Positions 1 to 36,174 of a DNA stretch of 36,174 nucleotides are shown here, piece by piece. The translations under genes and the position numbers were made by a program. The notes under the pieces were generated by a model. That model did not search any database, was not told the DNA's origin, and saw only the letters and a list, made by a program, of their open reading frames with translations. The DNA lies in NCBI GenBank assembly GCA_012516125.1, contig JAAYXB010000045.1:1-36174 (forward strand), read 5' to 3'. Each line of letters opens with the position of its first letter. The stretch's first letter is position 1. Origin of the DNA: Bacillota bacterium. GTDB lineage: Bacteria; Bacillota; SHA-98; UBA4971.

Positions 1-151
1 CCCTATTTTCGTCTCATAAGCGCTTCACACTTCCGATACGCGTCAATACCGCTGCCACACCCCTATAGTCAACCCCTGCACCCCTTCCCAGCAGCCGGTC
101 TTACTCCGTTTTCCCAGCCACTTTCAATCCCTCAGGCCCAAGAAAGCGATG

Positions 152-180
152 TTGCGCAGGTGAACGTGAGATGGTATAAT
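152..180 (+). promoter_or_regulatory. Promoter of the leuS T-box transcript
   Basis: A TATAAT box at 175-180 is preceded by TGG, giving an extended -10. A weak -35 (TTGCGC, 152-157) lies 17 bases upstream. Transcription should start near 187, just ahead of the T-box stem I. Bases 1-150 show no convincing gene. Confidence 0.65.
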
Positions 181-186
181 ACGAAG

Positions 187-914
187 CAACAAGAGGAGCA
201 TAGCAAGGCAAAGACGATGAACGGGAGGAGTAGGCGCGCCTGAGGTTCCAAGAGAGCCGCCGGGCGGTGCAAGGCGGTAACCTGAGCGCATCCGAACTCG
301 CCCGGGAGTTTCACGCCGAACGGCTGGTGGGAACGGCTGGTGGGCTGGTGGGACGACGGGCCGGAACCCCTACCCCACCTCCAACACCGGTGCCAACACC
401 AGCGCCAGCGCCAGTAGGCGGCGACGGATCCCACCGTTACGAAGGGAGGGCATACGCAGGTCCGGCCGCAGCCGCGAAGCCGGGAGACTCGGCGCGGCGC
501 CACGGCAGTCCTGCCCGTGCCCGGGCGAGTGGGCCGAAAGAGCGCGAACGCGAAGGCCGTCAGGACCATCAGAATCGCCGGAATCAGCGGGGTCGGCAGG
601 AGTCGGCAGCAGTGGCAGAGTCGGCGCAGCCGCCGTGTGCGGCGTCTCGGCAGGCCATCTCGGCAGGCAATGGAGGCCGCCGGGGTGGTGACCGCCGGGG
701 CCAACAATAGCTCACCGGGAGGTGGGCGATAGCCGGCAAGGGAGCTCCGACAACGAGTAGCGGCCAGTGGGCGTCTTGTGAATCGGCGCCGGTGGACTTC
801 TGACGAATCGGCGATGGTCCGCGATGGCGAGCAGTGCTCGGGGCCAAGTAGAGTGGTACCGCGAGGGTGACGCTATGACCCCCGTCTCTTCATGGAGACG
901 GGGGTTCTTTTTGG
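187..914 (+). promoter_or_regulatory. T-box riboswitch leader (tRNA-Leu sensing) of leuS
   Basis: The leader senses uncharged tRNA and controls read-through into leucyl-tRNA synthetase. Stem I signatures lie at about 205-320: AGAGAGCC at 250-258, a GGTGCAAGG distal loop at 266-274, and a CTC (leucine) specifier candidate at 297-299 preceded by GAA. The T-box motif AGTGGTACCGCGAG is at 852-865; its TGGT bulge would pair with the ACCA end of tRNA-Leu, whose discriminator is A. It is followed at once by an intrinsic terminator. Roughly 530 bases separate the specifier region from the antiterminator, far more than the 200-300 base total usual for T-boxes. The insert is GC-rich, has GGCTGGTGGG repeats near 319-351, and holds open frames that look like shadows. 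The family call is firm; the exact stem limits are inferred. Confidence 0.85.
878..912 (+). terminator. T-box-controlled intrinsic terminator before leuS
   Basis: ACCCCCGTCTC pairs with GAGACGGGGGT around a short loop (878-904) and is followed by TTCTTTTT. It overlaps the 3' side of the T-box antiterminator, as expected for mutually exclusive folds. Between it and leuS lie a small GGTTTTGC/GCAAAAACC hairpin (989-1009) and a tandem 12-base repeat AAAGCCGGTGAT (from 1036). Confidence 0.9.
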
Positions 915-1096
915 GAGGTCGTCGTCTATGGCGGCCGGCAGCTGCCAGCGTCCAGCATGAGAACGCGACCGACCGCCATTTTCAGGATGGTTTTGCGATA
1001 GCAAAAACCCACTCTTCGCCGCCGTCGATGTGACAAAAGCCGGTGATAAAGCCGGTGATAAGGGATTGCGTTTATGAGGAGGTTTGAGACTTCAAA

Positions 1097-3655
1097 ATGG
1101 CTACTCAGCGAGCACCTGAGCGCGTCGAAAGATACGACCATCAGGCTATAGAGAAGAAATGGCGCAAGATCTGGGAAGAGACCGGTGCCCACCGCACCGA
1201 CGAAAGCCCCGACAAGCCCAAATACTACTGCCTGGACATGTTCCCATACCCGTCCGGGTCGGGCCTGCACGTCGGCCACTGGCGCGGCTACGTCCTGAGC
1301 GACGCCTGGAGCCGCTACAAGAAGATGCAAGGCTACGCGGTGCTCCACCCGATGGGCTGGGATGCGTTCGGGCTCCCTGCTGAAAACGACGCGATCAAGA
1401 AGGGGATTCACCCCGAGGTGTCCACAGCGCGCAACATCGCCACGTTCAAGCGCCAGCTCCACGACATTGGCGCCATGTACGACTGGAGCCGGGAGATCAA
1501 CACGAGCTCACCGGAGTATTACAAGTGGACACAGTGGATCTTCCTCAAGATGTTCGAGAAGGGCCTCGCCTACCGCAAGGAGATGCCCATCAACTGGTGT
1601 CCGAGCTGCAAGACGGGCATCGCCAACGAGGAAGTCGTGGCGGGCGAGTGCGAGCGCTGCGGCACCAGGGTCACCAAGAAGAACCTGGTCCAATGGATGC
1701 TGAGGATCACGGCATACGCCGACCGGCTCCTGGAGGACCTGGATAAGCTGGACTGGCCTGAGAAGGTCAAGAAGATGCAGGCGGACTGGATCGGCCGCAG
1801 CTACGGCTCGGAGATCACCTTCGACGTCGAGGGGACGGACGACACCATCACGGTCTTCACGACCAGGGCGGACACGCTCTTCGGGGCGACATACATGGTC
1901 CTCGCGCCGGAGCATCCGCTCGTGCGCAAGATCACCACGCCCGAGATGCGCAAGGCAGTCGAGGACTACATCGAACGCACTCTCGCCAGGTCGTCCGTGG
2001 ACCGCATGACCGCGACGAAGGAGAAGACCGGCGTCTTCACGGGGGGCTACGCCATTAACCCCATCAACGGGCAGCGTATTCCCATCTGGATTGCTGACTA
2101 CGTGCTGATGGACTATGGCACCGGCGCGGTTATGGGCGTGCCCGGCCACGACGAGCGCGACTTCGAGTTCGCCACCGCCTTCGGGCTGCCGATCCTGAGG
2201 GTAATCGCCCCGGCGGAGGCGGCGTGGCAGGACATCAAGAAAGCTGCGGCGATGCCTCTCGACCACGCGGAGACGGAGTACGGCGTGATGGTCAACTCGG
2301 GCGAGTTTGACGGAATGACGTCTGAGGAAGGCAAGAAGGCCGTCACGGAAAAGCTGGCGAAGGACGGCAAGGCACGCTTTACTGTCAACTACAAGATGCG
2401 CGACTGGGTCTTTTCGCGCCAGCGCTACTGGGGCGAGCCCATTCCCATCGTGCACTGCGAGAAGTGCGGCGAGGTCGGCGTGCCGGAGGACCAGCTCCCC
2501 GTGCTGCTCCCGCGCGTCGAGCGCTACGAGCCGACAGGAACGGGCGAGTCGCCCCTTGCGGCAATATCCGAATGGGTGAACACCACCTGTCCGAAGTGCG
2601 GCGGGCCTGCAAAGCGGGAGACCAACACCATGCCGCAGTGGGCCGGGTCGTGCTGGTACTTCATCCGCTACGTTGACCCGAGGAACGGTGAGGAGCTTTG
2701 CGACCCGGCAAAAGCCAACACCTGGCTGCCGGTGGACCTGTACGTCGGCGGCATAGAGCATGCCGTGCTTCACCTCCTTTACTCCAGGTTCTATGTCAAG
2801 TTCCTGTATGACATCGGGGCCATCGGGTTCGACGAGCCTTTCGCGAGGCTCTTCAACCAGGGCATGATCTACAAGGACGGCGCGAAGATGAGCAAGTCCA
2901 AGGGGAACGTCGTGAGCCCCGATGAAATGGTGGAGCGGTACGGTGCGGACTCGCTCAGGCTCTATGAGCTCTTCATAGGCCCGCCCGAGCTGGACTCAGA
3001 ATGGAACGACAGCGGCATAGAGGGAATGTACCGCTTCCTCAACAGGGTGTGGCACCTCGTAAACTCCCACGCCCGCCGGGGAACAGAAGCAGCGACGGGG
3101 ACCGGAACGACGGTCGCGGCGGGGGCCGCGACGAGAGCGACAACAGCGGCCGGAGCAGGAGCGACCGGCAGGACGCCGGCAGCGCTCGAGCGCGAGCGAC
3201 ACCGCGCGGCGATGGAGGTGACGCAGCGCCTCGAGGCGTTCAAGCTCAACACGGCCGTGAGCGCGCTGATGTCTTATGTAAACTTCCTCAACGACTGGGT
3301 GGACGAAAACGGCGCCGTCGACAGGGACAGCCTCGAGACGCTCGTGAGGCTCCTTGCCCCGTTCGCGCCGCACATCGCGGAGGAACTGTGGCAGCGGCTC
3401 GGTCACGACGAGAGCGTGTTCAAGTCGAATTGGCCCGAGTACGACCCCGCAAAGGTCGAGGAGGATCTGGTGACCCTGCCCGTGCAGGTCAACGGCAAGC
3501 TGCGCGGCACCATCCAGGTGCATAGGGACGCGCCGGAGGAGGAGGTCCTCGCCGCCGCCCGGGAGGCCGGCACGGTGGCTCGCCACATCGCCGGGAAGCA
3601 AATCGTCAAGGAGATCTACGCCCCCGGGAAGATCGTCAACATCGTGGTGAGATAG
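1097..3655 (+). CDS. leuS: Leucine--tRNA ligase
   Basis: Cytoplasmic class I aminoacyl-tRNA synthetase that charges tRNA-Leu. The 852-residue product has the HIGH-type motif HVGH at about 58-61 within PYPSGSGLHVGHWRG and the KMSKS loop at about 597-601 (GAKMSKSKGN). Cys pairs CPSC and CERC lie near 170-190 and further CxxC pairs near 455-500. A CP1 editing domain occupies the middle and an anticodon-binding domain the C-terminal third. It starts at an ATG preceded by AGGAGG (1077-1082). About 659-700 is a low-complexity Ala/Thr/Gly stretch with no counterpart in ordinary LeuS; it lies between the catalytic core and the anticodon-binding domain and explains part of the excess over the usual 800-830 residues. 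Expression is controlled by the upstream T-box. Confidence 0.97.
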   Translation: MATQRAPERVERYDHQAIEKKWRKIWEETGAHRTDESPDKPKYYCLDMFPYPSGSGLHVGHWRGYVLSDAWSRYKKMQGYAVLHPMGWDAFGLPAENDAIKKGIHPEVSTARNIATFKRQLHDIGAMYDWSREINTSSPEYYKWTQWIFLKMFEKGLAYRKEMPINWCPSCKTGIANEEVVAGECERCGTRVTKKNLVQWMLRITAYADRLLEDLDKLDWPEKVKKMQADWIGRSYGSEITFDVEGTDDTITVFTTRADTLFGATYMVLAPEHPLVRKITTPEMRKAVEDYIERTLARSSVDRMTATKEKTGVFTGGYAINPINGQRIPIWIADYVLMDYGTGAVMGVPGHDERDFEFATAFGLPILRVIAPAEAAWQDIKKAAAMPLDHAETEYGVMVNSGEFDGMTSEEGKKAVTEKLAKDGKARFTVNYKMRDWVFSRQRYWGEPIPIVHCEKCGEVGVPEDQLPVLLPRVERYEPTGTGESPLAAISEWVNTTCPKCGGPAKRETNTMPQWAGSCWYFIRYVDPRNGEELCDPAKANTWLPVDLYVGGIEHAVLHLLYSRFYVKFLYDIGAIGFDEPFARLFNQGMIYKDGAKMSKSKGNVVSPDEMVERYGADSLRLYELFIGPPELDSEWNDSGIEGMYRFLNRVWHLVNSHARRGTEAATGTGTTVAAGAATRATTAAGAGATGRTPAALERERHRAAMEVTQRLEAFKLNTAVSALMSYVNFLNDWVDENGAVDRDSLETLVRLLAPFAPHIAEELWQRLGHDESVFKSNWPEYDPAKVEEDLVTLPVQVNGKLRGTIQVHRDAPEEEVLAAAREAGTVARHIAGKQIVKEIYAPGKIVNIVVR

Positions 3656-3684
3656 GAACACACCCTCCGAGAGGGTTCAGTCCA

Positions 3685-3711
3685 CGGAGGCCTGGCATTG
3701 CCAGGCCTCCG
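3685..3711 (+). terminator. Hairpin downstream of leuS, likely terminator
   Basis: A perfect 12-bp stem (CGGAGGCCTGGC with its complement) has a 3-base loop and sits 30 bases after the leuS stop. Only a weak pyrimidine tract (CCTCTTC) follows, so termination is likely but less certain than the stem. Bases 3712-3865 hold no gene. Confidence 0.65.
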
Positions 3712-3865
3712 CCTCTTCGCATGGACGTGGACGGAACCTGGAGTCTCTCATTAACACAAGCTCTTAAAGTGAAAGCCCGAGCCGGCCCGGATTGAGACGC
3801 AAAGAGGGTTGATATTGTCATCCTTTCCAGGGCGGCGGTTGCAGGCCACCATAGAAGGCTACTTG

Positions 3866-4483
3866 CTACCTGTTCCCGAGCGCGAACGCGACCTTGCCTG
3901 TGGCCACGTTCGGCCTCGTGAGGATCTCCGCGTGCACCTCGTACTCGCCGGGCGGGACGGGAGCGCCGGTTGAGTCGGTGCCGTCCCAGACGACCGAGTG
4001 CACGGCGAGCTCCCCTGGAGCTATTTCTCGCTCGGTGAGCATCATGATGGCCGCCTTGCCCGACGACCAGCGCCACACCTCGGTGCCGTCCTTAGACGTC
4101 ACCACGAAGTCGAACTGCATGCCGCTTGCGAACCTGAGCTTGATCGGGTCATCGCCCGTATTGAGGGCCGCAAGCGTGAAAACCTTGAAGATGCGGCCAT
4201 CCACACGGACCTCGCTCACGCCCACCTGGGTCTTGAGGTTCTCGAAAGCCCTTGCGGAGCAACCGGAGAAGAGCGCTGACATGAGCACGACCATCACCAC
4301 GCCCATAATGAACTGACCCCAGGGGGCTCCGAGTTCACAGACTCCATGCGTAGCGCGAGCGCTTTCGATGTCGCCGGCCCCAGCCCCGGCGGGGTTCCGC
4401 AGAACACGTGGCGCGCACTGGCCTAGCGCCGTCCGCATCCGAATGCGTCGCAGTCGTCTCTGTATTGGCAGCATGGGGATCAC
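3866..4483 (-). CDS. BsuPI-type proteinase-inhibitor lipoprotein
   Basis: The C-terminal 130 residues resemble the BsuPI intracellular proteinase inhibitor domain: an immunoglobulin-like beta fold with FDFVVTSKDGTEVWRWS, a GELAVHSVVWDG stretch and PVPPGEYEVHAEI. A membrane segment ending in a lipobox-like LFSGC lies at about 61-75, so the domain is probably anchored outside the cell. The longest frame begins with a GTG that overlaps the TGA of the upstream subtilase (GTGA). Other possible starts are ATG at 4472-4474, which has better Shine-Dalgarno spacing, and ATG at 4304-4306, just before the lipoprotein signal; the last would give a conventional 146-residue lipoprotein. Overlap with a protease gene suggests it restrains that enzyme. 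This is inferred from context, since BsuPI-like domains also occur away from proteases. Confidence 0.75.
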   Translation of the reverse strand: MIPMLPIQRRLRRIRMRTALGQCAPRVLRNPAGAGAGDIESARATHGVCELGAPWGQFIMGVVMVVLMSALFSGCSARAFENLKTQVGVSEVRVDGRIFKVFTLAALNTGDDPIKLRFASGMQFDFVVTSKDGTEVWRWSSGKAAIMMLTEREIAPGELAVHSVVWDGTDSTGAPVPPGEYEVHAEILTRPNVATGKVAFALGNR

Positions 4484-6558
4484 CTTCCCTTCCCCTTGGT
4501 AGAGCCTTTCAATATAAGCCGCACGGGATACGCGGCATCCAGCCCCGCTGATCCTTCAGGCCATCCTTGCGATCCTGCCGAGCCGGCCAGCCTCGCCGAG
4601 GGCACTGACCCGGCGTTGATCTTCACGCGCAGGTTCACCCCGGTGACCGTGTCCCCGTTTGATGTGATCCTCCCCGGGGTGCGTCCATAATAGTCACCAT
4701 CATCGATGATGCCGTTGTGGTTGACGTCGATCCAACCATAGATGTACCAGGAGCCGGCCTCAACCTCTCGCACCTCATATAAGCCGCCAGGGGCCGGGCT
4801 TGCCATTGCGCTGTGGTATGTGAGCGTGGTCCCGTCGTCCTCGCCCGCGAAGACCTTCATCGTCGTTATGGACGAGCCGGTCACAGCGGCGTGAGCGTTG
4901 ACGAGGCCCCATCCATACTCGCTGTCCTGCGCTGGGGACCCAAGGTCCATGGCCGTCTCATGAAGCATCTTCGCCACTGCCGCCGGTCCCCTGACCCCCG
5001 AGGTGATCATCAGGGCGGCGAGGCCCGTCACGTGCGGCGTGGCCATCGACGTCCCCGAGGCGTTGGCGAAGGAGTTGGTCGGCCAGGCGCTCAGGATGTC
5101 TGCACCCGGGGCGACCACGTCCACCTCGCTGCCGTAGTTGCTCCACGTGGCACGGGCGAGATCCGGGCCCACGGCGCCGACGGCGATGACTCTGGGGTCG
5201 CGCGCGGGGTACGCAACCCACGGCTCTCCGTCGTTGCCGGCCGCGGCGACCATCGTCACGCCTTTATTGTACGCGTACTCGATGGCCTGGTCCATGAAAG
5301 GGTCCTCGCCCGTTGCGGCGCCGCCGATCTGAAAGCTCATGTTCACGACGTTGGCGCCGTGGTCGGCGGCGTACCGCAGGGCCTCGATGATCATCGAGAG
5401 GTCGAGGTAGCCTGACCCGGAGTCGTCGGTGACCTTCAGCGGCATGATCCGCACGTTCCAGTTGATGCCTGCCATGCCAACGCCGTTGTTGGTCACGGCG
5501 CCTATGATCCCGGCGACGTGGGTGCCGTGGCCGTTGACGTCCCGCACGTAGGTGGTGCGGTTGTAAAAATCGTAGCCTGCGGTGATGTGGCCAGCGAGGT
5601 CCGGGTGGTCGGTCTGGACACCCGTGTCTATCACCGCCACTATTACGGACGAGCTACCAGTAGTGAAGTCCCAGGCGTACGGAAGGCTCATCGCTTCGGG
5701 TCCCCACTGGCGCGGGTAATACGGGTCGTTCGGGACTCGGCGCGCGATCCGGGCGGTCCCGAGCGCCCCGGTCCCGGACGTCGAGGCCTGGGCAATCTGA
5801 GCGACCGGCGAGACCTGGGCGATCTGGGCAACCGGGATCGTGGTAACAGGGGTCACATCGGCCGCTGGAACCGCTGGAGCCGCCGGGGTCGCCGGAGCCT
5901 CGCCCACGCGGGCCGTGTAGTTGGGCTGCGCATGCTCGACGAGGGGGTCCTCCTTGAACCCTTCGGCGGCCAGAGCAGGGTCGGTGCCACGTGGTACGGC
6001 GATGACATATATGCCTGTGCCCTCGATGACACGCTTTACGCTATAGCCGTGCCGCTCGGCCGCGGCGCGGATTTGGTCGGGGGTGGCGCCAGGACGGAAA
6101 CTCGCGAGGAAGTCCGACGGCGAGTAGGCTGGACCACCGGGCGCAGCGAGGGGCATCGTGCGGACCGCCCCCTGCACCACCACCCCCGGCGCTGCGGAAG
6201 TTGACGCTGTGCGGCCGGCGTAGGCGTTCTCCATGACGACGTGTCCAAGGACTCGCCCGTACACGCGTGGCGGCTCGGCGGGCGGTGGCGGCTGTGTCCC
6301 GCCACCCCCTCCAGGGTCGGAAGGCGGTGGGGGCGGCAGTGGAGGCGCTCCAAAGCTACCAGGGGAACACCCTGTAAGGGCGAGGACGAGCAGAGCGACG
6401 AGCGCAACCCCGCGTGCGAATCTGAGGGTTGCTGCAGACAGGCGCGTGAATGTGCAGGTGCGTGCGTAAGCTCGCGTGCATGTGCATGCGCGTGCATCGG
6501 TGTGTAGGCCGGTGCTGCTGCTGGCGCGTGCGAGCGGAAAGAGTGCTGCCTTGTTCAT
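4480..6558 (-). CDS. S8 subtilisin-family serine protease, lipoprotein
   Basis: Extracellular serine endopeptidase. I start it at the ATG at 6556-6558, preceded by AAGGAGGA, giving 692 residues. A hydrophobic segment ends in LALTGC, with the putative lipidated Cys near 64. A Pro/Gly-rich linker follows, then an I9-like propeptide at about 149-215. The catalytic domain has Asp311 (AVIDTGVQTDHPDL), His344 (NGHGTHVAG), oxyanion Asn442 (AAGNDG) and Ser504 (SGTSMATPH). All triad residues are present. A PVAQIAQ heptapeptide is repeated just before the catalytic domain. The tail contains DVNHNGIIDDGD, a calcium-loop-like pattern. The region before the signal segment is odd: Cys/Thr/Arg-rich, coded by a GTGCATGTGC-like tract. 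The inhibitor-like gene downstream overlaps it by four bases. Confidence 0.93.
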   Translation of the reverse strand: MNKAALFPLARASSSTGLHTDARACTCTRAYARTCTFTRLSAATLRFARGVALVALLVLALTGCSPGSFGAPPLPPPPPSDPGGGGGTQPPPPAEPPRVYGRVLGHVVMENAYAGRTASTSAAPGVVVQGAVRTMPLAAPGGPAYSPSDFLASFRPGATPDQIRAAAERHGYSVKRVIEGTGIYVIAVPRGTDPALAAEGFKEDPLVEHAQPNYTARVGEAPATPAAPAVPAADVTPVTTIPVAQIAQVSPVAQIAQASTSGTGALGTARIARRVPNDPYYPRQWGPEAMSLPYAWDFTTGSSSVIVAVIDTGVQTDHPDLAGHITAGYDFYNRTTYVRDVNGHGTHVAGIIGAVTNNGVGMAGINWNVRIMPLKVTDDSGSGYLDLSMIIEALRYAADHGANVVNMSFQIGGAATGEDPFMDQAIEYAYNKGVTMVAAAGNDGEPWVAYPARDPRVIAVGAVGPDLARATWSNYGSEVDVVAPGADILSAWPTNSFANASGTSMATPHVTGLAALMITSGVRGPAAVAKMLHETAMDLGSPAQDSEYGWGLVNAHAAVTGSSITTMKVFAGEDDGTTLTYHSAMASPAPGGLYEVREVEAGSWYIYGWIDVNHNGIIDDGDYYGRTPGRITSNGDTVTGVNLRVKINAGSVPSARLAGSAGSQGWPEGSAGLDAAYPVRLILKGSTKGKGR

Positions 6559-7056
6559 GGTCTTCCTCCTTCTAATCCTCCAAGAAGCTCCCGCGTTGGC
6601 AGGGGATTTCACGTGGCACAACGACTGCGCTGGCGTCTATCGCTTGCACTTGGCGGCTTGCCGTGACCCTCGCGCAATTGGCTCCAGCCCGCAGTCATCG
6701 CGACGGTCGTCGGTTGGAGGGCGCACCCGTCCCGGTGTCGCGCGGCGGCGGTCGCCGGGAGATAGCTGTAGGTAACGCAGGTGGTTGCGTAGGCAACTGC
6801 CGTCGTTGCAGAGACGTCCTCCCAGAAACGCTCTCCCGGAAGCCTGCAACTCGGCGCAAGCGCCCAAAGCCCAAGCCCCCAGACCGCGAGCGCCCAAACC
6901 TGGAAAGTGGCGGTCACATTTCAATTAGCCGAGGAGAGCCCCAGATCCTTCAAACGCGGAGCGTAGCTGGGCAGGGAAGTGATGGCGCATATGGCACTTG
7001 CTGTCATGTGAGGGGATGTCATGGGTCTGCGCTTGGTACACAAGGTTAGTACACAG
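6559..7056 (-). other. Intergenic region upstream of the protease; no gene supported
   Basis: About 500 bases of GC-rich sequence separate the protease start from the end of the DUF2284 gene. Open frames here lack Shine-Dalgarno sites and recognisable motifs, and part of the region (about 6855-6900) is low-complexity sequence made of GGGCGCTTG-like units when read on the minus strand. A protease promoter must lie here, but I could not pick one with confidence. Confidence 0.5.
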
Positions 7057-7068
7057 TTAGTACACAAG
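7035..7068. repeat. Triple TTAGTACACA-like direct repeat at the DUF2284 stop
   Basis: Three copies of (G/T)TA(G/-)TACACA-type sequence occur at 7035-7044, 7046-7055 and 7057-7066. The last contains the stop codon of the DUF2284 gene (TTA on this strand), so the final codons GTG TAC TAA have in effect been multiplied downstream of the gene. Confidence 0.7.
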
Positions 7069-7581
7069 CAGAAGGCCGAAGTAGTTCGTGGCAGAACCCC
7101 TCGATCTTGCGACCTCGATGGCGAAGCCTGCATTTCGCGCGGTGGTATACACATCTATGCCACACGCTTCCATGGACGGCCGGGCGTCCTCAGGGTGCAC
7201 ACACGGGTAGCGCTGGGGACACGGGTCACACAGGTGGCACGGCCCCGATCCCATAGCGAAAGCCTTGTGAAACCCCATTAGGAACGCCTCGCGTTCGAGC
7301 GAGGCAACGATCTCCCGTAGTCGCCTCCAGTTGCCCGGCAGATGCACCAGGATAATAGTCTCGTACTCGTCCAGGACTTCTCTCGTCGTCGAAGGCGTCG
7401 GCGAATGCGGTGGGCACGTGAGGCACTGATTGTACCCGTCGCATCCGTACTGGCACTTCAGCCGCACCCACTCGCCCGTGACGACCAGTGAAGGGCTTAT
7501 GGGTCGCGCGGCCTTCGCGCCCCGCTCCAGAGCGAGCTGGCACAGCATCTGAACCTTCGCGCTCTGTTCCTCTGCGACCAT
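7057..7581 (-). CDS. DUF2284 predicted metal-binding protein
   Basis: A 174-residue cytoplasmic protein with the Cys pattern of DUF2284: CQYGCDGYNQCLTCPPHSP near 43-61 and CHLCDPCPQRYPCVHPE near 114-130. These Cys residues should bind a metal or an iron-sulfur cluster. The family has no settled function. The start ATG (7579-7581) is preceded by AAAGGAGG at good spacing. The gene stands alone and is divergent from the ABC transporter. Its 3' end carries short tandem repeats that include the stop codon. Confidence 0.88.
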   Translation of the reverse strand: MVAEEQSAKVQMLCQLALERGAKAARPISPSLVVTGEWVRLKCQYGCDGYNQCLTCPPHSPTPSTTREVLDEYETIILVHLPGNWRRLREIVASLEREAFLMGFHKAFAMGSGPCHLCDPCPQRYPCVHPEDARPSMEACGIDVYTTARNAGFAIEVARSRGSATNYFGLLLVY

Positions 7582-7752
7582 GATCCGTAGCCTCCTTTAA
7601 GCTTCCTTATAAAGAAAAGGACTTCGATATGGATAATGCGATTCCTGTGTAGGACTCCAGGCGGGCGTCATGCCGCCGGATCCTCCCATGCAAAGAGGAA
7701 TTTGCGTAAGAATGACAAATACGCTAATCAGCGTGCGAAGGGAGGCGGTGTC

Positions 7753-8748
7753 GTGGAGCATCACGACGGAATTGCGCTCGAGGTTGACCAACTCAAGAAG
7801 GTGTTCCGTGATCGGGGCACACGCGAGGTCCGGGCAGTGGACGGCATCAGCTTCCGAGTGGCGCCCGGGGAGGTGGTTGGCCTCCTCGGCCCGAACGGTG
7901 CCGGCAAGACTACCACCATCAAGTGCATCCTCGGCCTTATCCGGCCCACCTCGGGTCGGGTCGCCATTCTGGGCCGCGACGTCGCCTCGCACTACCCCGG
8001 CATCCTCAGCCAGGTGAGCGCGGTCCTCGAGGGAAGCCGCAACCTCTACTGGAGGATGAGCGTGTGGGAGAACATCGAGTTTTTCACCGGCATCCATGGA
8101 TTGCCGCGCCGGCAACACCGCCGTTACTTCGAACACCTCGTCGAGCGGTTCGGCCTCGCCGACAAGCGCGACGTCGAGGTCCGCAAGCTCTCCCAGGGAA
8201 TGAAGCAGAAAACCGCGGTGGTCTGCGCGCTGGCAAAGCGCACGCCCCTCGTGTTTCTCGACGAGCCCACGCTCGGGCTGGATGTCGAGACCTCATATGA
8301 GCTACGCGAGACCCTCAAGGATCTTGCCGAGGAAGAAAACCGCACCGTCGTTCTGAGCAGCCACAACATGGACGTAGTCCAGGACGTCTGCAAGCGTGTG
8401 ATCATAATGACCGCGGGCCGTGTGGTTGCTGACGACTCCATCGAGCACCTGATGGGGCTCTTCAAGACCAGGGCATACCGCCTTGTCCTGCGCGGCCCGG
8501 CGCCCGAAGGGCTCGAGGCTGGCCTTGCGGCGCATTTCCCCGGGCTCGAGGTACAAAGCACGCCCCATATGACCCAGGTGCGGCTGCGCCTGCCGGAACC
8601 GAACGACATCTACATGCTAATGGATCTCTTGCGCGACGCGGGCGCGACGATCGAAGAAATCTCGCAGGAAGAGCCGGATCTTGAGAAGATCTTCCTCGAG
8701 ATCGTCCGAAAGGAGAGGGAGAATCAGTGCAACTCGCGCATACCCTGA
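7753..8748 (+). CDS. ABC-2 type transporter, ATP-binding subunit
   Basis: ATPase of a two-gene exporter (331 residues). Walker A is GPNGAGKTT at about 46-54, the signature is KLSQGMKQK, and Walker B LVFLDEPTLGLD is followed by the switch His in VLSSHNMD. A C-terminal extension of about 100 residues is typical of drug, antibiotic or lipid exporters of this group. The longer open frame begins at 7636, but GTG at 7753 with GGAGG seven bases upstream is the better start. The permease gene begins inside its last codons, so the two are translationally coupled. The substrate cannot be read from sequence. The near-palindrome TTGCGTAAGAATGACAAATA (7703-7722) upstream could be an operator. Confidence 0.93.
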   Translation: MEHHDGIALEVDQLKKVFRDRGTREVRAVDGISFRVAPGEVVGLLGPNGAGKTTTIKCILGLIRPTSGRVAILGRDVASHYPGILSQVSAVLEGSRNLYWRMSVWENIEFFTGIHGLPRRQHRRYFEHLVERFGLADKRDVEVRKLSQGMKQKTAVVCALAKRTPLVFLDEPTLGLDVETSYELRETLKDLAEEENRTVVLSSHNMDVVQDVCKRVIIMTAGRVVADDSIEHLMGLFKTRAYRLVLRGPAPEGLEAGLAAHFPGLEVQSTPHMTQVRLRLPEPNDIYMLMDLLRDAGATIEEISQEEPDLEKIFLEIVRKERENQCNSRIP

Positions 8749-9506
8749 CGGCGGTGGCCCGCCGTAATATCACCATGATGAAGCGATACCTGTTCAACAC
8801 GGTGTCCGCTCTGATATCCGTCTATATGGTCTTCTGCCTGGCGTTCTTCGGCATGAAAGCGTTCGCTGCCGCATCGGCGTCGCGCGCCCTCGATGGAACG
8901 TTCGAGGGAACGATCGTGGGCTTTTTCGTATGGACCCTCGCGATCTTTGGTTACTCAGGTCTTTCGTGGGAGCTTATCAACGAAGCGCAGACGGGCACGC
9001 TCGAGCAGCTCTATCTTTCTCCCGCCGGGTTCAAGTGGGTGTGCACATTCAACCTGATGGTCGACTTCCTCGTAAACGTGGCCGCAGCCGTTGTTTTCCT
9101 CTTCGCTATGATGGCCACCACCGGCCGGTGGCTCAACCTGGACGTCGCGAGCATCGCGCCGCTCCTCATCGTGACGGTGCTTGGGGCGTACGGCGCAGGC
9201 TTCGCCCTGGGCGGGCTCGCGCTCGTGTTCAAGAGGATACAAGCCTTCTTCCAGATCGTCCAGTTCGCGTTCATCGGGTGCCTCGTCATTCCATGGCGCA
9301 TACCGTGGGCAAGGTTCCTTCCGCTCTCCATGGGAAACGGCCTTATCTACAGAGTTATGGCGGAAGGGAAGCGCCTGTGGGAGCTGCCGGCGGCAGACGT
9401 GCTGACCGCCCTTGCCGTGGGAGCCGCTTACCTCGCCGTCGGGCTCGCGGTTTTCTCGACGTGCGAGAGAGCAGCGAAAGCGCGCGGCCTCCTCGGCCAC
9501 TATTAG
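8727..9506 (+). CDS. ABC-2 type transporter, permease subunit
   Basis: Integral membrane partner of the preceding ATPase, 259 residues with about six hydrophobic segments (for example FNTVSALISVYMVFCLAFFG, near 24-43). It matches the layout of ABC-2 permeases. The GTG start overlaps the ATPase gene by 22 bases and is preceded by AAAGGAGAGGG. The stop codon overlaps the stop of the convergent hepT gene, so the two transcripts share no spacer and must end inside each other. No substrate is indicated. Confidence 0.88.
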   Translation: MQLAHTLTAVARRNITMMKRYLFNTVSALISVYMVFCLAFFGMKAFAAASASRALDGTFEGTIVGFFVWTLAIFGYSGLSWELINEAQTGTLEQLYLSPAGFKWVCTFNLMVDFLVNVAAAVVFLFAMMATTGRWLNLDVASIAPLLIVTVLGAYGAGFALGGLALVFKRIQAFFQIVQFAFIGCLVIPWRIPWARFLPLSMGNGLIYRVMAEGKRLWELPAADVLTALAVGAAYLAVGLAVFSTCERAAKARGLLGHY

Positions 9507-9946
9507 TGCTGCTGTCCGTCGGTTGAACGTTGCACGAAATCCGCGATCTCGCGGATGAACCGTTCCAGGTCAGGGAGGCCGCTCTCCATGATGGCGTATA
9601 GCTCCTCGTTTGACACATCGTGGTATAGATGAACCAACCTGTTTCGATACCCGGCCATCTGCACGAGGATTTCCGACAGCGACTTGCTGACCACGCCGCG
9701 GTCGCCGAGTCCCCGAGCTATTGACTTGTATTCGCCCGCAAGGCTCACGCCGCCAGTTTTCGCGAGGATGTGCCGCCCTATGTCGAAGACCGCCTCCAGG
9801 GACCGCCGTAGATAGCTCTCCGCGGCGGCTGGTTTGTCCGGATCGGCGAGAAACTCGTCGCGCGACAGCCTCCTGATAACCTTCATGCGAGCGACATAGC
9901 CGCCCAGCATGTCCAGCTTTTCCATCACTCTTCTGGCGTCGATCAC
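9503..9946 (-). CDS. hepT: HepT-like ribonuclease toxin (DUF86)
   Basis: 147-residue all-helical HEPN-family protein. The active-site motif R-x4-H-x-Y is present near 100-107 (RNRLVHLY), so the RNase or AMPylation-target surface appears intact. It is the toxin half of a type VII HepT/MntA pair: in characterised systems, the antitoxin inactivates HepT by adding AMP to the motif tyrosine. Its start overlaps the antitoxin gene by four bases, with the antitoxin upstream, the usual order. The 3' end overlaps the convergent ABC permease stop. Confidence 0.88.
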   Translation of the reverse strand: MIDARRVMEKLDMLGGYVARMKVIRRLSRDEFLADPDKPAAAESYLRRSLEAVFDIGRHILAKTGGVSLAGEYKSIARGLGDRGVVSKSLSEILVQMAGYRNRLVHLYHDVSNEELYAIMESGLPDLERFIREIADFVQRSTDGQQH

Positions 9947-10464
9947 GCCCTCACCTCGCCCTCTCTTTCTCTCAAGATCGAGTGTTCTTCGCGCGCCGCC
10001 AAGTCAGCGGTCCTCTCGCGGAGGTAGGTTTCCAGCACATAACGGAAATCAGCGGCTTTCCTGGCGACCATCTCTTCGTAGTCGTTGCGAAAGTCCGCCG
10101 ACGCCTCGTACACGCATATCCCTCTGACAGCCTGGAACTGGAATACCGAATGGTTCTCCTGAAGCAGGACGAGGTCGAGCTCATTCGGGACAAAGAGGTC
10201 AACCATCGAGCCGTAAAGCCTGGAGTGCAAGAGGTGAAGCTGGCCAGTCCGCGCCAGGTGGTCGAAGTCAAGCAGGACCACGCCCACGTCTATGTCTGTT
10301 AAGGGATCCTCGATGTGAACTCGCCCGCCCAGCAGCATCTGGTAGGCGTTCTCGGCCTGCGACCCGAAGAGGTAGCAGAGGCCTACCCCGTTCCTCTCGC
10401 ATATCTGCCTGAGCGTCTCAATCTTATCTGCTCCTCCGAGTAAAGACCGTGACTCGTCGCTCAT
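9943..10464 (-). CDS. mntA: MntA-like nucleotidyltransferase antitoxin
   Basis: A 173-residue minimal-nucleotidyltransferase protein. YLFGSQAENA and TDIDVGVVLLD supply the GS and DxD active-site motifs. In canonical MntA proteins these are about ten residues apart; here 21 residues separate them, so a loop of about 11 residues (near 42-52) has been added. It presumably AMPylates and neutralises the overlapping HepT. The start ATG (10462-10464) has its best Shine-Dalgarno (AAGGAAGGAG) about 15 bases upstream, rather far. An extended -10 promoter lies about 65 bases upstream. Confidence 0.85.
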   Translation of the reverse strand: MSDESRSLLGGADKIETLRQICERNGVGLCYLFGSQAENAYQMLLGGRVHIEDPLTDIDVGVVLLDFDHLARTGQLHLLHSRLYGSMVDLFVPNELDLVLLQENHSVFQFQAVRGICVYEASADFRNDYEEMVARKAADFRYVLETYLRERTADLAAREEHSILREREGEVRA

Positions 10465-10533
10465 CCCTGGCGCAGTCGGCTCCTTCCTTCAACAATGTGC
10501 GAAGCGAGACACTGCGTGGACCTCGTCCCTGAA

Positions 10534-10542
10534 GCCATTATA
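10534..10542 (-). promoter_or_regulatory. Extended -10 promoter of mntA-hepT
   Basis: On the minus strand TGGTATAAT is a perfect extended -10 element, about 70 bases upstream of the mntA start. No good -35 hexamer is seen at the expected spacing. Confidence 0.55.
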
Positions 10543-10586
10543 CCACGGCTGGTGAAGCCTACCACCCGGTACCTGCCTGCGACTGC

Positions 10587-11381
10587 CTACGACCGTAGGC
10601 CGACCACCCACTTGCCGCCGAAACGGGAGACGAGGTCGTCCCACGTCAGCCCGGCGGCGGCGAGGATCTCGGCCTCGAGGGCCTTGCTCGGGGAAAGCGA
10701 CGCCGTGAGGAGGTCCGTTATGTCGGCACGCCTCTCGTGAAGGTCCGCAAACCGCTCATCCACCGTGACCAGCCTGCGGGTGACGATCTTGTCCGCGTAG
10801 AAGACGACCTTTTCCTCCCAGTTGCGGGGGTAGTCGTCCACGCTGATGATAGAGTCAAGTATGTGCCTGGCGACTATTCCCGCAAGCCCCGGCAGGCCTT
10901 CGGCCCGCACGATCTCGGCTGACGCCTCCGCGTGGTTGCGCGCGCCGCGCCGCACGTGCCGGGGGGATTTTCCTACATCGTGGAGGAGTGCTCCTGCCAC
11001 TACTCGCTCCAGGTTGACGTCCTCCCCACGCTCGACGAGTCGCGCAGCGATGAACCTTGCTACCTCGGCGACCTTGACGGAGTGCTCGATAACGCCGTCA
11101 GGCAGCGCGTACCGGCGGAGGATTCTCATGCACAGTGCTACGGCGCCACCGCCGAGGGCGTCCGCGCTCAAGGCGCCCTCGGCACCCACCGCGCCCTCGC
11201 TCCTGGCCTCGCTTCCTAGGCCCGCCCCATCGGCGGCGCTCCTGCCTTCGGCGCCTGCTGCTCCGGCGACGACGCCCCGGCCACCGCGGCCGTCGGCGTC
11301 CGCATCGCCGGCGATGCTGGCACTGCCAGTAGCCGCCACTCCTTGTGGCTCTGCATCACATGAACGACGTCCCGATCTCAC
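10587..11381 (-). CDS. HD-domain (HDIG-type) phosphohydrolase with Ala/Gly-rich N-terminus
   Basis: Residues 85-264 form an HD domain: His100 (VIEHSVKV), His134-Asp135 (LLHDVGKS), His150, His173 and Asp197 (YADK) fit the metal-binding set of HD phosphohydrolases. The substrate is unknown; the fold hydrolyses nucleotides or phosphodiesters. Residues 10-80 are an Ala/Gly/Asp low-complexity region unlike any HD family. GTG at 11379-11381 has AAAGGA nine bases upstream, so this tail is probably translated. The alternative ATG at 11127-11129, just before the domain, lacks a clear Shine-Dalgarno. The gene lies between an extended -10 promoter and the toxin-antitoxin pair. Confidence 0.82.
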   Translation of the reverse strand: MRSGRRSCDAEPQGVAATGSASIAGDADADGRGGRGVVAGAAGAEGRSAADGAGLGSEARSEGAVGAEGALSADALGGGAVALCMRILRRYALPDGVIEHSVKVAEVARFIAARLVERGEDVNLERVVAGALLHDVGKSPRHVRRGARNHAEASAEIVRAEGLPGLAGIVARHILDSIISVDDYPRNWEEKVVFYADKIVTRRLVTVDERFADLHERRADITDLLTASLSPSKALEAEILAAAGLTWDDLVSRFGGKWVVGLRS

Positions 11382-11478
11382 ACGATGCCCGTCCTTTCAT
11401 GCACAGTCATGGACGGTGCCCCATGTCTCGCGCTCGCCAGGCGCAGAGGGCGAGTCTTGGCGGGCACGCCTAAACACA

Positions 11479-11487
11479 AGTATAGCA
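11479..11487 (-). promoter_or_regulatory. Extended -10 promoter of the HD-domain gene
   Basis: Minus-strand TGCTATACT is an extended -10, about 100 bases before the GTG start. It sits immediately outside the PIN-domain relic. No convincing -35 is present. Confidence 0.45.
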
Positions 11488-11504
11488 TAGGGCGCATGCC
11501 ATAG

Positions 11505-11817
11505 GAGTACGCGCTCGTTGTCACGTCCAACTATGTTATCGACGAAACCATCACGTGGCTACGTTACCATGTGAGCCACAAGGCCGCTGGGGCCTTTCGC
11601 GAGACCCTGACCGAGGCGCGAGCAGCGCACGGACTTACACGTTGAGTGGGTGTCCGAGCGAATCGAGGGCGAAGCCTGGGATATCTTTCTGAAGTACGCC
11701 GACCACGAGCTATCCTTCACCGATTGCACCAGCGCTGTCATCGGCCGGGAGCTTGGGCTCGTTCTGTGGGCCTATAACCGTGACTTCGCCGCGCTGGGGC
11801 TCCAGCTTGTTGGGTAG
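11505..11817 (+). pseudogene. PIN-domain (VapC-like) toxin relic, truncated and frameshifted
   Basis: Translation from 11511 reads ALVVTSNYVIDETITWL and continues to TEARAAHGL, then stops at TGA (11643-11645). After a shift near 11637 the frame reads HVEWVSERIEGEAWDIFLKY, then ADHELSFTDCTSAVIGRELG, ending at TAG 11815-11817. The DET acid, the E-x-W-x-x-F helix and the SFTDCTS acid motif are PIN-domain hallmarks. The usual N-terminal DTSAL segment is missing, since a TAG at 11502 precedes the open frame. It is thus both 5'-truncated and frameshifted and cannot make a whole toxin. No antitoxin gene is recognised beside it. Confidence 0.75.
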
Positions 11818-12235
11818 ACCCCGGGCGTACCGGCTGTTCTGCAGGTACGCGTGGGCGGTGGCCGCGGAAAGCGTAGCCTCCCTGGGCAAGCGAGCTGTCC
11901 TTGCTATCGCTTCTTCCAGGTCAGCCTTAACACGTAACCTCCCTGGGCGTGCCGACCGGCCAAGCACCGGCGAACACCACCGCCGCCCGCACCGGTGCCA
12001 GCACCGGTGCACTGCCGGCGCCGACACTGGCGCCGGCGCCACGGCGAACACCACGAACCCCGGCAACTGCCAGTTTGGTCGAGCGCGGCGACGGCTATGA
12101 GGCGACTCAACCGAGTTGCGTTGCCACGATGTGGGAAAGATCAAGAAAAGAGGCAGCGCGGAGTCCACTGACACCCACGCTCGCAGCTGCTCGCAATCCT
12201 GCCGCGCGGCCGCGCCTCTTCGCATTCGCTTCCCC
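11818..12235. other. GC-rich intergenic region; no gene supported
   Basis: About 420 bases lie between the PIN relic and the zur promoter. They contain two CCTCCCTGGGC direct copies (near 11878 and 11940) and a CACCGGTGC/GGCGCCGG-rich low-complexity stretch at about 11990-12050. A possible long-range stem pairs AGAGGC-GCGCGG near 12151 with its complement near 12203-12219. Open frames on both strands lack motifs and start signals. Confidence 0.4.
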
Positions 12236-12285
12236 TTGACACGCGTATGGCGCGGGCGTACAGTACTAGTTGAAAATGATGTTCA
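12236..12285 (+). promoter_or_regulatory. Promoter and Fur/Zur-type operator of the zinc operon
   Basis: TTGACA (12236-12241) and TACAGT (12259-12264) are 17 bases apart. Over the expected start site lies the 7-1-7 palindrome TGAAAATGATGTTCA (12271-12285), with six of seven arm positions complementary. Position and symmetry fit a Fur-family operator that would shut the operon when zinc is sufficient; the regulator encoded immediately downstream is the obvious ligand. Confidence 0.75.
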
Positions 12286-12297
12286 GTTAGAGGGGCA

Positions 12298-12735
12298 ATG
12301 GAAGTGATCAACCTGGAAAGGCTCGAACAACAACTAAAGGCTCGTGGCTGCAAGCTGACCCGGCAGCGACGTGCGGTGCTCGGCGTTGTCGCCAAGACCG
12401 AGGGGCGGCTCGACGCGGCCCGAGTATGCGAAGACGCAAGAGCTGAATGCCCTGAGATCGGCCTCACCACGGTGTACCGCACCCTCGACATCCTCGCGGA
12501 CCTCGGCGCCCTCAGACGCCTGCATCTGCCTGACGGGTGCAGCAGTTACGCCACGGCGTCCCCCGGGCACCGCCACCATCTCATTTGCGTGGGGTGCGGC
12601 AGGGCCGTGGAGTTCGAGGGCTGCGACCTCACAGCCCTGGTTGATTCCGTAGCTTCGCGGACAGGCTTCGAGATCGAAGACCATTGGTTGCAACTCCTGG
12701 GAAGGTGTCCGGCATGTCAAGAAAGACGCCTCTAA
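12298..12735 (+). CDS. zur: Fur-family metalloregulator, probably Zur
   Basis: 145-residue repressor with an N-terminal winged helix (CKLTRQRRAVLGVV, TTVYRTLDILADLG) and a C-terminal dimerisation and metal-binding domain (HRHHLICVGCG). The two CxxC pairs (Cys97/100, Cys137/140) form the structural zinc site. Being first gene of a znu operon makes a zinc-sensing role more likely than an iron one. The start may be ATG 12298 or GTG 12304; the AGAGGGG at 12290-12295 is better spaced for the GTG. The znuA start lies inside its 3' end. Autoregulation through the upstream palindrome is inferred. Confidence 0.9.
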   Translation: MEVINLERLEQQLKARGCKLTRQRRAVLGVVAKTEGRLDAARVCEDARAECPEIGLTTVYRTLDILADLGALRRLHLPDGCSSYATASPGHRHHLICVGCGRAVEFEGCDLTALVDSVASRTGFEIEDHWLQLLGRCPACQERRL

Positions 12736-13709
12736 ATGAGAGTGCAGAGACTCTCCTGACTTTAGCCCCTGTCCTTGTCGTCGCGACTGTGCTGGCGGTA
12801 ATGCTTTCTGTGCCTATGGGCTCCCGCACCGTACTCGAGCCGTTATGCGAGGCGGCTTCAGGCAACACGGCGGCCGCCGACGCGGGCAAAGTGCGAGTCG
12901 TCGTGAGCATCCTGCCGCAGGCTTATTTCGTGGAGCGCATCGGCGGCGACAGGGTGGACGTGTCGGTCATGGTCCCACCAGGGGCGAGCCCACATACATA
13001 CGAGCCAACGGCCAGCCAGATGCGTGACCTCGCCCGCGCGCGGATGTATGTGCGCATCCGCGTCCACTTCGAGGAAGCGTGGATGCCGCGCATCGCCGCG
13101 GCCAACAAGAACATGCTGATCGTGGACTCGACCTCGGGAATCGCGCTTTCACGCGACGACGACCCCCACGTGTGGCTGTCCCCGAAGCTCGTGCGCGTCC
13201 AGGCCGAGCACATCTATCGCGGGCTTGTGAAGGTCGACTCGGCCAGCCGCGAGGTCTACGAGCGCAATAAGGAAGCGTTCCTCCGGGAACTGGACGCCCT
13301 GGACGAAGAGCTTGCCAGGGTCCTGGCGCCCGTGAGAGGCAAGCGCTTCATGGTGCTGCACCCCGCCTGGGGCTATTTCGCCAGGGACTACGGACTTGAG
13401 GAGCTGCCCATAGAGCTCGAGGGCAAGGAGCCAAGTGCGAGAGAGCTGGCGGCGCTCGTTGAGGCTGCAAAGGCGAATCGGGTAGAGGTCGTTTTCGTAC
13501 AGCCTCAGATGAACCCAAGGGCGGCCGAGGTGCTCGCGCGACAGATCGGCGCCCGCGTGGTGACCGTGGACCCGCTTGCGCGGGACTGGGCGGCGAACCT
13601 TCGCACCGTGGCGCGGACCCTCGCCGAGGCGCTGGGCGCCGGAAACGCCGACGGGCGAACGGACGCTCACTTAGCTACCGGTCCCCCGCATGGGATGGTG
13701 ACACTCTGA
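12714..13709 (+). CDS. znuA: Zinc ABC transporter, substrate-binding protein
   Basis: Exported cluster A-I binding protein (331 residues from the ATG at 12714, which has GGGAAGG upstream and lies inside zur). A hydrophobic segment near 14-35 serves as export signal; a Cys near 45 (EPLCEA) is a poor lipobox. The metal ligands are His94 (SPHTYEP), His152 (DPHVWLSP), His216 (VLHPAWGYFARDYG) and Asp286 (VDPLA), the 3-His/1-acid set of zinc/manganese SBPs. The long His-rich loop of many ZnuA proteins is absent. It delivers metal to ZnuB and ZnuC. Manganese cannot be excluded, but the Zur-type regulator favours zinc. Confidence 0.92.
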   Translation: MSRKTPLNESAETLLTLAPVLVVATVLAVMLSVPMGSRTVLEPLCEAASGNTAAADAGKVRVVVSILPQAYFVERIGGDRVDVSVMVPPGASPHTYEPTASQMRDLARARMYVRIRVHFEEAWMPRIAAANKNMLIVDSTSGIALSRDDDPHVWLSPKLVRVQAEHIYRGLVKVDSASREVYERNKEAFLRELDALDEELARVLAPVRGKRFMVLHPAWGYFARDYGLEELPIELEGKEPSARELAALVEAAKANRVEVVFVQPQMNPRAAEVLARQIGARVVTVDPLARDWAANLRTVARTLAEALGAGNADGRTDAHLATGPPHGMVTL

Positions 13710-14573
13710 ATGCGCAATACGCACATCGATGCAAACGCAACCGATGAAGTGATCCGCCTTGAGAATGTCTGGGTCCAGTACGACGGCGTCCCCGTCCTGG
13801 AGGACGTCAACCTCGTCGTTCGCGAAGGGGATTTCATCGGGGTCATCGGCCCCAACGGCGGCGGCAAGACCACGCTCCTCAGGACCATCCTCGGGCTTAC
13901 GAAACCCAGCCGCGGGAGCGTGACGGTGCTGGGAACAAGCCCGCTAAAAGGGCGCAGGTTCGTCGGGTACGTGCCGCAATATTCGTCGTTTGACCGGGAC
14001 TTCCCTGCCAGCGCCTGGGACGTTGTGCTCATGGGGCGGCTGGGGCATACGGGTTGCTTCAGGAGGTACACGGAAGAAGACCGGGCGGTCGCCACCGCAG
14101 CGCTCAGGGCCGTGGAGATGCTCGACCTAAAGGATCGGCAGATAGGCCGCCTCTCCTGGGGACAGAGGCAGCGGATCCTCATAGCGAGGGCGCTCGCCGC
14201 CGAGCCGAAGGCACTCCTGCTGGACGAGCCCGCCGCGGCCCTCGACAGCCAGATCGAGGCAGGGCTCTACGACCTCCTGCGCGCCCTGAACGAGAAGGTG
14301 ACCATCGTGATGGTGTCCCACGACATCGGGGTCATCTCAACTTATGTGAAGTCCATCGCGTGCCTCAACCGCAGGCTTGTATACCACAATTCCAGGGAGA
14401 TCACCCGCGACATGCTGAGTGTGGCGTACGAGTGCCCCGTGGACCTCATCGCGCACGGGCTTGCGCACCGGGTCCTGGACACGCACGAGGAGGTCGCAGA
14501 TATGACGCGCGGAGCCGTCTCGGCGAATACGCACGGAGCCATGTCCAACACTTACGAGGAGGTCCGTGAATGA
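13710..14573 (+). CDS. znuC: Zinc ABC transporter, ATP-binding protein
   Basis: 287-residue ATPase: Walker A GPNGGGKTTLL (near 48-58), signature RLSWGQRQRI, Walker B ALLLDEPAAALD, and the switch His in VSHDIG. It starts directly after the znuA stop. The last 35 or so residues form a short polar tail. It powers import through ZnuB, whose gene overlaps its stop codon (ATGA). Confidence 0.94.
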   Translation: MRNTHIDANATDEVIRLENVWVQYDGVPVLEDVNLVVREGDFIGVIGPNGGGKTTLLRTILGLTKPSRGSVTVLGTSPLKGRRFVGYVPQYSSFDRDFPASAWDVVLMGRLGHTGCFRRYTEEDRAVATAALRAVEMLDLKDRQIGRLSWGQRQRILIARALAAEPKALLLDEPAAALDSQIEAGLYDLLRALNEKVTIVMVSHDIGVISTYVKSIACLNRRLVYHNSREITRDMLSVAYECPVDLIAHGLAHRVLDTHEEVADMTRGAVSANTHGAMSNTYEEVRE

Positions 14574-15424
14574 TGTTGCAGGTCCTCCAATACGAGTTCA
14601 TGCGGAACGCCCTCGCCGCGGGCATCCTCGTCAGCGTGGCCTGTGGGATAATGGGCACCTACGTCGTGGTGAACAGGATCGTCTTCCTGGCCGGTGGGAT
14701 CTCGCACGCAGCGTATGGCGGGATTGGTCTCGGAATCTTCCTTGGCGCGAGCCCGGTCGCCGGGGCCGTGTCGTTCAGCCTCGCGGCCGCCCTGGCCATG
14801 GGCGTCGTGAGCAGGCGGGCGCGGCAGGGCGTGGACATCGCCATCGGCATCATGTGGGCGATGGGGATGGCCCTCGGCATAATCCTCATCGATATGACGC
14901 CCGGTTACTCGGCGGATCTCATGAGCTATCTCTTCGGCAGCATACTTGCGGTCCCGGGCAGCGATATCGCTCTCATGGGCGCGCTCGATGCCGTCATAAT
15001 CCTGGCCGTGGCCGTCCTCTACAAGGAACTCCTCGCCGTCTCGTTCGACGAGGAGTTCGCCTCGGTGCTGGGCGTGCCTGTGGAGCGGCTGTACCTCCTG
15101 CTTCTCGGCCTCGTCGCCCTCACGGCCGTCATGGCCATGCGGGTCGTGGGCCTCATCCTGACGATAGCCCTTCTAACAATCCCGGCGGCCGTCAGCCGCC
15201 AGTTCACCGCCCATCTGGGCAAGATGATGGCGCTCTCATGCCTCCTCGGGGCCGCGTTCACCCTCGCAGGCCTGTGGCTCTCGTACGCCTTTGACCTCAC
15301 CCCTGGGGCCACGATCGTCATGGTCTCCGGCGCCGCCTTCGCGCTCTCCTCGCTGTGCCGAGGCCTCAGACACCGAAAACCCGCTACGGCGGCGCCCGCC
15401 GCACCGTCGTCACGCCCGGCGTAG
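14570..15424 (+). CDS. znuB: Zinc ABC transporter, permease
   Basis: 284-residue membrane protein of the ABC-3 family with seven or more hydrophobic helices, starting MMLQVLQYEFMRNALAAGIL. GGISHAAYGGIGLGIFLG is the helix that recurs in this family as the SHA motif. It overlaps znuC by four bases and has GAGGAGGT ahead of it. The C-terminal Ala/Pro-rich tail is non-conserved. It completes the zur-znuACB operon; no clear terminator follows. Confidence 0.94.
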   Translation: MMLQVLQYEFMRNALAAGILVSVACGIMGTYVVVNRIVFLAGGISHAAYGGIGLGIFLGASPVAGAVSFSLAAALAMGVVSRRARQGVDIAIGIMWAMGMALGIILIDMTPGYSADLMSYLFGSILAVPGSDIALMGALDAVIILAVAVLYKELLAVSFDEEFASVLGVPVERLYLLLLGLVALTAVMAMRVVGLILTIALLTIPAAVSRQFTAHLGKMMALSCLLGAAFTLAGLWLSYAFDLTPGATIVMVSGAAFALSSLCRGLRHRKPATAAPAAPSSRPA

Positions 15425-15537
15425 CCTCGCAGACGCATGGCCCTCCGTTATGCTCCACTATTACAGGAGGATTCCAGCGTCTTGTGACGAATCGCACACG
15501 TTAAGCGTATACCCAGGCATGTTAAGCAGAGGATCCC

Positions 15538-15768
15538 ATGAAGAAGCCTTGCGTGTGGGCCGTCATCGCGGTTGTCTTGGCAACCTAGCTGTTACTGGCA
15601 GGCGCGGCGTTGCCGTTGGGTAAATCCCAAGCACTCGCGGCGCCACTGAAGCGAGCCAGGGCGGAGCGACAAGGCAGCTACCTGGGACGGAAGGGACCGG
15701 AGGGACGGGAGAGGCGGGAGAGACGGGAGAGACGGGAGAGACGGGAGGAGCGGGGGCATAGGTGGTAG
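15538..15768 (+). pseudogene. Small secreted-protein gene interrupted by an amber codon
   Basis: ATG at 15538 has AGAGGA five bases upstream and encodes MKKPCVWAVIAVVLAT, then TAG (15586-15588), then in the same frame LLLAGAALPLGKSQALAAPL, and continues to TAG at 15766-15768. Without the amber it would be a 76-residue protein with a classical signal peptide cleaved near SQALAA. The mature part is short and highly charged (Arg/Glu), much of it made by a 9-base tandem repeat. I take it as a dead gene. Amber read-through is possible in principle, but nothing nearby supports it. Confidence 0.55.
15706..15750 (+). repeat. Five tandem copies of a 9-base unit (CGGGAGAGA)
   Basis: Units at 15706, 15715, 15724, 15733 and 15742; the first and last differ by one or two bases. 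In the frame of the broken secreted-protein gene each adds an Arg/Glu-rich tripeptide. Copy number change would not shift the frame. Confidence 0.85.
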
Positions 15769-15830
15769 GCCGATTTCCGTCTCATGTGCTCGTGTGCCGC
15801 CCTGCCGGGCGTCGGAGGACGCGAAATACG

Positions 15831-17087
15831 ATGCAGACGATGCGAAAGGACTTGTTAGCCGTGACGAGGACGCGTTCCACGACGATGCGACACGAAACGA
15901 CTCAACATGCAATGATGCAGCACACGAGGGATGCCCGGCAGCCCGCCGCGCTTGCGGCGATCCTTTTCACGACCGTCGTGTGGGGACTGTCCTTCATCAG
16001 CACCAAGACCCTCCTTGTAGCAGGCCTCACGCCCGTTCAGGTAGCATTCGCAAGGTTCGTGATAGCGAGTGCGATCTTCCTGGTGGTGTATACCATGCAA
16101 CGGGGCGTCCGGCAGGCGGCGGGCGGGCGGCAGAGGCAGAGGCAGAGGCAGAGGCAGATGGGCTTCAGAGAGGATATCTCGACCGTGCCTTCAGCCATTG
16201 CTAGCGTCAAGGACGGGGACGGGGACGGGGACGGGGCCGATAGTGAACGTGAGCTCCTGTGTGAGCAGCCCGCGTGCGCGTCCGCGCCCGGAAGCTGGAC
16301 GCGACCTGGATTTGTGGCACCCAATACTATCCAAATGCTGATCGGCGGGATCCTCGGCGTGCCTGTCTACTTCATGCTCGAGAACGGCGGTCTCCGCCTG
16401 ACCTCGGCCAGCACGGCCTCGCTCATCACCGGGACCGTGCCAGTCATCAACGCACTTGCAGTGGTCGTGCTCTTGCGCAGCAGGGTTACTGCCCTGCAGT
16501 GGGCGGGCATCGCCATGTCGTGCGCAGGCGTCTATGCGGTTGCCCAGGCCGACCTGGCCTCATCGCTGTCGGGCCAGGCAATGCTGGGAAACGTCCTGGT
16601 GTTCCTCTCGGCGTGCGCCTGGGTGGCGTATACGATGATCAACAAACCGCTCCTGCATCGCTACGACAACCTTGCACTGAATACGTATCAGACCGTGGTG
16701 GGCACGCTGTTCTTGTTGCCTGTGGCGCTCCACGACGGACTACCTGTTGCGACGTGGGACTTGAAAGTGTGGCTCAACATCCTCTACCTCGGCGCCATAT
16801 GCTCGGCGTTGGCCTACATCCTTTACCTGTTTGCCCTCAAGCACCTCGGGTCGACGGTGGTCACAAGCTGCCTGAACCTGGTGCCGTTCTTCGGAGTGCT
16901 TGGCGGCGCCATACTCCTCGGGGAGCCTCTGTCGTGGATGAAGTGCCTCGGAGGGCTGCTGGCGATAATAGGCGTATACCTGGTAACCATCCAGAACGCC
17001 AGCCCGAAAGCTCTATCTCCGGGCACGGCTGCCGGAGGGATGGCCTCAGCACGGCGCGACACCGGGCCGGGCTGCGCGGGGGAATGA
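15831..17087 (+). CDS. EamA/DMT-family membrane transporter with repeat-expanded loop
   Basis: Ten-helix drug/metabolite-type permease. The first EamA repeat begins at ALAAILFTTVVWGLSFISTK; the second at MLGNVLVFLSACAWVAYTMI, ending in GVLGGAILLGEPLSWMKCLG and IIGVYLV. Substrates in this family include amino acids and metabolites; none is indicated here. Between helices 2 and 3 is an insert of about 80 residues holding QRQRQRQRQ and DGDGDGDG, coded by hexanucleotide repeats. I start at ATG 15831 (GGAGGA about 12 bases upstream; 418 residues). ATG 15840 and later ATGs are possible, since the first 40 residues are not conserved-looking. Confidence 0.85.
   Translation: MQTMRKDLLAVTRTRSTTMRHETTQHAMMQHTRDARQPAALAAILFTTVVWGLSFISTKTLLVAGLTPVQVAFARFVIASAIFLVVYTMQRGVRQAAGGRQRQRQRQRQMGFREDISTVPSAIASVKDGDGDGDGADSERELLCEQPACASAPGSWTRPGFVAPNTIQMLIGGILGVPVYFMLENGGLRLTSASTASLITGTVPVINALAVVVLLRSRVTALQWAGIAMSCAGVYAVAQADLASSLSGQAMLGNVLVFLSACAWVAYTMINKPLLHRYDNLALNTYQTVVGTLFLLPVALHDGLPVATWDLKVWLNILYLGAICSALAYILYLFALKHLGSTVVTSCLNLVPFFGVLGGAILLGEPLSWMKCLGGLLAIIGVYLVTIQNASPKALSPGTAAGGMASARRDTGPGCAGE
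16129..16236 (+). repeat. In-frame hexanucleotide repeats: five GGCAGA, then GGGGAC units
   Basis: GGCAGA occurs five times without a break at 16129-16158, coding alternating Arg/Gln. GGGGAC occurs three times plus partial units at 16211-16236, coding alternating Gly/Asp. Both lie in one loop of the transporter. Six-base units keep the frame whatever the copy number. Confidence 0.92.
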
Positions 17088-17170
17088 GGCCGCAGGGCCG
17101 CCGGACGGACACCCGCGCCGCCCCCGGGCTGCCGGGCGCTGCCGCGTTGCCGTGCTGCCGCGCGTTCGGC

Positions 17171-17200
17171 TTGACACCGGCGCGCCTCTTGTGATAGCAT
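17171..17200 (+). promoter_or_regulatory. Promoter of tRNA-Glu
   Basis: A consensus TTGACA (17171-17176) and TAGCAT (17195-17200) are 18 bases apart, 34 bases before the tRNA. Confidence 0.6.
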
Positions 17201-17234
17201 ACAAAGTGCCTGCAAGAATGCTGATAGAGGTTGC

Positions 17235-17310
17235 GCTCCCATCGTCTAGGGGCCTAGGACACCGCCCTTTCAAGGCGGCGACGCGGATTCGAATTCCGCT
17301 GGGAGCGCCA
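17235..17310 (+). tRNA. tRNA-Glu (anticodon TTC)
   Basis: A 76-base cloverleaf. The acceptor stem is GCTCCCA/TGGGAGC, the anticodon stem CCGCC/GGCGG holds loop CTTTCAA with TTC, and the T arm contains GGATTCGAATTCC. The CCA end is encoded. It closely resembles bacterial tRNA-Glu, including the TCGTCTAGGGG D-arm start. Confidence 0.97.
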
Positions 17311-17344
17311 TTGTTTTGTACGCGTACCGAGGCCGAAGCCCCTC

Positions 17345-17373
17345 TTGCCTTTTGAGGCGGTCTGGGGTATAAT
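17345..17373 (+). promoter_or_regulatory. Promoter of tRNA-Val
   Basis: TTGCCT (17345-17350), a 17-base spacer and a perfect TATAAT (17368-17373) lie 45 bases before the tRNA. Confidence 0.7.
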
Positions 17374-17418
17374 AACTTTGCGCCGGTGAACAGGCGGCAC
17401 GACCGTCACCGTTCAAGT

Positions 17419-17495
17419 GGTCGCTTAGCTCAGTCGGTTAGAGCGCTACGCTCACATCGTAGAGGTCGCTGGTTCGAGTCCAGCAGCGACCACCA
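17419..17495 (+). tRNA. tRNA-Val (anticodon CAC)
   Basis: A 77-base cloverleaf with acceptor GGTCGCT/AGCGACC, anticodon stem CTACG/CGTAG around loop CTCACAT, T arm CTGGTTCGAGTCCAG and an encoded ACCA end. A short T run follows (ATTTTT). Confidence 0.97.
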
Positions 17496-17545
17496 TTTTT
17501 CACTCACTTGCGGCCTATCGAGAGCGCTGGAGCGTCAAATGACGG

Positions 17546-17574
17546 TTGACGCGGGTCGGCGAGCGGGATATACT
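17546..17574 (+). promoter_or_regulatory. Promoter of tRNA-Gly
   Basis: TTGACG (17546-17551) and TATACT (17569-17574) are 17 bases apart. Between it and the tRNA is a 15-base tandem duplication of an ATACCGGAGCG unit (about 17601-17626). Confidence 0.75.
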
Positions 17575-17633
17575 ACAAGTGGGTAGGTAGCGTTAACAGA
17601 ATACCGGAGCGAGAATACCGGAGCGTTCGACGA

Positions 17634-17708
17634 GCGGATGTGGCTCAGTGGTAGAGCATCGGCTTCCCAAGCCGAGGATCGCGGGTTCGAATCCCGTCAT
17701 CCGCTCCA
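17634..17708 (+). tRNA. tRNA-Gly (anticodon CCC)
   Basis: A 75-base cloverleaf with acceptor GCGGATG/CATCCGC, D arm GGCTCAGTGGTAGAGC, anticodon stem TCGGC/GCCGA around loop TTCCCAA, T arm GCGGGTTCGAATCCCGT and an encoded TCCA end. Confidence 0.97.
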
Positions 17709-17797
17709 TTTTCATGTCCCGGAGGCACGTCCCGAAGGCCGCTCACATCTTCGCTTGCCGTGAACCTCACATTAAGCAACCTCGCATCAAGCTCGCA

Positions 17798-18430
17798 TCA
17801 AGCAGGAATCAGGTTTTCAAAGAGAGCATCTATACCGATGCTGAGATCGGGCAGCACTCGAGAGATAATCGCCTTCCCCGTTCCATATACGCCATCCGTG
17901 ACCAGGGTCGCCCCGCCTCCTGACAGGGTCTGGGATTCGCCACACCCTTCAGTGAGCACAAGAACCTCAACCGTCCCGGCGTCCGGGTCCACGAGCCAGC
18001 ATTCCCTTATCCCGTAAGCCGAATAGATCTGTCGTTTGGCCTCCCGGTCATACCTCGCGGTAGCAGGCGACAGCACCTCCACCACGAGATCAGGAGATCC
18101 ATGGATACAAGCCTGCGTGACAATTGCGATGCGGGCCTGGGACACGAAGACGACGTCAGGCTGTACCACGTCTTCATCAGAGAGAACCACGTCTACAGGG
18201 GCCGGGAGCGCTACTCCGAGATTGCCCTGCTTTACGTGAGCGCGGATGGCTTCGACAAGGCGTGCGACGACCTCCTGGTGAGATGGAGTGGGCGCCGGCA
18301 CCATAAAGAGCACCCCCCGAAGGAGTTCGTACCTATGTGTATCTTCGAGTCGGACGTAGCTACCATAGGTGAAGCCCCGAGCCACCTCGCGGACCTCGAG
18401 GGGCTGATGGTCCGAACTGCTTTGGTACAC
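17798..18430 (-). CDS. Uma2-family (DUF820) PD-(D/E)XK nuclease-fold protein
   Basis: 210-residue cytoplasmic protein of the Uma2 family, which has a restriction-endonuclease-like fold but mostly unknown role. YELLRGVLFMVPAPTPSHQ, VVQPDVVFV, DLVVEVLSPAT and IRECWLVDPD are the conserved blocks. The acidic and Glu residues of the putative site (QPDVVF, VVEVLSP) are kept. GTG start with GGAGGGGGG upstream. It is convergent with tRNA-Gly. Such genes are often multicopy in cyanobacteria and some Bacillota. Confidence 0.88.
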   Translation of the reverse strand: MYQSSSDHQPLEVREVARGFTYGSYVRLEDTHRYELLRGVLFMVPAPTPSHQEVVARLVEAIRAHVKQGNLGVALPAPVDVVLSDEDVVQPDVVFVSQARIAIVTQACIHGSPDLVVEVLSPATARYDREAKRQIYSAYGIRECWLVDPDAGTVEVLVLTEGCGESQTLSGGGATLVTDGVYGTGKAIISRVLPDLSIGIDALFENLIPA

Positions 18431-18477
18431 TGGCCCCCCTCCTTCGCGGACGCATGGCTACATTTAGTCGCTATACC

Positions 18478-18506
18478 AGTTTATGACATGTCGCCGCGTA
18501 TGTCAA
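18478..18506 (-). promoter_or_regulatory. Promoter of the Uma2-family gene
   Basis: On the minus strand TTGACA (18501-18506) and TAAACT (18478-18483) are separated by 17 bases, about 50 bases before the start codon. Confidence 0.65.
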
Positions 18507-18591
18507 GTCTTTGTCCCTCCTATCGCTCCCCCTGAGAAGGGTTTTGCGGACCGGCTGGCACCAGTTGTTCCGGACTCATCAGCAGGTTACA

Positions 18592-19074
18592 TCAACCGTT
18601 CTGGTCCCCGCCCTCACCTCGGGGGCTGGCGGCTGCCAAGAGTTCGCACATCCTGCGTGCCGCAAACCGCACCGCTGGACAGCACCTCTCGGAGTGAGCG
18701 TACTCCTTGTATTTCCTCTGCCCTTCCTCCGTGAGGAAATCCACGCCGGAGATGTCCTTGCACATAACCGTCCCAAACCTCCCGACGAACTCGTCGACGA
18801 AGCGTCCCATCGTGTTGTAGGAAGGGTCCCTTGCCTCGGACGCGCTCATGCGCCCCAACAGCAGACCAACCGCCACCGCCGCGCCGCTCACGGCCCCGCA
18901 CGTGTAGCCTCTCCGCGATATCCCGCCACCGAAAGCCGTAGCCACCGCGGGCAGGCGGTCGTGCTCTATTCCAAGTACCTCGCATACCGCCTTTAGCGTG
19001 GCCTCGGCGCAATTGAACCCTCCATCGAAGTAGGACACAGCAAGTTCGCCCGCATCTACCTTCCCACACGCCAT
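18592..19074 (-). CDS. C_GCAxxG_C_C family protein
   Basis: A 160-residue protein with the family's Cys pattern: Cys22 (FNCAEA), Cys59 within RGYTCGAVSGA (the GCAxxG-type block), Cys105 and the adjacent Cys131-Cys132 (RCCPAV). The family is thought to be redox-active or metal-binding and lacks a known substrate. The ATG at 19072-19074 has AAGGAGGG upstream; the frame stays open 24 codons further, but without a start signal. The gene stands alone, downstream of a long non-coding stretch. Confidence 0.88.
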   Translation of the reverse strand: MACGKVDAGELAVSYFDGGFNCAEATLKAVCEVLGIEHDRLPAVATAFGGGISRRGYTCGAVSGAAVAVGLLLGRMSASEARDPSYNTMGRFVDEFVGRFGTVMCKDISGVDFLTEEGQRKYKEYAHSERCCPAVRFAARRMCELLAAASPRGEGGDQNG

Positions 19075-19528
19075 CTGGAACCCTCCTTGTCTTGGTTCAG
19101 TCCTGGTGCAGTCTTGAGGCCTCGTCCCGGTTTGCCCCTGAACCACCAGGCTGCAAGGTTCCTCCTGTGAGACTTATTTCTCGCCGCCTGCCGGATTCCT
19201 GCTTCCAGCCAACTCTATCTGCGGCGGCTACGTGAGAGCGATCCTGGTTTGCGAGAAGGTGCTCGTATTATCATTTGTGGCGGAGGCGGAGCGAAGGAGC
19301 GCACTGCCAGAACGTATATTCACCCAAACAGGTGATTGCACGCTCATCGGGAGGCGATGTATTATGGCAGTGGGGCAGGGATGATACGGGGTTGCGCGGG
19401 TCGCAGAGGAAAAAGGGCGCAGAGTGTGGACGCTCATCACGCAGAATCCTCGGTGCAGCCTCGATTCACGAAAGTTGGCCGACTGCGTCTGTTGGGGAGG
19501 GACATGATCCTGGAAGGTAGGGCTATGG
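19075..19528. other. Intergenic region between divergent genes; no gene supported
   Basis: About 450 bases separate the C_GCAxxG_C_C gene and the methylase. Short open frames on both strands have no recognisable motifs. The region must hold the promoter of the minus-strand gene, which I could not place. Confidence 0.4.
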
Positions 19529-19534
19529 TATAAT
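19529..19534 (+). promoter_or_regulatory. -10 box of the methylase transcript
   Basis: TATAAT preceded by TGG (extended -10) lies about 30 bases before the methylase start; no good -35 is visible. Confidence 0.5.
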
Positions 19535-19565
19535 ATTTCTTGGTACTGACAAAGGGGGGCGGCGT

Positions 19566-20438
19566 GTGGGTTCAGTAGTGCACAGATTGCCGCTTTCTGG
19601 CGAAACCAGCAATGCGGAGTACACCACCAAGGGCTCGAGGAAGCGGCATAAGATCTGTTTCGGCTGGTACGGTGGTAAGTACAACCACCCCAACTGGCTA
19701 CTGCCGCTCCTTCCTACCGCACATCATTACTGCGAGCCGTTCGGAGGATCGGCCGCCGTTCTTCTCAACAGAGAGCCGTCGCCGGTGGAGACATATAACG
19801 ATTTGGATGGTGAGGTTGTCAACTTCTTCCGGGTTCTTCGCGATAAGACCGACGAGCTCATCAAGGCTATTGCGCTGACGCCATTCTCGCGAGAAGAATT
19901 TCGCCTGGCAGTCCAGGCTTCACCAGACAATCTGTCAGATCTGGAGAGAGCAAGACGCTTCTTCGTCAGGGCGAGACAGGTCAGGACAGGGCTCGCACAA
20001 ACAGCGTCCCTCGGCCGCTGGGCAAACTGCAAGAGAACAAGCCGCGCTGGGATGTCCGGCGCTGTATCGAGATGGCTCGGTAGCGTCGAAGGCCAGCCCG
20101 AGATCGCTGAAAGGCTTCTCCGCGTGCAGATCGAAAACCGCCCGGCAATTGAGGTTATCAACTTGTACGACGACGTAGATACTTTGTTCTACTGTGACCC
20201 GCCCTATCCCCACGAGTCGCGCGGCGACGCGAAGGCGTACAGGTTCGAGATGACAGAAGATGAGCATCGAGAGCTCGCGAGAGTCCTGAGAAGCGTAAGA
20301 GGCAAAGTCGCAGTATCGGGTTACCGCTGCCCGCTGATGGATGAACTCTACGCCGGATGGCGCTGCGTCGAGGCTCCCACCAAGAACTGCCACTCCGTCA
20401 AGAAGCCGAGGAGAGAAGCCTTATGGATGAATTACTGA
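19566..20438 (+). CDS. D12-class DNA N6-adenine methyltransferase
   Basis: 290-residue Dam-like enzyme that should transfer a methyl group from SAM to N6 of adenine. N-terminal FGWYGGKYNHPNWLLPLLP (about 32-50), SAM-binding motif I CEPFGGSAAVLL (about 56-67), the ETYNDLDGEVVNFFR block (75-89) and catalytic DPPY at 211-214 are all present, with motif I before DPPY as in the alpha group. GTG start with AAAGGGGGG upstream. No restriction endonuclease is recognisable beside it, so it is probably an orphan regulatory or phage-derived methylase. Its target site cannot be read. Its stop overlaps a tiny ORF. Confidence 0.9.
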   Translation: MGSVVHRLPLSGETSNAEYTTKGSRKRHKICFGWYGGKYNHPNWLLPLLPTAHHYCEPFGGSAAVLLNREPSPVETYNDLDGEVVNFFRVLRDKTDELIKAIALTPFSREEFRLAVQASPDNLSDLERARRFFVRARQVRTGLAQTASLGRWANCKRTSRAGMSGAVSRWLGSVEGQPEIAERLLRVQIENRPAIEVINLYDDVDTLFYCDPPYPHESRGDAKAYRFEMTEDEHRELARVLRSVRGKVAVSGYRCPLMDELYAGWRCVEAPTKNCHSVKKPRREALWMNY

Positions 20439-20489
20439 TTATCAGAGATTGCGCGAAGCCTCCTCTCGATTACGCGGAGAGCAGGTGAA
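20424..20489 (+). CDS. Possible 21-codon ORF overlapping the methylase end
   Basis: ATG GAT GAA TTA inside the last codons of the methylase opens a 21-codon frame ending in TGA at 20487-20489, four bases before the next ORF. It might be a coupling peptide, the relic of a gene start, or chance. No motif. Confidence 0.25.
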
Positions 20490-20492
20490 ATC

Positions 20493-20687
20493 ATGAGCCC
20501 TGCTGAATTCGAAGCGCGCTGCCGCGGCATCATGTCGCAGGCGTGGGAAGAAATCCTTTCCGGTCCGAACCACATTTGTGTCCCCGGGGCAAGGCAGGGC
20601 ATCATACGACTGTTATGTTTCATTCGCCTTGGGGGCGCGGCAAGATCCGGCCGCGAAGGCGAGTTCGGTGAGAAGGATTCTCTGTGA
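20493..20687 (+). CDS. Hypothetical 64-residue protein
   Basis: Starts MSPAEFEARCRGIMSQAWEE, with AGGTGA six bases upstream, and ends in GTGA, where its stop overlaps the start of the radical-SAM gene. The tight spacing on both sides argues for translation. I do not recognise the family. The N-terminal half looks helical and the C-terminal half basic. It may be the truncated remnant of a larger gene. Confidence 0.45.
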   Translation: MSPAEFEARCRGIMSQAWEEILSGPNHICVPGARQGIIRLLCFIRLGGAARSGREGEFGEKDSL

Positions 20688-21592
20688 AACACATAGGCAT
20701 GTACAGGGATCTCTGGGAGAAGGGCGAACTCGGCGCCCGCAAGGACCAGGCCTGGCAGAGGCTTCGGGTCTGCGACCTCTGCGCCCACGAGTGCAGCGTT
20801 GACAGGCTCGCCGGGAAGCGCGGCGTCTGCAAGTCTGACGACACCGTGCAGATATCCAGCTACGGCCCGCACTTCGGTGAGGAGGACCCGCTCGTGGGCA
20901 CTCACGGCTCGGGCACGATCTTCTTCACCGGCTGCAACCTTCGTTGCGTCTTCTGCCAGAACTGGGACATAAGCCAGATGCGGGTGGGCCACACCGTTTC
21001 CGTCTCAGAGCTTGCGGACATAATGGTCGAGCTCCAGGATATGCGCTGCCATAACATCAACTTCGTGACCCCCACCCACTACATGCCGCACATCCTGGCC
21101 GCCCTTGTCATCGCCTGCGAGCGCGGTCTGGAAGTGCCGCTCGTATATAACTGCGGCGGTTACGAGTCCCTCGCCGCGCTCAAGCTCCTCGACGGGGTCA
21201 TCGACATCTACATGCCCGACGTGAAATACGCCGACCCCGACACAGGCCTGCGCTACTCGCGCGCGAAGGACTACCCCAGGGTCGTGAAGGCAGCACTAAA
21301 GGAGATGCACCGCCAGGTGGGGGACCTCCAAATCGACGAGGACGGCATCGCATGGCGCGGCCTTCTCGTCCGGCATTTGGTGCTGCCCGGAGGGCTCGCC
21401 GGGACGGCCGAGATCGTCCGGTTCATCGCCGAGGAGATCTCGTCCGACACATACATCAACATCATGGCCCAGTACCGACCCGAGTACCGCGCCTGGGAGC
21501 ACCCGCCCCTCGACCGCCCGATAACGAGGCAGGAGTACCAGGAAGCAGTGCGCCTTGCCCACGAAGCAGGCCTCCATCGCCTCGCCCGTTAG
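20684..21592 (+). CDS. Radical SAM protein, PflA/PflX-like (COG1313 type)
   Basis: 302 residues. The radical-SAM cluster motif CxxxCxxC is Cys84/88/91 (TGCNLRCVFCQNW). An extra Cys-rich N-terminal element, CDLCAHEC plus Cys49, recurs in this activase-like family. NFVTPTHYMPHI, VYNCGGYES, DIYMPDVKYAD and VRHLVLPGG are conserved blocks. It should cleave SAM at a 4Fe-4S cluster; its partner is unknown. GTG start overlapping the preceding small ORF by four bases. It is the last gene of the methylase cluster and faces azlD. Confidence 0.9.
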   Translation: MKHIGMYRDLWEKGELGARKDQAWQRLRVCDLCAHECSVDRLAGKRGVCKSDDTVQISSYGPHFGEEDPLVGTHGSGTIFFTGCNLRCVFCQNWDISQMRVGHTVSVSELADIMVELQDMRCHNINFVTPTHYMPHILAALVIACERGLEVPLVYNCGGYESLAALKLLDGVIDIYMPDVKYADPDTGLRYSRAKDYPRVVKAALKEMHRQVGDLQIDEDGIAWRGLLVRHLVLPGGLAGTAEIVRFIAEEISSDTYINIMAQYRPEYRAWEHPPLDRPITRQEYQEAVRLAHEAGLHRLAR

Positions 21593-21681
21593 GCGCGGGT
21601 TTACGAGTTCGCGTTCCCGGAGGGTTGCCAGCAGGTTCCGGGTTATCGGTTGCGCCCGAGGGTTCCCGCCCTGCCCCGACC

Positions 21682-21807
21682 CTAAGTGAGGGTGCGTTAA
21701 TTCTCGCCCCTCTCCCAGTAGTTGCCGGGTTGCCGGTGTTGCACTCTCTCTTTGGGTCACCGGCAACCCCTCCCAAAAGTCGGGAGCATTTCTGCACCCT
21801 CACTTAG
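21682..21807 (+). repeat. CTAAG element A: 126-base inverted-repeat element
   Basis: Perfect 14-base terminal inverted repeats: CTAAGTGAGGGTGC at 21682-21695 and its complement at 21794-21807. Inside is a hairpin in which GGTTGCCGGTG-type and CACCGGCAACC arms flank a short CTCTCTCTTTGGGT loop (about 21727-21767). It lies between the convergent radical-SAM and azlD genes; the stop codon TAA of azlD (21804-21806) is inside the right terminal repeat. I see no clear target duplication. Confidence 0.85.
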
Positions 21808-22160
21808 CACCCCGCACCCGCACCGATGCCCAGAGCCCGCAGAAGCATCACGCAGCCTATACCGACCACAACGGAAAGGAGCAGGCTCCTGGTCCGCGCT
21901 GCCACGATCAGCGTGGGCACCGAAGCCATGAGGTAGACGTTCCCGCTGTGGAGCGCCAGCTTGCCGTCGGCGACGAGGACGCTCGGCGCGGCAAGCGACG
22001 CAAGCACGGCCACTGCCACATACGAAAGCCACGTCCTGACCCATGCCGGCATCTGCTTGCGCGATAAGGCCAGAAGCGGCACCGCACGCGACAAATATGT
22101 TACAACAAACATGCCCACCACCATCGCGATTATGGCCGGCCTTACACTCAATGCGCACAC
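21804..22160 (-). CDS. azlD: AzlD-type branched-chain amino acid exporter subunit
   Basis: 118-residue membrane protein with about four hydrophobic segments: IIAMVVGMFVVTYLSRAVPL (near 9-28), WLSYVAVAVLASLAAPSVL, and a C-terminal pair. It matches AzlD, small partner of AzlC in efflux of branched-chain amino acids and their analogues. The start may be GTG at 22158-22160 or TTG at 22149-22151, better placed after TAAGGCGG. Its last codons end inside repeat element A. A second inverted copy (B) lies between it and azlC, whereas these two genes normally abut or overlap. Confidence 0.85.
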   Translation of the reverse strand: MCALSVRPAIIAMVVGMFVVTYLSRAVPLLALSRKQMPAWVRTWLSYVAVAVLASLAAPSVLVADGKLALHSGNVYLMASVPTLIVAARTRSLLLSVVVGIGCVMLLRALGIGAGAGC

Positions 22161-22246
22161 ACCGCCTTACCGAGCCTTACTACACTGTACCACATCTTAC
22201 CAGCGCCCGTCCCCGCAGCTAAGGCCCCCGTCGTTCAGCGGGTCCC

Positions 22247-22371
22247 CTGAGTGAGAGTGCAGAAATGCTCCCGGTTCTTGGAGGGGTTGCCGGTAACCCA
22301 GAGAGAGTGCTGCAACACCGGCAACCTACCAGTGGCTGGCAAACGGGGGACTAACCAACCCTCCATAAGGG
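22247..22371 (-). repeat. CTAAG element B: inverted copy between azlC and azlD
   Basis: It begins CTGAGTGAGAGTGCAGAAAT, matching the reverse complement of element A's right end, followed by AGGGGTTGCCGGTAACCCAG and GTGCTGCAACACCGGCAACC, the hairpin arms. The other end, AACCAACCCTCCATAAGGG, is a decayed version of element A's left end. It is orientated opposite to A and separates azlC from azlD by about 230 bases. Confidence 0.8.
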
Positions 22372-22387
22372 TTATTGACCCCCGGGA

Positions 22388-23137
22388 TTATGGACCCCGC
22401 GGCTCCGCCCGGCGTCTATCCAACGCGGCTCCGACCGAAGCCGCAACAATCGTCGCCACCACCGTAGCCCATGCGCGGAGCGGAGTTGCCGCCACGGCAA
22501 CCGCCAGCGCGCCCGCCACCACGGCCACCAGCAGCGCCACGCGGCTGCTCACCTGCATCACCAGGAGGCAGATGAACATCGCGGGTAACGCGAAGTCGAT
22601 CCCCAGCCTTGCTCCGTCCCCCACCGTGGACCCGAGCGCTGCTCCGACGAACGAGCTTGCGACCCACGCCGCGTACGACACGAAGTTGAGCCCGGCCACC
22701 TCACTCCAGTCCGCGGGCTCGTCTGCCGGGAACCTGCCCACCGCAACTCCGAACGTCTCATCCGTTATCCCGAATGAGAGGACCGCCAGCACGGGCCGAG
22801 AGAGGTGCCTCAGCCTGGATAGAAGGGACATGCTGAAAAGCACGTGGCGCAGGTTCACAAGAAGCGTCGTGCTCACCACCCCAACCGCCGTCGCGCCGGA
22901 GGACACCAGGCCACACGCAATGAACTGGGCGGAACCCGCGAAGACCAGCACCGACATTAGCGTTGCCTCGGCCGGCGAAAGCCCGGAGTGGCGGGCTATC
23001 ACTCCGTAGGCAAGCCCGATGGGCACGTATCCCACGACCACCGGAACTCCAAGCCTCGCCCCTCGCATGAATCTTACGATCGATCCACTGGTATCCCGTT
23101 TCCTACCGCGTGCCATGCTCCCTGCTTTGCTCCCCAT
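22388..23137 (-). CDS. azlC: AzlC-type branched-chain amino acid exporter subunit
   Basis: 249-residue membrane protein. GVPVVVGYVPIGLAYGVIAR, ATLMSVLVFAGSAQFIACGL, LVNLRHVLFSMSLLSRL and SFGITDETFGVAVG are characteristic AzlC blocks. ATG at 23135-23137 with TAAGGAG nine bases upstream; a second ATG lies seven codons in. It is expected to form a two-component exporter with AzlD downstream, despite the repeat between them. Confidence 0.92.
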   Translation of the reverse strand: MGSKAGSMARGRKRDTSGSIVRFMRGARLGVPVVVGYVPIGLAYGVIARHSGLSPAEATLMSVLVFAGSAQFIACGLVSSGATAVGVVSTTLLVNLRHVLFSMSLLSRLRHLSRPVLAVLSFGITDETFGVAVGRFPADEPADWSEVAGLNFVSYAAWVASSFVGAALGSTVGDGARLGIDFALPAMFICLLVMQVSSRVALLVAVVAGALAVAVAATPLRAWATVVATIVAASVGAALDRRRAEPRGP

Positions 23138-23500
23138 AATAAGGGCTCCTTACTTTCACGTGCTTTTGGGATACTCCGCGCTTGCCGCGAAAGATCTCTC
23201 TCCATCTTCCTCTACGGCGGCGGCTGTCGATGGCACTATATCTTCGCCGTAGCTGCCCGTTTTCCTCCCGCCAGGCAGCGGCCCACGCACAGCCTCCGCC
23301 CCCCGTCGCCGCCGACCCACTATGCCCACCCGCAATCTGCCCAATGCGGAGCCGCGCCCTGTCCGATGCGGCGGCGAAGGGTGCCACGTCCACGGCAGTC
23401 GGATTCCGCGCTGGACCCGCCGGCACTTTACCAAGGGCGGGAGCATACAGTGAACTGGCAGGGGTGCAACGAAATGAAGCCCGTCAGGAGGTGATTTCGT
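23138..23500. other. Divergent intergenic region; no gene supported
   Basis: About 360 bases between azlC and the ferritin-like gene. Open frames here are C-rich and lack start signals. Promoters for both flanking genes must lie here, but none stands out. Confidence 0.4.
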
Positions 23501-23995
23501 ATGGCTGACGAGGAACGCGGGGACCGCGCGTATCTCCAGCCACCTTACAGGATCCCGCCTCGGGAGCGGGATGAGATCCTTGCTGGACTCAACCTCGACC
23601 TCATGTGGGAATACGCCGCCATGATACAGTACATACAGCACGCGAGCTTGCTCACCGGGCCGGAGTATGTGGCCGTGATCGAGGAGGAGTTGCAGCATGC
23701 GCAGGACGAGCACGAGCACAGCGTCATACTGGCCGACCTGATTCAGTACCTCGGCGGCATTCCGACCGTGCAGGTTGCCGAGCGAGCGACATCCCTCGAT
23801 AACGCGACCATGATCGCCCAGGACCTCCAGGCCGAGTACGAGGCCATAGGCCGGTATCTCACACGTATCCCGCAGCTAGAGGCCGTGGGCCTGTACGATT
23901 CGGCGCAGAAGATTCGCAACATCGTCGTGGTCGAGCAGAACCACGCCATAGACCTGGAGAAAGCTCTTGGGATCCGACGCGCAGGCCAGCCATAG
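23501..23995 (+). CDS. Ferritin-like (bacterioferritin/Dps-type) diiron protein
   Basis: 164-residue four-helix protein. Potential iron ligands follow the ferritin-like pattern: Glu in LMWEYAAMIQYIQHA (helix 1), EEELQHAQDEHEH (helix 2, ExxH), QAEYEAIGRYL (helix 3) and VVEQNHAIDLEKAL (helix 4, ExxH). It could store iron or reduce oxygen or peroxide; the exact subfamily cannot be assigned. The ATG has AGGAGGTGA upstream. The gene is a single transcript, convergent with purA, with repeat element C between. Confidence 0.85.
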   Translation: MADEERGDRAYLQPPYRIPPRERDEILAGLNLDLMWEYAAMIQYIQHASLLTGPEYVAVIEEELQHAQDEHEHSVILADLIQYLGGIPTVQVAERATSLDNATMIAQDLQAEYEAIGRYLTRIPQLEAVGLYDSAQKIRNIVVVEQNHAIDLEKALGIRRAGQP

Positions 23996-24096
23996 GCCGT
24001 GGGAGGACTCAGGTTGCCAGGGTTCCGTGCGCCGTGCGCCGGGCGCCTGGTCTCAGCAGCTGCGGCGCCCCGTCTGTCCGCAGGCCCGGCCGCGGA

Positions 24097-24309
24097 CTAA
24101 GTATGAGGTCATTAGTTTTCTCTCGTTTTCCGAGGTCTTGGGTTGCCGGTGATTGCACGAGGGGTGTCAAAATCCGGCCACTGACCAGACCGGCCGGATT
24201 TTGGCGAAGCGCACCCCGCTTGGGGCGCCGTCCCCGAGTGCAACACCGGCAACCCTGCACGGCGCGTGTGCTCCCTGGAACCGGCGATTACTTATGGCGA
24301 TCTACTTAG
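24097..24309 (-). repeat. CTAAG element C: long form with internal hairpin module
   Basis: About 213 bases from CTAAGTATGAGGTC to GCGATCTACTTAG, decayed terminal repeats. The main stem pairs GGGTTGCCGGTG (24140-24151) with CACCGGCAACCC (24244-24255) and continues TTGCAC/GTGCAA with one bulged A. Its loop holds an 80-base module with a perfect 12-bp hairpin, CAAAATCCGGCC (24168-24179) and its complement (24192-24203), then a CACCCCGCTTGGGG segment. It lies between the convergent ferritin-like gene and purA. The strand is nominal. Confidence 0.82.
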
Positions 24310-24337
24310 ATTCCCGCGCTCCTTTACCCGTTACCCC

Positions 24338-24382
24338 TCAGAATGTCTTACCGAGAACGAGGGTCTGGGTCCTTTCCTTCCC
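24338..24382 (-). pseudogene. Relic of a second purA 3' end
   Basis: On the minus strand the codons read GKERTQTLVLGKTF then TGA, against GRERTQTLVLGEVF then TAG at the true purA end exactly 120 bases away. Over the 11 shared codons 28 of 33 bases match; four of the five differences are synonymous third-position changes and one is Lys/Arg. Nothing upstream in this frame resembles PurA. Confidence 0.75.
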
Positions 24383-24457
24383 CAAGGGCGGGGCTTGCGG
24401 CGGCTCTCACCTTTGCTCGACAGTGCGCACGGGTCCGGAGCCAAGCCCGGCGCCGCG

Positions 24458-25741
24458 CTAAAAGACTTCACCGAGAACGAGAGTCTGCGTCCTCTCCCTG
24501 CCGATCGAGACGATCAGGATTGGCGTGCCCGCCAGCTCGGCCATGCGGGTCAGGTACGCTTTGGCGTTAGCCGGGAGGTCTTCGTACTTCTGGACGGCAC
24601 ACGAGCCCTCGGGCCATCCGGGAAGCTCCTCGTAGACAGGCTCGCACTCAGCAAACACGGCCTGGTTCGCAGGGAAGTCGCGCAGAATCTGGCCTCTGTA
24701 CCTGTACGCCGTGCACACCCGCACCATCGGAAAGCCCGAAAGGGTATCGAGGTGCGTAACGGCGATGCCATCAAGGCCGTTCACGCGTACGGCGTGCCGT
24801 ACAATGACAGCGTCAAACCAGCCGCAGCGCCTCGGCCGCCCGGTGACCGTGCCGTACTCCTGTCCACGCTCGCGGATCCTCTCGCCTGTTTCGTCTTTGA
24901 GCTCCGTGGGCATGGGGCCCGCACCGACCCGGCTGGTGTACGCCTTCGTGACCCCGATGACCTTCGTAATCTTCCTCGGGCCGACCCCCGTGCCAGGCGC
25001 AATGCCGCCGGCGGTGGGCGACGATGAGGTCACAAACGGGTACGTGCCGTGATCCACGTCGAGCATCGTGCCCTGGGCGCCCTCGAAGAGCACGTTCTTG
25101 CCGCTGTCAATAGCGTCGTTCAGCAGCACTGAAGTATCGGTAACATGAGGCCTGATGCGCCCGGCGAGCTTTGAGGCCCAGTCCATGATCTCCTCTTTGG
25201 CGAAGCCCTTGGCTCCGTATACCCGCTCGATAACCCTGTTCTTGATGGGGAGCACCACATCAAGCCTTGCTGACAGCGCATCGCGGTTGACGAGATCCAC
25301 GATTCTTATACCAAGCCTTGCGACCTTGTCGGTGTACGCGGGCCCGATGCCCCTGCCCGTTGCCCCTATGCGGGCCGCGCCTTTCTCCTCTTCCTCGAGT
25401 TTCTCGATGAGGATGTGGTAGGGCATGATGACATGAGCCTTCTCGCTGATCCGAAGGCCGTCGAGGCTGACGCCCTTCCCCTCCAGGTAGTCCATCTCTT
25501 CGACCAGCCAGGCGGGGTCAACAACCACCCCATTGCCGATGACGTTGATCTTTCCCGGGTAGAAAATGCCTGAAGGTATGAGCTTCAGCTTGAAGACCTC
25601 ATTGCCGATCTGCACCGTGTGGCCGGCGTTGTTGCCTCCCGAGTAGCGCGCGACCACATGCGCGCGGCTGGCGAGCAGGTCGGTGACTTTTCCTTTTCCT
25701 TCGTCGCCCCATTGGGCTCCCACGATGGCTACTGCGGGCAC
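24458..25741 (-). CDS. purA: Adenylosuccinate synthetase
   Basis: Converts IMP, aspartate and GTP to adenylosuccinate, first committed step of AMP synthesis. The 427 residues begin PAVAIVGAQWGDEGKGKVTD, the P-loop-like GTP/IMP site with catalytic Asp; the NNAGHT block (His as general acid), QGTMLDVDHGTYPFVTSS and the GTVTGRPRRCGWFD block are all present. I start at GTG 25739-25741 because GGGAGGTG lies eight bases upstream; GTG 25748-25750 is too close to that site. It has its own promoter despite sitting after dnaB. A relic of another purA tail lies downstream. Confidence 0.97.
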   Translation of the reverse strand: MPAVAIVGAQWGDEGKGKVTDLLASRAHVVARYSGGNNAGHTVQIGNEVFKLKLIPSGIFYPGKINVIGNGVVVDPAWLVEEMDYLEGKGVSLDGLRISEKAHVIMPYHILIEKLEEEEKGAARIGATGRGIGPAYTDKVARLGIRIVDLVNRDALSARLDVVLPIKNRVIERVYGAKGFAKEEIMDWASKLAGRIRPHVTDTSVLLNDAIDSGKNVLFEGAQGTMLDVDHGTYPFVTSSSPTAGGIAPGTGVGPRKITKVIGVTKAYTSRVGAGPMPTELKDETGERIRERGQEYGTVTGRPRRCGWFDAVIVRHAVRVNGLDGIAVTHLDTLSGFPMVRVCTAYRYRGQILRDFPANQAVFAECEPVYEELPGWPEGSCAVQKYEDLPANAKAYLTRMAELAGTPILIVSIGRERTQTLVLGEVF

Positions 25742-25864
25742 GAAGCCCACCTCCCTCGATCGCTCTTCACAGGCTCAGCTTAAGGCTTCCTTAAGGCTTC
25801 GTTGGCTTAGGGCCTCGTCGGCCTGTTGCCTGTTCTGTTAGGTTTTCCCTCGCGCACGCCGGGT

Positions 25865-25893
25865 ATGATATCAAAGCAGAAAGGTCGTGTCAA
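25865..25893 (-). promoter_or_regulatory. Promoter of purA
   Basis: On the minus strand a consensus TTGACA (25888-25893) and TATCAT (25865-25870) are 17 bases apart, giving a leader of about 115 bases. The leader contains a direct TTAAGGCTTC duplication near 25781-25800. Confidence 0.8.
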
Positions 25894-26007
25894 CAAGACA
25901 TCGGGCGCCCGTCAGATACCCCGGGGCCGCTCCGGCGCGAAAGACCCCGCGGTCCGCTGCGATCCGAGCCGAACCCGGGAGCCTGAGCCGCCTGGGGCGG
26001 CAGAGGG

Positions 26008-27354
26008 TTATTGCGCCTTCCGGAAGCGTTCGAGGTTCTCGAAGCGGGTATACTCCTTGTGCCACATGAGCTCGACGGACCCCGTCGGGCCGTTCCGCTG
26101 CTTCGCCACGATGATCTCGGCGATGTTCTTTTTCTGCGTGTTCTTGTTGTAATAGTCCTCCCGATAGATGAACGCCACCACGTCGGCAGAAGTTTCGATC
26201 TCCCCGCTCTCCTTGAGGTGGCTGAGCAGAGGTCGCCGCTCCGCTGCGGCCTCCACCGCCCGGCTGAGCTGGGCGAGGGCAACCACCGGCACCTTCAGTT
26301 CCCGGGCGAGAGATTTCAGCGACCGCGTGATCTCGGCGATCTCCTGCTGCCTGCTCTCGGCGCGGCCGCGCCCCTGGATGAGCTGGAGGTAGTCTATGAC
26401 CACGAGCCCCAGGCCGTGCTCAGCCTTGAGTCTCCGTGATTTGGCCCTGATGTCGAGGGCCGTCAGGGAGGGGCTGTCGTCGATGAAGATGGGCGCCTCA
26501 CTGAGCCGGCCCAGGCCGTATGACAGCCGTTTCCAGTCTTCGTCCACTAGTTGCCCCCTGCGCAACCTCTGCCCGTCTACTTTCGCCTCAGCGGACAGAA
26601 GGCGCATCGCCAGTTGCTCCCGGGACATCTCCAGGCTGAAGATGATCACGGGTATCTTCTCGTTCAACGCGGCGTGCGCTGCGATGTTCAGGGCGAAGCT
26701 GGTCTTCCCCATGGACGGCCTCGCCGCTATTATGATGAGATCGGAGGGTTGCAGCCCCGTGAGCATCGCGTCGAGGTCCGTAAACCCTGTCGGCACCCCG
26801 GTGACCTTCCCCTTGCTTTCGTACAGCTTCTCGATGCGCTCAAATGTATCAACCAGGACAGCCTTTATGTCTGCGACACCCTGCCTGCCGCGCTGCTGCG
26901 AGAGGGAGAAGATCATTTGCTCGGCCTGGTCCAGGGCAAGCTCGACATCTTCCGTACCCTCGTAGCCAAGGGAAGCTATAGCCGTGCCCGCCTTGACGAG
27001 CGCCCGGTACAGGGACTTTTCCTTGACGATTCTGGCGTAGTACTCGACGTTTGCCGCAGTCGGCACCACACTCGCCAGCGTCGTTATGTACGGTATCCCT
27101 CCAACCCGCTCGAGGGCCCCATGCCTGCGCAATTGCTCGGTGACCGTCACGAGGTCGATGGGCTCTCCCTTATCGTACATGCTGACTACGGTTTCGAAAA
27201 TGACCCTGTGCGCGTCCTTGTAGAAGTCTTCTGCGCTGACGATGTCAAGAGCCTTGACGATGGCATCTTTCTCAAGAAGCATGGAGCCAATAGTTGCCTG
27301 CTCCGCCTCGGTGTTCTGAGGCGGGACTCGCTCCAGCCCAACTGCTGCCTCCAT
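26008..27354 (-). CDS. dnaB: Replicative DNA helicase DnaB (DnaC in Bacillus)
   Basis: 448-residue hexameric 5'-3' helicase of the replication fork. The N-terminal primase-interacting domain begins VPPQNTEAEQATIGSMLL; the RecA-like core has Walker A ARPSMGKTS at about 211-219, the FSLEMS block, Walker B LVVIDYLQLI and the C-terminal SGEIETSADVVAFIYRE. ATG at 27352-27354 is preceded by GGGAGGT; upstream codons in the same frame are non-conserved. No intein or insert is seen. It lies between lonC and purA as in many Bacillota. Confidence 0.97.
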   Translation of the reverse strand: MEAAVGLERVPPQNTEAEQATIGSMLLEKDAIVKALDIVSAEDFYKDAHRVIFETVVSMYDKGEPIDLVTVTEQLRRHGALERVGGIPYITTLASVVPTAANVEYYARIVKEKSLYRALVKAGTAIASLGYEGTEDVELALDQAEQMIFSLSQQRGRQGVADIKAVLVDTFERIEKLYESKGKVTGVPTGFTDLDAMLTGLQPSDLIIIAARPSMGKTSFALNIAAHAALNEKIPVIIFSLEMSREQLAMRLLSAEAKVDGQRLRRGQLVDEDWKRLSYGLGRLSEAPIFIDDSPSLTALDIRAKSRRLKAEHGLGLVVIDYLQLIQGRGRAESRQQEIAEITRSLKSLARELKVPVVALAQLSRAVEAAAERRPLLSHLKESGEIETSADVVAFIYREDYYNKNTQKKNIAEIIVAKQRNGPTGSVELMWHKEYTRFENLERFRKAQ

Positions 27355-27776
27355 GCAGTTCGTACCTCCCGTATACGGAACCTGAGTGTTTCTATACTTC
27401 GATGATGATGGGCGCGGCCCGGCTCGAGCGCCTGCTGAGCCCGCTTCCAGCAATTACGGGGAGACCACTGGGACACTGGGACACTGGGACACTGGTGCGG
27501 ACTCGTGGACCCCCGTTTGGCTCTGGGAGCAGGTGGTGCCCTGACCCAACCTTCTCAAGTAATATTATTGCCACAATTCGGGCGACAATATGGCCCCGGG
27601 CTCGTCCCCAGATGGGGCCGAGCAGGGCCCGTCCGTCCCGGCCCGTCCCCGCCGGGGCAAACAACTATGCCGTTGGCCCGCTGCAACGTGCACGGACGGC
27701 GCACTTGCGGCGTGCCTCCGTGAAATTCGGCGATCATAAACTGGTGCGAACTTATGAACTTATGGTGGGTCCGGAC
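27355..27776. other. Intergenic region upstream of dnaB with tandem repeats
   Basis: About 420 bases without a supported gene. It holds three exact tandem copies of GGGACACT (27470-27493), a GGCCCGTCC-rich stretch near 27617-27655, and a direct GAACTTATG duplication near 27749-27766. An AT-rich patch (27565-27590) might contain the dnaB promoter, but no well-spaced pair is convincing. Confidence 0.55.
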
Positions 27777-29846
27777 TTAGACCGCCGGTGCCGCCGGAGG
27801 CGCGCAGGGTCCCGCAAACCCGGTCCGCCCGTCCACCGTCACAGGGTTAGGTCCCTTGTTGATATCCTGTGCGTCGATATCCTGTGCGAGCTCGCTTTGG
27901 CTCTCGCACCAGCCAGAGCTCTTGAGGGTACCGCCCTCGAAAATGTGCGCGAGCACATCCTCGATTCGCTCGACCGGCACCACCTCGATCCCCCGCAGGT
28001 CAGGGGGGACGTCTTTTGCGTTCTCCAGGGGAACGATGACCTTTTTCATGCCGGCTTGCCGCGCACCGTAAATCTTCTCGAACACGCCTCCGACGCCCTT
28101 CACCCTGCCCTGGATGGATATCTCGCCCGTGATCGCCACGTCCTGTCTCACGGGCGTTCCTGTGACGGCGCTGAGGATGGCAACCAGTATCGCGCTCCCC
28201 GCGGACGGTCCATCTATGAGGCCGCCGCCCACCACGTTCACGTGGACGTCGTAGTCCGCGAGATCCCTCCCGGTGACCTTCCTGAAGACCGACGCCGCGT
28301 TGAACACCGAATCCTTCGCCATGCTTCCCGCTGTGTCGTTAAACCTGATCGTGCCTTTACCGCTCTCCCGGGCGGGGAACGCTATGGCCTCCATCTCGAT
28401 GACGGTGCCCACGAAATCGCTCACCCCGAGGCCGAAGACATGCCCCACCTCGGCACGGTTCTGGGCCTTCACGAGGACGTACGGAGACATTCGGGCGCTC
28501 CGGATGACCTCCAGCACATGCTCCTTCGTGACCGTGAGCCTCCGCGGTTTCTCGCCGGCGCGGTATACCGCAAGGCCCACCGCGTCGGCCAGGATGGCTG
28601 TGGCCTTCCGCCCCTCGATTGTGTAGTCGCTGATTATGTCCGAGACCCCCGGTTCAAGCCTGACCTTCATGCGGCGCGCCGCGTCTTCCACGATCTGCTT
28701 GATGTGAGCGCAGGTCAGCGGCTCAAAGTACACCTCGGCTGTCCTGGACCTGATGGCCGGGTTTATAGTCGAGGGATCGCGGGTCGTCGCGCCGATGAGG
28801 ACGAAATCGGCCGGGGCGCCGTCCTCGAAGAGCTTCTTGATGTACTTCGGCACGTGCGGGTCCGCCGGGTCATAGTACGACGAGTCGAAGTACACCCGCT
28901 TGTCCTCGAGGACCTTCAGGAGTTTGTTCAGAAGGATGGGATCCATCTCTCCTATCTCGTCAATGAAGAGCACGCCACCGTGAGCCTCGGTGACAAGACC
29001 CAGTTTCGGTTCGGGCACGCCGGTTTCGGCAAGGTCTCGCCTTGCCCCCTGGTAAATCGGATCATGCACCGACCCCAGGAGAGGGTTGGTGACCTCGCGC
29101 GGGTCCCAGCGCAGGGTCGCCCCATCCACCTCGACGAACTTCGCATTCCTGGCAAAGGGCGTAAACTTGAGCTTCTTGGCCTCCTCCAGGACCAGCCGGG
29201 CTACGGTGGTCTTGCCCACCCCCGGAGGACCATACAGTATCACGTGCTGCGGGAACGGCGACGCGATCTTGGAAAGGAGAGCCTGGATCGCGCGCTCCTG
29301 ACCGACCACCTCACACAGGCGGCGCGGCCTCAATAGCTCCATGGCCGACCTCGCGAGCTTTCTCGCCTCCAGCTTCTCAAGCTCCGCGTATTTCTTCAGA
29401 GTGTGCGCATTGTCGGGCGGACCCTCCTCCTTGAGGATCTGCATCTTCACCTCGCGCACGTATTCCTCGTGCTTCTTGCGCATGCGCTCGGCGATGCGCT
29501 TTTCGAGCCTTCCCTCCACCTCACGCCTGGCGAGAATGTCCGCAATCTCGTCTTCAACTTCAGTTATCACGTCACGTATGTCTTTGCCCGGGGGGATCTC
29601 CTCGATGGTCGGGTCGTCGAACACCAGCCGCTCGAGGGCGATCACCCGGTCACGCAGAGCCTCGGACTTCATAAGCTCCAGTGCTTCCAGCTTCCCCGCC
29701 TTCAGCACCAGCTTGTCAGCGCCGTAGATGTGGGCAAGAACACCCATGAGCGCCGAGACCTGCCTCTGCAGCTCGTCTTCGGCGCTCCCGGACACCGCCG
29801 GCTGTGCGCTGAATCCTTTGAATATCTTTCCTATGATGCCATTCAT
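27777..29846 (-). CDS. lonC: ATP-dependent protease LonC
   Basis: 689 residues. A coiled N-terminal region (about 25-165) replaces the usual Lon N-domain. The AAA+ module follows with Walker A GPPGVGKTT (206-214), Walker B GGVLFIDEIGEMD (290-302) and the ATTRDPSTINPAIRSR sensor region. The Lon protease domain has Ser548 (DGPSAGS) and Lys591 (GVFEKIYGA), both catalytic residues intact. The location between rplI and dnaB is typical of LonC. ATG start overlaps the rplI stop (ATGA). Near the C-terminus a 15-base tandem duplication (27861-27890) repeats AQDID-like residues, in a tail after the conserved domain. Confidence 0.93.
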   Translation of the reverse strand: MNGIIGKIFKGFSAQPAVSGSAEDELQRQVSALMGVLAHIYGADKLVLKAGKLEALELMKSEALRDRVIALERLVFDDPTIEEIPPGKDIRDVITEVEDEIADILARREVEGRLEKRIAERMRKKHEEYVREVKMQILKEEGPPDNAHTLKKYAELEKLEARKLARSAMELLRPRRLCEVVGQERAIQALLSKIASPFPQHVILYGPPGVGKTTVARLVLEEAKKLKFTPFARNAKFVEVDGATLRWDPREVTNPLLGSVHDPIYQGARRDLAETGVPEPKLGLVTEAHGGVLFIDEIGEMDPILLNKLLKVLEDKRVYFDSSYYDPADPHVPKYIKKLFEDGAPADFVLIGATTRDPSTINPAIRSRTAEVYFEPLTCAHIKQIVEDAARRMKVRLEPGVSDIISDYTIEGRKATAILADAVGLAVYRAGEKPRRLTVTKEHVLEVIRSARMSPYVLVKAQNRAEVGHVFGLGVSDFVGTVIEMEAIAFPARESGKGTIRFNDTAGSMAKDSVFNAASVFRKVTGRDLADYDVHVNVVGGGLIDGPSAGSAILVAILSAVTGTPVRQDVAITGEISIQGRVKGVGGVFEKIYGARQAGMKKVIVPLENAKDVPPDLRGIEVVPVERIEDVLAHIFEGGTLKSSGWCESQSELAQDIDAQDINKGPNPVTVDGRTGFAGPCAPPAAPAV
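27861..27890. repeat. 15-base tandem duplication in the lonC 3' end
   Basis: GATATCCTGTGCG plus two variable bases occurs twice in a row, in frame, in the non-conserved C-terminal tail of LonC. Confidence 0.85.
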
Positions 29847-30310
29847 CCACCCAGGTCCCCTTCCGACTGCGGCTCCACATCGACCACCACTCTCGCGGCT
29901 ACTTGCGGATGGAGCCTTATCGGGATCGTATACGAGCCCACCGCCTTGATGGGATCTGGAAGCTCGATCTTCCTTCTATCGATCTCGACCCCAAGCACCT
30001 CTCTGATGGCGTCGGCAATATCCCTGGCCGTGACCGACCCGAATAAGCGGCCTCCCTCGCCGCTCTTCCGGCGGATCGTGATCCCACCCGACGCAAGGTC
30101 CTGCGCAAGCCTTCGGGCGAGCGCAAGTTCCCTGTCGGCCTTCCTTTCAATGGCGACCTTTTCCGCCTGAAGGATCCTGAGATTCCGCTCGGATGCCTCG
30201 ATCGCAAGCCCCCGGGGAATAAGGTAGTTTCGAGCATAGCCGTCGGCCACTTTTGCAGTGTCCCCCTCGCGCCCAAGCCCTTTGACATCCTGCTTCAGGA
30301 TCACTTTCAT
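29843..30310 (-). CDS. rplI: Large ribosomal subunit protein bL9
   Basis: 155-residue 23S rRNA-binding protein. The N-terminal domain is MKVILKQDVKGLGREGD with the GYARNYLIPRGLA loop; a long connecting helix (near 40-75) leads to the C-terminal domain with GRLFGSVTARDIADAI. The start is ATG 30308-30310, overlapping the yybS stop (ATGA) and preceded by GGGGGGAAG; the longer frame is a shadow of yybS. It is co-transcribed with yybS and lonC. Confidence 0.97.
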   Translation of the reverse strand: MKVILKQDVKGLGREGDTAKVADGYARNYLIPRGLAIEASERNLRILQAEKVAIERKADRELALARRLAQDLASGGITIRRKSGEGGRLFGSVTARDIADAIREVLGVEIDRRKIELPDPIKAVGSYTIPIRLHPQVAARVVVDVEPQSEGDLGG

Positions 30311-31263
30311 GTTATCTTCCCCCCGCTTTCCAGAGAAAGCTTGCGAAAGTCGAGCCACGCGTCGAACAGGCCCACCCAGGACACTATCTGCAAGACCATC
30401 GGGTTCAGAAACGCAAACACACCCAAAAGAACCCTCACCGCGACGTTCAGATGGTATCGGTTCATGAAGTACCAGCACAGCGCCATGCCCTGCACGAGGA
30501 AGAGGGCACCGAACACTGACAAAAGGTTGGCTCCGGCTTTCCAGAGGAGGGGCATCCCGCTAGCCTCACCGACCACGGAGAGGACCAGGCCGACGACGTA
30601 CCCCCACCCGAAAGGCCATGAAATCCTCCACCTGGCGAAGGGCGGTATCTCCTCCATCTTGTATCCCAGCTTGCCCAGGACGAGCCGAGCGAGAAGGTAA
30701 TTGACCCCGGCCACACCTACGACGGCCATGACAAGCGACGCCGGCAGGATGATCTTGGCGGTCTCGATGAGCTGCGACATCTGGGTCTGTGCCTGCTGAA
30801 GCTGCGCCTCCGGCACTCCAAGGCTCCGGTAGAACTGCGTTGCGGAGCTCATGCTTTTCCGAAGCGTTTCTTCGATTGCCGCGAGGCTGAACCCGCCGAG
30901 CCAGGCGCCGAGCCCGAATATGAACACCATTGAAACCGCCACCGCGACGCTGGTCAAGAGCAGCGTGCGCAGAGGCGCAAACCGCCTTCTGATACACCAG
31001 GCAAGCGTGATGCCTATTATACCCACCTTCGCCAAGACCGTCAGCCCCTGAAGGGGGCCCACGATCATGCTCGTGGCGGCGATGGTCACCACGGTGGCCC
31101 ACGCTCCCGCCTTCACGCCGTGCCTCACCACCAGCACCACAATGGGCAGCGGGTACACCAGGGCGAAGACCGGCACATAAGCGTCAAGAACGCAAAACAC
31201 AGTGGCTATTGCAACGAGAAGAGCGCTTTCCACCAGGGTCCTGGTGGCCATAGAACGGGGCAT
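30307..31263 (-). CDS. yybS: DUF2232 (YybS-like) membrane protein
   Basis: 318-residue protein with about eight hydrophobic helices, including TLVESALLVAIATVFCVLDA, AWATVVTIAATSMIVG and LLSVFGALFLVQGMALCWYF. It matches DUF2232 in fold pattern and in gene position. Function is unknown; the family has been compared with ECF-type transporter components. It starts with ATG 31261-31263 or an ATG four codons later, which suits GAGGGA better. In most relatives the c-di-AMP phosphodiesterase gene gdpP follows; here rplI follows directly with a four-base overlap. Confidence 0.88.
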   Translation of the reverse strand: MPRSMATRTLVESALLVAIATVFCVLDAYVPVFALVYPLPIVVLVVRHGVKAGAWATVVTIAATSMIVGPLQGLTVLAKVGIIGITLAWCIRRRFAPLRTLLLTSVAVAVSMVFIFGLGAWLGGFSLAAIEETLRKSMSSATQFYRSLGVPEAQLQQAQTQMSQLIETAKIILPASLVMAVVGVAGVNYLLARLVLGKLGYKMEEIPPFARWRISWPFGWGYVVGLVLSVVGEASGMPLLWKAGANLLSVFGALFLVQGMALCWYFMNRYHLNVAVRVLLGVFAFLNPMVLQIVSWVGLFDAWLDFRKLSLESGGKIT

Positions 31264-31267
31264 TCCC

Positions 31268-31615
31268 TCACATCTTCCTCTCGGACAGGTGCCTCTTCAA
31301 AGCAGAGAAATCGCCATACCACGTTTCGATCTCGTGGTTTTGCTCGATGTTGGCCTTGATTTTCTCTTTTATTCTAGTGTCAAGTGCCGAATGAGGGAGG
31401 CCGAGGCGCTTACCAAGAAGGTAGCACCCTACGACGATGTTTGCAAGAGAATCCGCGCAAGCCTCGTCGCTCGTTTTCAGCATCCCTTTGAAGAGGGATG
31501 CGATGTTCACCACAAGCTCCGTCTTGAGCCACTCGATTGTTTTGAGGTTGCGGGCGATGTCCGCTCGGGAGATGATCTCCTGCTCCCTGGCTCCGGCGCC
31601 TTCCACAAAAGCCAT
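31268..31615 (-). CDS. MazG-like family protein
   Basis: 115 residues, helical, with the NLKTIEWLKTELVVNIASLF and ADSLANIVVGCYLLGKRLGL segments of the MazG-like family. It resembles the all-alpha NTP pyrophosphatase fold but is short and lacks an obvious ExxE-x-ExxD metal site, so enzymatic activity is doubtful. ATG 31613-31615 has GCAGGAGA upstream. It lies four bases before yybS and after the rpsR terminator, so it probably begins the yybS-rplI-lonC transcript. Confidence 0.8.
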   Translation of the reverse strand: MAFVEGAGAREQEIISRADIARNLKTIEWLKTELVVNIASLFKGMLKTSDEACADSLANIVVGCYLLGKRLGLPHSALDTRIKEKIKANIEQNHEIETWYGDFSALKRHLSERKM

Positions 31616-31767
31616 ACGGTCTCCTGCCCCCCTCTGCCCGATGAGGCCACGGCGTTCGTCTCACTTATTCTCTAGTTTTGCGCGGTTCTCCTTCACGCGG
31701 CACCCAAACAATTGCTGCCATGACTGGGAAGCCGGCCGCCACAGCGGCTGCCACGATTTGCCCCAAA

Positions 31768-31795
31768 AGCGGGAGGGGGTTTCCCCCCTCCCGCT
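31768..31795 (-). terminator. Terminator of the rpsF-ssb-rpsR operon
   Basis: AGCGGGAGGGGG pairs with CCCCCTCCCGCT around a three- or four-base loop; on the minus strand TTTTGGGG follows. It lies about 40 bases after the rpsR stop. Confidence 0.8.
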
Positions 31796-31833
31796 GGCCA
31801 AAACACGCGTCCGCCCCCGCAAAACTCCGCTGC

Positions 31834-32067
31834 TTACTGCTCAGCAGTGAACGGCAGGAGCGCCACAAGGCGGGCTCTCTTTATGGCGGTTGTGACCTGG
31901 CGCTGGTGCCTCGCGCAGTTCCCCGAGATACGGCGCGGGATGATCTTGCCCCTCTCCGTGATGAACCTCCGAAGTCGCGCCACGTCTTTGTAATCCACAG
32001 CGTCTATCTTATCCACGCAGAAGCTGCAAACGCGCTTCTTCGACTTACGCCCCTTTTCACGTCTCAT
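31834..32067 (-). CDS. rpsR: Small ribosomal subunit protein bS18
   Basis: 77 residues from ATG 32065-32067 (AGGAACT upstream). [20 protein letters not shown] carries a CxxC pair, a zinc-binding variant of the N-terminus; [20 protein letters not shown] and [20 protein letters not shown] are the core. It pairs with bS6 in the 30S platform. The longer frame upstream is not conserved. Confidence 0.97.
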
Positions 32068-32246
32068 ATCAGTTCCTGGTTCAAGAATCTCACAATACCT
32101 GGCAGGCGCCAGATTTGCGAGCCGGCCTCCCCCTGACCAGGATTTCGCTCCTTTCGGACTGGACTTGCCTACCCGTTTTGAGCAGGCTTCGCGACAGGGA
32201 GACCTCAGCCCGGGAGTCGCACCCGGCGCGCTCATCTTTCGGCGAG

Positions 32247-32648
32247 TCAGAACGGCAGGTCGTCGCCTGAGCCGGCCGCGTCATCCGGAAAGCCCTGCCC
32301 CGGCATCTCCTGGCCGCCCTGCGCACCCTCTTTACCGCGGTCGAGAAACTCTACCCTGTCGGCGACCACCTCAGCCACGCGGCGCTTCTGTCCCTCGGCA
32401 GTTTCGTACGACCGGATTTGCAGCCGCCCCTCCACACCGACCAGCCTGCCCTTGGCGAGATAGTTGGCACAATTCTCTGCTTGGGCACGCCAGACCACGA
32501 CGTCTATGAAGTCTGCTTCTCGCTCTCCCTGCTGGTTGGTGAACGGGCGGTTCACCGCCACCGTGAACCTGGCAACGGCGACTCCGTTCTGAGTGTAGCG
32601 GAGCTCTGGTTGCTGTGCCAGCCTCCCCACAAGAAGGACCTTGTTCAC
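32247..32648 (-). CDS. ssb: Single-stranded DNA-binding protein
   Basis: 133-residue OB-fold protein: [40 protein letters not shown] and [14 protein letters not shown]. The acidic tip GDDLPF, which recruits replication and repair partners, is intact. GTG start with AGGGTGGT upstream. It lies between rpsF and rpsR as usual. Confidence 0.97.
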
Positions 32649-32690
32649 CGTCGCACACCACCCTGCCCCGGGCAGCGCCCGGGCTTGTTG

Positions 32691-32978
32691 CTAGTCGCCC
32701 TTTCTCACAATGAGATGCCTTATAACCTCGTCGGTGATGCGAAAGACCCGTTCAAGCTCACGAGCAACGCCAGACTCCGCGGAGAAGTCCATAACCACGT
32801 ATATACCCTCCGTGTAGCCTGCGATCTCATAGGCGAGCCGTCGCTTGCCCCACCTGTCCACATTGTGTACCGTTCCACCTCCGCCGGTCACGAGGTCCTG
32901 GAACTTCGCGACCGTGGCGTTGACGGCTTCCTCCTCCAGGTCGGGCTTGATAATGAACATGGCCTCGTAATCGCGCAT
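32691..32978 (-). CDS. rpsF: Small ribosomal subunit protein bS6
   Basis: 95 residues from ATG 32976-32978, preceded by GGGAGGTGA. MRDYEAMFIIKPDLEEEAVN, VDRWGKRRLAYEIAGYTEGI and VFRITDEVIRHLIVRKGD are standard blocks. It is first gene of the rpsF-ssb-rpsR operon, with its own promoter. In other bacteria the bS6:bS18 complex represses this operon through a leader hairpin; the leader (32979-33060) is structured but I could not match that motif. Confidence 0.97.
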   Translation of the reverse strand: MRDYEAMFIIKPDLEEEAVNATVAKFQDLVTGGGGTVHNVDRWGKRRLAYEIAGYTEGIYVVMDFSAESGVARELERVFRITDEVIRHLIVRKGD

Positions 32979-33066
32979 CTCGTTCACCTCCCTCTGGACA
33001 TATGGCCCCACGCCTCGCGTGGAGCAGGGATGACGCTCTGGCGCTCTTCGGACAATCGCCGTCCCT

Positions 33067-33095
33067 ATTATAACATCGGCAACCACAGGGGGCAA
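33067..33095 (-). promoter_or_regulatory. Promoter of rpsF-ssb-rpsR
   Basis: Minus-strand TTGCCC (33090-33095), 17 bases, then TATAAT (33067-33072). Transcription should start near 33060, about 80 bases before rpsF and 60 bases after the ychF stop. Confidence 0.75.
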
Positions 33096-33124
33096 TCGTG
33101 CGAACGGGTGAGATCCCGGAGGGC

Positions 33125-34231
33125 TTAACGCGACGGCTCGCTGAAGCGGAAGAGGATTACGTCCCCGTCCTGGACGACGTAGTCGCGACCTTCCAGCCTC
33201 AGGAGCCCCTTCTCTCTGGCCTCGGCGAAGGACCCCGCCGCCGCCAGGTCATCGTAGCGGACCACCTCCGCCCTGATGAACCCCCGCTGGATGTCGGAGT
33301 GGATCTTCCCTGCGGCTTCGTAGGCCGTGCTCCCCCGACGGAGGGTCCACGCCCTCGTCTCCGGTCCCTTTGTGGTGTAGAAAGTTATGAGGTCGAGCGC
33401 GCGATATGCCGCCAGCACGACCCTGTCAAGCCCGGACGACTCCATCCCCAGCTCGCGGAGGTATTCCATGGCCTCGTCCCGGTCAAGGCTGAGAAGCTCC
33501 GACTCGATCTTCGCCGATACTACCACCACCGGCGCGCGGTCCGCCCGGGCGGCCGCCCACTCCGCCAGAGCGCGCACACACCCTGCGCCATCCCGGGGGT
33601 CATCCTCGCCGATGTTGGCGACGTAGATGACGGGCTTCATCGTGAGGAGAAAGAGATCCGCAACGCTCGCCCTTTCCTCGCAAGACATGGGCACGAGCCT
33701 TGCGGGCCTGCCCCGCTCGAGCTCGCCTTTCAGCCTGTCCATGAGGGCGGTCTCTTCCTCGTACCGCTTGTTGCCGCCCTTCTGCATCCTTGCCGTTTTC
33801 TCCCGCCGCTTCTCCACCGTCTCGAGGTCCGCCAGGATGAGCTCAAGCTCGACAGTCTCGACGTCGCTCACAGGGTCCAGTTTTCCCGACACGTGCGGCA
33901 CCTCGGGATCCTCAAAGCATCTCACCACATGCGAGATGGCGTCCACCTCGCGGATGTGCCCGAGGAAGCGGTTCCCCAAGCCCTCGCCGCGGCTTGCTCC
34001 TTTCACAAGGCCTGCGATATCGACGAATTCCACGGTAGTCGCGGTAAGTTTCTCGGGTTTCGTTATCCTGGCAATGGCATCGAGCCTTTCGTCCGGGACA
34101 GGAACGACACCGACGTTCGGGTCGATCGTGGTGAAGGGGTAGCTCGCCACCTGCGCCGCGCCTCGGGTGAGGGCATTGAATAGCGTTGACTTGCCTGCGT
34201 TAGGGAGCCCCACGATGCCGATGCGGACCAT
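33125..34231 (-). CDS. ychF: Redox-/ribosome-associated GTPase (ATPase) YchF
   Basis: 368-residue Obg-family P-loop protein. G1 is GIVGLPNAGKSTLFN (near 5-19), the switch I region SYPFTTIDPNVGVV, G3 DIAGLVKGAS, and the NIGE motif replaces the usual NKxD, which is why YchF proteins prefer ATP. A coiled-coil insert (about 130-165) and C-terminal TGS domain (TFYTTKGPETRAWTLRRGST onward) complete it. ATG 34229-34231 is preferred over the GTG one codon earlier because of GAGG spacing. It overlaps the DUF951 stop. Confidence 0.96.
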   Translation of the reverse strand: MVRIGIVGLPNAGKSTLFNALTRGAAQVASYPFTTIDPNVGVVPVPDERLDAIARITKPEKLTATTVEFVDIAGLVKGASRGEGLGNRFLGHIREVDAISHVVRCFEDPEVPHVSGKLDPVSDVETVELELILADLETVEKRREKTARMQKGGNKRYEEETALMDRLKGELERGRPARLVPMSCEERASVADLFLLTMKPVIYVANIGEDDPRDGAGCVRALAEWAAARADRAPVVVVSAKIESELLSLDRDEAMEYLRELGMESSGLDRVVLAAYRALDLITFYTTKGPETRAWTLRRGSTAYEAAGKIHSDIQRGFIRAEVVRYDDLAAAGSFAEAREKGLLRLEGRDYVVQDGDVILFRFSEPSR

Positions 34232-34434
34232 CACACCTCGCCCCCCTCGCCTCCCGGCCGCGACACTATCTGCTTGACGCTCTTCTCAAACTTCGGTCGG
34301 CTGAGCATCACCACCCGGCCGCACCCCAGACACTTGATGCGGAAGTCCGCCCCCACGCGCATGACCTCCCACTCGTAGGAGCCGCAAGGATGTTGCTTCT
34401 TGAGCCGGACCACATCTCCTATATAGAACTTCAA
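34231..34434 (-). CDS. DUF951 small zinc-ribbon-like protein
   Basis: 67 residues from a TTG at 34432-34434 (GGAGGAGGCGG upstream). FYIGDVVRLKKQHPCGSYEW and FRIKCLGCGRVVMLSRPKFE are the DUF951 signature; three Cys in CGS...CLGCG could bind a metal. Usual length is about 65 residues. The family sits between mscS and ychF in many Bacillota; function unknown. The stop overlaps the ychF start. Confidence 0.9.
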   Translation of the reverse strand: MKFYIGDVVRLKKQHPCGSYEWEVMRVGADFRIKCLGCGRVVMLSRPKFEKSVKQIVSRPGGEGGEV

Positions 34435-34487
34435 GGGCTTCCGCCTCCTCCGCCCATCACCCGCCCCTCCCCCACAAGGGTCAGCCC

Positions 34488-34618
34488 TGGTCGTTTGGCG
34501 GCCACCTGCCCCGGCCATGCTCATAAGGTGGTCGCGATCTGAGCAGATCCCAGGGCCAGGGGGTGGTCGTTTGGTTACCACCTGATGCGCTCGTCCTCGT
34601 CGATTTGCTACCATCCTG
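34488..34618. repeat. Three copies of a 21-base TGGTCGTTTGG..CCACCTG motif
   Basis: Copies at 34488-34508 (TGGTCGTTTGGCGGCCACCTG, broken here as TGGTCGTTTGG + CGGC + CACCTG), 34564-34584 (TGGTCGTTTGG + TTAC + CACCTG) and a diverged one at about 34597-34618 (TCGTCGATTTG + CTACCATCCTG). The second contains a GGTGGT/ACCACC inverted repeat. Confidence 0.65.
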
Positions 34619-34628
34619 TCGCGCGGGT

Positions 34629-34644
34629 GGTTCCACGTGGTTGG
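34629..34644. promoter_or_regulatory. parS-like palindrome, left half good
   Basis: GGTTCCACGTGGTTGG resembles the ParB site TGTTTCACGTGAAACA: GTTCCACGTGG fits known variants, but the right arm does not. The gene neighbourhood is origin-proximal in Bacillota, where parS sites cluster. Confidence 0.3.
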
Positions 34645-34817
34645 AGTCCATCCACCCTCGCGGGTCAACCTGGTAGGTTTTTGACCATTTGGCTCTTCTG
34701 GCTCTGCAGTTGGGTAACCCTGAGGCGCGACAATCACCCCACGCGCCCCGGCCTGGGCTTCACACCTGCAGATGCGCCTCTAAACCTTCGACGTTCTCGT
34801 GCTCGTGCTAGTGCTGC

Positions 34818-35720
34818 TCAGGTCCCTCGCGCCTCGGACGGCTTCTCATCTTTCTCCAGAAGCACTTGCATGTGCGGATATGGGATGACGATGCCTTCCC
34901 GGTCGAAGACCTCCTTGACGCGCTTCTTGAGGTCGCGCTCAACGTGCCACTGCTCCATGGGTTTGGCCTTGGCTATGATGAGCAGGTCGACGCCGGACTC
35001 GCCGAGGGCGCTCACGCCGAGCACCGTGGGACCGTCCACGATGTCGGGGATCTCCACCTTCGCCTTCTCGAAGTCGCGGGCGAGCACCTCGATTGCCCGG
35101 TTGATGTCAGTACGGTAGTCCACGGTAACGCTGAACAGAACCCGCATCGCGCTGCCCATGTGGTTTACGACCTTCGATATCTGCCCGTTGGGAACGATTT
35201 GAAGCGCGCCGCTGAAAGCCCGTATGCTGGTGGTGCGAAGCCCTATGGATTCCACGATCCCCTCCGCGTCACCGACCGTGACATAGTCCCCTACGGCGAA
35301 CTGGTCCTCAAACAGGATAAAGAACCCGTTGATGACATCGCGGACGAGGTTCTGCGCGCCGAAGCCTATGGCCAGGCCTGCCAGCCCAGCGCCGGCGAGG
35401 ACGCTCGTGGTGTCCACCCCAAGCTCGCTGAGGATCGATATGCCCGCAAAGATGTATATAGCATACCGTATAAGGCTCTTGAGGAGGGAGCGGAGAGTTC
35501 TCGCCTTGCGTTCGTCCATGAACCTCTGCTCCTCGGTTGCCCGCTGCGTTATGAGCCTGTCAATGAGCGCGTTCGAGGCCTTCACAAGAAGAAAAGCCAC
35601 GACGAGCGTGATCACAATACGGATGATGGTTCCCCCGGCGCCAAGCGCCAGGTCGATGAGTTTGTCGAGCGGCACATCGCCCGAAAATGCCGCGGCGACG
35701 GTATCAACCAACCCTCTCAC
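34818..35720 (-). CDS. mscS: MscS-family small-conductance mechanosensitive channel
   Basis: 300-residue inner membrane channel. Two hydrophobic helices near 30-90 precede the pore helix VLAGAGLAGLAIGFGAQNLV, rich in Gly/Ala as in MscS TM3; DVINGFFILFEDQFAVGDYV and VPNGQISKVVNH begin the cytoplasmic beta and alpha-beta domains. It relieves turgor on osmotic downshift. GTG at 35718-35720 with GGGGGGAAAG upstream is preferred; the frame stays open to 35801 inside repeat element E without a start signal. First gene of the conserved minus-strand block. Confidence 0.93.
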   Translation of the reverse strand: MRGLVDTVAAAFSGDVPLDKLIDLALGAGGTIIRIVITLVVAFLLVKASNALIDRLITQRATEEQRFMDERKARTLRSLLKSLIRYAIYIFAGISILSELGVDTTSVLAGAGLAGLAIGFGAQNLVRDVINGFFILFEDQFAVGDYVTVGDAEGIVESIGLRTTSIRAFSGALQIVPNGQISKVVNHMGSAMRVLFSVTVDYRTDINRAIEVLARDFEKAKVEIPDIVDGPTVLGVSALGESGVDLLIIAKAKPMEQWHVERDLKKRVKEVFDREGIVIPYPHMQVLLEKDEKPSEARGT

Positions 35721-35756
35721 GTCTTTCCCCCCTGCCGCATTGCTGACATGATGTTT

Positions 35757-35871
35757 CGTCAGTGATGGCGTGATATCCTCCCGCCACCCGACAGCTGGCA
35801 TCGCGACTTATCTCTTTGAGTCACCGACAGCCCTTCCCAAGAGGCAGGAGCATTTCCGCATCCACACTTAG
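35757..35871 (+). repeat. CTAAG element E: degenerate copy upstream of mscS
   Basis: The right half aligns with element A: TCTCTTTGAGTCACCGACAG, CCCTTCCCAA, GGAGCATTTCCGCATCC and CACTTAG, with 12 of 14 terminal-repeat bases kept (35858-35871). The left half is weaker; its start is approximate. Confidence 0.65.
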
Positions 35872-36033
35872 CGCGGATGGCGACCCAGGCACCTCGGCGC
35901 TGGTGAAAGGCAAGCGGCGACCCAGCTGCCGAGCGATGCGGTGGCTCGGTACTTCGAGTCCCGCCGCTTCGCTCGCGGGCCGCTTCGCCGGCTGACGCCC
36001 TGCTAGACCGCGCGTCGCTAGCTCGGTGCATTG

Positions 36034-36174
36034 CTAAGTGAGGGTGCAGAAATGCTCCCGACTTTTGGGAGAGGTTGCCGGTGATTGCACGAGGGGTGTC
36101 AAAATCCGGCCACTGGCCAGACGGGCCGGATTTTGTCAAGGCGCCCCGCTTGGGGCGCCGTCCCCGAGTGCAAC
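36034..36174 (-). repeat. CTAAG element D: long form, cut by the window end
   Basis: An intact terminal repeat CTAAGTGAGGGTGC (36034-36047) leads to GGTTGCCGGTGATTGCAC and the same internal module as element C, with the CAAAATCCGGCC hairpin arms at 36100-36111 and 36124-36135. The closing CACCGGCAACC arm lies beyond the window. Bases 35872-36033 between E and D hold no supported gene. The strand is nominal. Confidence 0.85.

Follow-up and report, generated by a model that had tools for sequence, protein, structure and literature searches.

The azlD stop codon of a Bacillota genome lies within a probable IS630/Tc1-mariner-type MITE that targets CTAG

Two inverted elements around azlD

A gene that takes its stop codon from a repeated element raises the question of whether the element has altered the gene product, its expression, or neither. 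The azlD gene for a branched-chain amino acid transport protein (21804-22160, minus strand; Pfam PF05437 AzlD, E = 2.7e-26) is such a case in the window, by which we mean the whole stretch of 36,174 nucleotides analyzed (contig JAAYXB010000045.1 of the assembly GCA_012516125.1). The gene stands between two short elements, A and B, and its stop codon TAA (21804-21806, minus strand) is located inside the outer terminal repeat of A.

Element A (21682-21807, no strand assigned) is a copy of a miniature inverted-repeat transposable element (MITE) in the simple 126-bp form, which consists of C, the duplicated TA, AGTGAGGGTGC...GCACCCTCACT, TA, and G. Its terminal repeats, CTAAGTGAGGGTGC and GCACCCTCACTTAG, are perfect over 14 bp. 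Element B (22247 to approximately 22369) is a decayed MITE copy between azlC and azlD, inverted relative to A, and its azlC-side end is heavily decayed. The arms of A match those of B in inverted orientation, over 40 nt at 83% and over 33 nt at 88%, in agreement with the original prediction that real inverted elements surround azlD. In the azlD stop codon, the T and the next A are the duplicated target TA (21805-21806), and the element itself begins with the final A (21804), so that A supplies the stop, as had been proposed. The RNA fold of A has an energy of −60.6 kcal/mol against a shuffled mean of −37.7 (z = −6.3), and the decayed B gives a weaker fold. A T-run is absent 3′ of the hairpin, and an Rfam scan of the window at the gathering score gave no family for the elements, only three tRNAs being matched.

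The azlC gene (22388-23137, minus strand; Pfam PF03591 AzlC, E = 1.4e-40) has its own stop codon TAA (22388-22390), which is outside B at a distance of 18 nt. Here 227 nt separate azlC from azlD, while the corresponding gaps in the other five genus members are 48, 154, 17, 7, and 14 nt. This comparison bears out the predicted role of B in separating the two genes, the position of B being the junction where they usually stand close. The order and orientation of azlC and azlD are identical in all six genomes.

In the sister genome (G004), the A site is occupied too (TGC-TAA), by the compound form of approximately 200 bp, which is split across two contig ends. Since G004 shares A, the insertion at azlD is older than the divergence of these sister species. 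AzlD in G003 and G001 is element-free, stops with TGA, and is one residue (Cys) shorter, and the AzlD ends in G005 and G002 differ yet again. An empty CTAG allele of the azlD site was not seen among the genus genomes. Because the element-free relatives end one residue earlier with TGA, the extra Cys is not assignable to the insertion and could predate A. A difference in AzlD C-termini among relatives is thus found with respect to G003 and G001, and is not found in the sister genome, which has the same TAA; the claim that the insertion redefined the C-terminus is not sustained for azlD itself. B is missing from G004, where its site reads CTGG and the azlC frame continues approximately 13 codons further, through the B site. 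B is probably old, to judge from its decay, and may equally well have been lost from G004 or gained in the present genome.

Copy number and size classes of the A family

A search of its own genome (G000) with element A gave 44 matching places. The 14-mer end, with two or fewer mismatches, occurs 327 times in the genome, against 15 times for the reversed control; A is no chance repeat. Judging from the 327 end matches, the family has approximately 160 copies in this 3.2-Mb Bacillota metagenome-assembled genome (MAG). Every one of the six genus genomes carries the family, and the exact arm is also found in named records of uncultured Bacillota MAGs (MAG-64, UBA6811, and Yes71-24).

The copies belong to size classes of about 78, 126, 200, and 312 bp and have no coding content. 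The classes differ in the loop or in whether they contain an inner core, GGGTTGCCGGTG...CACCGGCAACCC, which is strongly conserved between outer families and occurs in other genera as well. The extra length of the 312-bp copy is due to another mini-element nested in its arm. All these features are those of MITEs: the copies are short and non-coding, have terminal inverted repeats, are dispersed at high copy number, and are present or absent with clean boundaries at orthologous sites in G004 and other relatives.

Target site and duplication

For 26 copies, the two flanks were joined with the element removed and used as queries against G004. Most of the sites recovered in G004 are filled in both species, and the interior size shifts at the same site (126 versus approximately 200 bp, 78 versus 200 bp, and 312 versus 200 bp). 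Four sites are empty in G004, with the junction CTAG in three of them and CTGG in one (L004). The filled sites read C-TA-AGTGAGGG...CCCTCACT-TA-G, while the empty orthologous sites read CTAG. The simplest reading of these junctions is a two-base duplication of TA within CTAG, which is the hallmark of IS630/Tc1-mariner elements; the duplication is exact at three sites, the CTGG site being the fourth. Two empty G004 sites, those of L004 and B, depart from the CTAG rule and read CTGG. Based on the difference between the empty CTAG and the filled C-TA...TA-G, we assign the A family to the IS630/Tc1-mariner-type MITEs; with the IS630 remnants and the lack of an IS5-type DUF4096 domain described below, this assignment is well supported.

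The target is scarce. In the sampled 420 kb, CTAG occurs 227 times, against 1900-2000 times each for CTTG, CATG, and GATC. The 227 occurrences comprise 119 in predicted genes, 92 in intergenic regions, and 16 at unoccupied stops.

Stop codons kept by insertion

An insertion at xxC-TAG gives xxC-TA|A.... Because of the TA duplication and the first base A of the element, TAG becomes TAA in place, so that the stop is unmoved and the protein is unchanged. Among 46 copies examined, 16-17 supply the stop of the neighboring gene at element positions 2-4, the other phases being rarer. When duplicates and one likely antisense frame were removed, 17 of the 24 frames entering element ends stop at positions 2-4 (p = 2e-4). 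Stops account for 16-17 of the 46 occupied sites, against 16 of the 108 unoccupied non-coding CTAGs (p = 0.005-0.009), though the size of this enrichment is uncertain, since it depends on a home-made gene caller and missed genes may have been counted as intergenic. Roughly 8 of the 282 predicted genes (~3%) in the sampled 420 kb carry element-supplied stops.

Twelve element-ended genes were traced in relatives, the gene names being judged by eye from the protein tails. The stop of L007 is CTC-TAG in G004 (empty), G003, G002, and G005, and CTC-TAA followed by the element in G000. C-TAG is also found at the same codon in element-free orthologs of L028 (two genomes), a mutS2-like gene (C79:12053, three genomes), an argR-like gene (C8:92346, one genome), and a uvrB-like gene (L029, one genome). 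Other orthologs end with a different stop codon at this position or close to it. The change from TAG to TAA at the same codon argues against the idea, put forward for azlD, that insertion redefines the C-terminus.

In G001 or G002, the orthologs of L013, L026, and the mutS2-like gene have a different MITE family (CTAAGTATGGCG...) at their stops, and the L007 stop is likewise filled in G001. Some stop codons have thus been struck independently more than once. A stop is supplied by a decayed A-family end in the window as well (12732-12766, plus strand), namely the TAA of a Fur-like gene (12298-12735). This end matches the consensus arm at 27 of 35 positions, whereas the best of 12 shuffles matches at 21. 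In the open literature searched, we found nothing matching stop-codon-preserving MITEs, which does not prove their absence.

Candidate mobilizer

Searches of the genus for IS630 transposases and DDE domains gave fragments only. Two IS630 transposase remnants, one in G000 (L155, 1440-1830; NCBIfam IS630, E = 1.8e-6) and the other in G005 (L149, 1530-2043; NCBIfam IS630, E = 8.3e-21), score below the curated cut-off. Both are flanked by CTAAGT ends, again within C-TA...TA-G, and the left end, CTAAGTAAGAGCGCATAAGTTTT, is similar to the ends of the third MITE family at the G001 and G002 stops. The remnants share only the outermost bases with the A family, and the subterminal bases too with a sister family. 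We found no autonomous element carrying exactly the AGTGAGGGTGC repeat, and none of the IS630 fragments has this repeat within 1.5 kb.

A near-complete IS630 in G015 (C2, L212, 1321-2463), a genome from another family of the class, scores 254 bits, over the curated cut-off. Its CTAAGTTA ends are 1143 bp apart, and it contains one in-frame TGA. Like the remnants, it has the CTAAGT ends but lacks AGTGAGGGTGC. This copy is a candidate relative of the autonomous partner. Pairs of terminal inverted repeats 0.7-2 kb apart were also sought in the sampled contigs; the two that were followed up enclose glycosyltransferase-like and ZnuA-like genes, not transposases.

Origin of the elements

We consider, with a probability of roughly 0.87, that A and B are non-autonomous IS630/Tc1-mariner-type MITEs that target CTAG, duplicate TA, and convert TAG to TAA in place at stop codons. 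The transposase that mobilized the A-family copies was probably of the IS630 family and is now either decayed in this genus or missing from it. The pile-up at stops may arise from the rarity of CTAG, with gene-internal copies purged by selection and a CTAG at a stop codon being harmless. At azlD, A is an old insertion at or beside the stop, common to both sister species, which supplies the stop codon along with a strong hairpin 3′ of the gene, and B is a separate decayed copy at the azlC-azlD junction. A is presumably neutral for azlD.

In the original prediction, the A/B pair could act as a functional switch, either inverting azlD or altering its transcription with respect to azlC, and A redefined the AzlD C-terminus. 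The inverted arms do bracket azlD exactly, B widens the azlC-azlD gap by approximately 200 nt over that in relatives, and the azlD stop is the TAA of A. However, azlD has a single orientation in the six assembled genomes, and the sister genome has A but lacks B. The arms are two diverged members of an ordinary repeat that is dispersed in approximately 160 copies, no recombinase was found among the neighboring genes searched, and insertions of the family leave the stop at the same codon. Inversion of azlD finds no support in these observations, and the switch is highly improbable. The same hairpins might instead be a domesticated RNA or DNA feature, such as a 3′-end hairpin, a terminator, or an mRNA stabilizer, selected at gene ends rather than neutral. 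Their great stability directly 3′ of stop codons, the many insertions common to G000 and G004, and the conservation of the inner core across outer families and into other genera would fit such a role, but the orthologous sites are polymorphic for presence and variable in interior size, the hairpin is followed by no T-run, and Rfam has no match. We therefore regard domestication as unlikely.

Another transposase could also explain the target. MITEPsy1, for which an IS5 affiliation has been tentatively proposed, inserts after CTAG (PMC3189936), and an IS5/IS427-type transposase able to target CTAG might thus have mobilized the copies. In the present family, however, the duplication is TA only, and the outer ends are common to the IS630 remnants. 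The DUF4096 domain, which is typical of the IS5/IS427 group, gave no match in any of the six genus genomes. An IS5/IS427-type mobilizer is accordingly very doubtful, and the IS630/Tc1-mariner-type reading is preferred.

Comparison with known systems

Elements that integrate at the 3′ ends of tRNA genes, and Tn7 beside glmS, target the 3′ end of a gene and leave its product intact. The A family also enters the 3′ ends of genes with the product intact, but it needs only the target sequence and its own first base, and neither a carried gene fragment nor a targeting protein. ISY100 inserts in TA and duplicates it (PMC2170065), and IS630 is described as preferring TA in CTAG (Tenzen and Ohtsubo 1991, as cited in PMC2170065). 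The A family is like them in the TA duplication and the CTAG preference, and the genus remnants share the CTAAGT ends and the C-TA...TA-G context. It differs in that its copies are 78-312 bp long and non-coding, and in an inner terminal repeat unlike the IS630 remnants found. In being short, palindromic, high in copy number, and mostly intergenic with TA ends, it resembles the Coxiella QMITEs, Correia/NEMIS, and the enterobacterial RU elements. Unlike in those bacterial MITEs, a large share of the A family replaces stops in place with the protein unchanged; a Coxiella QMITE2 copy lengthens a protein by 33 residues (PMC5896051).

A simple trick, the TA duplication combined with a leading A, allows a transposon to enter a gene end harmlessly. 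It has been used repeatedly in this genome, and some stop codons have been hit more than once. The same preservation of stops is predicted for other CTAG-targeting elements, and any IS630-rich genome would be informative. For annotators, such stops are in-place replacements and not truncations. More tentatively, and with somewhat less than an even chance, stops may be a general refuge for CTAG-targeting transposons, in which several MITE families of this lineage, each independently and more than once, take the stops of the same genes, with ~3% of genes using transposon-supplied stops and kept by selection, and the hairpin may shape mRNA 3′ ends.

Other elements in the window and related copies

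Another IS630-type MITE family is represented by a copy at 24097-24310 (no strand assigned). Its ends are CTAAGTATGAGG and CTAAGTAGATCG, and it has the inner core in common with the A family. The segment 24141-24260, considered as a lone inner element, was rejected, since it is the core of this second family bounded by CTAAGTA ends. A further genus has the second family as well (G007, 84%). A mini-element with the ends GAGACTGTTGA and TCAACAGTCTC sits at CTGCAC in the arm of A-family copies (L096 in C79 of G000, 14674-14985, and L014). Apart from the stop of the Fur-like gene, the decayed end at 12732-12766 is read in another frame as the N-terminus of a ZnuA-like protein, with a possible start ATG at 12714. 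A compound A-family copy (36034-36174, no strand assigned) is cut off by the contig end. Contigs also break inside compound copies in G004 (C81 and C113), and such compound repeats therefore lead to fragmented assemblies.
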